DNA from: Betaproteobacteria bacterium UKL13-2
Lineage (GTDB): Bacteria; Pseudomonadota; Gammaproteobacteria; Burkholderiales; Usitatibacteraceae
Direction: 5' to 3'
DNA length: 64,000 nucleotides
Assembly: GCA_001602455.1 (NCBI GenBank)
Contig: CP012157.1
Location: forward strand, 801,733-865,732
How positions within the stretch are numbered: position 1 is the stretch's first letter; each line of letters starts with the position of its first letter. Positions 1 to 64,000 of the stretch are shown here, piece by piece. Both the position numbers and the translations under genes were made by a program. A model generated the notes under the pieces. The model had not been told where the DNA came from. It saw nothing but the letters and a program-made list of their open reading frames with translations, and searched no databases.

Positions 1-2321
1 CGGTCGCAAAAAATATGGCGAGCACGACCGATACGGTCAAGCAGTCAATCATTACCTACACAATTGACGTTTTCAATGCGCAACAATCAACTGCCCGCAC
101 GGCACTGCTGCAAAGCATGGCAAAAAACGGGGGTGGAAAGTACTTTGCAGCAAAGTCTGAGGCGGAAATTCTTGATGCCTTAAAGCGCATCATGGCCGAA
201 ATTCAGTCCGTAGATTCGACGTTCGCATCTGCGAGCTTACCGGTGAGCGCCACCAACCGCACCCAAAACGCGAACCAAGTTTTTATTGGAATGTTCCGAC
301 CAGATCCTGATACGTTACCGCGATGGTTCGGTAACCTGAAACGGTATGCTATTGGGCGCGTGAATGGCGTGCTGGATCTTGTGGACTCAGTGGGCAAATC
401 GGCAACCAACTTGCAAACGGGATTTATCGACGATTGCGCGATGAGCTTTTGGACGACCGATTCGGGAAGTTACTGGAATAACCTCGGAACCCCAATTAAC
501 CCGAGCCCAATCAGCAATTGTTTCACGCTGACGCCCTCTCAACGGTATTCAGACTCCCCAGATGGACCGACCGTGGAAAAGGGCGGCGCGGCTCAGGTGC
601 TTCGCAAGGGCAACAACCCCTTGGGCGCAGCAACGTACACGGTTAACCGCATCATGCTGACCGGGACAACACCCTCACTGACGGCTTTTTCGACAACTTC
701 AAGTGGATTGTCTGCTGATCTTGTCGACTTTACATTGGGGAAAGACGTAAACAACGACTCTGGCTCGGGCGGATCTGGGACAACCACGTCCAGACCATCT
801 ATTCACGGTGACATTGTTCATGCGCGACCATTACCAATTAACTATGGCGGGACGACGGGTGTGATTGTTTACTATGGTGCAAATGACGGCGCCTATCGTG
901 CGGTAGATGCAAACACGGGTAAAGAGCGGTGGTCATATGTTGCGCCCGAGCACTACGCGAAATTAAAGCGTCTGAAAGACAATAACTTCCCGATTTCATA
1001 CGCTAGCGTTACCGCATTAGGTATCCCAAGCGGGCCAAAGGACTACTTCTTTGATGGCTCAACTGGCGTGTTTCAAACTCCGACCGGGGACAAGGTGTGG
1101 ATATTCCCGACGCAACGTCGTGGTGGGCGCATGTTGTATGCGTTCGATGTGAGCACCCCGACGAGCAACCCGACGCTCAAATGGCGGCATGGCTGTCCTA
1201 ATTTGACCGACGATATAGGGTGTACCAGCGGTGGTTCTAGCTACTCGTCAATCGGGCAAACATGGTCGACCCCTAACGTCGCCTTCGTCAAAGGCTTCTC
1301 CACGACAATCCCGGTGCTGGTTGTTGGTGGCGGTTACGATAGCTGTGAAGACGCAGATTCCGTTACTAAATCTTGCGGCTCCGCGAAGGGAAGAGTCATC
1401 TATGTCATCAATGCCGACACGGGCGCTATTCTTCGATCGTTCACCACGACGAGTAGCGTTGCGGCTGACGTCGCAATGGTCGATGTCGACAACGATGGTT
1501 TTGTTGATTTCGGCTACGCACTAGATACAGGCGGAAATGTTTACCGCTTTGATTTCGTTGATGGCCCGGGAACATTAGTCCCGCTTGCTGCGGGGGACTG
1601 GAAATTTCGCAGAGTCGCCTACACAAACGGGGGTTATCGTAAGTTCTTGTTCCAACCAAGCTTGTTCCCCACAGCCAATAGCGTGTACGTTGCGATGGTG
1701 TCAGGTGATCGCGAACGGCCACTGATTGGGAACTATCCATACACAACCCCAGTCGTCAATCGTGCCTACGTTTACAAAGATGACTTGACGGCGAGCTCCG
1801 GGGCGATCGATATGGACGGTTCTACTTTCATTAACTCCACCGATTCATCAACGACCACCTGCACATCGACATCGCTGCTGGCAGATAGTGCGAAGCGAGG
1901 TTGGTTCTTTAGCCTAAATGAAAATGGCCCCGGTGAGCAGGGTGTTACTTCTGCGCTAATCGCGGCAGGGCGAGTGACGTTTAGCACGAACCGTCCCGTA
2001 CCAACATCGGCTGAGTCTTGCGGCAACGCGCTTGGCGAAGCACGCGGATATTTGGTAAACCTGTTCAATGGATCAGGCGCGATTGCGGGGACGAATGGAA
2101 ATTCGTGCGGTGGTAGAAGGTCAACGGTATTCCCCGGCGGCGGCTTGCCACCATCGCCCATTATTGGGGTGGTGCCAGTGGATGGCATTCCAACGGCAGT
2201 GATGATTGGGGCGCCTGATGCGACGGGGGCTACAACGACCACGATCGGTGTGACCAAGGTGAACCCAAAGATTTCTAACGTGCGGACGAGAACCTATAAG
2301 TCTATTAACACCGATCAGTAA
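1..2321 (+). CDS. pilY1: PilY1-type type IV pilus tip/biogenesis protein (5' end outside window)
   Basis: The reading frame is open from the first base, so the N-terminal part, including most of a von Willebrand A-like domain, lies upstream of the window. What remains begins at the end of that domain and continues into the PilC/PilY1 beta-propeller: an outer-blade segment near nt 880-940 (YGANDGAYRAVDANTG), then FPTQRRGGRMLYAFDV. A calcium-site-like DVDNDGFVD lies at about nt 1483-1509, matching the site that controls pilus extension and retraction in PilY1 proteins. The family works at the pilus tip with the minor pilins. Family assignment is secure. Which of possibly several pilY1 paralogues this is cannot be told. 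Confidence 0.9.
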   Translation, partial: VAKNMASTTDTVKQSIITYTIDVFNAQQSTARTALLQSMAKNGGGKYFAAKSEAEILDALKRIMAEIQSVDSTFASASLPVSATNRTQNANQVFIGMFRPDPDTLPRWFGNLKRYAIGRVNGVLDLVDSVGKSATNLQTGFIDDCAMSFWTTDSGSYWNNLGTPINPSPISNCFTLTPSQRYSDSPDGPTVEKGGAAQVLRKGNNPLGAATYTVNRIMLTGTTPSLTAFSTTSSGLSADLVDFTLGKDVNNDSGSGGSGTTTSRPSIHGDIVHARPLPINYGGTTGVIVYYGANDGAYRAVDANTGKERWSYVAPEHYAKLKRLKDNNFPISYASVTALGIPSGPKDYFFDGSTGVFQTPTGDKVWIFPTQRRGGRMLYAFDVSTPTSNPTLKWRHGCPNLTDDIGCTSGGSSYSSIGQTWSTPNVAFVKGFSTTIPVLVVGGGYDSCEDADSVTKSCGSAKGRVIYVINADTGAILRSFTTTSSVAADVAMVDVDNDGFVDFGYALDTGGNVYRFDFVDGPGTLVPLAAGDWKFRRVAYTNGGYRKFLFQPSLFPTANSVYVAMVSGDRERPLIGNYPYTTPVVNRAYVYKDDLTASSGAIDMDGSTFINSTDSSTTTCTSTSLLADSAKRGWFFSLNENGPGEQGVTSALIAAGRVTFSTNRPVPTSAESCGNALGEARGYLVNLFNGSGAIAGTNGNSCGGRRSTVFPGGGLPPSPIIGVVPVDGIPTAVMIGAPDATGATTTTIGVTKVNPKISNVRTRTYKSINTDQ

Positions 2322-2391
2322 GACGGGCTGTTAGGGGGTAGAGTCGAATTGAGGATACTGCTAAAATATCGGGCTATCGTGAAAAACACGG

Positions 2392-2467
2392 GCCCGAATA
2401 GCTCAGTTGGTAGAGCAGCGCATTCGTAATGCGAAGGTCGTAGGTTCGACTCCTATTTCGGGCACCA
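2392..2467 (+). tRNA. tRNA-Thr (anticodon CGU)
   Basis: A 76-nt cloverleaf with acceptor GCCCGAA/TTCGGGC, D arm GCTC/GAGC, anticodon CGT at 2425-2427 in a TTCGTAA loop, T arm with GGTTCGACTCC, and an encoded ACCA end. It closely resembles the thrW tRNA of enterobacteria, a classic integration target. Part of its anticodon arm is repeated at 18880 (see findings). Confidence 0.97.
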
Positions 2468-2512
2468 ATAAAATCAACGGCTTACGTGAGTAAGCCGTTT
2501 TGTTTTTGGGCT
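2421..2512 (+). repeat. att-like repeat, left copy (tRNA anticodon arm + terminator)
   Basis: Two blocks, 2421-2436 (16 nt, tRNA anticodon arm) and 2476-2512 (37 nt, terminator), recur exactly and in the same order at 18880-18895 and 18896-18932. The 39 nt between them (2437-2475) are missing from the right copy. This is what a tRNA 3'-half att site with a later deletion would look like. Confidence 0.7.
2476..2507 (+). terminator. Rho-independent terminator of tRNA-Thr
   Basis: A perfect 10-bp stem (AACGGCTTAC / GTAAGCCGTT, loop GTGA) followed by a T-rich tail. The same hairpin with its tail occurs at 18896-18927. Confidence 0.92.
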
Positions 2513-2711
2513 GCAGCCTTGATGTAGCCTTAATGTAGCCCTGCCGAGCTTCTGGGAGCTAGACGTGGTAAACGTTGTTGGTATCTCTAGTCAGAGTCGG
2601 TCCTGGGCATTTTTATTAGTTAAGGTGGAGACCTTGGCTACAACTGTCGCGATTGGCCGCGATGCAGGCTATCCCCGTCGCAGATGTGCAAATCGGGCTC
2701 CAGTAGCATCG

Positions 2712-3449
2712 TCATGGCGACATGAATACTGGAACAACCTTCCGCTTTGGCATTTCGTCATAGGTGCGCCCATTTAATTCGCGCCCGGTCATGTCTTTCC
2801 GTACGCCGCCCCATTGCTTGAAAAAAAACTTGACTCGCGCATCGCGGCACTGCCGAAGTATTGATTTCACCCATGCCTTTTCCATTGGCCGAGAGCCCCG
2901 GCCGGATTCACCGCCGACGATGACCCAATCAATCTTGGTCAAGTCGAGATCATCAAGTGCGCCGATAAGCGGTTCGCAAGAAAGAAACTTAACCTTCGCT
3001 GGCGTCTGCCTCAGAAAATCAATTCGATCTACTACCCTTTCGTCTTCCACACTGACACCCATCCAGACATTTTCCGGCCATGGCAAATGTGGTGCCAGTT
3101 CGGCCAATCGCTCGCCACGCTTAGTAAGTACTTGGAAGACGTGTTGCGGACACTCAGCCATCGTTTCAAAAACTGCGCGGATGAAACTGAGCGGCACATC
3201 CTCTTGGAATAGATCACTCATCGAATTGACGAAGATCGTGCGCGGCTTCTTCCAACGACGAGGCAGGTCGATAAGATCGTGGTGCAAGGTCGGTGCAAAC
3301 TCATTCACATATCGCACGCTTCCCATCAAATGAAGGCGGTGGGCCATGCGCTCGGCGTAACAGTTTTTGCAGCCTTGACTTACCTTGACGCAGCCCGTAA
3401 CTGGGTTCCACGTCATTTCAGTCCATTCGATATTAGAGAAAGTTGCCAT
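2712..3449 (-). CDS. DUF5131 (phage Gp37/Gp68-like) three-Cys-motif protein
   Basis: A 245-aa protein of full family length. Near residues 8-33 it has WNPVTGC followed by [10 protein letters not shown], the cysteine pattern that gives the three-Cys-motif family its name and resembles the Fe-S loop of radical SAM proteins. Also visible are [25 protein letters not shown] and VIVGGESGR, all typical of DUF5131. The molecular function is not established. It faces the divergent TcmP gene 112 bp away, the partner that gives TcmP its name (three-Cys-motif partner). The whole pair is intact and lies inside the tRNA-bounded island. Confidence 0.85.
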
Positions 3450-3561
3450 AGAAGAACTGTTTATTTGTACAGTATTATAATGATAACCGCAATAGGCAAG
3501 ATGAGGTAGGGAATGTTACTGCATTGAAATCGCTCGGAACTCAAACAAACTGGCAAACCCC

Positions 3562-4401
3562 ATGATCCAACCTGACTCAGAACTCCTGCAACCTGATTGC
3601 TTTCCAAGCGGCAAAGTGCTTGAGGTAGGCGATTGGTCCATTGAAAAGCATCATCTGCTTCGCAGGTATGTAGGCGCTTCGTGTGCCGCGAGACGCAAGT
3701 GGCCAAAGCGAGGCTTCATCGATTTGTTTTGTGGACCCGGACGGACGCGCGTGAAGGGCACCGATGTCGAGACCGATGGCGGCGCAGTCGTCGCGTGGCG
3801 CCAGGCAAAGATGAATCTGGCGGAATTCACGGATGTCATCATCGGCGACATCGACCAAGATAGTCTGCTGTCGTGCGAAAAAAGACTGCTTGCGCTTAAC
3901 GCTCCCGTGACCGCATTGCTGGGCTCGGCAGAAAAAAACGTTGATGAGGCTATGAAACGGTTGTCAGCCAACGGACTGCATCTGGCATATCTTGACCCAT
4001 TCAACATGGAGCACTTGCCATTCACGGTCATCGAGAAGCTGGCGAAGTTTCGCAATATCGATATCGTCGTACATTTCAGTGTCATGGACTTGCAACGCGA
4101 GATTGAGCTTGATTTTTTACGCGACGCTTCACGATTTGAAGCCTTTGCGCCGGCCTGGAGGAGCCAAGTCGATGTGTCTGGGCTAACTAAGCAAGGCGCG
4201 CGTAGCGCGTTCGTAAAATACTGGCTAAGCCTCGTCGAATCTTTGGGCTTTCGATGCTCCAAAGAAATGCCGCTGATGACTAATTCGAAAAACGGCCCTT
4301 TGTACAGGATGATGTTCTTGATGCGGCATCCGCTGGCGGAACGGCTCTGGAACGAAATCGCTAGGGGGCAAAAGCCGATGCAGGATTTGTTTGGCGATTG
4401 A
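3562..4401 (+). CDS. tcmP: Three-Cys-motif partner protein TcmP
   Basis: A 279-aa protein with the methyltransferase-like segment FIDLFCGPGRTR (about residues 53-64), then a GDIDQDS acidic loop and YLDPFNMEHLPF, where an amino-methyltransferase would carry its (D/N)PPY-like motif. These match the TcmP family, which occurs almost only next to three-Cys-motif (DUF5131) proteins. The family is seen from the sequence and the partner lies divergently upstream. A nucleotide- or SAM-dependent activity is only an inference from the Rossmann-like motifs. Confidence 0.82.
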   Translation: MIQPDSELLQPDCFPSGKVLEVGDWSIEKHHLLRRYVGASCAARRKWPKRGFIDLFCGPGRTRVKGTDVETDGGAVVAWRQAKMNLAEFTDVIIGDIDQDSLLSCEKRLLALNAPVTALLGSAEKNVDEAMKRLSANGLHLAYLDPFNMEHLPFTVIEKLAKFRNIDIVVHFSVMDLQREIELDFLRDASRFEAFAPAWRSQVDVSGLTKQGARSAFVKYWLSLVESLGFRCSKEMPLMTNSKNGPLYRMMFLMRHPLAERLWNEIARGQKPMQDLFGD

Positions 4402-4427
4402 CACCCGTTTGAATTCGAAAGTCGCAT

Positions 4428-4901
4428 TTATTTTTTTCTTACCAAATCAAGAAAGACATTCACTGCAACAATGGCGTCGATCACTTCCTGCTTGGGAATG
4501 TTGGGAGCACTCGGATGGGAATAAGGATTCATCACAACGTCCTTCAGCATTTCAAGTCGCTTGATAGCTGCGTCCCAGTCGGCTTGCTTTACGCTTCCCG
4601 TAGCTGTCCATCCTTTCAGCTTGCTTAGGAGAACTTGCGTTTTGTACGTTTTTTGATCTACCAGATAGGGGATTTCAGTTTTCTTGAGTTCGCAGGCCCC
4701 GCGGACAACATACTCGAATGCCTGACGGGCATAGTTGGCGGCGGCCTCGACGTAGCCAAGCTTAAGAAGGTCATCCGCCTTCTGCAAAAGTGCCGACGCC
4801 GGCCGGTTCTGCGTAGTACGGACAATTGGAATCGGCATGGGCGCGGTGGCTGCGTTGTCACCCTCGTAAATCTCAATGGGTAAATTGGGGTCAGACACCA
4901 T
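4428..4901 (-). pseudogene. HEPN-like C-terminal fragment, 5' end replaced by a repeat
   Basis: A 157-codon frame. Its first seven codons (MVSDPNL) are encoded entirely by the repeat motif at 4881-4903, so the apparent start is not the gene's own. The body is helical: an ARQAFEYVVRGACE segment (about residues 58-71) and, near the end, MNPYSHPSAPN followed by helices. This resembles the HEPN-like tail found at the C-terminus of SMC/RecF-like or DUF4145-type proteins. I read it as the last ~150 residues of a larger protein whose front was lost at the repeat junction. Expression from the repeat-supplied ATG is possible but unproven. Confidence 0.5.
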
Positions 4902-4985
4902 TTATGAAATCCTAGTTGGTTTGTCTCCCAAGGGTAAATTGGGGTCAGACACCATTTATGAAATCCTAGTTGGTTTGTCTCCCAA
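4878..4985 (+). repeat. Two perfect tandem 54-bp repeats carrying the breakpoint motif
   Basis: Copies 4878-4931 and 4932-4985 are identical. Each holds TAAATTGGGGTCAGACACC and then a 31-bp tail ending GTTTGTCTCCCAA. The block separates the HEPN-like fragment from a 5'-truncated Rhs gene. Other copies of the core motif, all in this orientation, lie at 7026, 61786 and 62434. Confidence 0.9.
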
Positions 4986-6259
4986 CGCGGAATCAGCAAA
5001 TAGGGTCGGCCACCACAACCTCAAGCCTCACCAGCGTCCTCCACCCAAAAGTCACCCAAACCTTCAACGCCAACGGTCACCTCACCGTAAAGACCGTCAC
5101 CCCGGAAGACACCTCCCCCGCAGGTTTACAAGCAGGCAAACAAAGTCAGCGTTACACTTACAGCGTGAGTGAACGACTTCTCAGAATCAGCGACGGCAGC
5201 GGGGTGGCCAACAACACCAACACCACCAACACCGCCAACAACGAGCAGGGCAACGAGATTGCCCGCTACGCCTACGACCCCTTTGGGCGCAGGATCAAGA
5301 AGACCGTTTCACAAAACCCATCAGGCCAAGGCAGCCCCGGCACCACCCTGTATTTCTACGCCGATGAAGGGCTGATTGCCGAAGTCGATGGCAACGCGGG
5401 TAGCACAACGCTGGGCAACATCACCACCACCTACGGCTGGGTGCCCGCATCTGCCAACACGGGCACATGGGGCACCGCACCGCAATGGAAGCGCGACCAT
5501 GCCGGGCAGAGTGGCGCGACGAATCCGCAGGGTGACGCATCAACGAATGGCGTTGAGCACTACTATCATGTGGACCATCTGGGGACAAGTCAGCGGCTCA
5601 CCAACGCGCAAGGTGAAACGACATGGCGAATGGTGAGTGAAGCCTTTGGCAAGACGTTTGTTGACACCATACTCGCGCCCGCAACAACAGGAACCACCAC
5701 CAACAACTTGAGGTTTCCGGGACAGTATGAGGATCAAGAGACGAACACGCACTACAACTACTTCCGAGACTATGACCCGAGCACAGGAAGATATGTGCAG
5801 AGTGATCCGATTGGGTTGGCGGGGGGGATTAATACGTATGGCTATGTCAAGGGCCAGCCGTTGAGATTTATCGATCCCGATGGTCTGCAAGCTTTACCGC
5901 TACCAATTTTTCCGATTCCGGGGATGCCTTCCCCTGGGCGACCGGCTAACCCTACTCCCGACAATTCACTTGACCCTTATCCGAGCAAGCCAGGCTGGAC
6001 GTTACCTCCAATTCGCGTTCCTAGTTGGCTACCCGATTGGTTAAAGCCCGCGCAACAGTGTAAAGAGGAGAGAGAGGAAGAGTGCTCAAAGAAACTTCAA
6101 GAAGATGATGCGCTTTGTGTAGCTATTGCTGGCCCTCGATACGGCAGGGCTGGTATTGCCATTTGCAAAAAATCGGCAATGGAGAGGTACTCTGAATGCC
6201 TGCGATCTGGCGTGAATGGTATTCGCACTCCTTTGGCCGGCGTGAGCACACCGCTATGA
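4970..6259 (+). pseudogene. Rhs/YD-repeat protein, C-terminal part only
   Basis: About 420 codons of an Rhs protein whose large N-terminal shell was lost at the repeat block. Seen in order: YD-type repeats (ARYAYDPFGRRIKKTV), the conserved core GVEHYYHVDHLGTSQRLT, then NYFRDYDPSTGRYVQSDPIG and a GGINTYGYVKGQPLRFIDPDG end, which is the usual Rhs core boundary. After this comes a unique 120-residue tip: Pro-rich, then a Cys-rich segment with a CKEEREEECSKK start and SECLRSG end. Such tips are normally toxins, but I cannot name the activity. No start or secretion region survives. It overlaps the next gene by ATGA. Confidence 0.75.
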
Positions 6260-6513
6260 CCGTTAATGTCCATTCCAATTCGTTCTATGTGGAGTTTGAC
6301 GTCGAGCGAGATATGCTTGTAGTTAGACATCCGAATCATCAGGAATTTAAGACGCCATTCATTGAAATTCGCCGAGAGACCCTAAATGAGATGACCTTCA
6401 AGCAAGCGTCTGAATTTATTGGTGAGCGATTGATTTTATTAATGCCATCTCTCAAGGCTATGTATCAGGACTATCTTTGGACCGAGGATGGCGAGCCGCC
6501 GAGAAAGGTGTGA
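6256..6513 (+). CDS. Small protein coupled to the Rhs tip (possible immunity protein)
   Basis: The ATG at 6256 overlaps the Rhs stop codon (ATGA), a good argument for this start. The product is an 85-residue acidic protein beginning MTVNVHSNSFYVEFD and ending in an EDGEPPRKV tail. No family recognised. Rhs tips are normally followed directly by their immunity gene, so an immunity role is likely by position only. Confidence 0.55.
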   Translation: MTVNVHSNSFYVEFDVERDMLVVRHPNHQEFKTPFIEIRRETLNEMTFKQASEFIGERLILLMPSLKAMYQDYLWTEDGEPPRKV

Positions 6514-6639
6514 TCTTAGTTGGCACGCCTTAGGGCTTCATCACTAAAGGTTCCAGGGTCGAATTAAATCTCGCTGCTTAATCTCTTTATAAAAAGAAGC
6601 ATTCCCCCAACGCCCGCTTCTCGGGCGTTGTTGTTTTAG

Positions 6640-7028
6640 CCGCTGACGCGGCTAACGCGTTGCAGCCTGCGTCCGCCGCTTGGTGCTCGCACTCGCCTTA
6701 GTTGCTGCGGCAGTGACAGGCACCGCCCCCGCCCAGCGTCGCGCCTGATACTTCAGGATCATCCCATCGATCAATTCCCCGTTGGCCGGTCAAATTCCCC
6801 CACCCTTGGCCACTTCAAATTCCCCCACCTCGCTGAGCGATTAGCGGCGTAATTCTGCGCCGGTTCTTAGCTCATCGGGAGCCGCACTGGCAGGACGTAT
6901 CTTCCCCCTTCGAACCAACGAAGGGGTATGGAGTGAACGTCTTGAAGCCACATCTGCAAACAACCGTATTTACGCTTCTAGCTGCTGGCGAGAGCCAACG
7001 TGAGATCGCGCGCATCACTAGTGAGTAA
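6640..7028 (+). mobile_element. IS21-family remnant (one end plus start of istA)
   Basis: Repeated TCAAATTCCCCCACC blocks at about 6789-6830 are the multiple terminal repeats typical of an IS21-like end. A GTG at 6933, preceded by GGAG, then opens VNVLKPHLQTTVFTLLAAG and ESQREIARIT, the N-terminal helix-turn-helix of an IstA transposase. The frame stops at 7028, where the breakpoint motif (7026-7050) cuts it. The DNA at 6640-6780 resembles the end of a second IS21-type gene, but no frame is intact. The element is dead. Confidence 0.7.
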
Positions 7029-7050
7029 ATTGGGGTCAGACACCATTTAT
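7026..7050 (+). repeat. Breakpoint motif, single copy
   Basis: TAAATTGGGGTCAGACACC followed by ATTTAT, identical over the core to the two copies at 4881 and 4935. It lies exactly where istA is truncated and the IS1380-like end remnant begins. Confidence 0.85.
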
Positions 7051-7055
7051 CCTAG

Positions 7056-7108
7056 ATTTTCCATTAGACCCAATTTCTAATGGAAGCCATTAGCGCAAGT
7101 CATTGATT
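7056..7108 (+). mobile_element. Left-end remnant of an IS1380-family element
   Basis: These 53 bp match the left end of the intact IS1380-type element (49478-49530) with only a few mismatches, including TAATGGAAGCCATTAGCGCA. No transposase follows, so only the end remains. Confidence 0.75.
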
Positions 7109-7179
7109 GGAATGGTATTTAGGGTGTTGTTCCGCTAATCTACGCTATCGCGTTTTTAGTGCGGGGGTTTGGATGGGTG

Positions 7180-7389
7180 CAAAGCCGGGATAAGTACGGC
7201 CGGACAATCGGCGAAGTATTTCTAAATGGCGAGTCGGTGAACGAATGGATGGTGAAGGGAGGCCACGCTTGAGTTTATGCGGCAAAGCCAAGGCGCGAGT
7301 GGATTCCGTTGCAGGAGTCGGCAAAGGCGACAGAAATTGGGTTATGGCGAGATCCGCGACCAGCCGCACCTTGGATATTTAGGCGATAG
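7180..7389 (+). pseudogene. Thermonuclease (SNase-like) C-terminal part with in-frame stop
   Basis: The frame reads DKYGRTIGEVFLNGESVNEW, then MVKGGHA, stop, VYAAKPRREWIPLQESAKA and GLWRDPRPAAPWIFRR. This is the C-terminal half of a staphylococcal-nuclease-like domain. The stop (TGA, 7270-7272) sits where the family has Trp, so a TGG-to-TGA change is the simplest cause. The N-terminal half is missing upstream. Confidence 0.75.
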
Positions 7390-7438
7390 CAGTTTCTGCT
7401 AAGAATGCAATGGACAAGCACGGATTCAGCGCAGATTG

Positions 7439-7978
7439 CTAAAACAAGTCACCTGTTGTTGGCGTAGGCGCCCAATCTTTCTTGGGCTGCGGCTTTTCTC
7501 GTTTGGGACGCGGTGGCATGGGCTCAGGCCGCGAGGTCATGAGCTCTGGCGGGAATGGCTTCAATAGCTTCACTGCATCCATCGGTGTGGCGTTAAGCCA
7601 GGCGAGATAGTTTTCTGGTTCAAGTATGACAGGCATGCGCTTTTCATCACCTGGGCGATGGAACTGATTCATTACCGGATGCGTGTGAGCATTAATAGTC
7701 AACATCGTGAATGACTCGAAGTACGCGTCGCCCTTACTGTGGCTTTCCCACAAACCACCAATAGCAAATGGTTCACGACTGGCCATCTCGATTCGCCAGC
7801 GGACCGCCTGACCTGTTTGCCAATTCGGTTCATAGAATAGTTCGGATGGCACCAAACAAAACTGTGCGCGGCTCCATGCCTGACGAAACATCGGCTTCTC
7901 CGCAACCGTCTCCGTTCTAGCGTTGTAAGCCATGCGCCCAAGTTTGGTGACTTGATCATCTTTTGCCCAAAACGGCAC
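7439..7978 (-). pseudogene. SRAP (YedK/HMCES-like) protein lacking its N-terminus
   Basis: The frame shows NARTETVAEKPMFRQAWSRA, FYEPNWQTGQAVRWR, GLWES and TMLTINAHTHPVMNQFH, diagnostic of SOS-response-associated peptidases, which crosslink to abasic sites in ssDNA. The N-terminal MCxR segment with catalytic Cys2 is absent. Just upstream the homology (VWNGRPRGLGL) continues in another frame, so there is a frameshift near 7980, and it then runs out by about 8060. Without Cys2 it should be inactive. Confidence 0.7.
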
Positions 7979-8120
7979 AAGCCCAAACCGCGCGGGCGTC
8001 CATTCCAGACGGCCAGCATTTTCACTTTCGGCGCTTGCCGGCCGGTTTCATGCCGCGCTGCTTGGAACCCTAGTTTTTGTTTCTGTTTTTCTTTCATTTG
8101 CAGAACCCACGGACTGGTAT

Positions 8121-8423
8121 TTGATATTGGCAATATGGCTCGGTGTGGCTGTTTATGTCGGCATTTTGGTTGGTGCAAGTCGTGCGAACGTGACCTGCAT
8201 TTGGCTATCGATCGTGCCACCCGCAGGTATTTTTCTCTACACCGCGCCAAACGTCATATACAATTTTTGGGAGTTCGCAACTGATAACCCAATTTACCTA
8301 GATTCACCAGGGACCATTTTTGCTGTTGCTGTCTACGGAGTATTTCTTACCGTTCCGTCGGGATTGGCACTTGGAGCGTATTGGCCGCAATTGCGTAAGC
8401 GATTCTTGCCAGATGACCACTAG
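8121..8423 (+). CDS. Small integral membrane protein, probably 5'-truncated
   Basis: Hydrophobic segments LILAIWLGVAVYVGILVGA, WLSIVPPAGIFLYTA and a third near TIFAVAVYGVFLTV, ending in a basic QLRKRFLPDDH tail. The frame is open back to 7956 and includes another hydrophobic stretch (LLGTLVFVSVFLSF), but no ATG exists. TTG at 8121 is the only conventional start. The SRAP remnant overlaps it on the other strand, so the true start was probably lost at a junction near 8000-8060. No family recognised. Confidence 0.4.
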   Translation: MILAIWLGVAVYVGILVGASRANVTCIWLSIVPPAGIFLYTAPNVIYNFWEFATDNPIYLDSPGTIFAVAVYGVFLTVPSGLALGAYWPQLRKRFLPDDH

Positions 8424-8430
8424 TCCATGT

Positions 8431-8452
8431 TCGGCCAGAAGCGGCGGTTCGC
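8431..8452 (+). repeat. Cassette-boundary motif (six copies in the window)
   Basis: TCGGCCAGAAGCGGCGGTTC here. Related copies are at 8871-8890, 9577-9600, 10269-10288, 11069-11090 (GGTCAGACTCGGCGGTTCCC) and 20035-20055. Each is the first recognisable element after the stop codon of a small gene or toxin–antitoxin pair. Confidence 0.7.
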
Positions 8453-8528
8453 CTCGGTCGTCTGATTGCAGCCGTCAAGTAGGTGAATCGATTGGAAAAC
8501 AACAGACCCCGAATCTTTGAGCCGATAA

Positions 8529-8834
8529 ATGATTTTTGCTGATATGGACTATCCAAGCAGATATGAGGACTTCCACGGGGAGTTGGTTTCGTTCTTGACT
8601 GCACGCTTCACGCGCGTAGAGTCTGGGCTTCAGGGCGATTCGTATTGCTGGGTTTTGGATGGTGGTGAAAAGGTTTCAATTGATACGTTTGATGCGATGA
8701 AGCACCAAGTCAAATCAACGAGGGCTGGCCCACACGTTCAGAACGTCATTTCTACTTTGCAGCAGCGATACAAGCTAAAGGTGTACGAGAATCCCGAACT
8801 TGAGGCGCATGAAGATGACGCGGCTGCGACATAG
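8529..8834 (+). CDS. Hypothetical 101-aa protein
   Basis: A compact soluble protein (MIFADMDYPSRYEDFHG...) with an acidic C-terminus (EDDAAAT). An internal ATG at 8544 is an alternative start. No recognisable domain. It is flanked on both sides by the cassette-boundary motif, so it looks like one unit of a small-gene array. Confidence 0.55.
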   Translation: MIFADMDYPSRYEDFHGELVSFLTARFTRVESGLQGDSYCWVLDGGEKVSIDTFDAMKHQVKSTRAGPHVQNVISTLQQRYKLKVYENPELEAHEDDAAAT

Positions 8835-9012
8835 CTTTCGAAATCGTCCAACCGGCGGCATGCCAAAACCGGCCAGAACCGGCGGTTCGCGAGCGCTTTC
8901 TGATTTCATAGTTTGATCCACCGAATCGAATGAAAAACAATGTGACTCCGACCCCTGGCGTTTGTTCTGAGACTCGGATTGTCGCCATAAGTTAAGTTAG
9001 GCCGCAAGGACA

Positions 9013-9396
9013 ATGGACACACATAGCGCCATAGCTTTTGTAGTCGATCCCGACTTTGGTATGCGGCTCCGTAATTTGGCCCACCGCGTACCGGTCTGGA
9101 TTGTCGCTTCGCCCACGAACGCCAATGCAGTCAAAGTTGTAGAAGCTGAGGGAGGCCAGCCTTTCTCAATCACGCCCATCTATGCGAATGGGGCGTCGGC
9201 CGAGGAATGGTGCATCAACCATGCAGACACGGTGGATCAACATCACAATGAATTCTCACAGGAGCGCCCCTACACCACGCTTGAAGTGTTCGGCTGCGAG
9301 CCAACACCACAGGTACGCGCTTCATTCGCTCAATTGGGCTTCCACTCGTATCAAGCTTCTGAGGAAGGTTTCGTTGCGTCCAAGATTGCGCTCTAA
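9013..9396 (+). CDS. Hypothetical 127-aa protein
   Basis: Begins MDTHSAIAFVVDPDFG and continues VPVWIVASPTNANAV, a pattern of short beta strands and helices, with no signal peptide or membrane segment. A purine-rich AAGGA lies 7-11 nt before the ATG. No family recognised. It is a single-gene unit between copies of the boundary motif. The 340 bp that follow (9397-9739) hold only one copy of that motif and the brnTA promoter. Confidence 0.55.
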   Translation: MDTHSAIAFVVDPDFGMRLRNLAHRVPVWIVASPTNANAVKVVEAEGGQPFSITPIYANGASAEEWCINHADTVDQHHNEFSQERPYTTLEVFGCEPTPQVRASFAQLGFHSYQASEEGFVASKIAL

Positions 9397-9705
9397 CCAT
9401 CGGCTGGAGAGGGGCGCTCAACAGCGGCGCTTTTAGGTACCCGTCAGCTTCGCACGCCAGCGCCTCCTCAGCCGAAACGCTAAAGCGCCGCTTTCGAGAA
9501 AATCGAATGACGCAATGGGTCATCCTATCGGATGAATGCGGCTCATGAATTTGCTGGTAGATTGACGGCGTAGTTTTCGGCCAGAAGCTGCCGTTCAAAC
9601 GCATCGCCTAATTTCATACGCTCATCCATCGAATGGCCCAACGAACAAGAATACTCCACCACTTAGAGTGCGATGGAGAGGGTTTAAGTCATTCGTGCGT
9701 CGCGC

Positions 9706-9738
9706 TTGACAATCGAACGCACGTAAATACAATGTATT
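9706..9738 (+). promoter_or_regulatory. brnTA promoter with palindromic operator
   Basis: -35 TTGACA (9706-9711), a 16-bp spacer and -10 TACAAT (9728-9733). A perfect inverted repeat, AATACA-A-TGTATT (9726-9738), overlaps the -10 box and ends one base before the brnT ATG. In BrnT–BrnA systems BrnA represses its own promoter, so this is the likely BrnA site. Confidence 0.65.
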
Positions 9739-9739
9739 G

Positions 9740-10027
9740 ATGATCACGTTCGAGTGGGACCCGCCGAAAGCGGCAACTAACCTCAAGAAGCATCAAATAT
9801 CGTTCGAAGAAGCGAGATCCGTCTTTTTTGATGAGTTCGCGGTACAGTTCTTCGACGAAGCGCACTCATTAGACGAAGAGCGGTTCCTGCTGTTGGGAAT
9901 GAGTTCCGGTGCGAAATTGCTTATCGTTTGTCACTGCGAGAGAAATGAAGGCGAAGTTATTCGGATCATCTCTGCCCGTAAAGCGACGAAACGAGAAAGC
10001 GAGTTTTATCAAGGTGGCCATATATGA
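9740..10027 (+). CDS. brnT: BrnT-type toxin
   Basis: A 95-aa protein beginning MITFEWDPPKAATNLKKHQI, followed by FEEARSVFFDE and ending in RIISARKATKRESEFYQ: the full BrnT signature. BrnT is a RelE-fold ribonuclease that arrests growth by cutting mRNA. The conserved Arg/Lys in the ISARKATKRE tail are present, so it should be active. It overlaps brnA by ATGA and has its own promoter. Confidence 0.9.
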   Translation: MITFEWDPPKAATNLKKHQISFEEARSVFFDEFAVQFFDEAHSLDEERFLLLGMSSGAKLLIVCHCERNEGEVIRIISARKATKRESEFYQGGHI

Positions 10028-10248
10028 AAACTGAATACGATCTTTCCAAAATGAAGTCTCGCAAAAATCCCTACGCCTCAAAACTGAAGCGGCCCGTGAC
10101 GATGCGACTGTCGGAAGACGTTGTCGCTTATTTCAAAGGGATGGCCGATGAAGCGGGCGTGCCTTACCAGAGCCTAATAAACCTTTATTTGCGCGACTGT
10201 CTTGCGCAAAATCGGAAGGTGCAAATCAAGTGGCCGCAGGGCGCTTAG
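10024..10248 (+). CDS. brnA: BrnA-type antitoxin
   Basis: A 74-aa protein with the ribbon-helix-helix segment RPVTMRLSEDVVAYFKGMAD followed by VPYQSLINLYLRDCL, as in BrnA. It neutralises BrnT and binds the promoter. The start is fixed by the ATGA overlap with brnT. Confidence 0.88.
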   Translation: MKTEYDLSKMKSRKNPYASKLKRPVTMRLSEDVVAYFKGMADEAGVPYQSLINLYLRDCLAQNRKVQIKWPQGA

Positions 10249-10314
10249 CGCTGTTTGATTTGTCAATTTCGGCCAGAAGCGGTCCTACAATTTTGCATCC
10301 CACGCTTGTCAAAA

Positions 10315-10332
10315 GTTCGCATATTTGCTAAC
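10315..10332 (+). promoter_or_regulatory. Imperfect palindrome at the higBA promoter
   Basis: GTTCGCATATTTGCTAAC has 7-bp arms with one mismatch and lies 8 bp before the ATG at 10341. Its position suggests an operator for the HigA-like antitoxin encoded downstream. Confidence 0.45.
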
Positions 10333-10340
10333 ATTGGCGC

Positions 10341-10667
10341 ATGGCGTTTGAAATTGAGTATTTCCACGAGCGTGTGCGTGCAGAGATTGAATCGTGGCCG
10401 GTCGATGTCCTTGCAGACTACGCTCGGCTGATCGAATTGTTGATTGAACACGGTCCTAGCCTCCGCCTTCCGCACTCGCGGGCTCTCGGTGAAGGGCTTT
10501 TCGAATTGCGGCCACACGGGCGCTCCGGCATCGGACGAACGTTCTACTGCTTTTTAGTAGGCAAGCGAGTTGTCGTGCTTCATGCATTCATCAAAAAGAC
10601 TCAACAAACGCCCGATCGCGAATTGAAGTTGGCGCGCAAGCGCCTAAAGGAGATACCAAATGGCTGA
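10341..10667 (+). CDS. higB: HigB/RelE-like toxin (phage Gp49-like)
   Basis: A 108-aa protein with HSRALGEGLFELRPHGRSGI, TFYCFLVGKRVVVLHAFIKK and QQTPDRELKLARKRLKE, the standard Gp49/HigB layout. These toxins are ribosome-dependent mRNA endonucleases. The toxin gene comes first and overlaps higA by 8 nt, the usual HigBA order. Confidence 0.9.
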   Translation: MAFEIEYFHERVRAEIESWPVDVLADYARLIELLIEHGPSLRLPHSRALGEGLFELRPHGRSGIGRTFYCFLVGKRVVVLHAFIKKTQQTPDRELKLARKRLKEIPNG

Positions 10668-10977
10668 GTTGAAATTCAAACCTGTCGTTCATAATCACAA
10701 AGAATTTCTTGCGAAAGCTAGTGCTCGCAAAGGGTTCACTGAAGCGTATGAAGCGCTTGAGCTTGAATATCAGGTCGCCGGGCAAATGCTTAAGGCGCGT
10801 TCTCGCGCCGGTCTTACGCAAGACGCCGTCGCTGAGCGCATGGGCACTACCAAGAGCGCGATCTCTCGGCTTGAGTCTGCTGGCAAACACGCTCCTTCGC
10901 TCGCAACATTAAAGCGTTATGCGCTTGCCGTCGGCTGCGAATTGCAAGTAAAACTTGTTCCGCAGAAAACTGCCTGA
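10660..10977 (+). CDS. higA: HigA-like XRE-family antitoxin
   Basis: A 105-aa protein. Residues ~47-75 (RAGLTQDAVAERMGTTKSAI and SRLESAGKH) are a Cro/C1 helix-turn-helix, followed by SLATLKRYALAVGCEL. It neutralises HigB and represses the operon. Translational coupling with higB fixes the start. Confidence 0.9.
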   Translation: MAELKFKPVVHNHKEFLAKASARKGFTEAYEALELEYQVAGQMLKARSRAGLTQDAVAERMGTTKSAISRLESAGKHAPSLATLKRYALAVGCELQVKLVPQKTA

Positions 10978-11404
10978 AGCCACGCAACGCCGCCAATCTC
11001 CTGCGCTGGGACCCACGCTAATTTCCCGAATTAGATGACCGCTTTCGGGAAATCTGAATGACCGCTATGGGTCAGACTCGGCGGTTCCCGATGAAAAAAA
11101 GCGGACATTACAGCCGGGCAATTCCGCACTTGGTCCGAAAGTTGACCAACGGTCGATCAGTCAGAAAACAACTCGGCAGTGAAAATTGTATGTTTGTACG
11201 ATTGCGGGAATTCCACGCAATGTTCCAGTTACCCATCTTTAATTGCGGCCACAAGAAAAATCCAAAATGCCGCAAAAAAGAGGTCAATTTCAGGAAATTG
11301 CGCATTTTCCGCCGGTAAGCTCCTCTTTATGGGCACCTTACCGATGATACGAGTAAGCAAAACTAATAAAAAATACATGTCATTTACCTCCATTGGATGA
11401 CGAC
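10978..11404 (+). other. Gene-free stretch before the recombinase operon
   Basis: No convincing gene on either strand. It holds one copy of the cassette-boundary motif (about 11069-11090), preceded by two GACCGCT blocks (11038 and 11059), then AT-rich DNA that should carry the promoter of the recombinase operon. Confidence 0.5.
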
Positions 11405-13387
11405 ATGAGCCCAGATTCTCCCAATTCATTAGCCTTCGACTTAGTAAGTCCGCGCAAGCGTCAAGCAAGCCTCAATAGCTTGCTCCTGCGCAAGCGTATA
11501 CAGACTATTTTTCGCTTGCCGAGCCTAGTCGGTGTCTCTGCGATTGCACTTGCTCTGTTGGAGGACTGCGAAAAGTGCGGCACCACAATATTGATCGCGC
11601 CCGAGTGGGTTTCAGCTTTACGGCAAGTTGCGACCGAGACCACTCAGGAAATTGCGTCAACGTTTAGCCTCGATGCCGCGAAACTCGGTGCTCTAAATTC
11701 CCGCGTTGTAAACGCGGGTGTAGGTAAACCCACGCCGAAGTTGAACGAAAGTGAGCAGCTTCAAATTGTTTCATGTCGATTGCAGCTTATGCTTTTTGCA
11801 CTTGCGACTGGAAAAACTTTCTCCCTCGAGTCGTTTGCTGCTATTCAAAGTATGTTGCAAGCGCGCTATCCAGATCAACAAGCCATATTCACTGCATTTT
11901 TTTCTGGCGATTCTGAATTCAGTCCCGCAGTAGAAGCATCTGGGCGGACAAGAAAGTTGATGGCTTTGTTGGAGACTGCGCGCAAGCAACGGGCTCACAC
12001 AGAGGTATTTCCGGCGCGGCTACTGATCAAAACTGTGGATCGAAATGCAGGTACTACAGTACCGACTTCAGGTGCGGCAGTGAGGTTGCGAGCCAGCCCG
12101 ATGACTACGCCTTCCTCGCCTCGCGTAGATCTGGAAGCGGAAACACCGAAGGAAAACCTCGTTGGACACAAGCGCCAGCGCCTAAATTTCGCAACCCCGA
12201 GGGAATTTTCCGGGGTCGGAAATCTCTGGAAAGTGCACGATGAATTGGAGTTGTGCAAGCTTTTTCGGTTGCTTCTGCCAAAGCTCCGTGCAGGCAATGA
12301 AGATGCGCTGGCGGTGTTTTTAGTTTTCTTTCTCAGCGTCCGCGTGGATGACTTTGCGAACATTGCTTTGCAACCTACCGTTCCCTCGTCGATTTGGGTT
12401 GACTTGGAAGTTGGCGGATTCTTCTGGGATCTACGCGCAATCAAAGATCGCGATTACGTTCAACTCCCTCTTGCAAGTACTGATGTACCAACATCGGTGT
12501 TTGTGCCGCTGCCAAACGAAGTTGTCGACGCAATGCGGGAAAAATCAAAAGCGGCGAGTACAAATGCGTCACTGCTGTCCTTTTTTGGAGTGAGCGCGGA
12601 TGAGTTGCAAGCGCGGACTCGTCGCCTTCTCTGGGAATCTAACGTCTGGAGCCACGGATTCACTAAATCCAGACTTGCGTTCAGCTGGGGCCGTGTACTT
12701 CTCGGTGGGTGTCGCGACGAGGCCATCGCGTCGGCAATTAGTACGGACTTCACAATCGGAACGCCGTCGCAGTTTCATTACGTTCGAATCGGGGCGAAGC
12801 AAATCAATCAAACATTAAAGGCCGCCTTCATCCGGCTGGGCCTTTCGGGAAAATTCACGGAGGCAACAAGAGATGCCCATTTGTTTTCTAATCCGTCCGA
12901 CCTTGCGACGCTTTGGCCTGGAGTCAAAGATATTCTTGCCAAGATTAAGTCTCGATTTGAACCCTTCCCAAAAAAGATTAGCTTGGGAACAGTCATAGAA
13001 CTTCACAATCAAATTGCGCTTGCCATTTCGGCACTGCTGTGGACTACGACAGGAAGTCGCGGTGCGAAAGAGTGGAGTTTTCAGCGGCATTCAATTTGTT
13101 TGAAAAGTGGGGCAATTCTTGTTACGGATAAGGCAACTACTGCCTACCACCGGATACGGGTGGTGCCGCTCACACCAATTGCCATTGACTGGATTAGTTT
13201 TTATATACGGTGGCTTGGCTTCGCTTCTTCACGCCTGATCGAGTCGAACCCTCGGCTTGCGGGCCAGATTGCGTCAGTGGTGTCGGATAGCGGAGCGCCT
13301 GCAGCGATTCCGTTTTTCTTTTTCGTGAAAAGTGGGAAAGCGCGTGCCTTTGGCGCGCGCCACGTGTTGCGGCAGGTGATGAAATGA
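11405..13387 (+). CDS. Tyrosine-recombinase-like protein, first gene of a trio (catalytic domain incomplete)
   Basis: About 660 residues. The last ~110 look like a tyrosine recombinase catalytic domain: ALLWTTTGSRGAKEWSF with a Box I Arg (codon 13058-13060), then a beta-hairpin with ILVTDKATTAYHRIRVVPL (candidate catalytic Lys), and finally ARHVLRQ at the extreme C-terminus, which supplies HxxR. No Box III or Tyr follows because the frame stops three residues later. The matching GRG...Y segment opens the next gene. The N-terminal ~500 residues have no recognised domain. A TTG at 11393 is an alternative start. The stop overlaps the next ATG by ATGA. Confidence 0.6.
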   Translation: MSPDSPNSLAFDLVSPRKRQASLNSLLLRKRIQTIFRLPSLVGVSAIALALLEDCEKCGTTILIAPEWVSALRQVATETTQEIASTFSLDAAKLGALNSRVVNAGVGKPTPKLNESEQLQIVSCRLQLMLFALATGKTFSLESFAAIQSMLQARYPDQQAIFTAFFSGDSEFSPAVEASGRTRKLMALLETARKQRAHTEVFPARLLIKTVDRNAGTTVPTSGAAVRLRASPMTTPSSPRVDLEAETPKENLVGHKRQRLNFATPREFSGVGNLWKVHDELELCKLFRLLLPKLRAGNEDALAVFLVFFLSVRVDDFANIALQPTVPSSIWVDLEVGGFFWDLRAIKDRDYVQLPLASTDVPTSVFVPLPNEVVDAMREKSKAASTNASLLSFFGVSADELQARTRRLLWESNVWSHGFTKSRLAFSWGRVLLGGCRDEAIASAISTDFTIGTPSQFHYVRIGAKQINQTLKAAFIRLGLSGKFTEATRDAHLFSNPSDLATLWPGVKDILAKIKSRFEPFPKKISLGTVIELHNQIALAISALLWTTTGSRGAKEWSFQRHSICLKSGAILVTDKATTAYHRIRVVPLTPIAIDWISFYIRWLGFASSRLIESNPRLAGQIASVVSDSGAPAAIPFFFFVKSGKARAFGARHVLRQVMK

Positions 13388-16191
13388 GCGGAAATTCTGA
13401 GGCACGTCGTGCTGTGGACGAGCTTTTGCGCGCACCTTCGAAGGATGAATCGTCGGGTGCGAGGAACATAACGTCGGCAGACGTAATGGCAGTAGCCGGC
13501 CGAGGCGCTGCCGGCGGGGAAACGTTTGCTTCCTACAGCGCAGCCTCTCCCCAGCTTTTGATGATTACCGTTGCAGAGACGCTCCACAAGTCGCAGGTGG
13601 CCTTTAAGTTTCCGAGCGCGCCGTCGTTTGCGCCCCGTGCAATCGCGGACATCGCGCCTGCACGTGGCTACTATCAACCGCAAATTCTTCGAAAAAACAA
13701 AGACAGCGAAGTGAAATTCTGCGCGGGCATCGACGAGGAACCGTATTTGCAGGAGGACACTCTGTTCAGATCGCGCCGCTACGTGAGTCTTGCAGGTCAA
13801 TGGTTTTCTGTTCCGGCAAATAAAGGCTACTCGGATGTGGCAATAAGTCTGGTGGTGGTGGACGGAGTTTGCCTTGAAGAGGAGCTACGTTTTTTCCTGA
13901 GAGAATTGTTTTGCGGAAAAATCTACTATCACCGAGATTTATTTTTCAGCGATGTGTTGTGTCCAACCCTTGGGTTGCGTCGAGTTCGACTTTCCCCAAC
14001 CACGATGAAGCTGCTCGATCAATGCTCGAAAAGTGATGTGCATGACGTGGACCAAATTCTAAAGGAGGCAGTTAACACGCTAGCCGGCTTTGCCGCGTTA
14101 AAGAGCTACGACTTCGGTGCCTTTATGTACGACGCGCAAGCTTTTCTCGCGCTGCGAGTGCCGGGATTTGAACGCAGCTGGTACTTGGGCAAGCAATTTT
14201 CTCGTGTGAGCCGACCCGAAACGGTAGCCCGGCACGTCACTGGACTCGCGGAAGACTTGCAAGTTGCTACGCATGTAGCCCACGCAACTCAGGTTGATCG
14301 TCTTCGAGAAAGTGAACTGGACCCATTAGTTTCTAAAGCGGTGCAGGGCCGGCGGGATAAGAGCACTTCTCATGAGATTCTCCGCAAAACGCTCGTCGCC
14401 GAGCTTGCAAAATTATCGGGTACCTTTGCTTCGCCCTTTGAGGAAATGCTCGCAAATTTTCTTCGGTATCTTTGTGATCAGCGACTGGCTGTCACCACGA
14501 TTCGTGGCTATTGGCCGATTGCCCGGGCACTTGCTGACGTTCTTGAGAATGCTGGCGCGCTGCGCAGCGGCGCAAAGAATTCTGATACTTACGAGGTGGT
14601 GCGGGACTTTCTTGTGGGCTGCGTTTCTGAAGAAGCGCCCGACCCCGGAAGCACTGTTGTCGCGGCAAGTAACCACCTGCTCAAGTTCCTAAAAATTGCG
14701 TTGCGGGCGGAGACTGTTTTCGATCCCGCGCAGGTCGCAAGGGCGTATGCAGATTTTCCGTCTTACGCTGAAATTTCCATTGCTGCGCAGCTAGCGCAAT
14801 CAGAGCCAAACGCAACAATTCGGGAAAAAGAAGACGCAGCGCTCGCGCTTCTTTTAATCATAGAGTTTTCGCTCCGCCGCAACGAACTAATTCACCTCAG
14901 GATGTGCGATTTTCGACTTGAAGATGGCGTTTGGCTGTCGATTTGTCGGGCGGCCTCGGGTGGAGTGAAGACGGCAAATGCCGAGAGAGTTCAGCACTCA
15001 CGTTCGGTCGAATTGGCAGAGGCGCTCAAAACGCGCCTTGATTTGATGCGCTCGTTAAAACTCAATAAGCGTAGCTATTTATTTTCCTTTGAAGTCGATC
15101 CGCTAACAAATAAAGAGGAGCGGCGACTATTCAAGCAAATAACAACCTACCTCCAGACCGCGACAGGATCGATTGGAATTGGCATTCACAGGGCGCGCGC
15201 GAGAATTGTGACGACAGAAATATTGTCATGGATGGACTCCAAGATGGACACGTTGTCGATGCGGCAGGCGCCAACCGTACTTGCGATAAAAAGCGGACAC
15301 GCCCACTTTCGGACAACGATGCTGAACTACGCGCATGACTTTGACCAAATCCGTCGAGCGCGATGGGGCCGGCTGAATGCGGAAGCGGGCCTTCTGCCGT
15401 CGAAAGTCTTTAGAGCATCTCTGGGAGCTGGCGGCGCGAAACGCAATCATCACGTAGGCGCGGAAGTGATGTACCCCAATTTGGCGGCCGAACTTGTTCC
15501 ACTATCTTCACTCGTTCGCACCCAGTTGCGAGCAGGGCTGAGTCCTCAGCTTGGTGGCGTGCGCATGCTTCCCGCCGAGCGAATTGTTAAGTGTGCATTC
15601 CATTTGATGGTTGGCCACTCTTCTGCAGCAGCCTCGCACAAAGCCAATACGAGCGCCCAAGAATCCAAACGAATCGAAAAAGGATTTCGATCGAGACCCT
15701 TTCTTCAATGCTCGATACCGCCCATTTCAGAAGGGCGAATCGTATCTGCACTTGAAAGTCCCACCTTTAAGAAGGCCAGCGCAACTCTAGTTGGTGGTGA
15801 GCAACTGGAAGTGCTGAAGTTGCGAGGCTATCTAACCATTAAGAGCCCTGATCAACCTTGGCAGTTGCGATGTTGTGATGATGTCGGTGGGCTAGCGGAA
15901 CTAGTTCAGCTTCTAGCTCACGCGGGCATCTCGACACTTGTTTCGCTTCGGAAAGGATGTTCAAAAAACGTCATCGAAGACATGAAATTTTTGAAGTCAC
16001 TGGGGGTGGCTGAGGTCGAAACTTCCGACGCCCGATATTTCCGCCGGAACAAAGATGCAACGGTCGAATTTTTTGAGGCTGGCACACAGGACATGTCGCG
16101 CGAGAAATCTCGTCGGATTTCGATGTTCATCGCGTCCGCGTGCCTTCTAGCCGCCCTAACGCAGTCCCAAGGAGAATCCCGTGCCCGCTAA
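13384..16191 (+). CDS. Large tyrosine recombinase, second gene of a trio
   Basis: A 935-aa protein. A complete catalytic domain occupies about residues 460-670: EFSLRRNELIHLRMCDF (Box I Arg), SGGVKTANAER (Lys), IHRARA (HxxR) and SGHAHFRTTMLNYAHDF (Box III His and probable Tyr nucleophile). Separately, residues ~30-60 contain VMAVAGRGAAGGETFASYSA, which looks like the Box III/Tyr tail of a second recombinase domain, the piece the upstream gene lacks. The C-terminal ~250 residues are unrecognised. Three co-encoded large proteins with recombinase domains recall Tn554-type (TnpA/B/C) and Gamma-Mobile-Trio modules. Which group it belongs to cannot be told without a search. Confidence 0.75.
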   Translation: MSGNSEARRAVDELLRAPSKDESSGARNITSADVMAVAGRGAAGGETFASYSAASPQLLMITVAETLHKSQVAFKFPSAPSFAPRAIADIAPARGYYQPQILRKNKDSEVKFCAGIDEEPYLQEDTLFRSRRYVSLAGQWFSVPANKGYSDVAISLVVVDGVCLEEELRFFLRELFCGKIYYHRDLFFSDVLCPTLGLRRVRLSPTTMKLLDQCSKSDVHDVDQILKEAVNTLAGFAALKSYDFGAFMYDAQAFLALRVPGFERSWYLGKQFSRVSRPETVARHVTGLAEDLQVATHVAHATQVDRLRESELDPLVSKAVQGRRDKSTSHEILRKTLVAELAKLSGTFASPFEEMLANFLRYLCDQRLAVTTIRGYWPIARALADVLENAGALRSGAKNSDTYEVVRDFLVGCVSEEAPDPGSTVVAASNHLLKFLKIALRAETVFDPAQVARAYADFPSYAEISIAAQLAQSEPNATIREKEDAALALLLIIEFSLRRNELIHLRMCDFRLEDGVWLSICRAASGGVKTANAERVQHSRSVELAEALKTRLDLMRSLKLNKRSYLFSFEVDPLTNKEERRLFKQITTYLQTATGSIGIGIHRARARIVTTEILSWMDSKMDTLSMRQAPTVLAIKSGHAHFRTTMLNYAHDFDQIRRARWGRLNAEAGLLPSKVFRASLGAGGAKRNHHVGAEVMYPNLAAELVPLSSLVRTQLRAGLSPQLGGVRMLPAERIVKCAFHLMVGHSSAAASHKANTSAQESKRIEKGFRSRPFLQCSIPPISEGRIVSALESPTFKKASATLVGGEQLEVLKLRGYLTIKSPDQPWQLRCCDDVGGLAELVQLLAHAGISTLVSLRKGCSKNVIEDMKFLKSLGVAEVETSDARYFRRNKDATVEFFEAGTQDMSREKSRRISMFIASACLLAALTQSQGESRAR

Positions 16192-17158
16192 AAGACCACG
16201 GGGACGCGCGCCTCGAGCTGGATCAGCACTACGGTTTACGTCGGCGTTAGTCGAAACGCCGGCCGCAGACAAAAATGGATACCGCGACCTCTCAGGCTTG
16301 ATTGATTTTCTTGATCGCCAAAAGTCAAGGATGAATTCGTTCCAGCTCCACCCACACCTAAAGTCTATTGTGGTTCGGGGATTTCCAGATACATTAGAGC
16401 TCGATGTGGTGTCGGACGTGGAACTGCAAGGCGCGTTAAACCACGAAAATACGGTAGAAGGATCGGCGAAACTAAATCAACAGGAGCAACTCGAGGCGGA
16501 ACAGGAAGTCATCAAGGAAGCAATCAATAACGGGAATGAACTTGCGGCACGGGCTGTTTCTGGCGATGTTACTGCAGACGCGGCCGAAGACTTACTTCAG
16601 CAAGGGCGTCAGGCTGAAGTGACGAAAGCGGTTGTCGAGGCTGCACGCGGACCGGAGCAAGTTCTTGTCGTGGGCGACGAAATTGAACGGCTGGGCGGGA
16701 ATTTGCTGGTGCCAAACGCTATTCAGGACGAATCAATAGTGACCTTCTTCGGCTGCCACGTCATCGGCTTTCGTTTAGATTCTGTCGTGTTGATTCGATT
16801 TTCCGAAGTTTCGAATCGTGCCCACTTGCGCGCTCCACTCATCGACTTCAACACCGTTGAGATACGCCTCAAAAACTCGGGTACCAATGCCGAGTTGTTT
16901 GCACGCGATTTGCACGGCGCAAAATTTTGTTCCGCTACCTTTGATTTCGTCGCCCATGAGCAAATTGCCATTGTCCGTGGATTACGCCCTTGGGATTTTG
17001 TCTTTGATGGGTTTGTAGATCCAAGCCTGATCTACCGACGGCTCGTGCTGACTTCCCAAGGCTTTTTGGACAGCATTGAACAGAATCAAAGAGCCTTTAA
17101 GCCTGAAGCCCAACCGCCTCTAAGCGGTTTGGATGAGCATGAGTTACCTGGCGCGTAG
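16181..17158 (+). CDS. Third protein of the recombinase trio, unknown function
   Basis: 325 aa from GTG at 16181, preceded by AAGGAGA and overlapping the previous gene by 11 nt, so it is translationally coupled. The start is basic (MPAKRPRGRAPRAGS), as in a DNA-binding tail. A Glu/Gln-rich helical region follows (about residues 95-160), then a globular C-terminal half. No family recognised. By position it should be an accessory factor of the recombinases. Confidence 0.6.
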   Translation: MPAKRPRGRAPRAGSALRFTSALVETPAADKNGYRDLSGLIDFLDRQKSRMNSFQLHPHLKSIVVRGFPDTLELDVVSDVELQGALNHENTVEGSAKLNQQEQLEAEQEVIKEAINNGNELAARAVSGDVTADAAEDLLQQGRQAEVTKAVVEAARGPEQVLVVGDEIERLGGNLLVPNAIQDESIVTFFGCHVIGFRLDSVVLIRFSEVSNRAHLRAPLIDFNTVEIRLKNSGTNAELFARDLHGAKFCSATFDFVAHEQIAIVRGLRPWDFVFDGFVDPSLIYRRLVLTSQGFLDSIEQNQRAFKPEAQPPLSGLDEHELPGA

Positions 17159-17189
17159 GCCTGCTGAGCAGCAAAATTTGCGTGTTTTG

Positions 17190-17210
17190 GCTGGCATCGG
17201 CGATGCCAGC
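17190..17210 (+). repeat. Perfect 10-bp-arm palindrome after the recombinase operon
   Basis: GCTGGCATCG / CGATGCCAGC around one central G, 31 bp after the operon's stop codon. No T-tract follows, so it is not a standard terminator. It could be a protein-binding site. Confidence 0.6.
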
Positions 17211-17260
17211 AACGTGAGACCTGGGATGGGGGCTAATTTATCCAGCGGCTATGGAATCGG

Positions 17261-17353
17261 TTGAGTCGAATACAAACGTTTATCGACTCAAGAATTGATT
17301 TGTTTAGTTGAATTTCGAAATTGATTCGAATAAACTCGTTAATCAAATCAATT
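17261..17353 (+). promoter_or_regulatory. Two consecutive inverted-repeat pairs upstream of fic
   Basis: Pair 1 is TTGAGTCGA (17261-17269) and TCGACTCAA (17283-17291). Pair 2 is AATTGATTTG (17293-17302) and CAAATCAATT (17344-17353). Both are perfect, and the second ends one base before the fic ATG. This AT-rich block is clearly unlike its surroundings and is probably an operator for autoregulation, since Fic proteins of this type end in a winged helix. Confidence 0.5.
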
Positions 17354-17354
17354 A

Positions 17355-18530
17355 ATGAGTCGAATAATGGCTTCAGAACTGAATCGCTGGATATGGCAGA
17401 CAGCTGAGTGGCCGCCTTTGCGGGTGGATTTGGGAGAGGTCGGCACCGTCCTTGGCAATGCTCGGCATGAGATCGGAAAGCTGATGGGGAAAGCCGAGGC
17501 GGTTGGACGTGGGGATCTGTCATTGACGGAGCGGGACATATGGGCAAAGGACGCACTGGCAACAGCTGCCATTGAAGGCGAGATATTGAATTTCGAGGCA
17601 GTACGTTCTTCTGTGGCAAGACGCCTAGGCATCGCATCAGACTACAAGTCCGCAGTGCCGCGAGATGTTGAAGGTCTCCTCGACGTGATGTCGGATGCAG
17701 CGTCACATTGGGATACCGACCTAACCACTGAGCGCCTCTCAGCGTGGCACTCAGAACTGTTCCCGTCCGCCAAAATTTTGTTGCGCCGAATCACTCCCGG
17801 AGAATATCGAACTCATCAGGAACCGATGCAAATTGTGAGCGGTCCGCAAGGGCGCGAAAAGGTGCATTACGAGGGGCCTCCGTCAGTGCTGGTTTCTGAG
17901 CAAATGCGTGAATTTCTGGAATGGTTTAATCGCACGCGGAACGACCAAAACACTGATGGACTGATACGGGCGGCGCTAGCACACTTGTGGTTTGAATCGA
18001 TACATCCATTTGAGGATGGAAACGGAAGGATTGGACGTGCGATTGTCGACATGGCTCTAGCCCAGGCGGCACGAAGCGCGTTCCGGCTGCATGGCTTGTC
18101 GATTGAATTGAAGCGCCAACAAAAAGAGTATTACGACGCTCTCAACCGGGTGCAGCGAGCAGAGGCCGTACCGACGGATTGGGTTGTGTGGCTACTGGGA
18201 ACGATCTGCCAATCTTGTCAGGCATCTTCGAAGTTTGTTGATGAAGCCATCGATCGCGCACGTTTCTGGTCACAGCACCGAGATGTCGGCCTCAATGAGC
18301 GACAACGTAAGGCGCTGAATAAGATGCTCGAAGCAGGGCCAGGTGGGTTCGTAGGCGGCATGACGCCAAAAAAACTTCAGTCGATTGCGAGCGTTGCCGG
18401 CGCTACCGCAACCCGCGATTTGGTAGAGCTTGTAGAAAAGGGGTTGATGGTCCGTCGCGGTGCCGGACGCTCGACTCGATACGAGCTGGCGATGGAGGGG
18501 TGGCAGTGGCAGCTGGCAAAAAATGATTGA
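17355..18530 (+). CDS. Fic family protein, auto-inhibited (class II), with C-terminal HTH
   Basis: 391 aa. The N-terminus matches DUF4172/Fic_N (WIWQTAEWPPLRVD). TAAIEGE (about residues 73-79) is the inhibitory (S/T)xxxE(G/N) motif placed before the Fic core. The active-site loop HPFEDGNGRIGR (about residues 217-228) is complete with catalytic His. The C-terminal ~70 residues (GMTPKKLQSIASVAGATATR, then GLMVRRGAGRSTRYEL) are a winged-helix DNA-binding fold. It should transfer AMP to a protein hydroxyl once the inhibitory Glu is displaced. It is the last gene before the right att-like repeat. Confidence 0.9.
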   Translation: MSRIMASELNRWIWQTAEWPPLRVDLGEVGTVLGNARHEIGKLMGKAEAVGRGDLSLTERDIWAKDALATAAIEGEILNFEAVRSSVARRLGIASDYKSAVPRDVEGLLDVMSDAASHWDTDLTTERLSAWHSELFPSAKILLRRITPGEYRTHQEPMQIVSGPQGREKVHYEGPPSVLVSEQMREFLEWFNRTRNDQNTDGLIRAALAHLWFESIHPFEDGNGRIGRAIVDMALAQAARSAFRLHGLSIELKRQQKEYYDALNRVQRAEAVPTDWVVWLLGTICQSCQASSKFVDEAIDRARFWSQHRDVGLNERQRKALNKMLEAGPGGFVGGMTPKKLQSIASVAGATATRDLVELVEKGLMVRRGAGRSTRYELAMEGWQWQLAKND

Positions 18531-18879
18531 GCAGGACAGAGCAGAGCGACGGTTGCAAGTCTTGCCGCGCTTTGCTGGTGAAGCCTAGCCAAGTGCGTTG
18601 TGCCAAAGGCCGAGGCTCTGCTGCTAAACTATCGCCATGATGATGAAGGCTTGAGCTGAGCGCCGCCATTACGCTGGTGTAAAAGTCGACTCGCGAAAAT
18701 GCACCATCGCGGCAAGTTGCAAAAATTTTTTGGTAGGTAAAAAGCGGCAAGTATTGAAAGTTCTTGATTTTTTTGACGGGAAAAACAGCGCGCTTCGACT
18801 CCAAATAAAGCTTTAATTATCAGTGAGTTGCAGACGTTTCTGCCCTTTTAAAACCCGTTTAAATCTACAGTCGTAAACA

Positions 18880-18932
18880 CATTCGTAATGCGAAGAACGG
18901 CTTACGTGAGTAAGCCGTTTTGTTTTTGGGCT
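18880..18932 (+). repeat. att-like repeat, right copy (deleted tRNA 3' half + terminator)
   Basis: 16 nt of the tRNA-Thr anticodon arm (18880-18895, including the CGT anticodon) are joined directly to the 37-nt terminator block. Both blocks match 2421-2436 and 2476-2512 exactly. There is no complete tRNA here. It fits a displaced tRNA 3' half left by integration and later shortened by 39 nt. Confidence 0.7.
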
Positions 18933-18976
18933 ATGGCCCACACAGTCTAGTTGAGATTTGTGCAAAACTGACCATA

Positions 18977-19006
18977 TTGACCAAGATAGGTGCCAACGAC
19001 TATAAT
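18977..19006 (+). promoter_or_regulatory. Promoter of the Phd/PIN operon
   Basis: TTGACC (18977-18982), 18-bp spacer, TATAAT (19001-19006), 24 bp before the antitoxin ATG. The start is supported by GGAG at 19021-19024. Confidence 0.6.
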
Positions 19007-19030
19007 GGGCGTTTTAGTGCGGAGTTATAT

Positions 19031-19402
19031 ATGCAGAACCCAGTTAGAACGATCTCGTCGTCAGATGCCAAGGCAACCTTGGGTGATGTGTTGTCGTCGC
19101 TTGATTCGCAAGGACCCGTTGAGATTACGCGGAATGGCAAAACAGTTGGGCTATTGACGCTACCACCTCTGCCGCCGGTGGATGCAAACCGACTAGCTTC
19201 ATTAGCCATCGCGTACTCGAAGGGGCTGATATCTTGGCCACAGATTGCTGAAGAGACTGGGGCCAGCTACGGCGAGTTGTTGATTGCGCTCGGCCTAAAG
19301 AACCTGTCAATCCCAATAATCGCGCCAAAGAAAAGGCCCGAGCAGCTTGCCTTCTTTCACCAGATTCTCGACAAGGCTGCTGCTAGGCAGCAGAAGCAAT
19401 GA
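19031..19402 (+). CDS. Phd/YefM-like antitoxin
   Basis: 123 aa from the ATG at 19031, which has GGAG 6 nt upstream. The N-terminus VRTISSSDAKATLGDVLSSL, then PVEITRNGKTVGLL, is the Phd/YefM DNA-binding domain. The C-terminal half should cap the toxin. It overlaps the PIN gene by ATGA. Confidence 0.8.
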   Translation: MQNPVRTISSSDAKATLGDVLSSLDSQGPVEITRNGKTVGLLTLPPLPPVDANRLASLAIAYSKGLISWPQIAEETGASYGELLIALGLKNLSIPIIAPKKRPEQLAFFHQILDKAAARQQKQ

Positions 19403-19989
19403 CGAATTTCTCTCTTATCGTCACAGATTCTGGGCCTCTGATAACCCTTGCTGTAGCGGACTCGCTCGACTTCCTCTTTCGTGCAGAACTGCCAGTGATT
19501 ATCCCCGACATGGTTAGACATGAGGTGATACAGGATCAATCCAAACCCGGCGCGGCGCTGGTTGCAGAATGGATTCGCCTCAACGACCCCCACCGGCTGA
19601 CGGTCGGCACTACTGAGGTGTTTGAGGAATTCATGTTGCTGAAGTCACTAAACCCTTCGACAAAAACGAAGAACCGTGGTGAACAGGCGGCCTCAGAAAT
19701 TCTGGGAAGAGAGCTGGAAGGTAAAGACTTCGGTGCGGTACTTCTTTTTGAGGACACCGCTGTCAGAAAGGTAAATTTCTTGACGAGGTTGCCTGATTGT
19801 GTGGTCGTGACGTCAACGTCCGAATTTCTTTTTGGCCTCGAAAGTCGCGGTTTGATCCCGGGGGCGCAATCAGTGCTCGACCGCGCCGTCGATGTGAGGG
19901 GTAATGACATATTGGTGAGAAGTCTTGTCGGAACATCCGGTAGTGAACCCATTCAAGAATGGCCGGCACGGATACGACCAAGGATCTAG
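19399..19989 (+). CDS. PIN-like (VapC-type) toxin
   Basis: 196 aa. IVTDSGPLITLAVADSLDFL at the N-terminus carries the first acidic residue of a PIN nuclease in the DSGPLI form. PDMVRHEVI follows, then a middle region with GEQAASEILGRELEGKDFGA and LLFEDTAVRK, giving the further acidic residues. PIN toxins are metal-dependent RNases. It is longer than typical VapC (~130-140 aa), with a C-terminal extension of unknown role. Coupled to the antitoxin. Confidence 0.75.
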   Translation: MTNFSLIVTDSGPLITLAVADSLDFLFRAELPVIIPDMVRHEVIQDQSKPGAALVAEWIRLNDPHRLTVGTTEVFEEFMLLKSLNPSTKTKNRGEQAASEILGRELEGKDFGAVLLFEDTAVRKVNFLTRLPDCVVVTSTSEFLFGLESRGLIPGAQSVLDRAVDVRGNDILVRSLVGTSGSEPIQEWPARIRPRI

Positions 19990-20174
19990 GAAACGCGAGT
20001 TCACATGTATCTTGCGAAATGGCGTTACGACATTTCGGCCAATAGCTGCGGTTCCCAACGACAGTCTGATTGCATATCTTTACTGCATGAATGTAGCTCA
20101 AATCGGGCTGACTCCGGCACTTCGGATCCAATTCTCGCTTCTTTTGGATGCTGCCGCCTAGATGTAGAGACGAA

Positions 20175-20534
20175 ATGAACTTAGTTGAAGCCGACTTTGA
20201 TGAGAGCGGTACTCACGATGGGTCGCCTGTCATTTGCATGGGAGGCTACATCTTCGATGCAGCAAAGTCTGAGAGCCTTGCTGCGGAATGGCAGGCGATG
20301 CTCAATGCTTTTGGCAACGGCGATGTTCCCTTGCCGTTTTTCCATATGAGCGAATGTACGAAGGTGAGCAAGAGCACCAACATGGGCGTTGGAATATGCA
20401 AACACTCATGTGTGTCTTCATTTACGGAACCAATCTGTAGCATCTTTGACCAACAGAACTGCACAAATGCCGCCGACGATTATGACTGTTATACGCAGCA
20501 ATCCACACGGAAGCCAAAACGGAAAAGCAGGTAG
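20175..20534 (+). pseudogene. DUF3800-like protein, truncated
   Basis: The ATG at 20175 opens an EADFDESGTHDGSPVICMGG start, then LAAEWQAMLNAFG and LPFFHMSEC. This is the N-terminal third of a DUF3800 protein (RNase H-like fold, DES motif). From about 20400 the frame no longer matches and overlaps a minus-strand membrane gene. Only ~75 genuine residues remain. Confidence 0.6.
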
Positions 20535-20681
20535 CCTTCCTGGTAGTGGATCATCGCTGTGAAAGATCCAATTTCCAACTTTATGTGTAAGGTTAAGAAA
20601 CCGAAGAAAACAGTACCATACGAAATAAAAGGCCAACCACGCAATGCCAAGCATGATTCCCCATATTATGTAAGTGAGCAT
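20418..20681 (-). CDS. Small two-helix membrane protein with a WIFHSDDP motif
   Basis: 87 aa. TM1 is YIIWGIMLGIAWLAFYFVWY, then VGNWIFHSDDPLPGRLPAFP in the loop, then TM2 around RITVIIVGGICAVLLV, then a charged KDATDWFRK tail. A paralogue with the same motif and topology lies at 27876-28145. No family recognised. Both copies are on the minus strand in the 20-31 kb accessory region. Confidence 0.6.
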   Translation of the reverse strand: MLTYIIWGIMLGIAWLAFYFVWYCFLRFLNLTHKVGNWIFHSDDPLPGRLPAFPFWLPCGLLRITVIIVGGICAVLLVKDATDWFRK

Positions 20682-20730
20682 GTCGGCCTCCTTGTCGGCT
20701 TACCAGCTGGATTCGGCACCGGAAATAGCA

Positions 20731-20797
20731 GGTATTCCTCAGGGCACGAAATAAGATGTGATTTTTCCTTACCCATGAGGCCGGGCACTAAGATGGG
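20731..20797 (-). pseudogene. Remnant of a second GIY-YIG gene 3' end
   Basis: About 65 bp, nearly identical to 20880-20945, encoding VPGLMGKEKSHLISCPEEYL. It is the tail of a tandem copy of the neighbouring GIY-YIG gene, mostly deleted. Confidence 0.55.
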
Positions 20798-20822
20798 ATC
20801 AATCCGTGGCGCCATTCGACAA

Positions 20823-21265
20823 TTACTTGGTATTTGCCTCTGGCAGGTTGCCGTGTAGCCGCTTGTATTGAAGTAGAAGGTATTCCTCAGCGCACGAAAT
20901 CAGATGTGGATTTTCCTGATCCATGAGGCCGGGTACTACGTAGATTCCGACTGGATTAAGGTGTCGTCTTTCGCGGTACTCCTTAAACCTCTTACCAGGG
21001 CTAGTTTTTGGATTGTCGTTGGCAGCCCTTTTGTCTGTGATCGTGTGAAGATGCTTGCGGCATCTTGAGAAAATTGTTTCTTCAATCGCTTTTCCGATGT
21101 ACTTGACTTCGATGGAAAGAGGATCGAAGTTGTTCGGCGTGCATTGACCTTCACGCAGGAAGTAGATGCCAGGAAGATTCAGAGTACTGATTGGGCGCTC
21201 GAACTCTGACAGTGCAATGGGAGTACCGAAGGTGACCTCGAGGTGGTGAGCGGGATCCGATTTAG
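20823..21265 (-). pseudogene. GIY-YIG domain protein, 5' end cut off by an IS element
   Basis: Readable from the IS border inward: LNLPGIYFLREGQC, then EVKYIGKAIEETIFSRCRKH (the GIY and YIG strands with the conserved Arg), then YVVPGLMDQENPHLISCAEE with a Glu in the catalytic position. The frame runs unbroken to a stop at 20823, but the start lay beyond 21265, where the IS3-type element now begins. GIY-YIG domains are single-strand-cutting nucleases. Confidence 0.7.
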
Positions 21266-21285
21266 TGGACGGATAAGTTGATAGA

Positions 21286-22170
21286 TTATGCGGCCAATTG
21301 CATTTGTGCTTCGTTGAATTGCTTTGCACAATCAGCTGGTGACTGATTGTTGATTTTTGCATGACGTCTGATTTGATTGTAGAAGACCTCAATATATTCA
21401 AACACAACCCGTCTGGCCTCTTCACGCGTGGCAAACCGGTAATGATGCAGACTCTCTGTCTTGAGTGTGCCAAAGAAACTTTCCATTGGCGCGTTATCCC
21501 AGCAATTACCTCGGCGACTCATTGACGTTGTCATCCCGTAGCTAACCTGTAAGGCGCGGTAAGCGGCGCTGCAATACTGGCTACCGCGATCTGAATGGTG
21601 CATCAAACCTGCTTTTGGCTTCTTGCGCCAATACGCCGCGCGTAACGCATCAATGACTAACTGCTTGGTCATTTGCTTATCCATCGCCCAACCAACGATC
21701 TCACAGGTATATAAATCCTTGATCGCGGCCAGAAATAGCCAACCCTCATCGGTCGGAATGTAGGTGATGTCAGCCACCCACACTCGATTCGGTGCAGTTG
21801 GCCTAAATTGACGATTAAGCAAATTCTCAGCGACCGGAAGTTGATGCTTTGAATCCGTCGTGACACGGAATTTCTTTTTATGCGTGCAGCGGATGCCGTT
21901 GAGTTTGCGTAACCGTTTGATTCGGTTGAGTCCAGCACTGATGCCTTGGCTTGCCAATTCAGTTCGAATCTTCGCTGGCCCATAAGTGCCGCGACTACGT
22001 TCGTGTGCGGCTTTGATGGCCGCTAGTAGCCTTTTATCTTCAAGCCTCTTGGCAGGAATGACGTTGCCCCGACGCCACGCTTGATAGCCGCTTTTGGCGA
22101 CATCCACTAACTGACATAGCTTGTCCACAGGGTGTGTGTGACGGAGTTTATCGATCATGGCATACCTCAC
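21286..22170 (-). CDS. IS3-family transposase OrfB (DDE integrase domain)
   Basis: 294 aa. An HTH_21-like N-terminus (KAAHERSRGTYGPAKIRTEL), then the rve domain with VWVADITYIPTDEG (first D), HHSDRGSQYCS (second D) and GNCWDNAPMESFFGTLK (E). All catalytic residues are present. It is made as an OrfAB fusion by -1 frameshifting on the A7 run (plus-strand T7, 22200-22206). Probably active. Confidence 0.93.
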   Translation of the reverse strand: MRYAMIDKLRHTHPVDKLCQLVDVAKSGYQAWRRGNVIPAKRLEDKRLLAAIKAAHERSRGTYGPAKIRTELASQGISAGLNRIKRLRKLNGIRCTHKKKFRVTTDSKHQLPVAENLLNRQFRPTAPNRVWVADITYIPTDEGWLFLAAIKDLYTCEIVGWAMDKQMTKQLVIDALRAAYWRKKPKAGLMHHSDRGSQYCSAAYRALQVSYGMTTSMSRRGNCWDNAPMESFFGTLKTESLHHYRFATREEARRVVFEYIEVFYNQIRRHAKINNQSPADCAKQFNEAQMQLAA

Positions 22171-22466
22171 TTCGACTCTTTCGCGAAGTATGCCGTCGCT
22201 TTTTTTAATATGTCTCGCTCCATCTTGGCAATAGCGAGTTCGCGTTCAAGCTCGCGGATACGCAGTTGGTCGGCGGTGAGTTTATCAGCGCCTAAACTAG
22301 CTTTAAGCTCACCGCGCGACTGTTGCTCGATCCATGTGCGTATTGATTTCGTGCCGATGTCGAGCTTTTTGCTGACCTCGGCATGGGTAAGCTTTTGTTC
22401 AGTTACAAGTTTGATGGCTTCGGCTTTGAATTCAGCCGTGAATGTGCGACGGGGGATACGTTTCAT
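22167..22466 (-). CDS. IS3-family OrfA (HTH, leucine zipper)
   Basis: 99 aa. RRTFTAEFKAEAIKLVTEQK and VSKKLDIGTKSIRTWIEQ form the HTH. RIRELERELAIAKMERDILK is the coiled coil. The slippery TTA-AAA-AAA-G stretch sits 13 codons before the end. It binds the IS ends and supplies the N-terminus of the OrfAB transposase. Confidence 0.92.
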   Translation of the reverse strand: MKRIPRRTFTAEFKAEAIKLVTEQKLTHAEVSKKLDIGTKSIRTWIEQQSRGELKASLGADKLTADQLRIRELERELAIAKMERDILKKATAYFAKESK

Positions 22467-22512
22467 GAGGACTCCTGATAAGTTGATAAAGTAACATCAA
22501 CTTGTCCGTCCA

Positions 22513-22756
22513 GAAAAACGGGCCCCGTTCAGTGGAGGTCCGCGACGAAGGGATTTGGCATGACTGCGATTCCAAAAATATGTACTTATTGGGTGAAAAG
22601 AGGCGTCCGGATTCCGATGCCTGGTTCAATTTAGGGAGCAACAAAGCCGCAGAACATTGCGCGTTGCGCCTTAACATTTCAAGGAAACTTCTAAAACAAC
22701 CGCTTGTAATCAATAGGCTTCATCACTATTTCGAACGAATATCCGCCAGTAACTAA
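22513..22756 (+). pseudogene. Unidentified 3' gene fragment beside the IS
   Basis: An open frame enters from the IS and reads EVRDEGIWHDCDSKNMYLLG, KRRPDSDAWFNLGSNKAAEH, then RLHHYFERISASN and stop. It looks like real coding sequence that lost its start. No family recognised. Its stop overlaps the end of the convergent ATPase gene by 4 nt. Confidence 0.35.
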
Positions 22757-24219
22757 GAGAACCCAATCCCGCTTCCGCCGACGAGGGAAACACCGACTTT
22801 CTTCCCAGGTCGTACCATGTCCTCATGTGCCTTTAAAAGGAACGATTCCTCTAGCCGCGCCCCGCCTTCTTCCAACATAACTTGCGCTGCGCGCCGGACG
22901 AGCTCCTTGACAAAGGCCGCACTCACTTTGCCGACGCGGCGACTAGTGGCCTCGACCAATTCCGGCGCGATGGCAAGGTTCCTGCTGTAATGTTCCAGCA
23001 ATCGGCATCGCTCGCGATGGTCGGGCAAGTCGATCTCAATGGCTTGATCAAGTATTCCTGGGCGGGCGACGAGAACGGACTCTAGGGAACTTAGCTGATT
23101 TGTAGTTAGCAGGAAGAGTACCGTCGACTCTGAGGCTAACCCCTCCATTTCGTTGAGCAGAAAATTCCAGAGGCCATCCAGTCCTGTAGGTATTTTTTCC
23201 CCCGGCTCCGCAATTAAGTCGACATCTTCAAGCACTACAACCGATGGACCAACCTCGCGCACAAGGGCCATGGCATCGGGGAGGTACTGAATTGTGTTGG
23301 CGGAAAGCACTAGCCGCGTAAATCCTTCGAGATTGGACAGAAGATAGTTGGCGAGCAGCGTCTTCCCTGTTCCGGGCGGGCCATACAGGAGAACCCCTTT
23401 CTTTGACGAAAACCCGAGTTGCTGAAGTGCGTCGCGATGAGACGCGAAACCAATGGTATTTCGTTCGAATCGTTCAAGCGTCTGATCATCAAGGACGATA
23501 TTCTCTCTGTCGACTCGAGGCAACTCTAGCGGTGCGAAGTCAACACTCCCTTCGTTAAGCGGGCCTCTCTCAGCGCTCAGGACGATCTGAAGTACCTGGC
23601 CCCGTAATGATTCTGCGCGACGCCCAGCCTGTGTCAAAGTGTCAAGCAGTTCTATGGCGAATTTGATCGCGATCGGGTCGTTTGGCACCGCGATTTCGAC
23701 CCGCAATTCGGTGTCCCATCGTCGCATATTTCGCTCTAGGAGCACTCCGTATGGCACCCCTTCAGTGTGGTCGAGCCACAAGCCGCGATGAAGCGATGGC
23801 TGCGCAGTCGTACGACCTCGCTTGCCAGTGGTCCCCGAAGGCGCAAGCCAATCGGACTCGTCGAGGTGATCGCTTGGCGAGAACACCGTTGGTCCTACCT
23901 TTGCGGCGCCCTCTCCTTCCTCCAGCAGGTGCTGAAAGCAAAACTCGAAATTTCCTGGCGGAAGTCGGCAACCTACAAATTGATGATCTGACCGCTCGTT
24001 GAAATGCGCAAATAGTGCCGCTTGCACGTCTCTGCGCATCCAAACTGGAAAGTTGCGTCGTAGGACCTGCAAGTCTTCCAGCTCGACAGGTCGAAAATGG
24101 CCGCGTAGCCGATGGAGCACTAGGGTGCCTTTTTCGCGAGGACTATCCAATGGTGTCTTTTCGTGCCCGTGCGGCGCGCCCACACTTCCAGCTGTTTCTA
24201 CTGCTTGCGCGGTGTCCAT
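22753..24219 (-). CDS. AAA+ ATPase (single AAA domain)
   Basis: 488 aa. The first ~240 residues are not a known domain. Then come GVLLYGPPGTGKTLLANYLL (Walker A, about residues 275-290), VVVLEDVDLI (Walker B, ~328), FLLTTNQLSSLESVLVARPG (sensor 1 and arginine-finger region) and a small helical lid. The domain is of the FtsH/Cdc48 type, so it probably remodels a protein substrate selected by the unique N-terminal domain. Last gene on the minus strand of the putative defence-type set, 170 bp after the DUF2779 gene. Confidence 0.85.
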   Translation of the reverse strand: MDTAQAVETAGSVGAPHGHEKTPLDSPREKGTLVLHRLRGHFRPVELEDLQVLRRNFPVWMRRDVQAALFAHFNERSDHQFVGCRLPPGNFEFCFQHLLEEGEGAAKVGPTVFSPSDHLDESDWLAPSGTTGKRGRTTAQPSLHRGLWLDHTEGVPYGVLLERNMRRWDTELRVEIAVPNDPIAIKFAIELLDTLTQAGRRAESLRGQVLQIVLSAERGPLNEGSVDFAPLELPRVDRENIVLDDQTLERFERNTIGFASHRDALQQLGFSSKKGVLLYGPPGTGKTLLANYLLSNLEGFTRLVLSANTIQYLPDAMALVREVGPSVVVLEDVDLIAEPGEKIPTGLDGLWNFLLNEMEGLASESTVLFLLTTNQLSSLESVLVARPGILDQAIEIDLPDHRERCRLLEHYSRNLAIAPELVEATSRRVGKVSAAFVKELVRRAAQVMLEEGGARLEESFLLKAHEDMVRPGKKVGVSLVGGSGIGFS

Positions 24220-24388
24220 GCTTCAATCCTATAAATAAATTCGAATGAGTTTTTTTGTTGGCGGGTTCTGCCAGCTTATCGGCGTTCTCATCGACACACT
24301 CGATGTACAACTCTGGCTATCAAGCAAAGCATCGATCGTTGCGCGTTAGGAAAAGCGGCGAGTGAGCCTAGCCTCAGACGAGCCCGGT

Positions 24389-26374
24389 TCAATGAAGCCA
24401 GTTTCTCCATCCTTGGACGATCATGGCCATGGCAAGTGTGTCTAGCTCGCAGTAACGCAACAGCGCCTTGTTCCAAGCTCGGCGTTGGTCTTCAGTGATC
24501 TCCTCAAACTGCAACCGCGCATACGCATATAACGCAGCGCCTCCGTTTGCAATCGATAGCGCATCCTCTTCCTCGCCATTTGGAACGCTAAAGTCACCGA
24601 AAACTGGCGGTAACAAGTCGTAGGGGTCGATTGGCTGACCGTCCGGGCCCGGCACCCACCAGGTCATGGGTTGTTCAAAATTGCGAGAGTTGGACTTTCC
24701 GCCACCATAGTCAGCATTACTGTAGATCCTGCGCAGCTCATTGCTGGCCTCCAGCATGGCCGGCAGTACTTTCTTGATCGAATTGCCCGCCTTAGTTCGG
24801 CGGTGAAAAAATGCGTTGGCGGAAACCAACTTCATATCCACCATCGATCTCGCGCCTTGTCGAACGATGGTGCCTTTTTCCTTTTGGCTGGTCAGCCCCT
24901 CGATGAACGTAATGAGCTCTGAGGCATCTGGTGCGTCCAGTGTCCCATCGGTGAGCTGACCAGCCAGTTCATTCAAGACACTGTTTTCGTAAGGCGACCA
25001 CATCAACACGCTACCGTCGTTAGACGCTAAGGACGTTCTTAAGGCACGCAAAAAACTCAGGTTAGGCAGCTGACCCGGATCCGTGGATAGGAACTCTCCC
25101 GCATGCACTAGCGTGCCGTCCTCATTAAGCACATGGTGAGAGAACTGAAATGCCACCAGCCCAAATGGGCGCTGTCCTGCATGAAAAGGCAGCGCAGTGC
25201 GGGAGGTCTCAAAGTCAATGAGATTCAGAGGGTAGCGCCAACTTTGTATTGCTTCGGCGGCGACACTCTTACTAAAGAGGTAGCCCCGTTCGTTAAGTCC
25301 GTCGCCAGAGATTTGGAGCCACTGACGATCAATGCGGCTGATGCCATTGTCTTCTTCGTGCTTGTCTTCCCCCAAGTCATCTTTCGTCAGGTGAGATAAA
25401 AGGCGCTTGCTGTCCTCGAGCCAATGGCGAGTGCGGCGACCATCCCATAGGTCGATCACGAGTGGTTCACGCAATTCATGGCTTGGCATGTGGAAGGCTG
25501 CCTTCCAGCATTCAGTTAAGCCGCAGTGCTTGTGACTATCGGGAGGCGCCCGGAACTCGCAGCGCTTGCACTGGCTTTGAACAGGTGGAGGAATCGAGGC
25601 TTCACGCTCGTAGTCCTCGGCCCAGCGAGTGGCCAGTTCCTCAATTGTTCCGGTCGCGCCTGGGAACTCATGGACTTCATTTAAAAGTCTGTCCACAAGG
25701 CTGGTCACGTCGACGACAGTCAAGATGGAATCCCCAACATCCGCCAGCGTTAGCCCTGGGCGAGTGCGCACTTCAATACGACCCTTCTCAGCGTCAATGC
25801 GATGAATGGGAAATAACGTATTGAGGCGTTCGATGGTTGCCCTGCGGCTTTTGTCTGGCAGCATCAGCGCTGCTTTGACGCTACAGTCGGGCATCGCGCG
25901 ACGAGCGATAAGTGTTTGGAATGCTACATCCAACAAATATGGCTTCAGGTCTGAATCAATGCGACCTGTCTTGGTAATGAAGAAATACGCATCCTCTGGG
26001 TCATAGGACTTTGACTTGACCTCAATGAGCTGCACCTCATTTCCGTCTTTGACCAACACGTCGACTCGCGAAAAAAGGCGCCCATGTGACAGGGCGGCCT
26101 CGAACAACGTGACGCGATCGCCGATCAAGGCTGCTTTGGTGGCGTCTAGCTGAGCGCTGTGGCCGGTCACCGAAATTTCCTGCCCTCCGGGGAACATGAG
26201 CTTGGCCAGCTCGCCAACTTGATAGCCGCCCTCGGCCAGCATCCGAAGAAATTCATCATTGGCCTTGGTATTGGCGTAATCTTGGCGCCCCATGTAGAAA
26301 AGCTTGCGCGGGCACTCGGTGGCGAGCTTGAAGCGCGACTTCGTCAGAAACCGCTGTGAATTGTTATTGGACAC
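24389..26374 (-). CDS. DUF2779 protein with PD-(D/E)XK and Cys-cluster (Cas4/AddB-like layout)
   Basis: 661 aa. Residues ~105-125 (SRVDVLVKDGNEVQLIEVKS) form a PD-(D/E)XK nuclease motif, D...ExK. CKRCEFRAPPDSHKHCGLTE with a following Cys (about residues 270-288) gives four cysteines, as in the Fe-S clusters of Cas4 and AddB. NLIDFETSRTALPF (~380) starts the DUF2779 domain, whose DxE suggests a DEDD exonuclease fold, and a late LRYCELDTLAM fits that. The pattern supports a two-nuclease protein acting on DNA ends. The biological role is inferred only. Confidence 0.75.
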   Translation of the reverse strand: MSNNNSQRFLTKSRFKLATECPRKLFYMGRQDYANTKANDEFLRMLAEGGYQVGELAKLMFPGGQEISVTGHSAQLDATKAALIGDRVTLFEAALSHGRLFSRVDVLVKDGNEVQLIEVKSKSYDPEDAYFFITKTGRIDSDLKPYLLDVAFQTLIARRAMPDCSVKAALMLPDKSRRATIERLNTLFPIHRIDAEKGRIEVRTRPGLTLADVGDSILTVVDVTSLVDRLLNEVHEFPGATGTIEELATRWAEDYEREASIPPPVQSQCKRCEFRAPPDSHKHCGLTECWKAAFHMPSHELREPLVIDLWDGRRTRHWLEDSKRLLSHLTKDDLGEDKHEEDNGISRIDRQWLQISGDGLNERGYLFSKSVAAEAIQSWRYPLNLIDFETSRTALPFHAGQRPFGLVAFQFSHHVLNEDGTLVHAGEFLSTDPGQLPNLSFLRALRTSLASNDGSVLMWSPYENSVLNELAGQLTDGTLDAPDASELITFIEGLTSQKEKGTIVRQGARSMVDMKLVSANAFFHRRTKAGNSIKKVLPAMLEASNELRRIYSNADYGGGKSNSRNFEQPMTWWVPGPDGQPIDPYDLLPPVFGDFSVPNGEEEDALSIANGGAALYAYARLQFEEITEDQRRAWNKALLRYCELDTLAMAMIVQGWRNWLH

Positions 26375-26520
26375 TATCGATTGAACCGGGTTGTATTCAG
26401 ATTACTTAGTAGAAACTGGACGGAGCCGCGTCGACCCGCTCGGAATCTGCGGTGAGGACGTTTTTCGCACAAGAGTATCTAATGAGTTTGAGAGATGTGC
26501 ATTACTGCTTTTCTGATCCT

Positions 26521-27786
26521 TTAATTCATTAGGTAGCGTTGTTGGTTGTCCAAAAGATCGATGACGTTCGCAGCACACCAATTGCCCGAGGTGCCCACTC
26601 GAATCAAGGGCGGGTTGACGTTTGGAGCCTTTGCTGATTCCGGAAAAATAATATTCAAATTACCCTCGTTATCCACCTTAAGTGGAATTCGTATCCACTG
26701 ATTAGGCTTGGCGTTTCCAACGTCGTTCAACTCGGCGTACATGAATGTTCGGACACCGTCATACCCAGTCGGCTGACGCGCATGTCCGTACGCCATCTTT
26801 ATCCGCCAAGCTGGATATTTTCGCTCGGCAAAATTGATGATGCGACGGAAAACGTTCTTTTGGGCCTGTGTCAGCGTGTCATAAAACGGACCTAGTACTA
26901 TCGCTATTACTGTCCGTTGCTCCGTTGTGAGCGCGGCAAAAATCTGAGCTAGTTCGTCGCCACCGGCAACATCTAAAACGCCAACCTGAACGGCAGGCGC
27001 TTCGACCTCTTGACCCTGTACGTCTACCATTTGATGTGCTTGTGTTTGAGGTGGCCGATCCTTACGGTCACCGCTTTGTTGCCACAGACGCCTGGTATGC
27101 CCGTGCATACCGCCACGACTTGCAGGAATGTCATCGTCTACAGAATATCCGGGCCATACGTCTGTGTTATCTGCTACGAGGAGAATCGGCGGTAACCGGT
27201 CGGCTTTACGGGCGAGTTGTTCAAGGCATCCGCCCTCACCGAATTTTGTCCAGTTGCCGCCCAGGCCGTGGTCTTGTAGAACGACGGCAAAAGGCGCTCT
27301 CGCCCCGGGCTGACAAAAAAGTGCATCGTATGAAGCCACCCCGTCGCCCCCAAGAAACAGAATCGCCAAACGCCGCGGACCATGACTATCATCGAATCCG
27401 TTCTGACGTTCAAGAATTTCTAGGAACGCATAGGCTTCATAGGGCGTCACCGGCGCTGGTCGCGTGGCGCGCGCTGGGCTGATGGTGGGGCGCCAGCCGT
27501 TCGGCGTCAGGTCATGCTCGCTCAACTCTTTACGGCCAATGGTCGTATAGCCGGTAAAGGGATGCCCCTGGGCGGCGAGATCACGAACGACTTGGTCCTT
27601 AGGTAATCCATAGTCCGCAAGTACAAAACAGTGCGCCGCATGTCGCGAGCCGAAGAACGCAACGGGCTGACCGTCTGTGCCGGCGCCTGGGTAGAACACC
27701 ACCCTTGAGGCGAAAAAGTCCTTCATCGCGATTTGCCTGCGGGGCGTCAAGTTCGCAAGCCAAGTAGGTATGTTTTCAGGTGTCAT
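26521..27786 (-). CDS. Unknown 421-aa protein
   Basis: Two halves joined by a low-complexity middle rich in Gln/Pro/Asp (about residues 225-265). The N-terminal half has VVFYPGAGTDGQPVAFFGSR, RRLAILFLGGDGVASYDALF and FAVVLQDHGLGGNWTKFGEG, which look conserved although I cannot name the family. The C-terminal half has RIINFAERKYPAWRIKMAYG. No signal peptide or TM. It lies 147 bp upstream of the DUF2779 gene on the same strand. Confidence 0.6.
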   Translation of the reverse strand: MTPENIPTWLANLTPRRQIAMKDFFASRVVFYPGAGTDGQPVAFFGSRHAAHCFVLADYGLPKDQVVRDLAAQGHPFTGYTTIGRKELSEHDLTPNGWRPTISPARATRPAPVTPYEAYAFLEILERQNGFDDSHGPRRLAILFLGGDGVASYDALFCQPGARAPFAVVLQDHGLGGNWTKFGEGGCLEQLARKADRLPPILLVADNTDVWPGYSVDDDIPASRGGMHGHTRRLWQQSGDRKDRPPQTQAHQMVDVQGQEVEAPAVQVGVLDVAGGDELAQIFAALTTEQRTVIAIVLGPFYDTLTQAQKNVFRRIINFAERKYPAWRIKMAYGHARQPTGYDGVRTFMYAELNDVGNAKPNQWIRIPLKVDNEGNLNIIFPESAKAPNVNPPLIRVGTSGNWCAANVIDLLDNQQRYLMN

Positions 27787-27875
27787 TTTCTATGGGGCCT
27801 TTCAAAAATTGGGTGGCCTTTTTTCGAGCACACACATGGAGAATTTTCCGCAGAGCGCGGGTACGCAGAGCTACA

Positions 27876-28145
27876 TCATTTACCGTCTTCCCACCAGTTT
27901 TTCGCGCTCTTAGCCAATCGGAATGCTGAGATTATGGCAAGGAACAACATCACATAATAGAACAAGGCAAGGGGTATCCATACAGGCACGGCAAGCACTC
28001 TGAACAGAACTGGATCATCACTGTGAAAGATCCAGGTCTGAAGTCGGCCTGCTGCCATAAGTGTTAGGACTAAAGCCTTGAAGAACAACCAGCAGATTAA
28101 TAACCCAAGTCCAAGTACTACAGCCAATCCTATGAATTCGCCCAT
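27876..28145 (-). CDS. Small two-helix membrane protein, paralogue of the one at 20418
   Basis: 89 aa. TM1 is LAVVLGLGLLICWLFFKALV, then LQTWIFHSDDPVLFRVLAVP, then TM2 YYVMLFLAIISAFRLA and a KSAKNWWEDGK tail. Topology, the WIFHSDDP loop and the W-containing charged tail match the 87-aa protein encoded at 20418-20681. Confidence 0.65.
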   Translation of the reverse strand: MGEFIGLAVVLGLGLLICWLFFKALVLTLMAAGRLQTWIFHSDDPVLFRVLAVPVWIPLALFYYVMLFLAIISAFRLAKSAKNWWEDGK

Positions 28146-28824
28146 TATTCTGCCCTCAGACTGTTGCGACGCAATCCGCGTCCCGCTCGGGTGCCAGTAG
28201 CTAGCGATTCTCCTTGAGCAAAGCCGTTCGCCCCGATTGTGGTGGCCGTGCTATTGCGCAACTCGACGTTGTAATCGACAGGACTTGCCATAGAGTTCTC
28301 CTAGAGGTTTATTCGAGTGCGTACGGTTGCTCACTCCAGAACGCAGTGTATTCCAGGGGTGCGTCAAAACCTGTCGCTGAGGTCGCCCCTCGCAAACATT
28401 TTTTTGACGAGCTACACAATCGCCCGAAGTTCTGAGGACTTGCGTGGAGACGGGCGACGCGGGCCAAAAGCAAAGGCGCTCAACGCCAAATAAGCTTTGC
28501 GTGACAACTCCAAAACGTAACCACCGCAGCTTTCTTTTCAGCGGCCAATCGTGATCGGGTTTTCGCCATAAACCATTGACGGTTTTTGGCAGACATGAAC
28601 AACGTCCGCAACGTTGCACGTTCGCGAGGTGCAGGAGTGCGTCAAGTTTTTACATTCCGCGAATCGACTACTGACGCATCTTCACATGGCGAATAGATGT
28701 CTAAGCTGCGATGAATCGCTCAGCATCGAGAATGGGCTTTCGAGACACCGCCAAGCGCTGGCCTGAGGGCGTCGTTCTGTTTATGAATCTGGCTAAGGGC
28801 TTTCGCGCCCGTGCTCTTCTACAG
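28146..28824 (+). other. 680-bp stretch without a convincing gene
   Basis: Short open frames exist on both strands, but none has a good start, homology or coupling to neighbours. I see no repeat family or RNA gene in it. Confidence 0.4.
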
Positions 28825-30126
28825 TCAATGGCCTTGCTGATTCCGGTACAAAGTAGCCGCCCCAACGAATGCAGCTGGAATCACGGCAGCGGCGTCGGCA
28901 AGTTGAAATGTGGCGCGTGTTGGTAGGGTGTTTCCTGGGTAGTTGGGCAGGGCAGTAGCTGCTCCGATTTCGAGAGATCTTTGCGGCGGGAGCAGAATTT
29001 CAGAACGAAACCGCTGCAGGCTTGGCTGCCAAAAGAGAGTAGCGACGTTGAAGAAAGTACGCGGGCCGGCAGTGCTCCGAATGCGAAGGTCACCGCCCTC
29101 AGAGCATGTAAATTGGACGTAAGCGTCGGCGACAGCATCGAACGCAGCAATCACCGCTTGTACGGCGTTGAGTGCGTCTGGATTGCCGTCGAATTTCTCA
29201 AAGAAAGCGGCTTCGCAATTTGGGTCTTCATCCGCAACCTCGATCTGTGCAATTGGCGGTGGCCCGGCCCCTCCCTGGTCGTCCGTATTCGGGGTCGCGC
29301 CTGCGTTCCCCAGCGGGCGCCTAGCGGGATGGTCTATTGGCGCTGTCGTCGCTTCATCGCTCGCGTCGAAACCGCACGTTGGGTCGATAGGGCCCAGTCG
29401 CGCGCGCAACTCGTTTTCAATGGACTGGCGTGCATCTTCTAACCCAACGTCTCTAGATGCTCCAATGTTTGTTTCTTTGTTGCATCGAGGGCGAAGCGCA
29501 GCAATCAGTTTGGTTTCGGCTTCTCCGATAATCTGCCGTAAATTATCCCGCCCGTGTATCTCAGCGTCATCCAACTTTACGTAGAGCAAGCGGAAATCGA
29601 CGAGTCCCCTCGCATCCGCTAGTGTAGTGAAGAAATCCCAATGCTCGGCAGCAAAGCATGCACGATTGAAAGATGACACCCGACCACGGTCATCAGTGAC
29701 GACGGGAATCGGATGTTCAGACGCACGAATGATGTCATCAAAGGGAGGCTCCTTAGCGCATTGGTCGCGAATCATAGTGATCGCTTTATTGCTGAATGAA
29801 ATGCGCCTGTCACGCAAAGATAGTGTCCCAATGTGCTTGGCCCATCGCATCGAGCAGACGTTCCCGCCACAGATGTGCGCCCTCGTCCCAAGAAATTTGC
29901 CGATGTAGATCAGTCTTTCGCGGAAGAAGATCCCATATATACCTGGCCCGCGGACATCGGGAGGCGCAAGCCCGCCAACGGATTCTATTTTTAGGTTCGC
30001 CCAATCCGGATTTCCATTCAGAGGTTTTAACTGCTCAACGGTGAAAATATCCTTCGCATTGTAAGTTTCTATAATCATTAAGCGTGTCCGGAGAGAGTTA
30101 GATAAAAATTGTTCAAAGTGTGACAT
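28825..30126 (-). CDS. GIY-YIG domain protein
   Basis: 433 aa, starting one base after the WYL gene's stop codon, so co-transcribed. VRGPGIYGIFFRERLIYIGK (about residues 57-77) is the GIY...YIG pair. The domain continues to about residue 215 with a metal-binding Glu candidate in IIGEAETKLIAALRP. A Pro/Gly-rich linker (~240-290) and an unrecognised C-terminal domain follow. Probably a sequence-unspecific nicking nuclease under WYL control. Confidence 0.75.
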   Translation of the reverse strand: MSHFEQFLSNSLRTRLMIIETYNAKDIFTVEQLKPLNGNPDWANLKIESVGGLAPPDVRGPGIYGIFFRERLIYIGKFLGTRAHICGGNVCSMRWAKHIGTLSLRDRRISFSNKAITMIRDQCAKEPPFDDIIRASEHPIPVVTDDRGRVSSFNRACFAAEHWDFFTTLADARGLVDFRLLYVKLDDAEIHGRDNLRQIIGEAETKLIAALRPRCNKETNIGASRDVGLEDARQSIENELRARLGPIDPTCGFDASDEATTAPIDHPARRPLGNAGATPNTDDQGGAGPPPIAQIEVADEDPNCEAAFFEKFDGNPDALNAVQAVIAAFDAVADAYVQFTCSEGGDLRIRSTAGPRTFFNVATLFWQPSLQRFRSEILLPPQRSLEIGAATALPNYPGNTLPTRATFQLADAAAVIPAAFVGAATLYRNQQGH

Positions 30127-30127
30127 T

Positions 30128-31153
30128 CTACTTTGGAAACTCTTCTAAATCGTTGTAAAGCGCATGCATTTTCTGAGCACGCTCGGCGACCTCTTCGCGC
30201 ACAGTCGCGGGTCCAAGCACTTCGATCCACGGTCCCATGCTCAATAGGAATGGAACGAGCTGAATGGTTTCAGGCACCTCTGCAATTACTTTGTACCAGC
30301 CCCCGGGAGTCGACGGCTCCAATATTTGTTGTTCAGCCGTAAGCTTTCGCTCCCTAAAGTGATACATTGCCTCCGGCGCCACGCTTAGCTCGAGCGTAAC
30401 GGGCACGGCCTGGGAATCGAGCGCATGGCTGAAGTTGTGTGTGGCTGAAATGTAGGCATCTAGATCGAAATTTGAGTCCGCTTGTGAAACTTCTGCCAAT
30501 TGCGCGGCTGCAGATGCGCGATGAAGTGGGTAGGGCCGAGGTGCTTCGTCAAGCCCAGTGACGGCAACCAAGTAGATACTGCCGTCTTTCGCAACTAAGC
30601 CTAGTGGATTTAGCGTTAGTTCTGAGGCATTACCTTTCGAACTGAGATATTGAATTCTGACTTTTTGGTTCTCGCTAATCGCCGCGATGATCGCACTAAG
30701 TACTTCGGGATCAATTGCAGCGGGCAGCCTACCGATGCCATCGGCAACAACTCTCAAACGATCTCTGAGCCGTCTGCTTTGTGGTGTTCTGTTAATCAAG
30801 TGCTCGGCCATGTCCGAGAGCTTCTCTGCGCTATTTTTCGAACCTGCTAAAAACGACTGCGCGGTCGTTTGTTTGGTCAATTGCAGATTTAGTGCGGCTT
30901 CTTCACTTAGAAACCAGGACGCAACCTGCGATGTCGCGAGGTAGTAACGGCTTCCGGGCGAGTTCTGCACTTCTCGCAACAAATTGCCATTCTCAATTGC
31001 AGATAGTTCAGCAATATATCGCTGGATGGTTCGGAAACTTACAACCCCACCCTCCTGTATGGGCCACTTGTCGCGAATCTCTCTTACGCTCAGGGCCGAC
31101 GCCTCGCGCGTTCCAAGCAGGCGAAGCAGTCTGAGACCAGCCTCAAAGTCCAT
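30128..31153 (-). CDS. WYL-domain transcriptional regulator
   Basis: 341 aa. The N-terminal winged HTH (VSFRTIQRYIAELSAIENG, about residues 37-56) precedes a WYL domain (KVRIQYLSSKG..., then PLGLVAKDGSIYLVAVT and RPYPLHRASAA) and a WCX-like C-terminal extension. WYL regulators of this layout often control phage-defence operons (BrxR and CapW are examples) and respond to nucleic-acid ligands. It heads the minus-strand set down to 22753 and is the natural candidate to control at least the GIY-YIG gene. Confidence 0.87.
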   Translation of the reverse strand: MDFEAGLRLLRLLGTREASALSVREIRDKWPIQEGGVVSFRTIQRYIAELSAIENGNLLREVQNSPGSRYYLATSQVASWFLSEEAALNLQLTKQTTAQSFLAGSKNSAEKLSDMAEHLINRTPQSRRLRDRLRVVADGIGRLPAAIDPEVLSAIIAAISENQKVRIQYLSSKGNASELTLNPLGLVAKDGSIYLVAVTGLDEAPRPYPLHRASAAAQLAEVSQADSNFDLDAYISATHNFSHALDSQAVPVTLELSVAPEAMYHFRERKLTAEQQILEPSTPGGWYKVIAEVPETIQLVPFLLSMGPWIEVLGPATVREEVAERAQKMHALYNDLEEFPK

Positions 31154-31253
31154 TTAGTTAGTCCCCCGTTGAATTGCGCTATGTTTTTGAAACCATCCCA
31201 CGAAACCAAAAACCCTAGCATCCACGGCTATTTCCAGCCTCTTTTTCTCGAAG

Positions 31254-31544
31254 ATGCCCGCCAATCGGCGAGTTTCAAAACTCATCCATGACACCAAACT
31301 CACCTACAACGATGTCTCCAACATCATCAAACGCGAGACCGAGCACTGCACCTATACCTACGGCTATGATGATCTGGATCGACTCGCCCAAGTCGTGCCA
31401 CCGAGCAGCATCAGTTTACCAAATACAAATAACGCGAACAACGCGAACAACGCCACAGCCGACAACCTTACTCTCCCCATCGAAAGCTACACCTACGCCG
31501 CCGTGCATCACCGCAAAACCAGCCCGCACCAGATTTCAGGCTAG
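31254..31544 (+). pseudogene. Rhs/YD-repeat fragment
   Basis: About 95 codons: DTKLTYNDVSNIIKRETEHC, TYGYDDLDRLAQV, an Asn-rich microsatellite stretch, then ESYTYAAVHHRKT, a degraded YD repeat. Start and end are missing. It is internal to an Rhs shell, whereas the fragment at 4970 is the C-terminal end, so both may come from one Rhs family. It ends convergently against ftsX. Confidence 0.6.
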
Positions 31545-32452
31545 TGAGCCCGTTCGATTTGTCGCCAGTACATCGAGACAGAAACAAACGCGCCGAGCCA
31601 TCCGAGGGTCGCGCTAACCGCCAGCACCGCACCGGAAAGCGAAAGTGACGGTGCTCGTAGGGAGAAGCCCCCGCCGTAGGAAACCGCGAGTGCGCTAACT
31701 TCACCGCCGACCCAAAACCCGATCGCCGCAGTGGCGATTACGGCCAGCGCACCCGCTAGCGCGCCTTGCATTGCGCCGAAATACAACAATGGGCGCCGCA
31801 CGAACCGACGCGTCGCGCCAATCAAGCGAGCGACGATGATTTCGTCCTTCTGCGTGAGCATCTGGAGGCGTATTGTGTTGCCGGTTATAAAGACCACAGC
31901 AGCCGCAAGTAGCAGCCCCAGTAGGAGTACGAGTCGCTCGGCAAATTGCGCGAATCGAGTTAATTTTTTCGCCCACTCAAAATCCATCGTCACATTTTCA
32001 ACCTTTGGCATGGTTGAAAGGTCGCGACGCATTGCCTCGAGTGTGGGCGTGTCAGAGGCGTGTGGCCTGATGGCAAAGGCGTGGGGTAGCGGGTTGACAT
32101 CGATTCCAGCCAGCAGGTCACCCAGATTGGTACGTTTCTTTAAATCTGCGAGTGCCGTCTCGCGGTGTAGGAATACGACCCTGGCCGCATTGGGGTGTGC
32201 GCGGATTTTGCGCTCGACTTCTTTTGCGTCTGCGTCTGTTGCGCTTGCGAGAAGGTATACGTTTACATTCGGCTCGGTATTGAGTCGCGCCGCCGCTGCC
32301 GATACATTGTCAAACATCATATAGAGTCCGAATGGCAGCATGATGGCGACCGCCATTACGGCAATCGAAAGTGTCGTGGCGAGGGGCTGGCGACGCATTC
32401 GCGCTAGTGCGCGGGTGAGCGCTTGCAGATGCGCTGTCAAAATTGCGCTCAT
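31541..32452 (-). CDS. ftsX: Cell-division ABC transporter permease FtsX
   Basis: 303 aa from the ATG that overlaps the ftsE stop (ATGA), chosen over an upstream in-frame start. TM1 lies near ATTLSIAVMAVAIMLPFGLY. A periplasmic loop carries ARVVFLHRETALADLKKRTN and NPLPHAFAIRP. Three C-terminal TMs follow, with DEIIVARLIGATRRFVRRP between the first two. FtsEX links ATP hydrolysis to activation of septal peptidoglycan amidases. Confidence 0.95.
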   Translation of the reverse strand: MSAILTAHLQALTRALARMRRQPLATTLSIAVMAVAIMLPFGLYMMFDNVSAAAARLNTEPNVNVYLLASATDADAKEVERKIRAHPNAARVVFLHRETALADLKKRTNLGDLLAGIDVNPLPHAFAIRPHASDTPTLEAMRRDLSTMPKVENVTMDFEWAKKLTRFAQFAERLVLLLGLLLAAAVVFITGNTIRLQMLTQKDEIIVARLIGATRRFVRRPLLYFGAMQGALAGALAVIATAAIGFWVGGEVSALAVSYGGGFSLRAPSLSLSGAVLAVSATLGWLGAFVSVSMYWRQIERAH

Positions 32453-33102
32453 TGTGACAACGTCCCTTGCGCCAGTGTGACGCGCTTGCATTGAAGGCGC
32501 GTTAAGCTGATTTCGTCGTGTGTCGAGAGCAAGACTGTCACGCCGACCTGATTAAACGACCGGAATAGGTCCATGATGGTTGCTGAATATTCTTGATCGA
32601 GGTTGCCAGTTGGCTCGTCTGCAATCAGGATGGAGGGGCGGTTGACGATGGCGCGTGCGATGCATAAGCGTTGTTGTTCGCCACCGGACAATGCGACGGG
32701 ATTTGCCTTTTCGCGGGTGAGCAGGCCGACTTTGTCGAGCGCGGCGCGGATGCGCTTGCCTGCCTCAGTGCGGGTAAATCCGGCAATCTCAAGCGGCAGC
32801 GCGACATTGTCGAATACGCTGCGATCAAACAGTAACTTGTGGTCTTGAAAAACGAGGCCGAGGTTTTGTCTCAGTACCGAGATCCCGGCTTCTTTTAGCT
32901 GTGCAAGGTTCTGATCATTGACCAGCACGTTACCTGCAGAGGCGAATTCAATCCCAGCGGCGAGTTTGAGTAAGGTTGACTTTCCAGCGCCCGAGTGGCC
33001 AGTGATGGCAACCATCTCGCCTTTGTTTATGGTGAACGAAACACTCTTAACAGCCTCGTGGCCGTTCGGGTAGCGCTTTGTGGCAGACGAAAAAGTAATC
33101 AC
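32449..33102 (-). CDS. ftsE: Cell-division ATP-binding protein FtsE
   Basis: 217 aa ABC ATPase: Walker [10 protein letters not shown] (about residues 36-44), Q-loop VFQDHKLL, signature LSGGEQQR and Walker [13 protein letters not shown]. Placed between ftsY and ftsX, the standard ftsYEX order, with a 33-bp gap after ftsY and an ATGA overlap into ftsX. Confidence 0.97.
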
Positions 33103-33135
33103 GGTCGCGGCGTCGTTAAGGCGTACACAGTGGAA

Positions 33136-34100
33136 TCAAAATAGCGCATCGACAAACTCACGGGCAACAAATGGTTTCAGGTCGTCGATTGACTCCCCCA
33201 CACCGATGAATCGAACAGGAATGGGCTGGGCGTTTTGGGCGTTTGGCCGAACGGCAAGGGCCGCGATCATACCGCCTTTGGCTGTTCCATCGAGCTTGGT
33301 GACAACCAGCCCCGTTAGACCCAGTGCGTCGTTGAAGGCCTTGGTCTGAACCAACGCATTTTGTCCAGTATTTGCATCGAGTACCAGCATTGTTTCGTGT
33401 GGGGCGGTGGGGTCAGCCTTGGCGATCACACGCTTAATTTTCTTGATCTCGTCCATTAGGTGAAGTTGGGTCGGTAGTCTGCCCGCGGTGTCGGCCAATA
33501 CAATATCGATACCTCGCGCTTTTGCCGCGCTGATGGCGTCGAAGATCACTGCGGCCGCATCCCCCCCTCTTGAGAGATCACGGTCACGTTGTTTCGCTCG
33601 CCCCATGTGGTGAGCTGCTCGCGTGCCGCCGCACGAAACGTGTCGCCTGCCGCGAGCATCACCGATTTTCCTTGCGACTGAAAGTGCTTGGCGAGTTTGC
33701 CAATGGTCGTCGTTTTGCCCGCACCGTTTACCCCCGATACCATGATCACAAACGGGCGATGAGACGACACATCTAGTGGGTGTTCAAGCGGAGAAATCAA
33801 TGTGGTGAGTTCCTGCCGAAACACGTCGCGCAACGCGGCACCATCCGCGATTTTCCGCTCTTTTTGAAGGCGACGGAGCTGTTCGATCAATTGTTCCGCA
33901 ACACGTACACCCACATCGGCGGTAATGAGCGCTGTTTCGAGTTCGTCATAAAGACGATCATCAATTTTTGGATAACGCGAGAACAAATCGCTGACATCCG
34001 TCGCTAGGACGGCGCGTGTTTTGGACAGGCCCGCCCTCAGACGTGCGAGCCAGCTCGAAGGCTCTGGTGTTGCGGAGGGCTTTGAAAAAGATGGAAACAA
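33136..34100 (-). CDS. ftsY: Signal recognition particle receptor FtsY (apparent 1-nt frameshift)
   Basis: Two frames together make one FtsY. Nt 34100-33546 give the N domain and the start of the G domain (VSGVNGAGKTTTIGKLAKHF, LAAGDTFRAAAREQL). The rest, to 33136, gives DAAAVIFDAISAAKARGIDI, ADTAGRLPTQ, TKLDGTAKGG and GVGESIDDLKPF. The break is at seven C on the plus strand (33561-33567). An eighth would restore SQEGGDAAAV. FtsY is essential for targeting membrane proteins to the translocon, so a homopolymer error is likeliest, though slippage or a real mutation is possible. Short acidic A domain, as in many betaproteobacteria. Confidence 0.9.
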
Positions 34101-34226
34101 GACGAGGCTTTCTGTTCAGATACAAATGTACGCGCATTTGAGTAATGCATTGATATTCTATTGGAATGCCGTGTCTGTGCGAGTAGGGCCGCGTCGCAAA
34201 ACGGGAAGACGTGCGAAACTTCAGCG

Positions 34227-34811
34227 ATGCGCCGACCTTCAAAACTCAGCATTCGTGGCGCCAGTCAGGTCCGCATCGGCGGCGGGGATTGGCGAAGTCG
34301 TCTATTAGCGTTTCCCAACATTGACGGGCTGCGCCCTACCGGAGACCGGATCAAGCAGACGTTATTCAATTGGCTGGGGCAAAACTTGTCAGGCAAAAAT
34401 TGCCTTGATGCCTACGCGGGCAGTGGGGCGCTCGGTTTCGAGGCGGCGTCTCGCGGCGCGGCGCGGGTTGTGTTGTGCGAAATCGATCCAACCGCACTAC
34501 AACTGCTGAAGCAGAATGCAACGGCTCTGCATGCACGCCAATGCGAAATTATTCCGTGCGACGTAAAAGGCTGGCTCGCCACAAGTGATGAGACATTTGA
34601 TGTCGCATTCTGCGATCCGCCGTTCTCTGGAGCAGACCACGCCAAGTTTCTTCGGGCAGTTTTGCCGCACCTAGCGCCCGATGGTTTGGTTTATGTCGAG
34701 TCAAATACCCCGATAGACGCACTGTTGGGGACAGACTCACCCTATGCGATTGCCAAGCAACGCAAAGCCGGCGCGGTATATTTTGGGTTGCTTCGTCTAA
34801 ACACCCCCCGC

Positions 34812-34814
<3 letters not shown>
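34227..34814 (+). CDS. rsmD: 16S rRNA (guanine966-N2)-methyltransferase RsmD
   Basis: 195 aa from the ATG at 34227 (MRRPSKLSIRGASQVRIGGG). Upstream codons lack homology. SAM site DAYAGSGALGFEAASRGAA (about residues 53-71) and catalytic FCDPPFSG with DPPF. It methylates G966 of 16S rRNA on 30S particles. Divergent from ftsY, the common proteobacterial arrangement. The stop codon TAA falls at the edge of a MITE-like repeat. Confidence 0.95.
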
Positions 34815-37659
<2,845 letters not shown>

Positions 37660-37719
37660 GGAGTGATTGATTTGGCGAGCAAGTGGTGGTGGCCAAGAAT
37701 CGGGCGCGGCAATACCTGA

Positions 37720-38547
37720 TTATGTCTGACAACGCGGACAGTAGTAGGTGCTGCGCTGCCCCTGACGAATACTCCTGATTGGGGTGCCGCACACGCGGCA
37801 TGGCTGAGACTGGCGACCGTAAACAAGTGCGTCGAGCTGGAAGTATCCGGAATTCCCATCGGCCTGAACGTAATTGCGAAGTGATGAACCGCCAGCCGCA
37901 ATGGCTTTTGCGAGCGTATCTTTGATGGCTAAGACGAGTGATGTGTATCGTTCACGCGAGACTCGACCGGCGGCCGTGGTTGGGCGAATCTTCGCCGTAA
38001 ACAGCGATTCTGACGCGTAGATGTTTCCCACTCCGACCACCGTCGACGAAGCCATGATGAATTCCTTCACACTGGCTGTTCTGCCTCTTGAAACCTCAAA
38101 TAAATACTGGGCATCGAATGCATCGCTGAGCGGTTCCGGGCCGAGAGAATCGAGTAGGGAGTGGGTGGGCATTTCTCCAAGTATCCATAGTACGCATCCA
38201 AATCGGCGCGGATCGTGGTAACGGATTACTGATTCATCGTCGAGCACAATGTCGAGATGGTCATGCTTTTGCACGGACGTTGCGGTATCGACCACGGCGA
38301 TTGATCCCGACATGCCGAGGTGCCACAGGATGAAGCCGCCGTTGGCGCGGGATTCCACATCAATCAGAAGGTACTTTCCGCGACGTATAACATCGCAAAT
38401 GACCCGGCCTGAGACAAGACTCTGCAAGTTTGCGGGGATGGGCCAACGCAGACGCCGATCGCGTATCTCGACGCCACGTATACGCTTGCCAAGTATGCGT
38501 GGCAGGAGGCCTGCGCGTGTCGTTTCTACTTCTGGTAACTCTGGCAT
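37720..38547 (-). CDS. mutM: Formamidopyrimidine-DNA glycosylase MutM (Fpg)
   Basis: 275 aa from MPELPEVETTRAGL, the obligatory start because Pro2 is the catalytic nucleophile and Glu3 its helper. In-frame codons upstream are not part of the gene. WHLGMSGS, YHDPRRFGCVLW and the C-terminal zinc finger CRVCG...YYCPRC are present. It removes 8-oxoguanine and formamidopyrimidines and nicks the abasic site. Divergent from the TPR gene. Confidence 0.96.
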   Translation of the reverse strand: MPELPEVETTRAGLLPRILGKRIRGVEIRDRRLRWPIPANLQSLVSGRVICDVIRRGKYLLIDVESRANGGFILWHLGMSGSIAVVDTATSVQKHDHLDIVLDDESVIRYHDPRRFGCVLWILGEMPTHSLLDSLGPEPLSDAFDAQYLFEVSRGRTASVKEFIMASSTVVGVGNIYASESLFTAKIRPTTAAGRVSRERYTSLVLAIKDTLAKAIAAGGSSLRNYVQADGNSGYFQLDALVYGRQSQPCRVCGTPIRSIRQGQRSTYYCPRCQT

Positions 38548-38639
38548 ATGCTGGGGGTAAAGAGCAGGCGAAAAGGTTGAGCCAAATTGGCAGACGGAAT
38601 TGTGACACGGGCGCGCCAGCACGAGAGCCTAGACCCAAA

Positions 38640-38736
38640 TTGGTTTGCCAGTTGCCAATCCCCAGTTGCCAATCGCCAATCGCCAAAAGGCACGCCGCGA
38701 CGAAGCCGCGGGCGAGCTGTGAGATATTCAGGTTAG
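38640..38736 (+). repeat. MITE-family half element with short tandem repeats
   Basis: The right end, GATATTCAGGTTAG, and the preceding GCCGCGGGCGA block match the right part of the 51404 element. Inside is a small tandem array of GTTGCCAATC-like units (38648-38690). Confidence 0.55.
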
Positions 38737-38807
38737 TTGTGACGCACACCGCTGAATTCGCTATGATGGGCGACTTCAGCTATCCATTAAAACCGCCGGT
38801 CTTCGTG

Positions 38808-40619
38808 ATGACTCAGTTTAACTTTGCTCCGCCGTTGCTTCGCCTCGTGATCGTATTCATGGCGATTGCCGTGCCCGCCGCAGCGAAGGCAAATCACCTC
38901 GACATCGACCGCGCGATGGTGACCGCGCAGGCGCAACTTCAACCTCAACCGCGTAAGCCAATAAGGGTCGCGGCAGGCCCAGCCAACGCGACAACCCAAG
39001 CACAGCATGGGCATGAGTCGATTTCCACCGAACAATTGCTGTACCAATACCTGCTTGCCGAGATTGCCGGTCAGCGCGGCGGCAGCGTCGTGGCCGCTCG
39101 CGGGATGCTTGATCTTGCCCAAAAAACTCGTGATCTGCGGATTGCGCGTCGCGCCGCTGAAATCGCATTTCAGTCGCGCCAGATGACTGAAGCACGCGAT
39201 TCGCTACTTTTGTGGATCGAACTAGAGCCGGATTCCGTGATGGGTCGCCAAGCGCTAGGTGCGCTTGTTGGGGTGCAGGGGCCAATCGAGGCCGTGGTCG
39301 AAACGCTCAGGCAATGGTTGAAGGAGAAAACAGTTGCCCCCCCACTTTTTTTGCAGGTGCCCTATTTATTGAGTCGGTACGCTGACCGTGAACGTTCCGC
39401 CAACATTGTTGTTGAGCTTGCGCTTCCCTACTCATCACTGCCTGAGGCGCAGTACGCCGTGGCGATGACAGCCTTTGCCGTTGGCCGGATGGATACGGCT
39501 CGGATTGCTATTGATGCGGCGCTGACATTGAAGCCCGACTTCGGTCGAGCGGCCATGGCCAAGACGCAGATGATACTGGCGGGCGGGGGCGCGACTGCCC
39601 CCGAACAAGCGCGCCAATTCATCGAACAGTTCTTGAAAAAATTTGATGACGACACCGAAGTTCGCATCGCTTATGCGAGGTTGCTGGTTGGTGCCAAGTC
39701 ACTTTTGTCTGCGCGTGAGGAGTTTCGTCGAGCCATCATCGCTCGTCCGAATGATGGCGAGTTGGTTTACGCGGTTGCGTTCATTTCCTTGCAGATCGAA
39801 GACTGGGATAGTGCCATCGTCGGCTTCACAAAAACGCTTACGATGTATCCACGCGACAAAAACCCAATCTATTTCAATCTCGGCGTGGCCTTTGAAGGTA
39901 AGAAAGACCCAGACGTGGCCGTGGCGTGGTACGGTCGCATTACGGAGGGAGAGTACTTCGTTAACGCGCAGTTGAAGGTCGCAAAACATTTGGCTAAGCG
40001 CGACGGGCTCGCCGCTGGCAGAAAATCGCTACTTAATGCGCGGTCTGGTGAGTATGAATCCGCCGAGACAAAAACCCAACTCTTTCTCGCAGAAGCACAG
40101 TTGCTGCGTGATAGCGGCAGTGTCAAGGAAGCCTATGACGTACTGAGTGACGCGCTGGCAAAACAACCGGAATCGGTTGCACTACGTTATGACCGGGCGA
40201 TGCTTGCCGATCGGCTGAATATGCTCGAGGAGCTGGAGCGTGACCTGCGCACCGTGATGTCAATCAAGCCGGATCATGCACATGCGTATAACGCGCTCGG
40301 CTACACGTTTGCAGAGCGTGGCATCCGTCTGAACGAAGCGCTGGCGCTGATCAATAAAGCAGTGTCGCTGGCGCCTGATGATGCGTTCATTCTCGACAGC
40401 CTCGGTTGGGTACAGTTTCGCCTCAACCAAACTGATGCGGCCCTCGCAACACTGACCCGCGCCTATGCCATGCGTGCTGACCCTGAAATCGCGGCGCATT
40501 TAGGTGAAGTGCTGTGGACAAAAGGGAGTCGACAAGAGGCAATGCAGATTTGGCAGCGCGCGTTAATCGAGAGTCCAGATAACGCCGCGCTGCAGGCTGT
40601 TTTACAACGATTCAAGTGA
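38808..40619 (+). CDS. Tetratricopeptide-repeat protein, exported
   Basis: 603 aa from MTQFNFAPPLLRLVIVFMAI, which gives a normal signal peptide ending near PAAAKA. An upstream in-frame ATG at 38763 would give an unusually long n-region. The rest is helical TPR. The repeats are clear near VALRYDRAMLADRLNMLEEL, HAYNALGYTFAERGIRLNEA and DAFILDSLGWVQFRLNQTDA. A periplasmic or outer-membrane TPR protein upstream of lolB and ispE is typical of betaproteobacteria. GTGA overlap with lolB suggests a functional link to lipoprotein or envelope traffic (inference). Confidence 0.87.
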   Translation: MTQFNFAPPLLRLVIVFMAIAVPAAAKANHLDIDRAMVTAQAQLQPQPRKPIRVAAGPANATTQAQHGHESISTEQLLYQYLLAEIAGQRGGSVVAARGMLDLAQKTRDLRIARRAAEIAFQSRQMTEARDSLLLWIELEPDSVMGRQALGALVGVQGPIEAVVETLRQWLKEKTVAPPLFLQVPYLLSRYADRERSANIVVELALPYSSLPEAQYAVAMTAFAVGRMDTARIAIDAALTLKPDFGRAAMAKTQMILAGGGATAPEQARQFIEQFLKKFDDDTEVRIAYARLLVGAKSLLSAREEFRRAIIARPNDGELVYAVAFISLQIEDWDSAIVGFTKTLTMYPRDKNPIYFNLGVAFEGKKDPDVAVAWYGRITEGEYFVNAQLKVAKHLAKRDGLAAGRKSLLNARSGEYESAETKTQLFLAEAQLLRDSGSVKEAYDVLSDALAKQPESVALRYDRAMLADRLNMLEELERDLRTVMSIKPDHAHAYNALGYTFAERGIRLNEALALINKAVSLAPDDAFILDSLGWVQFRLNQTDAALATLTRAYAMRADPEIAAHLGEVLWTKGSRQEAMQIWQRALIESPDNAALQAVLQRFK

Positions 40620-41260
40620 CGGCTCCAGTGGCGGTTCCGAGGGCGCAGTGGCGGCGTAACGTGCGTCGAATGCTCATTATCTCCTCTTGTGTTTTGTTGG
40701 TCGCGTGCGCTAGTGTCGAGCCTCCGCCCGCGTCCTCGGCACACGATAGTGTCGCCACTGATCCGGTGTACATAGATCGATTTACACTGACCGGTCGGTT
40801 GAGTGTTCGTACCGGAGACCGCCTTGATACGGTCCACATTAAATGGTCACGCGTTGCGCTTGGAGATACGATGCGGATTTTTTCGCCATTCGGCAATCAA
40901 CTCGCCCTCGTCACTTCGACGGCGGGTGGGGCAAACCTTCAGCGTGGAGACGTGGTCGAGCGCGCCGATACTGTGGAGGCCTTGACGCTCTCGCTACTGG
41001 GCGTCAGTATCGCGCCAAACATGCTTGCACGATGGATACAGGGGCTCGATCTTAGTGTGGTAGACCGACTACCCAGCAGCGGCACCGAGCCAGCCGATCA
41101 CTGGACGATTCAAGCGGAAAATCTACGTCAAATAGACGGCGTTATCGGCGGTCGCGTGGCCGGACGAGTTCTGGCGCGGGCCGGGGAAGTCTCGCTGCGC
41201 TTGGTGATTGATTCCTTTGAGCCGCGTTCAAGCACGTCGCGAGACGTCGCCGAGCAATGA
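40616..41260 (+). CDS. lolB: Outer-membrane lipoprotein LolB
   Basis: 214 aa from GTG at 40616 (GTGA overlap). MLIISSCVLLVACAS is a lipoprotein signal with lipobox LVAC. FTLTGRLSVRTGDR, then IKWSRVALGDTMRIFSPFGN and RWIQGLDL match the LolB fold, weak in sequence as usual for the family. LolB takes lipoproteins from LolA and inserts them in the outer membrane. Its place between the TPR gene and ispE supports the call. Confidence 0.88.
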   Translation: MTAPVAVPRAQWRRNVRRMLIISSCVLLVACASVEPPPASSAHDSVATDPVYIDRFTLTGRLSVRTGDRLDTVHIKWSRVALGDTMRIFSPFGNQLALVTSTAGGANLQRGDVVERADTVEALTLSLLGVSIAPNMLARWIQGLDLSVVDRLPSSGTEPADHWTIQAENLRQIDGVIGGRVAGRVLARAGEVSLRLVIDSFEPRSSTSRDVAEQ

Positions 41261-42102
41261 CCATGATGGCATTCGCTCCGGCCAAATTGAACTTGTTTTT
41301 GCACGTCATTGGGCGGCGGGCGGATGGCTACCATCTCATGCAGTCAGTGTTCACCTTTCTTGACTATGGGGACTCGCTACAAATTATGGTAACGCCGTCG
41401 TCGGTGATCCGTAGAACCAACGATGTGCCGGGTGTCCCAGAAGATGCCGATCTGGTAATTCGGGCGGCGCGCGCCTTGCAGATGGCGTCTGGTGTTTCAA
41501 GAGGTGCCGAGATCGCGGTTCAGAAAAAAATTCCGATGGGGGCAGGTTTAGGCGGTGGCAGTTCAGACGCCGCGACGACGCTTCTTGCACTCAATCGCCT
41601 ATGGCAGCTCGACTGGCCCAATCAGACCTTGCAAAAAATCGGTCTGTCGCTAGGTGCCGATGTTCCGTTTTTCGTCGGCGGTCGAGTGGCGTTTGCAGAG
41701 GGGGTCGGGGAAGTGCTCACGCCGATTGCCGTACCGACTTGGTGGTATGTGGTCGTTACACCAAAAACGCACGTTCCAACTCCATTTGTGTTCCAACACC
41801 CGGATTTGACAAGATCGACGCCGCCATTCAAAATAGTGGACTTTTCGGCGACCGGCTTGGCAAATTACAAAAATGATTTGCAACCTGTTGTATTGAAAGC
41901 GTTTCCGGAAGTCGCGACGGCGCTCGCGATGCTGTCTGAAGTAGCCAAAAAATCGGTATTTGGCGCACGAATGACAGGCTCTGGGGCAAGTGTGTTTGCC
42001 GCCTTCGAGTCCGAACGTGATGCGCGTGAAGCTTACCAGCAGCTTTCGCCGAAAATCACCGGTTTTGTTGCAAGGGGTTTGGACAAACATCCGCACCTCT
42101 AG
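41257..42102 (+). CDS. ispE: 4-diphosphocytidyl-2-C-methyl-D-erythritol kinase IspE
   Basis: 281 aa. APAKLNLFLHVIGRRADGYH is the GHMP N-terminus. KIPMGAGLGGGSSDAATTLL is the ATP-binding loop. GARMTGSGASVFAAF is motif 3. It catalyses the fourth step of the MEP isoprenoid pathway. ATGA overlap with lolB. Confidence 0.96.
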   Translation: MTMMAFAPAKLNLFLHVIGRRADGYHLMQSVFTFLDYGDSLQIMVTPSSVIRRTNDVPGVPEDADLVIRAARALQMASGVSRGAEIAVQKKIPMGAGLGGGSSDAATTLLALNRLWQLDWPNQTLQKIGLSLGADVPFFVGGRVAFAEGVGEVLTPIAVPTWWYVVVTPKTHVPTPFVFQHPDLTRSTPPFKIVDFSATGLANYKNDLQPVVLKAFPEVATALAMLSEVAKKSVFGARMTGSGASVFAAFESERDAREAYQQLSPKITGFVARGLDKHPHL

Positions 42103-42145
42103 CAAGTTGCCAGCATGCCAGCCGTGGTGAGGGGTGACAAAAAAT

Positions 42146-42220
42146 TGGGGAGTCGCCAAGTGGTAAGGCACCGGATTTTGATTCCGGCATTCGTAGGTTC
42201 GATCCCTACCTCCCCAGCCA
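42146..42220 (+). tRNA. tRNA-Gln (anticodon UUG)
   Basis: 75 nt: acceptor TGGGGAG/CTCCCCA, anticodon TTG in loop TTTTGAT, T arm with GGTTCGATCCC and encoded CCA. Conserved position between ispE and prs in betaproteobacteria. Confidence 0.96.
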
Positions 42221-42324
42221 GCAAAAACACAGTGTTGTCCCGTGACTCAATTGTTCGCTCGGCAACAAAGTGTGTGGTTACTAAGTTCCAATCGTGAGAA
42301 CCAAGTACTGCAAGAGGCGAGGGT

Positions 42325-43275
42325 ATGACATTTGATAATTTGAGCGTGTTCGCGGGTAACGCGAATCCGAAGCTTGCGAAAGAAACCGCACGCTTGCTGG
42401 GTACCCAGCTTGGCCGGGCGAAAGTTTCCAAGTTTAGTGACGGCGAAGTCATGGTCGAGATTTTGGAAAATGTACGCGGCAAAGATGCGTACATTTTGCA
42501 ATCGACCTGTGCTCCGACGAATGACCACCTGATGGAAATCATGGTCATGACCGATGCGCTCAAACGCTCAAGTGCCGCCAGAATCACGGCGGTGATTCCG
42601 TACTTTGGGTATGCGCGCCAAGATCGGCGCCCGCGCTCTGCGCGGGTGGCGATTTCGGCAAAGGTGGTTGCCAATATGTTGATTGGCGCAGGCGTAGACC
42701 GTGTGTTGACAATGGACTTGCATGCTGACCAGATTCAGGGGTTTTTTGATATCCCGGTGGACAACATCTACGCAACGCCAATTTTGTTGGGCGATGTTTG
42801 GAAGCATGATTACCCGAATTTGATTGTTGTATCGCCAGATGTAGGCGGCGTGGTGCGTGCAAGAGCAATCGCAAAGCAGTTGGATTCAGAATTGGCGATT
42901 ATCGATAAACGGCGTCCTCGGGCGAACGTATCGATGGTGATGAATATCATCGGTGATGTTGAAGGCCATACCTGCCTCATCATGGATGACATTGTGGATA
43001 CCGCAGGCACCTTGACGGAGGCGGCTAAAGCGCTCAAAGAGCGCGGTGCAGCGAAGGTGGTGGCTTATTGTACCCATCCGGTTTTGTCTGGTCCGGCAAT
43101 TGATCGACTTGAAAATTCCGTGATCGACGAGTTGGTTGTGACCGATACCATTCCATTGAAGCCAGAAGCATTGGCATGTAAGAAAATTCGTCAGATTGGT
43201 ACGGCTGAATTGATCGCCGAAACAATCCGACGAATCTCAGAAGGTGGCTCGGTCAGCTCGCTTTTTAGCGAATGA
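42325..43275 (+). CDS. prs: Ribose-phosphate pyrophosphokinase Prs
   Basis: 316 aa. [30 protein letters not shown] (flexible loop), the metal-site [17 protein letters not shown] and the PRPP site [12 protein letters not shown] are all present. It makes PRPP for nucleotide, His and Trp synthesis. Start ATG with GAGGCGAGGG upstream. Confidence 0.97.
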
Positions 43276-43366
43276 GCAAAGAATTTATTTACGACATCTC
43301 AAGTCACCGAGGTGTGTTTGCAACAAACCATTTGGTCGCGAATGGTTTTTAACTTGGAGTAACAAT

Positions 43367-44047
43367 ATGAAAATCGCTTTGAAAGCAACTACGCGTAGCG
43401 TACAGGGCACGGGTGCGAGCCGCCGCCTGCGTCGCGCAGATAAAGTCCCCGGCATCGTTTACGGTGGTGGCAAGGACGCAACCGTGATCGAACTCGATCA
43501 CAACGACATTTTCCACAAGCTTCGCCTCGAAGCCTTCCATGCGTCTGTTCTCGATATGGAGCTCGATGGAAAAGCTGAACAGGTGTTACTGCGTGACGTG
43601 CAAATGCACGCTTGGAAGCAAAATGTGCTGCACGTTGATTTCCAGCGCGTTGATCCGTCGAAGAAGATCCACATGAAGGTGCCTCTGCACTTTGTGAACG
43701 CCGAAATTTCCCCTGGCGTGAAGCTGTCCAGCGGCATCGTTTCACACATCATCAACGAACTCGAGATCGCTTGCTTGCCAAAAGATTTGCCAGAGTTCAT
43801 TGAGGTGGACCTGAAAGATCTCGCGGCGGGTCATTCGATTCATTTGTCCAACCTGAATCTTCCGGCTGGCGTAGAATCCGTCGCACTGAACCGTAAAGAT
43901 GATCAGTCTGTTGCGACGATCATCATCCCGCGTGCCGTTGCGGCCGATGAGGCGGCAGCAGCGACCGTGTCGGCAGCCGATGTACCCGCTGCCAATCAGA
44001 AGGCTAAAGAGGAGGCTCCTAAGAAAGACGACAAGGCAAAAAAATAA
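43367..44047 (+). CDS. rplY: 50S ribosomal protein L25 (Ctc form)
   Basis: 226 aa from the ATG at 43367 (GGAG 8 nt upstream). The L25 domain ([20 protein letters not shown] and PGIVYGG) is followed by the Ctc C-terminal domain and an Ala/Lys-rich tail (KKDDKAKK). Binds 5S rRNA. The long Ctc form is usual in betaproteobacteria. Confidence 0.96.
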
Positions 44048-44074
44048 CATCGCCTTAGTCGCGTATCACGCTGA

Positions 44075-44105
44075 AATGCCCGCCGCACTCGGCGGGCATT
44101 TTTTC
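44075..44105 (+). terminator. Rho-independent terminator after rplY
   Basis: AATGCCCGCC / GGCGGGCATT, 6-nt loop, then TTTTCT. Perfect 10-bp stem. Confidence 0.92.
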
Positions 44106-44124
44106 TTGCACGTCACTCGCCGCT

Positions 44125-44766
44125 ATGTCAAATCTCCCCATCAAGCTAGTTGTCGGACTGGGTAACCCCGGTCGAGAGTATGAATCAACGCGTCACAACG
44201 CGGGGTTCTGGTTTGTCGATGCGTTAGCGCGAGAGCTCGGCGCGTCTTTCAACAGGGAAACCAAGTTTCATGGCGAGGTAGCGAAGGCGGGGGGCGTTTG
44301 GTTACTCAAGCCGACGACCTTTATGAACCGTTCGGGACAAGCCGTCGGTGCATTGGCCAAGTTTTTTCAGATCACTCCCGCTGAGATAATGGTGGCACAC
44401 GACGAAATGGATTTACCAGCGGGCGGCGTGAAAATGAAAATCGGTGGCTCTGCGGGTAGCAACGGAATTAAAGATATCGTCAACCATCTTGGGTCCAAAG
44501 AGTTCTGGCGCCTGCGTTTGGGGATTGGACACCCGCGAGAACTTGCTGCGGGTATGCCAAACAAGTTAGGTGGCGTGATGGATCGACCTGAAGTGGTTGA
44601 CTATGTGCTGCATCGGCCAGGTGCCGATGAGCAACGCGCTATCGATGAGGTTATCACGCAGTCCCTCGACTGTTGGACATCAATCGCAAAGGGCGACATG
44701 GAGGCGGCGATGTTGCGGCTCCACACTAAGCCAAAACACGACATCAAAACACCGAAGGCAAAATGA
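44125..44766 (+). CDS. pth: Peptidyl-tRNA hydrolase
   Basis: 213 aa. [20 protein letters not shown] has the catalytic His. [26 protein letters not shown] (catalytic Asp) and [12 protein letters not shown] complete the signature. It recycles peptidyl-tRNA dropped from ribosomes. The usual partner of rplY and ychF. Confidence 0.97.
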
Positions 44767-44767
44767 T

Positions 44768-45853
44768 ATGAAATGCGGCATCGTAGGGCTACCTAACGTC
44801 GGAAAATCGACCACCTTTAATGCGCTCACTAAAGCCGGGATCGCCGCAGAAAACTATCCGTTCTGCACCATTGAGCCCAACATCGGAATTGTTGAAGTCC
44901 CTGACCCGCGACTCGATGATCTCGCCAAAATCGTCGTGCCGCAGAAAGTGGTGCCTGCAATCGTTGAATTTGTCGATATTGCAGGCTTGGTCGCGGGTGC
45001 GTCGAAAGGTGAGGGACTGGGCAACCAGTTCTTGGCCAATATTCGTGAAACGGATGCAATCTCACACGTCGTGCGTTGCTTTGACGACCCCAACGTGATT
45101 CATGTAGCCGGAAAGGTTGATCCGCTGTCTGATATTGCAGTCATCGACACTGAATTGGCGCTCGCCGATATGCAGTCGGTAGAAAAGGCGCTTCACAAAG
45201 CGCAGAAAAATTCTCGCGCAGGGGACAAAGAAGCCATTAAGTTAGTGGCGTTGCTCGATCCGATGATGAAGAAGCTCAATGACGCGATTCCAGTCCGTGC
45301 GATGGGGCTTGATGCTGACGAGATGGCGCTGATCAAGCAACTGTCGCTACTCACTGCGAAGCCTGTGCTGTATGTCGCGAACGTGATCGAAGGTGGATTT
45401 GAGAATAATCCGCTGCTTGATCGTGTGAAAGAACATGCCGCGAAAGAAGGTGCCCCCGTCGTTGCAATCTGCGCAAAGATTGAAGCTGAGATCGCCGATC
45501 TGTCGGATGAGGATAAGCAGGTCTTTCTCGAAGATATTGGTATGAAAGAACCGGGGCTCGCACGCATGATTCGCGCGGCCTACACGCTGCTCGGCCTCGA
45601 AACCTATTTCACGGCGGGCGTGAAGGAAGTGCGCGCATGGACGGTCCACCAAGGGTCCACCGCCCCTCAGGCCGCCGGCGTCATTCATACAGATTTTGAG
45701 AAGGGATTTATTCGCGCTGAGGTGATTTCGTTTAACGACTTTGTCACGCTCGGTGGCGAGGCGAAAGCCAAAGAAGCGGGGAAGATGCGACTAGAAGGTA
45801 AGGACTACATGGTCAAGGATGGCGACGTCATGCATTTCCGGTTTAACGTCTAA
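44768..45853 (+). CDS. ychF: Redox-regulated ATPase YchF (OLA1 family)
   Basis: 361 aa from the ATG at 44768, one base after pth. P-loop [16 protein letters not shown]2/G3 [20 protein letters not shown] and the NxxE-type G4 replacement that shifts specificity to ATP (the YVANVIE segment). C-terminal TGS domain with [20 protein letters not shown]. Binds ribosomes and influences oxidative stress responses. Confidence 0.96.
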
Positions 45854-45907
45854 TCGGGTTTCGTCGGCCCCATCAGAGCCGTCAATCAGAGTCGTCAATC
45901 AGAGTCG

Positions 45908-47590
45908 TTATTGCGACGGCAGCATTACCTGCATGACGACGCCCGAATGGTCAGCACGATTGTCACCGCGAATCGACCCGCCATGAAACTCTGCAATCAG
46001 TTTGGCAATATAAAGTCCTAGGCCTAAGTGATTGCTCGCGTCAGCACCTTGTCTGAATGACACCATGGATGCAAACAGCGATGTCGCGTCCTTCGGCAGT
46101 AGTGGTCCCGCATTCGATACGGTGAGATTGAAGCGATTCGCATGAGCCGAGAGAGTCACTTCAATCGCGGTACCTTCCGCAGCGAAGTCGACCGCGTTTT
46201 GAACGAGCTTGTCGAGCATCTGCGCGACCGCATCTGGAACGCCGTGCATTTGCCAAGGGCCACCGGCTGCGCTGAAATCAATGGGTTGCGCCGGAAACGC
46301 AAGTCGGTACCCGGCCACACATCCCTCAACGAGTTGGCGAAGATCAAATTTTTCTTGGTCCGCACCTTGCAACATCCGCTCGAGTTGAGTCGCCTCTGCC
46401 ATTCGTGAAATCAAAATTGAAAGCCGCGTAACGCCTTCGTCTGCGCGTGCGAGGTACGTCAAGTCCTCATCGGTGAGTTTCGCGGCACGTAAATTGTCTA
46501 GCGATGAGCGAACCACTGCCACGGGCGTACGAAGTTCGTGCGACAAGCGCGCCGCCAGTTGTTCGAGATACTGGTTGTAGCTTGCCTGACGTGACACCAT
46601 GGCGGCGAGCGTACGAGATAGCGACCCAATTTCATCACGTTCGGTGGCAGCTTGAAAGGTGCCGCTGGCGCGCCCCTGTCCATCGACGGCGGCATTGGCC
46701 TGCTTTTGCAGCCGCATAATGCGGCGCGACAAACCGAACGCAAACCAAAGCAGCACACTGAATGCAGCAACAAACACCAAAATACTCACGAGAATGACGG
46801 ACTGTGCCGCTCGGTTGGCCAGGGCACGTTGGCTGCTATCACCTTGCTCAACGATAACTGCCGCAACGATGCTATCACCCTGCCAGACGGGTTCTGCGAC
46901 GCTCAGTATCGCGAGTCGCTGGTCCCGCTGGGTGCGCCACTCGACATTGGGTTGGCCCAAGAGTGCGCGTTCAGACTGTGCTAGCACGGCGTCGCGCGAA
47001 TCAACAACATCATTGGAAACTGAATTCATCTTCGTGGCCAGTAGCCAGCGCATCGCCGCTGACAGTGACTTTGCATACTCGCTTTGCGCTTTATCCGCGT
47101 AGATCGCACCAGCGAGCCCGCGAACGTTTCCCGCAAGATCAACCACCCAGACACGGGCATCGCTTGCTATTCCTTGATTCAGGATGCGCTCAACACTCGC
47201 GTCTGGAACATACTGTGCGCCGAGGCTCGATGCGATGTTGGCATCGCTGGCACCGAATAATGCAAGAATGCGTTCGCGTTCCAGATCTGGCCCAGGCGGT
47301 GGGGGTTCCGCGGTGGCGGTTAGCGGCGATTCCGTGGCATTGTCGATTGGCATCGATAGACGCGCTGTATCAAGCGGTGGATCGCGCCGACGCAGCAATA
47401 ATCCTGGGCGATCAGATAGCGAGGCGGCAACGAGTTTTGCGGTAGCGACCGTCACTTGCTCTTGGCCCAGCCGGAGATAAGTTGCTAACTCGCGTACAAA
47501 AACAAAACCCGATAATGGAATAAGCAGAAGTAGTAACGATGCGCCAATGAACCTGGCGCGAACACCTTGAAAGAAAGAAACGTCGGTCAC
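45908..47590 (-). CDS. Sensor histidine kinase, dedicated-sortase-system type
   Basis: 560 aa from GTG, overlapping the regulator gene by GTGA. TM1 is FIGASLLLLLIPLSGFVFV, a periplasmic sensor region of ~220 residues follows, and TM2 is VILVSILVFVAAFSVLLWF. A HAMP-like linker precedes the H-box RLSHELRTPVAVVRSSLDN, N-box LVQNAVDFAAEG and G-box GLGLYIAKLIAEFHGGS. Overall layout and the linked regulator match the 'proteobacterial dedicated sortase system' kinase. It probably senses an envelope signal controlling the VIT target protein next door. Confidence 0.85.
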   Translation of the reverse strand: MTDVSFFQGVRARFIGASLLLLLIPLSGFVFVRELATYLRLGQEQVTVATAKLVAASLSDRPGLLLRRRDPPLDTARLSMPIDNATESPLTATAEPPPPGPDLERERILALFGASDANIASSLGAQYVPDASVERILNQGIASDARVWVVDLAGNVRGLAGAIYADKAQSEYAKSLSAAMRWLLATKMNSVSNDVVDSRDAVLAQSERALLGQPNVEWRTQRDQRLAILSVAEPVWQGDSIVAAVIVEQGDSSQRALANRAAQSVILVSILVFVAAFSVLLWFAFGLSRRIMRLQKQANAAVDGQGRASGTFQAATERDEIGSLSRTLAAMVSRQASYNQYLEQLAARLSHELRTPVAVVRSSLDNLRAAKLTDEDLTYLARADEGVTRLSILISRMAEATQLERMLQGADQEKFDLRQLVEGCVAGYRLAFPAQPIDFSAAGGPWQMHGVPDAVAQMLDKLVQNAVDFAAEGTAIEVTLSAHANRFNLTVSNAGPLLPKDATSLFASMVSFRQGADASNHLGLGLYIAKLIAEFHGGSIRGDNRADHSGVVMQVMLPSQ

Positions 47591-48294
47591 GTTGACCCGT
47601 TTTGTGTGCTGCGCCAGCGATAGCCCATGCCGTAGACCGTTTCGATGGCGTCGAAGCTTGCATCGACCAATTCAAACTTTTTGCGGATGCGCTTCATGTG
47701 TGAGGTAATGGTATTGTCATCGACAGTGAGTTCCGCCTCGCGCATGAGTTGGTCGCGATTTTTGACATGCCCGATAAACTTCACTAGTGCATGAACCATC
47801 CAAAATTCCGTGACCGTTAGCACGACATCTTTTTGTTTCCATGTAACAGATAGGCGATTGATATCGAGTACAAGTTGATCGCGGTGTAGGACATCTTCCG
47901 CTCGCGTCGGTGTTCGCTGGGCATCTAATCGACGGAACAGGGCGGCGATACGCGCCGTTAAGTGCGGGATTGACACATCCTTGGTCACGTAGTCGTCTGC
48001 ACCCAGCCTGAGGCCAGAAACCACATCAAAATCGCTATCGCGAGCAGACAAGAAAATAATCGGTAGCCCTGCGGACAAGACTCGCAAATCGCTACATAGC
48101 GTGAAGCCCCCGTCAATTTCATCCCCTAGGCCAATATCGATGATGGCGAGATCCGGCAGCGCCAGCCGAAAGGTGGTCATTGCTGACACGCGATCCGTAT
48201 AACCCGTCACATCATAGCCATGGCGCTTGAGCGCATCGGAGTAGTTAGCGCGGATAGTGCTGTCGTCTTCAACGATTGCGATACGTTTTTGCAT
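47587..48294 (-). CDS. Response regulator, dedicated-sortase-system type
   Basis: 235 aa. The receiver with LAIIDIGLGDEIDGGFTLCS (phospho-acceptor Asp in IID), LSARDSDFDVVSGLRLGADD, and an OmpR-type winged helix with VLTVTEFWMVHALVKFIGHV and DDNTITSHMKRIRKKFE. These stretches are nearly the textbook sequence of the dedicated-sortase response regulator family. It is the first gene of the kinase operon and is divergent from the VIT gene it should control. Confidence 0.88.
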   Translation of the reverse strand: MQKRIAIVEDDSTIRANYSDALKRHGYDVTGYTDRVSAMTTFRLALPDLAIIDIGLGDEIDGGFTLCSDLRVLSAGLPIIFLSARDSDFDVVSGLRLGADDYVTKDVSIPHLTARIAALFRRLDAQRTPTRAEDVLHRDQLVLDINRLSVTWKQKDVVLTVTEFWMVHALVKFIGHVKNRDQLMREAELTVDDNTITSHMKRIRKKFELVDASFDAIETVYGMGYRWRSTQNGST

Positions 48295-48536
48295 TACGAG
48301 ATCTATTCGGAAGGTGGATTAGAAGATTATCGAGTTCATCATACGGACGACCGAATATACCGCAGGCCATAGGGGAAAAATATGGGAACCGCGTTGTGAG
48401 CATGCTTGCGTGCATGCTTGACCGCAATTGCCATAAAGTCGCCACATTTGCGCGATTTAGCCGCCGTAATTTCCCCTAAATGTTGCCGAAATTGACGCGC
48501 TAAATCATCTCCAGCACGGCACTGTTAACTAACCCT

Positions 48537-48770
48537 CGCCTGAATATTTCATGGGTCGCCCGCTGCGTCCAAGGAGGTTGCCTCTCAATGATCAAAGAAC
48601 CATTTTGGCGCGTTCCTCTTTTGCCGTGGATGCAGGCTGTACGTTCGCTCTCGGGTGATTGGACGGCAGATTGGACGGTACGCGATGTTGTCGTCGGTCA
48701 GGCAAAAAATCGCTCGCCCGTTCACCTACTGACCCGCTTTCAAACGCGCCCCCATGAAGTGTTCAGACTG
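48537..48770 (+). repeat. MITE-like element upstream of the VIT gene
   Basis: Left end CGCCTGAATATTTCATGGGT, right end CCCCCATGAAGTGTTCAGAC (inverted). About 234 bp with no transposase. It ends only ~18 bp before the VIT gene's ATG, so the promoter region between the divergent regulator and VIT genes has been altered. The remainder of 48295-48787 has no gene. Confidence 0.7.
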
Positions 48771-49473
48771 GCCCCAAGGAGAATGAAATGCACATCAAAT
48801 GGTTCAAGTCGCAAGTTTCGACACAGCCCGCAATCGCCGCGTCACAGTTTTTGGCGCAGGATTTCTTCAAGCTGGTGGCATACGCCGTTGCCTCGGGCAT
48901 TGCCTTCAGCGCGTTAGCAATCGGCGCGGCACTCGCAGTTTCGCAGGACGGCGACGCGCAGACCGCCGCGCCCCATTGGGTCGCACAGGATCATATGTTC
49001 GTCGTGGTCGATGAAGTTGAGGGGCTTGAAGGACTTGAAGGACTTGAAGGACCTAGCGGCAGCAGTGAAGGACTGCTGAATATGGCTTCTCTCGAACAGT
49101 CAGATGATTTCAGCGCACCGGGTAGCCTATTTGTGGGCGATGGTTGTGGGGCAGAAGAGGTAGGCGCCATTGAGCGCGAGTGGTATGTGACCATTGACGG
49201 CAATCTCGCTATCGTGCAGGTGATGCAGACATTTGTGGTGCCGGAGGAACCTATGCCTGAATTTGGCAGCCCATCTGAAACCGAACCCGTACTGCCGTGG
49301 TTCAGCGCGATGTTACCGAAAGGGGCGCAATTGCTGAATCTAGTCGTTGATACATCCAAAAAACGTCTGCTCGCGACATCGCAGTCCATGGATCAACTGA
49401 ACAACTTTGACGACGAGGCGCACCAGCAGATGGCACGCGCTGCACAAGCCAAGGGTGAACTGCCGATGTTCAT

Positions 49474-51002
49474 CCCAAATTTCCCATTAGCCCCAATCTC
49501 TAATGGAAGCCATTAGCGCAAGTTATTGATTCGTATTGAGAATTTGGCGATTCTTGGGTAAAGTTGGGGATCGCGATTTCAGTGCAGGGCTGCCATGGAC
49601 TTTGAGCTTCGTTTTACGGACAAAGAAATCACCGCTTGGGGCGGCATGAGCCTCATGAAACGCATGCTCGATCACATGCGCTTTGATACAGCATTGTCTT
49701 GCGCTGGCTTGCCCCAGCCCGGCTCCAACCGTGGCTACGCACCCGAGCAACTCATCACCCAATTCATGCTCTCGGTATGGTGCGGGGCCAACCGCTTTGA
49801 ACATGGTGAAGTCACCCGCCACGATCCGGTACTGAAACGCATCTTCGGCATCAAGCGTATGGCCAACTACAAGGCCGTCATGCGACTGTTTCGCCGCTTT
49901 ACACAAAACTCCAACGAAGCCGTCATGGACAAGCTCTACGGCTGGATGTTTGAGCAAATCGCCATAGACGGCATCACCCTGGATGTGGACTCCACCGTCA
50001 TGACCCGCTACGGACAGCAAGAAGGCGCTGCACGGGGCTACAACCCGGCCAAACGGGGGCGAGCAAGTCACCACCCGCTCATGGCCTTTGTCTCAGAGAC
50101 CCGCATGGTGGCCAACTTGTGGCTTCGCCCAGGCAACACCAGTTCAGCCAACAACATCCAAGGCTTCTTGGCCAACACCCGACAGCGCCTGGGCAACAAA
50201 CACATTTGCCTATTACGCGGAGACAGTGGCTTTAGTGACAACGCATTTTTGACCCACTTGGAAGAAGAGAAATTGCACTACGTCATAGCCCTGCGCCAGA
50301 CACCGCCACTGCAAAGAGCACTGGTCGATGCCAGCCTTGAGGGCAAGGGATGGTGGGGTCTTGAGGATGATAAGGGTAAGGCGGTACCGGGCATTGAGCT
50401 CACCCGATTTCGCTACCAGGCCGATAGCTGGTCCAAGCCCCGTTGGGTGACAGGTATTCGCCAGCAGATTGACCAACGCGTCAACCCTAAGGGCAAGACC
50501 TTGAATCTGTTTGCTGATGACCCGGTGATTGGACGCTACCGCTTCAGCGCACTGGTCAGCGATATGGACTTGCCCGCTGAAACCATTTGGCGCACTTACC
50601 GGGGGAGAGCCAATTGTGAGAACAGAATCAAGGAGCTCAAGTACGACTTTGCCGCTGACAGCTTCAACATGAAAGATTTCTGGGCCACCGAGGCGGCACT
50701 GAACACGGTGATGCTGGCGTACAACCTGATGAGTCTGTTCAGGCAGGTTCTGCTCAAGACGGTCGTGCGCAAAGGTGGCGTAAATACTCCGATTGAGCAC
50801 ACGCTGCAAACGCTGCGCTACAAGCTATTTGCCAAGCCTGCTTACATCACTACTGAGAGCCGAAGGCCGCTACTGAATCTGGCGATGGCCATGCAGCACA
50901 GGCCGTGGATGAAGGGGCTATGGGATCAGGCCACGCAGTTTGACTTACCGGTCAAATTCGCCACCCATCACCCGCCGGGCACGGGCTAATGGAAAATTTG
51001 GG
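49474..51002 (+). mobile_element. IS1380-family insertion sequence (1529 bp), intact
   Basis: Terminal inverted repeats CCCAAATTTCCCATTAGCCC (49474-49493) and the complement of 50983-51002 differ at one position. A 4-bp target duplication TCAT flanks it (49470-49473 and 51003-51006). The insertion is recent: the host frame is restored by removing the IS and one TCAT. A 53-bp remnant of a related left end lies at 7056. Confidence 0.95.
49595..50989 (+). CDS. IS1380-family transposase
   Basis: 464 aa. DDE residues lie in TLDVDSTVMTRYGQQEGA (D1), LLRGDSGFSDNAFL (D2) and YRGRANCENRIKELKYDF (E, with the YREK-like context). Full length and uninterrupted, so probably functional. Confidence 0.95.
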   Translation: MDFELRFTDKEITAWGGMSLMKRMLDHMRFDTALSCAGLPQPGSNRGYAPEQLITQFMLSVWCGANRFEHGEVTRHDPVLKRIFGIKRMANYKAVMRLFRRFTQNSNEAVMDKLYGWMFEQIAIDGITLDVDSTVMTRYGQQEGAARGYNPAKRGRASHHPLMAFVSETRMVANLWLRPGNTSSANNIQGFLANTRQRLGNKHICLLRGDSGFSDNAFLTHLEEEKLHYVIALRQTPPLQRALVDASLEGKGWWGLEDDKGKAVPGIELTRFRYQADSWSKPRWVTGIRQQIDQRVNPKGKTLNLFADDPVIGRYRFSALVSDMDLPAETIWRTYRGRANCENRIKELKYDFAADSFNMKDFWATEAALNTVMLAYNLMSLFRQVLLKTVVRKGGVNTPIEHTLQTLRYKLFAKPAYITTESRRPLLNLAMAMQHRPWMKGLWDQATQFDLPVKFATHHPPGTG

Positions 51003-51403
51003 TTCATTACTGGCTCGTGGGGTGATCAGTTTGTAAGTACCGGGGAGGTCTTGGGACTCAGGGCCGGTGAGACGGTCGTGGTGACCTACCGCTATCGTGT
51101 CTTAATCGACGACAACGATGGCCGTTCGCGCTTGAGCTTGCCACTGCAAGGAATACGCGAAGGTGGTGGTGGGGACGGCCATGGTCATGGTGACGACGAT
51201 AGCTTCTCCACGATGTCGTCGACTGACGAAAACTTGCCGACTGGTGCGGTGTGGGTCGATTGGAAGAACCCACGTACTGCACCACGGGTATTTGATGTGT
51301 TCCCACGCGACGCCATCGTTGAGCAGAGCAGAGGCGGCATCGTTGGCTTAAGTTGGGCCACGAATCGTATCGCACCCGGCGAAAAATTCACGCTGGGCTG
51401 GCG

Positions 51404-51712
51404 CTAGCCTGAATGTTTGATGGGTCACTCACCGCGTCGAAGGGCGGTACCTCGAAGGACGTTACCTCGAAGGACGTTGCCTGACCGACCACAGCATCGC
51501 GGGCCGTGTTTGCCAAATACGTATGGAAGGAAGGCGCGTTTTTATCAACTGCGATGGCAAACACGGTGCCGTCCGATTTGCCGTCCAACCGACCGAGAGC
51601 GAAGGTGCAGCCCGCACCCACAACAAAAGAGAAACGAGCCAAGTCGGTTTGCCAATCGCCCAGAGGCAATGTCCTTCGACGCCGCGGGCGACCCATGAAA
51701 TATTCAGGCTAG
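51404..51712 (+). repeat. MITE-like element, longest family member (~309 bp)
   Basis: 40-bp inverted ends with about six mismatches, beginning CTAGCCTGAATGTTTGATGG on the left and ending AAATATTCAGGCTAG on the right. Carries short direct repeats (CCTCGAAGGACGTT twice at 51450-51478) and no gene. Its first TAG is the stop codon of the VIT gene. Other members are at 34812, 35655, 38640, 48537 and 52815. Confidence 0.8.
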
Positions 51713-51759
51713 AATGGCGGCGGGAGAAAAACAATACTCGTCACACAACAGGAGGAAGC

Positions 51760-52737
51760 ATGACATTCAAAAAAGCAGTTGCTGCGCTGGCCTCAATCGC
51801 GTTTAGTGCAACGGTGGGTATCGCGAACGCCGCCTACCCCGAAAAACCGATCACGATGTATGTGCCGTTTGCGGCGGGCGGCCCGACCGACACCGTTGCG
51901 CGCTCCGTCGCTGCCGTGATGTCGAAGTCACTCGGACAGCAAGTCAATATCGAAAACGTTGGTGGCGCTGGCGGCACGATTGGTGTGCAACGGGCATTGA
52001 CGAGTCCGCCTGATGGCTACTCGCTGTTGCTGATGCACATCGGCATTTCTACTGCGCCTTCGTTGTATCGCGCATTGAAGTACGACGTGAACAAAGATCT
52101 GGAGCCGATTGGCCTGATCACCGAAGTGCCGATGACCCTAATTGCCAAGAAGGATTTTCCGGCAAAAGACTTGAAAGAGCTCATTAGCTATGTGAAAACA
52201 CACAAGGACAAAGTGTCTTATGCCAATGCAGGTATCGGCTCGGCGTCTCATTTGTGTGGCATGTTGTTCATGAGCGCCATCGAGACGGATCTGTTGACTG
52301 TCCCCTACAAAGGTACCGCGCCAGCGATGACTGATATTTTGGGGGGGCAAGTGGATATCATGTGTGATCAGACCACCAATACCACCTCGCAGATCAAGGG
52401 CGAAAAGGTCAAGGCGTATGCAGTCACCTCAAAGGTGCGCGTCCCCTCGCTGAGCAATTTGCCGACGATGGACGAAGCCGGCCTGAAAGGCTTCAGCATC
52501 GGCGTATGGCACGGGCTCTGGGCACCGAAAGGCACACCAAAGGCTGTCACGGAAAAAGTCAATCAAGCACTACAAGATGCGCTGAAGGACAAGGATGTCG
52601 TCGAGCGTTTCGCAAGTCTTGGCACAGTACCAGAGCCGTTGAGTCGCCAAACGCCAGAGGCATTGCGTACCCAGCTTGCATCTGAAATCGCCAAATGGGG
52701 GCCGATCATCAAGAGGGCTGGTGTGTACGCCGACTAA
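51760..52737 (+). CDS. Bug-family (TTT) periplasmic solute-binding receptor
   Basis: 325 aa from the ATG at 51760 with GGAGG 6 nt upstream. Sec signal peptide ending SATVGIANA. YPEKPITMYVPFAAGGPTDT is the Bug entry motif and GVQRALTSPPDGYSLLL the second. These proteins capture carboxylates and aromatic acids for tripartite tricarboxylate transporters. No TctA/TctB gene is near, as is normal for the expanded Bug families of Burkholderiales. Followed by its own terminator. Confidence 0.93.
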   Translation: MTFKKAVAALASIAFSATVGIANAAYPEKPITMYVPFAAGGPTDTVARSVAAVMSKSLGQQVNIENVGGAGGTIGVQRALTSPPDGYSLLLMHIGISTAPSLYRALKYDVNKDLEPIGLITEVPMTLIAKKDFPAKDLKELISYVKTHKDKVSYANAGIGSASHLCGMLFMSAIETDLLTVPYKGTAPAMTDILGGQVDIMCDQTTNTTSQIKGEKVKAYAVTSKVRVPSLSNLPTMDEAGLKGFSIGVWHGLWAPKGTPKAVTEKVNQALQDALKDKDVVERFASLGTVPEPLSRQTPEALRTQLASEIAKWGPIIKRAGVYAD

Positions 52738-52762
52738 TCGAGATGGCTCGTGTTGCTGCACG

Positions 52763-52790
52763 AAAACGCCCCGAATGGGGCGTTTTTGTT
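52763..52790 (+). terminator. Rho-independent terminator after the Bug gene
   Basis: AAAACGCCCC-GAAT-GGGGCGTTTT, then TGTTTT. Perfect 10-bp stem. Confidence 0.92.
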
Positions 52791-52814
52791 TTCAGCAGGA
52801 TCAGATATCGAATT

Positions 52815-52885
52815 AACCGGAACATTTCACTGGGGCGCGTTCGGAAGCGGCTGAGTGGGCATGATTTTTTGCTTGACTGACCACC
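52815..52885 (+). repeat. MITE-family remnant
   Basis: GGAACATTTCACTGGGGCGC, then GATTTTTTGCTTGACTGACC. It matches, inverted, the right half of the 48537 element (GGTCAGGCAAAAAATCGC and following). No gene between it and the Pho box. Confidence 0.6.
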
Positions 52886-53048
52886 GCATGTCAGCCAAGC
52901 ATAACGGCTCACTCCTCCCCTTTGGTCTTGACGACGACAAGCTAAAGCAGTGATCTATTCTGTCGTTTGTGTGCTCGCTCGCTGTCTACTTTCTGTCTGC
53001 GGCATAGGCGTTCACAATCGCGGAGTCCGTGTAGACTTCGTTTCTAGG

Positions 53049-53070
53049 AAGTCATAAAAATGTCATAAAA
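53049..53070 (+). promoter_or_regulatory. Pho box (PhoB site) of the phosphate-transport operon
   Basis: AAGTCAT-AAAA-ATGTCAT-AAAA: two TGTCAT-like half sites with an exact 11-bp period, as in the PhoB consensus, 33 bp before the DUF47 ATG. It predicts PhoB-dependent induction under phosphate limitation. Confidence 0.7.
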
Positions 53071-53102
53071 ATCGCTGTGTTCGCGGCGTTGTGGAGGATT
53101 CG

Positions 53103-53750
53103 ATGATTTTCGCTAAGCTGTTGCCGCGTGAAGGCAACTTTTTCGAGCATTTCAATGCCCATGCCGGTCACACGGTTGATGCGGCAAGAGCGTTCTCTCA
53201 GTTAGTGGCGAATTACAGCGATACAACGCTTCGCGAAAAATACACGGCAGAAGTCGATGCAGCCGAGTATGAGGCCGACCGCGTGACCAAAGAGGTGAAT
53301 CGCACGCTGCATAAAACATTCATCACGCCCATTGATCGCGAACAAATTTTTTCGCTTATCAACACCATGGATGATGTTGCTGACTTGTTCCAAGACACGG
53401 CAGAAACAATGTCTCTGTATGACGTGCGCCATGTGACTGAAGACATGCAGCGGCTCACAGAACTCGCCGTGAAATGCTGCGAGCGTCTAAGGCACGTCGT
53501 GTCGTTGATCGGCGATGTTGCTAAACAGGAGACCGCAGAAGCGGCATTGAAGACCTGCGAAGAAATTGATTTGCTCGAATCTGACGCTGATCGCGTGATG
53601 CGGGCGGCGATTAGTCGGCTCTTCCGCGAGGAAGATGACGTGAAAGAGGTGTTGAAGTTGAAAGCGATCTACCAGCTACTTGAAACGATCACCGATAAGT
53701 GTGAAGACGTTGCAAATCTCATCGAGGGCATCGTCCTCGAAAATTCATAA
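53103..53750 (+). CDS. DUF47 (PhoU-like) phosphate transport regulator
   Basis: 215 aa from ATG at 53103 (GTGGAGG 8 nt upstream). An in-frame GTG at 53091 overlaps that ribosome site and is less likely. All-helical: KLLPREGNFFEHFNAHAGHT, then ADRVTKEVNRTLHKTFITPI, DREQIFSLINTMDDVADLFQ and LLETITDKCEDVANLIEGIV. DUF47 proteins partner PiT transporters, here 9 bp downstream. Confidence 0.93.
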   Translation: MIFAKLLPREGNFFEHFNAHAGHTVDAARAFSQLVANYSDTTLREKYTAEVDAAEYEADRVTKEVNRTLHKTFITPIDREQIFSLINTMDDVADLFQDTAETMSLYDVRHVTEDMQRLTELAVKCCERLRHVVSLIGDVAKQETAEAALKTCEEIDLLESDADRVMRAAISRLFREEDDVKEVLKLKAIYQLLETITDKCEDVANLIEGIVLENS

Positions 53751-53759
53751 CCGGCTGTC

Positions 53760-54770
53760 ATGGCGACCGCACAGGCAGCTCTATGGGTGGTGATGCTGCT
53801 GGTATTGATCGCATTGCTATTCGATTTTATGAATGGCTTCCACGATGCTGCAAATTCGATTGCAACCGTCGTCTCCACTGGTGTCTTGAAACCGGGGCAA
53901 GCGGTATTGTTCGCGGCGTTCTTTAATTTTGTTGCGCTGTTTGTCTTCAAGTTAAGCGTTGCAGCCACCATCGGCAAAGGCATCGTACAGCCCGGCATTG
54001 TAGATGTCCATGTGGTGTTTGGCGCACTAGTTGGCGCAATTACTTGGAATGTCCTAACCTGGTGGTACGGTATTCCGAGTAGTTCATCACACGCATTGAT
54101 TGGCGGCATCGTCGGCGCGGTCATCGCGAAGTCAGGCGCGAGCGTACTCATTGCATCTGGTGTCCTTAAGACTGTGCTATTCATTTTCGTCTCGCCGATG
54201 CTGGGCTTTCTTCTAGGTTCCTTGATGATGATCATCGTGGCGTGGACGTTTCGCCGTGCGACGCCATTAAAAGTAGATCGCTGGTTTCGCCGACTCCAAC
54301 TCGTCTCCGCAAGCGCTTACAGCTTAGGACACGGCGGTAATGACGCACAAAAAACGATTGGCATCATCTGGCTGTTGTTGATTGCAACTGGATATTCGTC
54401 AGCGAGCGATGCACTACCACCGACTTGGACAATTGTGTCGTGCTACGCGGCGATCGCTCTTGGCACCATGTTTGGCGGCTGGCGAATTGTCAAGACAATG
54501 GGCCAAAGAATCACTAGGCTAAAGCCGGTTGGTGGCTTTTGCGCGGAGACCGGCGGCGCGCTAACCTTGTTCTTGGCGACCGCTCTCGGGATTCCCGTGT
54601 CCACCACGCACACCATTACTGGTGCCATCGTTGGCGTTGGCGCCACGCGTAATGCAAGCGCCGTTCGATGGGGGGTTGCGGGCAACATTGTCTGGGCATG
54701 GATTTTCACCATCCCTGCCAGTGCGTTTGTCGCGGCGGTGGCCTACTGGATCAGTCTCACCATTTTTTAA
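53760..54770 (+). CDS. pit: Low-affinity inorganic phosphate transporter (PiT family)
   Basis: 336 aa, about ten TM segments. Both PiT signatures are present: FMNGFHDAANSIATVVSTGV near the start and LGHGGNDAQKTIGIIWLLL in the second half. Imports metal-phosphate using the proton gradient. Co-transcribed with the DUF47 gene under the Pho box. Confidence 0.95.
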   Translation: MATAQAALWVVMLLVLIALLFDFMNGFHDAANSIATVVSTGVLKPGQAVLFAAFFNFVALFVFKLSVAATIGKGIVQPGIVDVHVVFGALVGAITWNVLTWWYGIPSSSSHALIGGIVGAVIAKSGASVLIASGVLKTVLFIFVSPMLGFLLGSLMMIIVAWTFRRATPLKVDRWFRRLQLVSASAYSLGHGGNDAQKTIGIIWLLLIATGYSSASDALPPTWTIVSCYAAIALGTMFGGWRIVKTMGQRITRLKPVGGFCAETGGALTLFLATALGIPVSTTHTITGAIVGVGATRNASAVRWGVAGNIVWAWIFTIPASAFVAAVAYWISLTIF

Positions 54771-54903
54771 CGTCGTCGTCGCGTTTGGCGACACAGCGCC
54801 GTCCAATCGCCCGGGAGCGAACATAAAGCAGCGGTGTCCTTCGAAACTTGATGGATGAATCTTTGGCCCCACCTACGGTCGAAACTGAGCTAGTTAGAAA
54901 GTG

Positions 54904-56037
54904 ATGAAGATGAATAAACTTGCCGCTATTGCCTTGGTTGCTGCCGTTGCAGTCATGGCCACTATCCTGACATTTGCACCGACACTTTGGGCGCAGCGCG
55001 AGCGCGCCGTTGAGCCCCGTCAGGTGTCGCCGCGTGGCGCACTGCTTGAGCAAGAAAAATCGCTGGTGTCGTTGTTTGAAAACGCAGCGCCGTCGGTCGC
55101 CTATCTGACCACCGAGACCCGCGTGAGGCGCGGTTTTTTCGGCGAGCAGGTGGGCATCGCTCAGGGTGCCGGCTCAGGGTTTGTGTGGGATAGTCGCGGC
55201 CACGTCGTGACAAATTTTCACGTCGTCGCAGGGGTGGCACCGGGGCAGGGTAAGGTGTTTGTGAAACTCGACAATAGCAAGGACCCCATCCCGGCTGAGG
55301 TAGTTGGCTCGTCACCTGAATACGACCTTGCGGTGGTACGTTTGGTCTCAGTACCCGCTGGTATAAAACCGTTGCCAATTGGCCAGTCGCGTGACTTGAA
55401 AGTTGGCCAGTCAGTGATCGCGATTGGCAATCCATTCGGTCTGTCGCGCACCTTGACGGCGGGCATCATCTCCGCACTAGACCGTTATTTACCGACGGAG
55501 GAATATGTCGAGATCGCAGGCGGCATTCAAACCGATGCAGCCATTAATCCCGGCAACTCCGGTGGACCATTGCTCGATAGCGCTGGCCGTCTGATCGGCG
55601 TGAATCAGCAGATTCGCTCAGCGTCTGGCTCTTCTGCGGGGGTGGGATTCGCCATACCAGTCGATACGGTCAATCGTGTTGTGCCACAGTTGATTGCGCG
55701 CGGTTATGCGTCCTATCCGAGTATCGGCATTCAAGCCGTCGATCCCTATCTCGTCTCGCGCAACGGCATCAAGGGTGTGGTGATTAGCGCGACACTGCGT
55801 GGTGGCCCGGCAGCCGAGGCGGGCTTGAAACCGTTCTCCCGCCGAACTGGGGAATTGGGAGATGTCATCATCGCCGTCAATGGCAGGCAGACGGATACCT
55901 TCTCCACCTTTGTGGCCGAGTTGGATCGTGTGGGCGTGGGAAATGTTGCTGAACTGACCATTGTGCGTGACGACAAAGAACGTAAAGAGCGTATCAAGGT
56001 TATTGACGCGAATCGTCGAAGCGGGCCAAGCGTTTGA
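54904..56037 (+). CDS. DegS/HtrA-type periplasmic serine protease, single PDZ
   Basis: 377 aa from the ATG at 54904. The N-terminal hydrophobic anchor AAIALVAAVAVMATILTFAP makes it membrane-bound like DegS. Catalytic triad: His in VTNFHVVAG, Asp in PEYDLAVVRLV, Ser in NPGNSGGPLLDSAG. One C-terminal PDZ domain (GVVISATLRGGPAAEAGL, then GDVIIAVNGRQTD). One PDZ and an anchor fit a DegS-type regulatory protease better than DegP. Confidence 0.92.
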   Translation: MKMNKLAAIALVAAVAVMATILTFAPTLWAQRERAVEPRQVSPRGALLEQEKSLVSLFENAAPSVAYLTTETRVRRGFFGEQVGIAQGAGSGFVWDSRGHVVTNFHVVAGVAPGQGKVFVKLDNSKDPIPAEVVGSSPEYDLAVVRLVSVPAGIKPLPIGQSRDLKVGQSVIAIGNPFGLSRTLTAGIISALDRYLPTEEYVEIAGGIQTDAAINPGNSGGPLLDSAGRLIGVNQQIRSASGSSAGVGFAIPVDTVNRVVPQLIARGYASYPSIGIQAVDPYLVSRNGIKGVVISATLRGGPAAEAGLKPFSRRTGELGDVIIAVNGRQTDTFSTFVAELDRVGVGNVAELTIVRDDKERKERIKVIDANRRSGPSV

Positions 56038-56070
56038 GCGATGCTGCTCCCCTGATTTTCAGGGGGGCTC

Positions 56071-56352
56071 ATGAAAAAGCAACTGCACGATTTCTCGCTA
56101 GGCGCTCTGCAGGCGGTTGTTTCGACCAGCGTTCCGATGATGGCTTCGTCGCAGACCCCACCCACCAAGCCGGCCGATTTTGAGAAGATGCTAACGGGCA
56201 CTTCTATAAACCTACTGCGCGGGCGAATTTCGCGCCTGCGGTGCTCGCCGTACACTGGGTACGTGTCCCGTGTTTGCCAAACCCGTCGGCACGAACTTCG
56301 CCCGCTCGCGACGGTTTCGAGAAGTTCCCTAATTCATAAACTCCAGTATTGA
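56071..56352 (+). CDS. Small ORF of unknown status after the protease
   Basis: 93 codons starting MKKQLHDFSLGALQAVVSTS after a G-rich stretch. It lies beyond a hairpin (CCCCTGA-TTT-TCAGGGG, 56049-56065, no T tail) that could block its ribosome site. The C-terminal half is Arg-rich and looks non-coding. No homology recognised. Confidence 0.25.
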   Translation: MKKQLHDFSLGALQAVVSTSVPMMASSQTPPTKPADFEKMLTGTSINLLRGRISRLRCSPYTGYVSRVCQTRRHELRPLATVSRSSLIHKLQY

Positions 56353-56412
56353 CGGGCATTTTCAAGCAAAAAGTGCTGAAAAATCCCGTCTTATAAGGAG
56401 TTTCATCAATCT

Positions 56413-58560
56413 TTAGTGATATTCCAACCGTGCCGGGTGAGCACTTTCCAGAACGTTTAGCCGCCCGAGGTCGATCACCCTATCCGCCATCGCAATCGTC
56501 TCAGGCCGGTGGGCCACGATCACGCTAGTGACGCCGAGCGACTTAATCGCCGCGTTCACGAGTCGCTCACCGACCGTATCAAGGTGGCTGGTGGCTTCAT
56601 CAAGGAACAGGACCCGCGGCCGTTTGTATAAAGCGCGAGCGAGAAGAATGCGTTGTTTTTGCCCACCGGAAAGCGAAGTCCCCATATCGCCAACCAAGGT
56701 GGCGTAGCCCATCGGCATACGCACAATGTCGTCGTGGATGGCGGCATACTGGGCACATTGCTCGACCCATCCTTGTGACGAGACCTCCTCAAAAAAACTG
56801 ATGTTGTCAGCAATTGACCCGGCGAAAAGCTGATCATCTTGCATCACAACACCAATGATCTCCCGATACCGCGCTAGCCCCAGGCGGCCAACCGGTATGC
56901 GATCAATGAGGATGCCGCCCTTCTTTGCCGTGAGCAAACCGACCATGATTTTTAAGAGCGTCGTTTTGCCGCAACCCGATGGCCCCACAATCGCCACACA
57001 TTCGCCCGGCTTGACGGCGAAGGTGACGCCGCTTAGCACAGGCTGCTCCAGATCAGAATACGCGAAATGCAAATTGCGGACATCAATACTGGGCGCAGTT
57101 GCAGCAACATCGACCAGTTGCGTGAGGCTGCGCCCAACTTCGTCATCGGCAGCGTGTAAAGCAATATCCGCGACACGCTCGGTGTGCAAGGAAAGCATTT
57201 TGTATTGAATGGCAAGATCCACCAGTGCCGAAATGCGGCCGGTGAAGTTGCCTTTGTAAGACATAAACGCATAGAGCATGCCTACTGAAAAACCACCTTC
57301 CAGAACCATATGCGCGCCGAGCCAAACGATGAGGATATTCTCTGCCCCAAACAGGACGCTATTTGCCGCACCAAACCCTAGCCCCATTTTTTCGATCGCG
57401 ATGCCGCGATTAAAGTTATCGACGGCCAAGTTTTGCCAGGCACTCAATCGAATATCCCGTTTGCCGAAAAGCTTAATACTCTGCACGCCGCGCAGGCTCT
57501 CCAGAAAATGGGATTGTTGTTTTGCCGCGTGCACAATTTGCTCCTCGTTTGCGCGACGCAGTGGTGCGTACATCACAATCCGCAGCAGCGTGTAGAGCAC
57601 GACAGCCACGAACACGACAAGTGTGAGCTGCGGTGCATACAGCAGCATCATGATGAGTGTGGCAATGACCATCATGCCGTCCAGCACCACTTGAATGAAG
57701 CTTGATGTAATGAATGACTGAATCGTTCCCATCGAGCCGAAGCGTGACGTGATGTCGCCCAGATGCCGCTTCTCAAAGTACTCCATCGGTAGCTTGAGCA
57801 GATGCGCAAGGAGATTTGAGGAGACCTGTAGGTTCAGCGAGGTGCTCAAGTAGACGATAAGCCACGAGCGAAACGTGCTCACTGCGAGTTGAATCAACAT
57901 CAGCATAAAGAAGCCGATGGCCAATACCGTCAGCAAGTTGGTATCTGCCGAGGCGATGGCTTGGTCGACGACCAATTGCATAAAGAACGGCGACACCAGC
58001 GTGAACACCTCAAGACAAATTGAAAGAAGTAGTACCTGAATGAGGGCGCGTTTGAGTCCGACTACCTTGCCCAGCAGACTGAGCACGCGTATTTCGCGGC
58101 GCTCATCTTTTTTCTCAAAGCCCTCAGCAGGCAGCAATTCGAGTGCGATACCAGTGAACGCTTTGCCCACCTCAGCCCAAGTGCATTCGCGCAGGCCCCG
58201 CGCTGGGTCGTGGATGACGATGCCGCCAGATTTGACTTCGGTCAGAACGACAAAGTGGGAAAGCTCCCAGTGAAGAATCGCCGGCAGCTTGAGCTGCGAC
58301 ATCTCTTCCAGCTCGAGTCGGAGCGCACGAGAGGTCAGCTTCAGGTCGCCGGCAAACGCGATCAAGTGCGCGAGTGTCGCGCCCTTGATAGATACAGAAA
58401 AACGGCGGCGCAGCGTGGCCAGATCAGTCTTAAAACCAAAGTAGCTCGCCACCATTGCGAGGCATGCAACGCCGCACTCGGCGGCTTCTGTTTGCAGAAT
58501 GACGGGGGCTTTACGCTTGCCGGTGAAATCCAACAGGTCTTGAATGCGGTTTTGTTTCAT
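56413..58560 (-). CDS. Peptidase-containing ABC exporter (C39 domain, bacteriocin type)
   Basis: 715 aa with all three parts. C39 peptidase: QTEAAECGVACLAMVASYFG (catalytic Cys, about residues 24-43), HWELSHFVVL (His) and IVIHDPARG (Asp). Six-helix ABC membrane domain (about residues 165-440). Nucleotide-binding domain: GPSGCGKTTLL, LSGGQKQRILLARAL and VLFLDEATSHLD. Such proteins cut double-glycine leaders and export the mature peptide (CvaB/RaxB type). Its substrates should be the three GG peptides encoded opposite. Confidence 0.95.
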   Translation of the reverse strand: MKQNRIQDLLDFTGKRKAPVILQTEAAECGVACLAMVASYFGFKTDLATLRRRFSVSIKGATLAHLIAFAGDLKLTSRALRLELEEMSQLKLPAILHWELSHFVVLTEVKSGGIVIHDPARGLRECTWAEVGKAFTGIALELLPAEGFEKKDERREIRVLSLLGKVVGLKRALIQVLLLSICLEVFTLVSPFFMQLVVDQAIASADTNLLTVLAIGFFMLMLIQLAVSTFRSWLIVYLSTSLNLQVSSNLLAHLLKLPMEYFEKRHLGDITSRFGSMGTIQSFITSSFIQVVLDGMMVIATLIMMLLYAPQLTLVVFVAVVLYTLLRIVMYAPLRRANEEQIVHAAKQQSHFLESLRGVQSIKLFGKRDIRLSAWQNLAVDNFNRGIAIEKMGLGFGAANSVLFGAENILIVWLGAHMVLEGGFSVGMLYAFMSYKGNFTGRISALVDLAIQYKMLSLHTERVADIALHAADDEVGRSLTQLVDVAATAPSIDVRNLHFAYSDLEQPVLSGVTFAVKPGECVAIVGPSGCGKTTLLKIMVGLLTAKKGGILIDRIPVGRLGLARYREIIGVVMQDDQLFAGSIADNISFFEEVSSQGWVEQCAQYAAIHDDIVRMPMGYATLVGDMGTSLSGGQKQRILLARALYKRPRVLFLDEATSHLDTVGERLVNAAIKSLGVTSVIVAHRPETIAMADRVIDLGRLNVLESAHPARLEYH

Positions 58561-58745
58561 ACGATCAAATCACCTAAGTGAGTAGAAGTCACGCTACCCA
58601 ATACTGTCGTCCCTGCACACAACCACAAGGGTTGCGCCGGGCCGGGAGCCAATTTTGCGGTTGCCGAGGTGGCGGAACATGAGATCCCAAGCCCGTCGCT
58701 ACCGATGTTGTGGTTCTTGCGGCATGGAGAAATCGCCTTGCTCAC
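58557..58745 (-). CDS. 62-codon ORF between hlyD and the exporter gene
   Basis: Starts with GTG overlapping the hlyD stop (GTGA) and ends with TGA overlapping the exporter ATG (ATGA), so the operon's reading is continuous through it. The product begins MSKAISPCRKNHNIGSDGLG, with three cysteines, many Ser/Thr/Gly, and no double-glycine leader or clear TM. Overlap at both ends is a strong hint that it is translated, if only to couple the two genes. No family recognised. Confidence 0.5.
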   Translation of the reverse strand: MSKAISPCRKNHNIGSDGLGISCSATSATAKLAPGPAQPLWLCAGTTVLGSVTSTHLGDLIV

Positions 58746-60004
58746 ACGCGCCGCGCCATGCTGTAAAGCGGGTCGAGGATGAGTTGATAGAGCTTTCGAT
58801 GCTCAATCTGTATATCGGCGTCGAGCTGCATGCCTGCTACCAGCGGGTAATCTTTGCCGTAAGCCTGAATGGATTGTTGTTCGAGCTTTACCGTGATGCG
58901 GTAGCGCGGCTCGCGCATCTCGCTTGTGGCGATTTGCGCGGGTAGCTCCTGCGGGTTCACGGTCGTCTTCGAGATACTGGTCACTACCCCTTTGTAGTGC
59001 CCAAAGCGTTCGAACCTAAACGCCGCATAGCGCAAGCGCACTGGCTGCCCCACCGCCAGAAAGCCAATGGCACGGGACGAGACCAGCAAATGCGCTTCCA
59101 AATCTGCGCCTGCCGGCAGCACCGTTGCGAGGGTTGCTCCCGGCGCAGCCGGTTGGCCGACCTCGGCGAGGATCGCGGTTGCAACACCGTCAACTGGCGA
59201 GGTCACGGCCACGGCACGTTGCGATTCAAAGGTGGCGGCTTCCTGCCCGGCCATCGCCAGCGCGCGATCAAGCCCCGCGATCTGGGCATCTGCGCGTAAG
59301 TGTTGTAACGGTATCTCTTGCTTGAGTGTCGCCATCTCGCGTTCTAGTGCGAGCGCTGCACGCTGGCTGGATTGCAAAAGCCGTACCTGCTCCAGCTTTT
59401 CGTCTTCTCGTTGGGTGACTTGCGCTGCCGAAATGAAACCTTGCGCCGCAAGACTCTTAAATCGTTCCAACTGTTCTTCGGAACGATGCACGCGCTCACG
59501 CTGGGTAGCGATTTCATCGCGTAGCTGTTGCAATTCCAGCCCGACCTTTTCACGCCGCGAGATGAGCGCCGCCTCGTTCATCTTCGCCAGTGCGAGCTGC
59601 TTTTCCTTCTCGCCGACGAGCGAGGTGCGACGATTTTGCAGCTCCGCCGCAGCCGCTTCGAGCGTTGCGCCAGCCGCGACGGACTCGCGCTCAGCGGACA
59701 CCACAAACAACACATCACCGGCGCGCACTTGCGCGCCTTCAGCAACACGGCGCTCGGTGATCTTTCCCACCAGCGGCGTCAGCACGCGAACCTTGCCCTT
59801 ACTTGGTGTGAGATAGCCGGTTGCCACTTCCTTGCGGGTGTAGGAAGCGAGCGCCAGAAACGCGATAATTGCGGCGGCAAAAACTAACGAAACGAGTGTT
59901 AGCCATGCAAAGGATAATGGCCGGTACAACACCACTTCGCCGATGAGGTGTTTAGTCTGCGCGTGGAGCGCTTCCCTGCGAAAAAGTTCCGTGCTGTCGC
60001 CCAT
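58742..60004 (-). CDS. HlyD/CvaA-type membrane fusion protein
   Basis: 420 aa. One TM near the N-terminus (LVSLVFAAAIIAFLALASYT) after EALHAQTKHLIGEVVLYRPL. Then the lipoyl-like half GYLTPSKGKVRVLTPLVG, a long coiled-coil hairpin (about residues 125-235), and the return half AVTSPVDGVATAILAEVG. It bridges the peptide exporter to an outer-membrane TolC-like channel (not in this window). Its first 59 codons and the divergent promoter are copied twice downstream (61813 and 62461). Confidence 0.93.
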   Translation of the reverse strand: MGDSTELFRREALHAQTKHLIGEVVLYRPLSFAWLTLVSLVFAAAIIAFLALASYTRKEVATGYLTPSKGKVRVLTPLVGKITERRVAEGAQVRAGDVLFVVSAERESVAAGATLEAAAAELQNRRTSLVGEKEKQLALAKMNEAALISRREKVGLELQQLRDEIATQRERVHRSEEQLERFKSLAAQGFISAAQVTQREDEKLEQVRLLQSSQRAALALEREMATLKQEIPLQHLRADAQIAGLDRALAMAGQEAATFESQRAVAVTSPVDGVATAILAEVGQPAAPGATLATVLPAGADLEAHLLVSSRAIGFLAVGQPVRLRYAAFRFERFGHYKGVVTSISKTTVNPQELPAQIATSEMREPRYRITVKLEQQSIQAYGKDYPLVAGMQLDADIQIEHRKLYQLILDPLYSMARRV

Positions 60005-60035
60005 TTATTTTTTTAAACATATGTTGTTAAAAGTG

Positions 60036-60066
60036 TTGACAAGTATGGGGGGGGGTTAACTATATT
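60036..60066 (+). promoter_or_regulatory. Promoter of GG peptide 1 with G9 tract in the spacer
   Basis: TTGACA (60036-60041), a 19-bp spacer containing nine G (60047-60055) and TATATT (60061-60066). Downstream, CTGCC-GACGT-GGCAG (60075-60089) forms a small inverted repeat, and GGGG before ATG serves the ribosome. The copies at 62022 and 62671 keep all boxes. Spacers of 19-20 bp are longer than the optimal 17. Confidence 0.75.
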
Positions 60067-60113
60067 TGCAAGTGCTGCCGACGTGGCAGTAACACTTAAA
60101 TTGGGGTTACAAC

Positions 60114-60506
60114 ATGCGTGAATTGACAATTAGCGAAGCTGGTGCCGTGTCCGGAGGAAACCCAGCTGCAGGTGCAGTCGCTGCGGGGGGATGTGCAGTC
60201 GGCGCGGTGACGGGGGGTGCCGCTGGAATGGCAGTTGCAAATCAGACTGGAAATTCCGCAGGGGTTGGCATCGTGGCCGGCGCCGTCGGCGGGTGTGTTG
60301 CCGCGGGGGCGAACGCGGTGGTTTCGGTTGCAGCACGGAACGTTCCAAGCCAAACAGGATCAGTCGGCGCAGCTGGCGGCGCATTGACGGCTGCCCTTGT
60401 ATTCGCGGCGCCGACGCCTGACGATGGATCGGCGGGGCTAATGGATCCGTACTCTGGCTGGTCAAGGGATTACGACAACGGAAAACTTATCCCGATGGTC
60501 AGGTAG
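60114..60506 (+). CDS. Double-glycine-leader peptide 1 (bacteriocin-like)
   Basis: 130 codons. Leader MRELTISEAGAVSGG is a textbook GG leader (MREL-x3-E-x3-VSGG) for cleavage after Gly15 by a C39 exporter. The mature part (115 aa) is very rich in Gly, Ala and Val in membrane-compatible segments (GGCAVGAVTGGAAGMAV, GVGIVAGAVGGCVAAG) with two cysteines, as in class II microcin/bacteriocin precursors. Polar tail ending GKLIPMVR. No immunity gene is obvious. The target is not known. Confidence 0.85.
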   Translation: MRELTISEAGAVSGGNPAAGAVAAGGCAVGAVTGGAAGMAVANQTGNSAGVGIVAGAVGGCVAAGANAVVSVAARNVPSQTGSVGAAGGALTAALVFAAPTPDDGSAGLMDPYSGWSRDYDNGKLIPMVR

Positions 60507-60533
60507 GGCGATTCATCGCGGTATTCCATGGGG

Positions 60534-60567
60534 AGCCGAAGGGCAGTTTCTTAGTTGCCCTTCGGCT
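60534..60567 (+). terminator. Strong hairpin after GG peptide 1
   Basis: AGCCGAAGGGCA / TGCCCTTCGGCT, a perfect 12-bp stem with 10-nt loop. The following bases are not T-rich, so it may stabilise the mRNA end or attenuate, rather than act as a classic terminator. Confidence 0.6.
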
Positions 60568-60610
60568 GAATATAGAGATTAACCGATAAACACAACGCTG
60601 GTTTTGACGC

Positions 60611-61570
60611 TTGCACGCACCTACTGCTTTGAAAACTTTTCAATTAAAGATCGAAGTCCTGACGAATCAATATGTTCGGATTCGCTCAATCATGGCGTAT
60701 GCCCTCTTCATTTTCTCAACGTCGGCGATTGCTGCATCGGAAAGGGGCATTCTTTACGTGGTCGAGTCAAAAGACGGGCGACAAATTGGATGTGTTGTCG
60801 GGACTATTCATACGCACACTGCAACGGACGAGTTTTTAGGAAAGTTTGTAAAGCATTGCGGCCGACGGGGCCAGATCGTCATTATGGAAGTGGCGCCGCC
60901 TGTATCTCGCGAAGCTGCTCTAAAAGAGCAGAATCAGATCGATGCGTTGACGAATCCCGCCGTGCCAAGTAAGTTCCGGTCTGACCAGCTCGCAATCATT
61001 CAGTCGAATACCACGCGGTTAATGGCTGTTGGATTAGACGCTCAGGCGCTAGGCAAACTGCCGATTTGGCAATCGTCCTTCTCTGTGGCACTTGCTGACA
61101 TGAACCAATTCCTTCCCTCCCCGCGCGTAAACATGGAGCAACAGCTTTTTGCTAGTCTTTCCAAGGTGGGAGTAAGTGCCACTTTGGGATTAGAAAGGGC
61201 AATTGATCAGATTCAGCCTTATGCTCGCCTCAGTTACGAAGACCAGGTATACATGCTGAGTAGATCAATCGCTAATTTAGGGACAACTCGAACGAAAGTA
61301 TTCTTGGCTGCGATCGTCGACGCGTGGTTGATCGGCGATCATGAGAAGGTGCTTTCCTCTCTTGACCGGTATTCTCAGTCCGCTCGTGAGCGGAGGCTTG
61401 CAGATCAGACGATATTTGTGCGAAATGCACCCCTCGTAAAAGCGCTTGAACGATCTATAGCTGGCGAGGCGCGCCCCTTTACACTGATGATTGGCGCGTT
61501 ACATCTGGGGAAGTCGAGTGGTGTTCTTGCGTACTTTTCTGGGGCCGGGTATAGATTGCGGCAAGCTTAA
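60611..61570 (+). CDS. TraB/GumN family protein, exported
   Basis: Up to 319 codons from TTG at 60611. The first ATG is at 60692, but the RIRSIMAYALFIFSTSAIAA segment needs upstream charged residues to work as a signal peptide, so the start is uncertain. Family marks: CVVGTIHTHTATDEFLG (the GTxH motif of the N-terminal half), VIMEVAPP, and the C-terminal FTLMIGALHLGKSSGVLAYF (GxxH repeat). TraB/GumN/Tiki proteins are suspected metal-dependent peptidases. Enterococcal TraB shuts down peptide pheromone. Its place between GG-peptide genes suggests a role in peptide handling or immunity. Confidence 0.75.
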   Translation: MHAPTALKTFQLKIEVLTNQYVRIRSIMAYALFIFSTSAIAASERGILYVVESKDGRQIGCVVGTIHTHTATDEFLGKFVKHCGRRGQIVIMEVAPPVSREAALKEQNQIDALTNPAVPSKFRSDQLAIIQSNTTRLMAVGLDAQALGKLPIWQSSFSVALADMNQFLPSPRVNMEQQLFASLSKVGVSATLGLERAIDQIQPYARLSYEDQVYMLSRSIANLGTTRTKVFLAAIVDAWLIGDHEKVLSSLDRYSQSARERRLADQTIFVRNAPLVKALERSIAGEARPFTLMIGALHLGKSSGVLAYFSGAGYRLRQA

Positions 61571-61606
61571 GAGTGTTCCACTTAAGCGGTTTTGTTGGGG
61601 AATCAG

Positions 61607-61777
61607 ATGCGCTATAAATCCGCTAGCTTCTTGCTTGGTATAGGTACGATTTTTTTTGCCGTCATCCTTGTGATCCTCGACCTATCGTCGTTTGGGCTGC
61701 ATATGCTTCTGATCTTCATCGGGGCCGGGCTGCTGGACTATTCCTCAATCAAGAAAGTAAGCGCGGGCCGGAGCTGA
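61607..61777 (+). CDS. Small two-helix membrane protein
   Basis: 56 aa from the ATG at 61607 (GGGG 7 nt before). SASFLLGIGTIFFAVILVIL and GLHMLLIFIGAGLLDY are two membrane helices with a short basic tail (KKVSAGRS). It is 37 bp after the TraB-like gene. A small immunity or accessory protein is plausible by size and position only. Confidence 0.5.
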   Translation: MRYKSASFLLGIGTIFFAVILVILDLSSFGLHMLLIFIGAGLLDYSSIKKVSAGRS

Positions 61778-61785
61778 AGAAGGCA

Positions 61786-61812
61786 ATAAATTAGGGTCAG
61801 ACACCATTTTCT
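61786..61812 (+). repeat. Breakpoint motif at the first duplicated cassette
   Basis: ATAAATTAGGGTCAGACACC, then ATTTTCT, one base different in the core from the others. The copied hlyD sequence begins at the next base. Confidence 0.85.
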
Positions 61813-61990
61813 CTTCCTTGCGGGTGTAGGAAGCGAGCGCCAGAAACGCGATAATTGCGGCGGCAAAAACTAACGAAACGAGTGTTAGCCATGCAAAGGA
61901 TAATGGCCGGTACAACACCACTTCGCCGATGAGGTGTTTAGTCTGCGCGTGGAGCGCTTCCCTGCGAAAAAGTTCCGTGCTGTCGCCCAT
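61813..61990 (-). pseudogene. hlyD 5' fragment, copy 1
   Basis: 178 bp, essentially identical to 59827-60004 (the first 59 codons of hlyD). The frame runs out through the breakpoint motif (reading ...TRKE-EKMVSDPN). It encodes the TM helix only, so it could at most make a short membrane peptide. Confidence 0.92.
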
Positions 61991-62021
61991 TTATTTTTTT
62001 AAACATATGTTGTTAAAAGTG

Positions 62022-62053
62022 TTGACAAGTATGGGGGGGGGGTTAACTATATT
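62022..62053 (+). promoter_or_regulatory. Promoter of GG peptide 2 with G10 tract
   Basis: TTGACA (62022-62027), a 20-bp spacer with ten G (62033-62042) and TATATT (62048-62053). One G longer than the other two copies. The inverted repeat downstream has the same arms with a different centre (CTGCC-GGTGT-GGCAG). Confidence 0.75.
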
Positions 62054-62100
62054 TGCAAGTGCTGCCGGTGTGGCAGTAACAATTAAATTGGGGTTACAAC

Positions 62101-62502
62101 ATGCGTGAGCTAAGTGTGAATGAAGTTGGGTTTGTTTCGGGGGGTAATGGATGTTCCGGTCCCGGTAGTGGGGGATCTGGTTCGTCGGGAAGTGGGGGAT
62201 CTGGGTCAGGCACCACAGTAACATGCAGCTCCCTGCCTAATGGTGGTGGCCAGTGCACGACAAGAACTGGAAACACGTCGGTTACGACTACTTTCAATTC
62301 AAGTGGCACCGCGACAGCAGTGACGACGTGTACCAATTCTGGTGGACGTGGTTCTGTTGGGGGATTCTTCAGATGGGTTCTCGGGATCGAGGGCAGCGGG
62401 GATTCAGGGTCATGCCAGACCTATAAACTCGAAATAAATTGGGGTCAGACACCATTTTCTCTTCCTTGCGGGTGTAGGAAGCGAGCGCCAGAAACGCGAT
62501 AA
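62101..62502 (+). CDS. Double-glycine-leader peptide 2 (C-terminus altered by a repeat)
   Basis: 133 codons. Leader MRELSVNEVGFVSGG. The mature part starts NGCSG, then a Gly/Ser linker-like run, then CSSLPNGGGQCTTRTGNTSV, TTCTNSGGRGSVGGFFRWVL and SCQTYKLEI. After KLEI the last ~20 codons are encoded by the breakpoint motif and by copied hlyD sequence, so the tail (NWGQTPFSLPCGCRKRAPET) is foreign. Peptide 3 shows the likely native end. Confidence 0.82.
   Translation: MRELSVNEVGFVSGGNGCSGPGSGGSGSSGSGGSGSGTTVTCSSLPNGGGQCTTRTGNTSVTTTFNSSGTATAVTTCTNSGGRGSVGGFFRWVLGIEGSGDSGSCQTYKLEINWGQTPFSLPCGCRKRAPETR
62434..62460 (+). repeat. Breakpoint motif at the second duplicated cassette
   Basis: ATAAATTGGGGTCAGACACC, then ATTTTCT. 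It lies inside the end of peptide gene 2, directly before copied hlyD sequence. Confidence 0.88.
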
Positions 62503-62638
62503 TTGCGGCGGCAAAAACTAACGAAACGAGTGTTAGCCATGCAAAGGATAATGGCCGGTATAACACCACTTCGCCGATGAGGTGTTTAGTCTGCGCGTGT
62601 AGCGCTTCCCTGCGAAAAAGTTCCGTGCCGTCGCCCAT
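62461..62638 (-). pseudogene. hlyD 5' fragment, copy 2
   Basis: 178 bp again matching 59827-60004, with a few base changes (MGDGTELF instead of MGDSTELF). Not a working adaptor gene. Confidence 0.92.
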
Positions 62639-62670
62639 TTATTTTTTTTAAACATATGTTGTTAAAAGTG

Positions 62671-62701
62671 TTGACAAGTATGGGGGGGGGTTAACTATAT
62701 T
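62671..62701 (+). promoter_or_regulatory. Promoter of GG peptide 3 with G9 tract
   Basis: TTGACA (62671-62676), 19-bp spacer with nine G (62682-62690), TATATT (62696-62701), and the CTGCC-GATGT-GGCAG inverted repeat downstream. Confidence 0.75.
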
Positions 62702-62748
62702 TGCAAGTGCTGCCGATGTGGCAGTAACAATTAAATTGGGGTTACAAC

Positions 62749-63105
62749 ATGCGTGAGCTAAGTGTGAATGAAGTTGGGTTTGTTTCGGGGGGTAACGGAT
62801 GTTCCGGTTCCGGTAGTGGGGGGTCTGGTTCGTCGGGGAGTGGGGGGTCTGGGGCAGGCTCCACAACAACATGCAGCTCCCTGCCTAATGGTGGTGGCCA
62901 GTGCACGACAAGAACTGGAAACACGTCGGTTACGACTACTTTCAATTCAAGTGGCACCGCGACAGCAGTGACGACGTGTACCAATTCTGGTGGACGTGGT
63001 TCTGTTGCGGGATTCTTCGCAAGGGTTTTCGGGTTCGAAGGCAATGGGAGTTCGTCGTCATGCCAGCAATATAAACTCGAGATACAGGCGCCGAGGTACG
63101 GGTGA
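62749..63105 (+). CDS. Double-glycine-leader peptide 3
   Basis: 118 codons. Leader identical to peptide 2 (MRELSVNEVGFVSGG) and mature part about 85-90% identical, with the same five-cysteine layout (NGCSG, TCSS, GQCT, TTCT, SSCQ). Substitutions cluster in the Gly/Ser run and near GFFARVFGFEGNGS. The end, YKLEIQAPRYG, is probably the native C-terminus. Ser/Thr/Gly-rich and hydrophilic, unlike peptide 1. Confidence 0.85.
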   Translation: MRELSVNEVGFVSGGNGCSGSGSGGSGSSGSGGSGAGSTTTCSSLPNGGGQCTTRTGNTSVTTTFNSSGTATAVTTCTNSGGRGSVAGFFARVFGFEGNGSSSSCQQYKLEIQAPRYG

Positions 63106-63151
63106 CCATCAATATTTGGCTGATCCAGTGATTCTAGTCAGCCACTAGGGT

Positions 63152-63179
63152 AGCGGGGCGTGCTTTTGCCCCGCTTTTT
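63152..63179 (+). terminator. Rho-independent terminator after GG peptide 3
   Basis: AGCGGGGC / GCCCCGCT, 8-nt loop, then TTTT. Confidence 0.9.
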
Positions 63180-63205
63180 CGCTTCGTTTTTGGCTTAAAT
63201 TCGTT

Positions 63206-64000
63206 ATGGCTATGCACAAAATTCACTATTCACGCATCCTCATGCAGCGCTTTACAAGGCAGCTTCTTTTGTTTCTGACCTGTGCGGTTGTATTCGCTTG
63301 CCAAGCGCAGCCGCTTCCTCGTCTTTTGGCCATCGAGAGTCAGAATGGGGTGGGCTTTTTGCTTCCGGAGACGCATTTCGGATTAAAAGTTGAGTTCGAC
63401 GCGTATTACAGCAATGTCATTCTGCCGGCCGCAAAGGCTTCAAACTTGGTTGTGCCGGAAGGGGTCGCATTGGGGGGGGCAATGCATGACCCGAACAGCA
63501 GATCGGATTGCGCGGGTCTCGACCCCCAAAAAGCGCGTCGCAAAGAAAGTGAGGCATTGGTCAACAAGTTTCTATTTGACCATCCTGGCAGGCTGGTGAT
63601 TGGGGGGTTTGCACAAACTCATAAAGAGTCGGAGCGCCAAACTTTTGTGGACTTAATCGCCATGTATCCATTCATCCTGAAGTTGGATGAAATCAACCAT
63701 CAGGTTAAGGTTCGGGATTTTCCGCTGCCAGGGTGGAAAGATCCAAGTGTGTTGTTTAAGCTTGAGCGGTACATTATGTCTCGCGATGGTCGGCGGGAGC
63801 CGCTTGAGGACTTCGGTGATTTTAAAAGGTCGTTCTGCCTGGTCCCCGAGGATAGACAACACGAATTCGTGAAGGCGCTAATCGCGCTTCATGCGGTGCG
63901 CGAAGACTACGATAAGGTAGATCTCTCAAAAGGGGAACTTTGCTTCAGGTCGGGGATGCGACAAATAAAAAATCAGCTTATGTGTATGGGGGCCGTGGCG
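63206..64000 (+). CDS. Second TraB/GumN-like exported protein (3' end outside window)
   Basis: 265 codons open to the window's last base. Signal sequence LLLFLTCAVVFACQAQP, possibly a lipoprotein signal (VFAC). NGVGFLLPETHFGLKVEFDA followed by ILPAAKASNLVVPEG parallels the GTxH segment of TraB/GumN proteins, with PETH in place of GTxH. Divergent from the first copy (60611). If the family is right, two such genes flank the GG peptides. The C-terminal motif that would confirm it lies beyond the window. Confidence 0.5.
   Translation, partial: MAMHKIHYSRILMQRFTRQLLLFLTCAVVFACQAQPLPRLLAIESQNGVGFLLPETHFGLKVEFDAYYSNVILPAAKASNLVVPEGVALGGAMHDPNSRSDCAGLDPQKARRKESEALVNKFLFDHPGRLVIGGFAQTHKESERQTFVDLIAMYPFILKLDEINHQVKVRDFPLPGWKDPSVLFKLERYIMSRDGRREPLEDFGDFKRSFCLVPEDRQHEFVKALIALHAVREDYDKVDLSKGELCFRSGMRQIKNQLMCMGAVA

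What the first reader, a model, noticed from the sequence alone, without database searches (positions are those of the whole stretch)
11405..17158. Recombinase trio with one catalytic domain apparently split across an ATGA overlap
Seen: the first protein ends with Box I Arg, a beta-hairpin Lys and HVLR three residues before its stop. The second protein opens, within 60 residues, with AVAGRGAAGGETFASYS, which looks like the missing Box III and Tyr, and later carries a full second catalytic domain. The third gene overlaps too. Known: Tn554-type and Gamma-Mobile-Trio elements encode three cooperating proteins with tyrosine recombinases. A split active site assembled from two subunits (or joined by -1 frameshifting) would be unusual.
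Basis: partly seen in the sequence, partly recalled or inferred. Interest (0 to 1): 0.75.

Follow-up and report, generated by a model that had tools for sequence, protein, structure and literature searches.

The report
Giant two-headed recombinase, oddly split
Two overlapping genes together encode what many related bacteria make as one very large DNA-cutting-and-joining protein, with the gene break here falling inside the protein's first, probably non-cutting, recombinase domain.

Summary
p1 (660 aa) and p2 (935 aa) overlap by ATGA, p2 carries a complete tyrosine-recombinase (YR) domain, and p2's first ~70 residues continue the YR domain begun in p1: joined to p1 they add 11.5 bits to a profile built without this sequence, reached by 0 of 1000 shuffles. 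In 30 related loci the same ~1,800-aa twin-YR tandem is one ORF (8), two genes split after domain 1 (20), or two genes split before domain 1's catalytic half (2). Only here does the boundary fall inside that domain. Yet domain 1 looks like a pseudo-recombinase: R, K and the Box III H are kept in 30 of 30 relatives, but Box II Arg in 15 and Tyr in 8; domain 2 keeps R, K, R, H, Y wherever sequenced. HVLR may not be Box II (alignments disagree). p3 shows no recombinase signal. The tandem is the only recombinase found in a 16.4-kb stretch between 37-bp direct repeats beside tRNA-Thr. Best reading: p1 and p2 form one complex equal to the giant fused protein; domain 2 cuts DNA, domain 1 binds and organises it. 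Sequencing error or decay at the junction is not excluded.

The parts
11405..13387 (+). p1 (660 aa): long N-terminal region plus the first part of YR domain 1 (R552, K576; ends ARHVLRQVMK)
   Evidence: TTG start at 11393 also possible
13384..16191 (+). p2 (935 aa): end of YR domain 1, long linker, complete YR domain 2, C-terminal region
13363..13387 (+). ATGA stop-start overlap preceded by an AGGTGA Shine-Dalgarno-like sequence
12962..13623 (+). YR domain 1 (degenerate), divided between p1 and p2
   Evidence: limits approximate
14776..15363 (+). YR domain 2 with R498, K529, H602, R605, H639, Y649 (catalytic)
   Evidence: limits approximate
16181..17158 (+). p3 (325 aa), unknown; overlaps p2 by 11 nt; strong SD AAGGAG; no relative found in the other loci examined
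2476..2512 (+). 37-bp direct repeat, left copy: the inverted-repeat/T-run terminator-like sequence just after tRNA-Thr (2392-2467)
18896..18932 (+). 37-bp direct repeat, right copy (100% identical), preceded by 16 bp of the tRNA-Thr anticodon arm

Best explanation
p1 and p2 are the two halves of one giant twin tyrosine recombinase. In relatives it is one ~1,800-aa chain or two chains, mostly divided between the domains. Here a fission has moved the gene boundary into domain 1 and left an ATGA stop-start overlap through which p2 is made by translational coupling. Domain 1 is a pseudo-recombinase: it keeps residues that hold DNA (Box I Arg, hairpin Lys) but in most of the family has lost part of the chemistry (Box II Arg, Tyr). 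Domain 2, wholly in p2, does the cutting with Tyr649. p2's N-terminal ~70 residues are expected to dock onto p1 and complete the domain 1 fold, so that p1-p2 behaves like the fused protein. The substrate is probably the 37-bp tRNA-Thr terminator repeat bounding a 16.4-kb island. Shown: tandem architecture, homology across the junction, fused and split relatives, motif conservation, repeats. Inferred: p1-p2 docking, division of labour, activity, substrate.
For: Collinear alignment of p1+p2 with two-gene and fused relatives. p2's N-terminus completes domain 1, 92.4 vs 80.9 bits, 0 of 1000 shuffles. 8 fused, 20 canonical split, 2 early split among 30 relatives. Domain 1 R-I 30/30, K 30/30, H-III 30/30, R-II 15/30, Y 8/30; domain 2 R-I and K 30/30, R-II, H-III and Y 29/29, the 30th being cut off by its contig end. 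23-locus tree: 14 canonical splits on one side, 7 fused + L058 + this locus on the other, UFBoot 96. 4-nt overlaps at 6 of 15 relative junctions listed. No other recombinase found between the 37-bp repeats.
Against: This boundary is unique (0 of 30 relatives share it); one extra A at the junction would fuse the genes, so sequencing error or a recent inactivating frameshift is possible. No close homologue was found to confirm it. The branch is long and the Box III His is replaced. Seven canonical relatives keep a full set of domain 1 residues, so 'pseudo' does not hold for the whole family. The right repeat is a composite, and the operon is not adjacent to the tRNA. The structure prediction of p2 was useless (pLDDT 37.7).
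Confidence: 0.6

Rival explanations
1. The split is an artefact or recent lesion: the gene is really (or was until recently) one fused ORF, and a one-base deletion in an A-run (sequencing error or mutation) created the stop; p2's ATG is an incidental internal start.
For: One inserted A at ATGAAATGAGC joins the frames. The tree places the locus among fused proteins. No relative shares the boundary. Long branch and loss of the Box III His suggest relaxed constraint.
Against: Single-contig, 100%-complete assembly. The overlap is a canonical ATGA with an SD-like AGGTGA at normal spacing. Domain 2 keeps its catalytic residues. Non-canonical boundaries also occur in L058 and L110.
Confidence: 0.2
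2. A genuinely split active site: p1 supplies R, K and HVLR, p2 supplies Tyr51, and the composite domain 1 cleaves DNA with a nucleophile delivered in trans.
For: Tyr is present at the aligned position; 4 of 6 MAFFT settings align HVLR with Box II; 7 of 20 canonical relatives keep R-I, K, R-II, H-III and Y in domain 1.
Against: R-II and Y are lost in 10 of 10 fused or early-split relatives, the side of the tree on which this locus sits; H-III is Arg here; HMM, L-INS-i and G-INS-i place Box II at ARRAVDELL without its Arg.
Confidence: 0.1
3. p1-p2 joined by programmed -1 frameshifting into a fusion protein.
For: p2 lies in the -1 frame of p1 with an overlap; fused homologues exist.
Against: No classical slippery heptamer at the junction; p2 has its own SD and ATG.
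Confidence: 0.03

Closest known systems
[quoted passage not shown] PMC10214605, PMC9345347)
   Same: Overlapping operon pairing a YR-fold protein that lacks catalytic residues (Tfp) with a large YR with long N-terminus (IntB); translational coupling suggested there too
   Different: No match of the family profiles to Tfp or IntB of two SE cores on pSEA1; no IntA-like gene found here; fusion and a split inside the domain were not mentioned in the passages read
GInts (ginABCD; PMC5385486)
   Same: Several YR genes in one operon, one (GinC) lacking a catalytic Arg; site-specific islands with cargo
   Different: Three integrases and a small GinD at the left end; here two YR genes and a 325-aa unknown; no GInt sequence was compared
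Gamma-Mobile-Trio (GmtXYZ)
   Same: Three-gene module with tyrosine recombinase (recalled, not read)
   Different: The three proteins gave no Gmt model hit in NCBIfam at E<=5; GmtY model NF040693 rings only elsewhere in the genome, below cut-off
Unnamed twin-YR pairs annotated 'hypothetical/integrase' + 'site-specific integrase' on Acinetobacter, Vibrio and Sphingobium plasmids (L021, L023-L025)
   Same: Same family by profile
   Different: Canonical boundary after domain 1; in L023-L025 a 140-197-aa gene upstream; no p3

Membership tests
Tyrosine recombinase (domain 2 of p2) | R...K...HxxR...H...Y | tested here: met
   R498, K529, H602, R605, H639, Y649; columns conserved in relatives; XerD/XerA matches for the p2 profile
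Tyrosine recombinase, catalytic (domain 1) | Box II Arg, Box III His and nucleophilic Tyr kept | tested here: not met
   Box III His is Arg here; Box II ambiguous; Tyr present here but in only 8 of 30 relatives
Twin-YR tandem family (defined here) | Two collinear YR domains, fused or in neighbouring genes | tested here: met
SE | Homologues of Tfp and IntB | tested here: not met
   No Tfp or IntB match to famA/famB; only weak generic YR similarity to IntA; p3 not compared with Srap directly
SE | Strand-biased circle, 6-bp footprint | not testable with these tools
   needs experiment
GInt | ginA-ginB-ginC-ginD homologues | not tested
   no GInt sequence was at hand; gene count differs
GMT | GmtX/GmtY/GmtZ family match | tested here: not met
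   only the GmtY model was confirmed to be in the library
RIT elements | Three tyrosine recombinases in trio | tested here: not met
   p3 has no recombinase match
Tn554 | TnpA/TnpB plus TnpC | tested here: inconclusive
   no NCBIfam/Pfam hit; no direct comparison with TnpA-C

The most novel reading that the evidence does not exclude
A natural tyrosine recombinase whose active site is assembled from two separately translated polypeptides, p1 giving Arg, Lys and HxxR and p2 the nucleophilic Tyr51, coupled by an ATGA overlap, alongside a second intact recombinase on the same chain.
Probability: 0.08. Interest if true: 0.85.

Novelty: new variant of a known kind. Interest (0 to 1): 0.5.

Why it matters
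It brings out a family of very large two-domain tyrosine recombinases in which one domain has kept its DNA-holding residues while often losing its chemistry, and in which gene boundaries wander or vanish. The fused members fix a 1:1 pairing of an inactive and an active recombinase on one chain, which makes it testable why multi-recombinase elements such as SE and GInt carry a catalytically dead partner. The split here is a natural fragment-complementation experiment on a recombinase fold. Five literature searches turned up no description of such fused twin recombinases in their listings; the library is open-access only.

Tried and rejected
Direct tblastn or pattern searches with p1 or p2 in plasmids, phages, IMG/VR and GTDB contigs: nothing (phages and IMG/VR were searched with p2 only); three IMG/VR scans with relatives' proteins also found nothing. 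Single-sequence AlphaFold of p2: pLDDT 37.7, not used; p1 was not folded. PDB search with the p2 profile: polyubiquitin rows at the top are artefacts of summed weak repeats, XerD/XerA rows are meaningful; the p1 profile gives XerD only at E 0.04. The 31-locus tree was spoiled by misalignment of L058 (branch length 10) and is not used; the 31-locus tree carries no support values and serves only as topology (it puts one fused relative, L111, among canonical splits). p3 homologues in the loci: none. tRNA next to relatives: only L066 of 27 loci scanned, so tRNA targeting is not shown as a family trait. Rows dropped before counts: L061 (contig-cut, near-copy of L062) and L067 (second gene matches, first gene has no domain-1 match). 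L024, L025 and L117 are near-identical and not independent; L021, L116 and L117 have short first genes; L117 is cut before the end of domain 2. In one search the 'D2 BoxII H' column was set one residue off; it was corrected.

Full report
Anatomy. Three + strand ORFs overlap: p1 11405-13387 (660 aa; TTG at 11393 possible), p2 13384-16191 (935 aa), p3 16181-17158 (325 aa). p1/p2 share ATGA. p2 is preceded by AGGTGA and p3 by AAGGAG. Pfam and NCBIfam see almost nothing: p2 has a sub-threshold Phage_integrase match at 485-588, p1 none, and p3 only weak matches to unrelated families. PHROGs gives integrase families for p2 only.

Finding relatives. tblastn and pattern searches found nothing in plasmids, phages, IMG/VR or GTDB contigs. 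Phylum-level searches of 398 genomes each led to L017-L019, pairs of overlapping ~800-890 and ~1,030-1,107-aa genes, and L020, one ORF of 1763 aa. Proteins of L017 and L018 hit plasmid records (L021-L025 taken, 5 of several hundred records). Profiles then found 15 strong loci in 12 of 399 genomes of the order (E <= 1.6e-18, own excluded; the weaker rows have ordinary-integrase lengths) and 8 loci in 7 of 340 genomes of the class (own excluded). After dropping L061 and L067, 30 relatives remain.

Architecture. p1+p2 aligns collinearly with the relatives over the whole length. Eight relatives are single ORFs of 1763-1867 aa, 20 are split after domain 1, and 2 (L058, L110) are split before the catalytic half of domain 1. 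None is split where this locus is. Of 15 relative junctions listed, 6 have a 4-nt overlap (L018, L019, L058, L062, L064, L068).

Is domain 1 really divided? A profile of the relatives' domain 1, built without this locus, scores 80.9 bits on the last 260 residues of p1 and 92.4 bits when p2's first 130 residues are added. None of 1000 shuffles and none of 225 other p2 windows reaches 92.4 (best 88.2 and 84.9). The p2 frame upstream of its ATG (31 codons) shows no domain 1 sequence by eye, whereas the p1 frame does. The boundary is therefore inside the domain.

Is HVLR Box II? In the relatives-only profile, L-INS-i and G-INS-i, HVLR falls in the helix before Box II, and Box II is p2's ARRAVDELL without its Arg. 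E-INS-i, FFT-NS-i and the two BLOSUM45 settings align HVLR with Box II, at the cost of a deletion and an insertion of some 20 residues each as seen in the E-INS-i alignment. I favour the former because it needs smaller gaps, but it is not settled. A single-sequence model of p2 was useless.

Is domain 1 catalytic? Among 30 relatives R-I, K and H-III are kept in 30, H-II in 21, R-II in 15 and Tyr in 8. In the 10 fused or early-split relatives R-II and Tyr are kept in none; in the 20 canonical ones R-II in 15 and Tyr in 8. Seven canonical relatives (L023, L057, L062, L068, L070, L113, L115) keep R-I, K, R-II, H-III and Tyr, so some first domains could be active. Here Tyr51 is present, but H-III is Arg40. 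Domain 2 keeps R-I and K in 30 of 30, and R-II, H-III and Tyr in 29 of 29 (L117 is cut off by its contig end). On the 23-locus tree this locus groups with the 7 fused proteins and L058 (UFBoot 96 for the bipartition). Ancestral fusion followed by fission is thus a simple history, but the same facts fit a sequencing slip of one A.

Context. A 37-bp perfect direct repeat occurs at 2476-2512, 8 bp after tRNA-Thr(CGT), and at 18896-18932. It is a terminator-like inverted repeat. In a same-genus genome (L099) tRNA-Thr is followed by 36 of the 37 bp and then by other DNA, so the left copy is native. The right copy is preceded by 16 bp of the tRNA anticodon arm, so it looks like a rearranged tRNA remnant. 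Between the repeats lie DUF5131, RHS, BrnT, Gp49/HTH, SRAP and Fic genes and no other recombinase by Pfam on the ORFs submitted or by the family profiles on all window ORFs of 60 codons or more. This makes the tandem the best candidate for mobilising the 16.4-kb stretch, but no empty site was shown and only 1 of 27 relative loci scanned has a tRNA nearby.

Known systems. SEs pair a catalytically dead YR-fold protein (Tfp) with a large YR (IntB) in an overlapping operon, and translational coupling is suggested there (PMC10214605, PMC9345347; passages read). I fetched two SE core regions from pSEA1: the family profiles give no match to Tfp or IntB. GInts (PMC5385486, passages read) have three integrases and GinD; they were not compared by sequence. 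No GMT model matches. It works like the Tfp/IntB pairing but is not shown to belong to any of these.

Mechanism. Inferred: p1 folds as far as the missing end of domain 1, p2's N-terminus, made next on the same mRNA, docks and completes it, and the p1-p2 pair acts as the fused protein does, domain 1 holding DNA and domain 2 cutting with Tyr649. No step of this has been tested.

Noticed in passing
2476-2512 and 18896-18932: 37-bp perfect direct repeats made of the tRNA-Thr terminator bound a 16.4-kb stretch; the right copy carries 16 bp of the tRNA anticodon arm in front.
   Followed up: partly
9737-10977 and 17355-20000: Toxin-antitoxin-like and Fic genes (BrnT, Gp49/HTH pair, Fic with DUF4172, Phd/YefM-like) crowd around the recombinase genes.
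   Followed up: no
7442-7978 (-): SRAP-domain (SOS response-associated peptidase) gene lacking the first ~60 model positions.
   Followed up: no
L018, L020, L022, L060, L064: A separate ordinary integrase of ~390-440 aa lies within a few kb of the twin-recombinase genes in these loci, recalling the ordinary-plus-large pairing of SEs.
   Followed up: partly
L022, L023, L024, L025: A 140-209-aa ORF directly upstream of the pair; L022 and L023 copies are similar to each other.
   Followed up: no
4877-4985 and 7022-7050: Repeats of TGGGGTCAGACACC type: a 54-bp tandem and a distant copy.
   Followed up: no

What the first reader, a model, noticed from the sequence alone, without database searches (positions are those of the whole stretch)
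60036..62701. G tract of 9-10 bases between -35 and -10 in three promoter copies: likely phase-variable promoters
Seen: TTGACA and TATATT are separated by 19, 20 and 19 bp, and the only length difference is the G run (9, 10, 9). Known: poly-G or poly-C runs between promoter boxes, as in Neisseria porA and opc, switch expression by slipped-strand mispairing. Inference: loss of two G would give the optimal 17-bp spacing, so each peptide could be set independently. The 9-versus-10 difference within one genome is itself evidence of tract instability.
Basis: partly seen in the sequence, partly recalled or inferred. Interest (0 to 1): 0.82.

Follow-up and report, generated by a model that had tools for sequence, protein, structure and literature searches.

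The report
Array of G-tract-switched secreted-peptide genes
A betaproteobacterium carries nine copies of a small secreted-peptide (probably bacteriocin) cassette, each with a slippage-prone run of 9-16 G inside its promoter, so sister cells probably make different mixtures of these peptides by chance; this type of switch is known, but no such array of switched peptide genes was found described.

Summary
The three window promoters (TTGACA-AGTAT-Gn-TTAAC-TATATT; G9, G10, G9; spacers 19, 20, 19) are the first of nine copies in this genome (G runs 9,10,9,11,11,10,9,16,10; spacers 19-23). A congener has one copy (G10). Each drives a peptide with a double-glycine leader. Copy 1 stands divergent to a full hlyD and C39-peptidase ABC exporter; the other eight carry only a truncated hlyD start behind a 20-nt interspersed repeat. 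The G tract is the fastest-changing site: 29 of 36 copy pairs differ in G number although flanks differ by about 2%, and the only other indel is a T7/T8 run. The architecture is absent from 397 other genomes of the order. Best reading: spacer-length phase-variable promoters of the porA/tp0126 kind, one per microcin-like cassette. Not shown: length mixtures in a clone, transcription, peptide activity. New variant of a known kind.

The parts
60036..60066 (+). Promoter copy 1: TTGACA, 19-bp spacer with G9 (60047-60055), TATATT
   Evidence: sequence, genome-wide pattern, alignment
62022..62053 (+). Promoter copy 2: 20-bp spacer with G10 (62033-62042)
62671..62701 (+). Promoter copy 3: 19-bp spacer with G9 (62682-62690)
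60114..60506 (+). Peptide gene 1, leader MRELTISEAGAVSGG, Gly/Ala-rich core
   Evidence: ORF; no Pfam or NCBIfam match
62101..62502 (+). Peptide gene 2, leader MRELSVNEVGFVSGG; its frame runs into the interspersed repeat and hlyD fragment of copy 3
   Evidence: ORF
62749..63105 (+). Peptide gene 3, leader MRELSVNEVGFVSGG; terminator-like hairpin at 63152-63175
   Evidence: ORF, terminator scan
58742..60004 (-). Full-length hlyD, divergent from promoter copy 1
   Evidence: PF13437; 95% identical to the congener's protein
56413..58560 (-). C39-peptidase ABC exporter
   Evidence: PF03412, PF00664, PF00005
61811..61990 (-). Truncated hlyD start (60 codons) upstream of promoter copy 2
62462..62638 (-). 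Truncated hlyD start (59 codons) upstream of promoter copy 3
61794..61813 (+). 20-nt interspersed repeat at the 5' edge of cassette 2
62442..62461 (+). 20-nt interspersed repeat at the 5' edge of cassette 3
60611..61570 (+). TraB/PrgY/GumN-family gene of cassette 1 (start codon uncertain)
   Evidence: PF01963
61607..61777 (+). Small hydrophobic protein of cassette 1; candidate self-protection gene (inference)
   Evidence: ORF; no family above cut-off
63206..64000 (+). GumN-like gene of cassette 3 (runs past the window end)
   Evidence: PF01963

Best explanation
This is an array of nine secreted-peptide cassettes (double-glycine leader, microcin/bacteriocin-like) probably served by one exporter (HlyD plus C39-peptidase ABC). 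Each cassette has its own sigma70-type promoter whose -35/-10 spacer contains a G tract. Replication slippage changes the tract by one or more G and thereby the spacer (19-23 bp in this assembly), which raises or lowers transcription of that cassette alone. Because nine tracts change independently, a clone would contain cells expressing different subsets of the peptides. With an E. coli-like polymerase, G9 (19 bp: copies 1, 3, 7) should be relatively active and G10 or more (20-23 bp) weak. Shown from sequence: the array, conserved hexamers, tract positions, tract-length diversity, leaders, exporter. Inferred: sigma70 use, slippage as the cause, the expression effect, independence, shared export, bacteriocin function.
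For: Nine copies with G runs 9,10,9,11,11,10,9,16,10. 29 of 36 pairs differ in G number; over the unit from the hlyD fragment to the start codon (290 alignment columns) the mean substitution difference is 2.0%, and the only other indel site is a T7/T8 run. Copies 3 and 5 differ at 1 of 273 flanking sites but have G9 versus G11. Over a 3.79-kb segmental duplication (genome 864174-867947 vs 875241-879017, 45 substitutions) there are only four indels: the T run, the G tract (9 vs 16), and two 11-bp changes next to the interspersed repeat. Tract length needs 6 changes on the copy tree, no fewer than any of 2000 shuffles; the T run needs 2. AAGTGTTGACAAGTAT and ACTATATTTGCAAG are invariant in all nine copies and in the congener, whose unit differs at 10-12% of sites. 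Precedents with a tract between the boxes: porA and Treponema tp0126, optimum 17 bp (PMC7864442, PMC3639595). E. coli promoter libraries: strong at 15-19 bp, significantly lower above (PMC8695583).
Against: No reads, so no length mixture is shown; assembly errors in homopolymers cannot be excluded for single tracts. Copies are diverged enough that any G9-10 run could have drifted, so diversity does not prove selection for switching. No copy has an optimal 16-18 bp spacer. mutS and mutL are intact, so no raised slippage rate is expected from that side. No transcription start or expression data. Gene conversion between copies could also reassort tract lengths. The peptides match no curated bacteriocin family.
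Confidence: 0.66

Rival explanations
1. Neutral drift: the G tract is an ordinary slippage-prone run in a weak or constitutive promoter. It differs between copies because any G9-10 run drifts over this divergence, and length has no useful effect on expression.
For: Copies differ by 0.4-3.9% in the flanks, enough time for a homopolymer to drift. A T run in the same unit also varies. All spacers are beyond the optimum.
Against: The tract sits exactly between invariant hexamers in all ten copies, where length must alter RNA polymerase geometry, and it has not been shortened below 9 or interrupted in any copy or in the congener.
Confidence: 0.2
2. Regulated long-spacer promoter: an activator (MerR-like or binding upstream) drives a promoter with a naturally long 19-20 bp spacer, and the G tract is a structural spacer, not a switch.
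For: Most copies have 19-20 bp, the spacer typical of MerR-family promoters (PMC1526738). Palindrome-like AACATATGTT upstream and an inverted repeat after the -10 are conserved in most copies.
Against: The spacer has no dyad (4 of 19 best self-complementary matches). Spacers range to 21 and 23 bp. AACATATGTT is altered in copy 9.
Confidence: 0.1
3. Assembly or consensus artefact: the tracts are one length and the differences come from homopolymer calling errors.
For: Long G runs are a common error site; the sequencing platform is unknown.
Against: Copies 5 and 8 also differ in the bases next to the tract (TAAC and AC in place of TTAAC), which is not a pure length error. The congener carries its own G10 tract in an independent assembly.
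Confidence: 0.04

Closest known systems
Neisseria meningitidis porA promoter
   Same: Poly-G between -35 and -10; its length sets the spacer and the expression level (PMC3639595, PMC7864442)
   Different: Single locus for a porin, optimum near 17 bp. Here nine copies, peptide genes, spacers 19-23 bp
Treponema pallidum tp0126 promoter
   Same: Poly-G between -35 and -10, best when the distance is 17 (PMC7864442)
   Different: Single outer-membrane protein gene
Neisseria nap island
   Same: Bacteriocin-like peptides with GG leaders and homopolymer phase variation (PMC11798529)
   Different: Tracts lie inside the reading frames of napR and napC, not in promoter spacers; napABC are one operon, not separately promoted cassettes
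Class II microcin / colicin V-type gene clusters (from general knowledge)
   Same: GG-leader precursor, C39-ABC exporter with HlyD partner, small downstream genes
   Different: Peptide cores match no curated family; nine cassettes, eight of them with a copied promoter and a truncated hlyD start
Neisseria opc promoter
   Same: Homopolymer length controls transcription (PMC3447861)
   Different: Poly-C overlaps the -35 rather than filling the spacer (PMC7864442)

Membership tests
Spacer-tract phase-variable promoter (porA / tp0126 type) | Homopolymer lies between recognisable -35 and -10 hexamers | tested here: met
   All nine copies plus the congener
Spacer-tract phase-variable promoter (porA / tp0126 type) | Tract length varies between otherwise near-identical copies | tested here: met
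   29 of 36 pairs differ; flanks about 2% different
Spacer-tract phase-variable promoter (porA / tp0126 type) | Observed lengths include the optimal 16-18 bp spacer (not strictly defining; lengths vary between individuals) | tested here: inconclusive
   Spacers are 19-23 in all ten copies, so no optimal length is seen; 19 bp is at the edge of the strong range in E. coli (PMC8695583)
Spacer-tract phase-variable promoter (porA / tp0126 type) | Length mixtures arise within a clone | not testable with these tools
   No reads available
Spacer-tract phase-variable promoter (porA / tp0126 type) | Transcription depends on tract length | not testable with these tools
   Needs reporters or RNA data
Double-glycine-leader bacteriocin/microcin system | Precursor with GG leader | tested here: met
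   MREL...SGG in all nine own copies and the congener
Double-glycine-leader bacteriocin/microcin system | Adjacent C39-peptidase ABC exporter and HlyD | tested here: met
   PF03412, PF00005, PF13437
Double-glycine-leader bacteriocin/microcin system | Match to a curated bacteriocin precursor family (not strictly defining) | tested here: not met
   No Pfam or NCBIfam match over cut-off for the precursors tested
Double-glycine-leader bacteriocin/microcin system | Antibacterial activity and cognate immunity | not testable with these tools
   Downstream CAAX-protease-like, GumN-like and small membrane genes are candidates only
MerR-type 19-20 bp promoter | Dyad symmetry in the spacer | tested here: not met
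   Best self-complementary match 4 of 19

The most novel reading that the evidence does not exclude
A combinatorial contingency array: nine independently slipping promoters give each lineage its own subset of secreted bacteriocins, with the downstream self-protection genes switched too, so clonal populations diversify at random in weapon and resistance profile.
Probability: 0.33. Interest if true: 0.8.

Novelty: new variant of a known kind. Interest (0 to 1): 0.6.

Why it matters
Homopolymer phase variation is mostly studied for surface antigens of host-adapted pathogens. Here the same device is multiplied nine times in front of different secreted peptides beside one exporter, in a genus whose only named relative found is a Rhodocyclaceae MAG. 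If switching is real, bacteriocin repertoire becomes a heritable random variable within a clone, and the genome offers nine near-identical natural promoters that differ mainly in spacer length, a ready test set for spacer effects.

Tried and rejected
Chance G runs: a first-order Markov model expects about 10 runs of G9 or more in the genome; 18 exist, nine in this array and nine scattered, so the scattered ones fit chance and the array does not. MerR-type promoter: no dyad. Mutator background: mutS and mutL intact. Wider occurrence: 60 relatives, the 28 family genomes and 399 order genomes gave only one other carrier. hlyD homologues elsewhere in the family show no comparable tract next to a recognisable GG peptide, but the leader test there was a crude regular expression that missed the known case too, so it is weak. 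5' hairpin: arms conserved, but folding energy not special. The sigma70 scan found nothing at 16-18 bp in 58000-64000, consistent with long spacers. The organism could not be named; a guess at Casimicrobium was not tested further.

Full report
Observation. The whole genome (one contig, 3,387,087 bases; window = 801733-865732) contains nine copies, all on the same strand, between 861768 and 879095. G runs are 9, 10, 9, 11, 11, 10, 9, 16 and 10. In copy 5 the flank TTAAC reads TAAC and in copy 8 AC, so spacers are 19, 20, 19, 21, 20, 20, 19, 23, 20.

Context. Copy 1 lies between a divergent full-length hlyD (58742-60004, minus), followed by a C39-peptidase ABC exporter (56413-58560, minus), and a peptide gene (60114-60506). 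Pfam supports both exporter parts. Each promoter is followed about 47 nt after the TATATT by a start codon and a double-glycine leader, most often MRELSVNEVGFVSGG. The cores differ: Gly/Ala-rich in copy 1; Ser/Gly/Thr-rich with Cys in copies 2, 3, 5 and 8; others in copies 4, 6, 7 and 9. Downstream genes differ by cassette: GumN-like (copies 1, 3, 8), CAAX-protease-like (copies 4, 6, 9), a possible peptidase (copy 7) and small hydrophobic proteins. CAAX-protease-like and small membrane proteins serve as bacteriocin self-protection genes in other systems (general knowledge); here that is only a suggestion.

Structure of the array. Copies 2-9 carry only the first 59-60 codons of hlyD, in the divergent orientation, joined to a 20-nt repeat GGGTCAGACACCATTTTCTC. 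The repeat has 24 exact copies and one near copy in the genome, 13 of them in the array; another group lies around a Y1 (IS200-like) transposase gene at about 3096.5 kb. Cassettes 3-4 and 8-9 are related by a 3.79-kb duplication, 98.1% identical. The array therefore grew by duplication of a unit that starts at this repeat and includes the hlyD start, promoter, peptide and downstream genes (inference). The congener (MAG contig JADCJC010000028.1, 'Rhodocyclaceae bacterium') has a single copy next to a full hlyD and exporter, with G10; one copy in that place is probably the ancestral state (inference).

Is the tract unusually variable? Among nine copies, 29 of 36 pairs differ in G number. The rest of the unit differs by 2.0% on average, and the only other indel site is a T run of 7 or 8. 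Copies 3 and 5 differ at 1 of 273 flanking positions but have G9 and G11. In the 3.79-kb duplication the four indels are the T run, the G tract (9 versus 16) and two 11-bp changes beside the interspersed repeat. On a tree of the flanks, tract length needs six changes, no fewer than any shuffled labelling, and the T run two. The tree is weakly resolved and gene conversion is possible, so this shows lack of phylogenetic signal, not a rate. A per-generation rate cannot be inferred: any G9-10 run might drift over this divergence.

Is it a promoter, and would length matter? The stretches AAGTGTTGACAAGTAT and ACTATATTTGCAAG are invariant in all ten copies although the congener differs at 10-12% of the unit. 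No transcript data were available. Tracts placed this way control porA and tp0126, with an optimum at a 17-bp spacer (PMC7864442, PMC3639595). In a random-spacer library in E. coli, expression was high from 15 to 19 bp and significantly lower above (PMC8695583). By that yardstick copies 1, 3 and 7 (19 bp) would be more active than the rest (20-23 bp), and a one-base change G9 to G10 would cross the boundary. mutS and mutL are intact.

Comparison. The switch type is known. Phase-variable bacteriocin-like peptides are also known (nap island, PMC11798529), but there the tracts lie in reading frames. Searches of the literature held here found no report of an array of GG-leader peptide cassettes each with a spacer tract; that library holds open-licence papers only. 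The same promoter pattern was absent from 397 other genomes of the order.

Verdict. Observation confirmed and extended; interpretation partly supported. The strongest claim the evidence allows is a multiplied, tract-diverse promoter of the porA kind in front of microcin-like cassettes. Switching in a clone, the expression effect and peptide activity remain inferences.

Noticed in passing
61794-61813, 62442-62461; 25 places genome-wide: A 20-nt repeat GGGTCAGACACCATTTTCTC marks the 5' edge of every added cassette and recurs in clusters at 920-933 kb, 1028-1033 kb and 3096-3102 kb, the last near a Y1 (IS200-like) transposase gene; it may drive or record the duplications.
   Followed up: partly
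L009:8247-9641 (genome 866246-867640) and its copy at about 877.3-878.7 kb: DDE transposase gene inside the array, included in the 3.79-kb duplication.
   Followed up: partly
L016:309 (genome 935108) and L017:301 (genome 1318000): G10 run inside a long open frame that looks by eye like RCC1-type repeats, and G9 inside another long open frame: possible translational slippage sites.
   Followed up: partly
L020:289 (genome 2892088-2892100): C13 run, the second longest G/C tract in the genome, at a place where a coding-looking frame continues through it.
   Followed up: no
L014:12000-12284 (congener): Second GG-leader peptide gene (MKILTLSDCELVSGG) near the congener's locus without this G-tract promoter.
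   Followed up: no
L014:10278-10682 (congener): Internally shortened fragment of hlyD a few kb from the intact copy, another sign of recombination at this locus.
   Followed up: no
60073-60091 and equivalents: Conserved inverted repeat right after the -10 with a variable loop; possible operator or 5' stem-loop, but folding energy is not special.
   Followed up: partly
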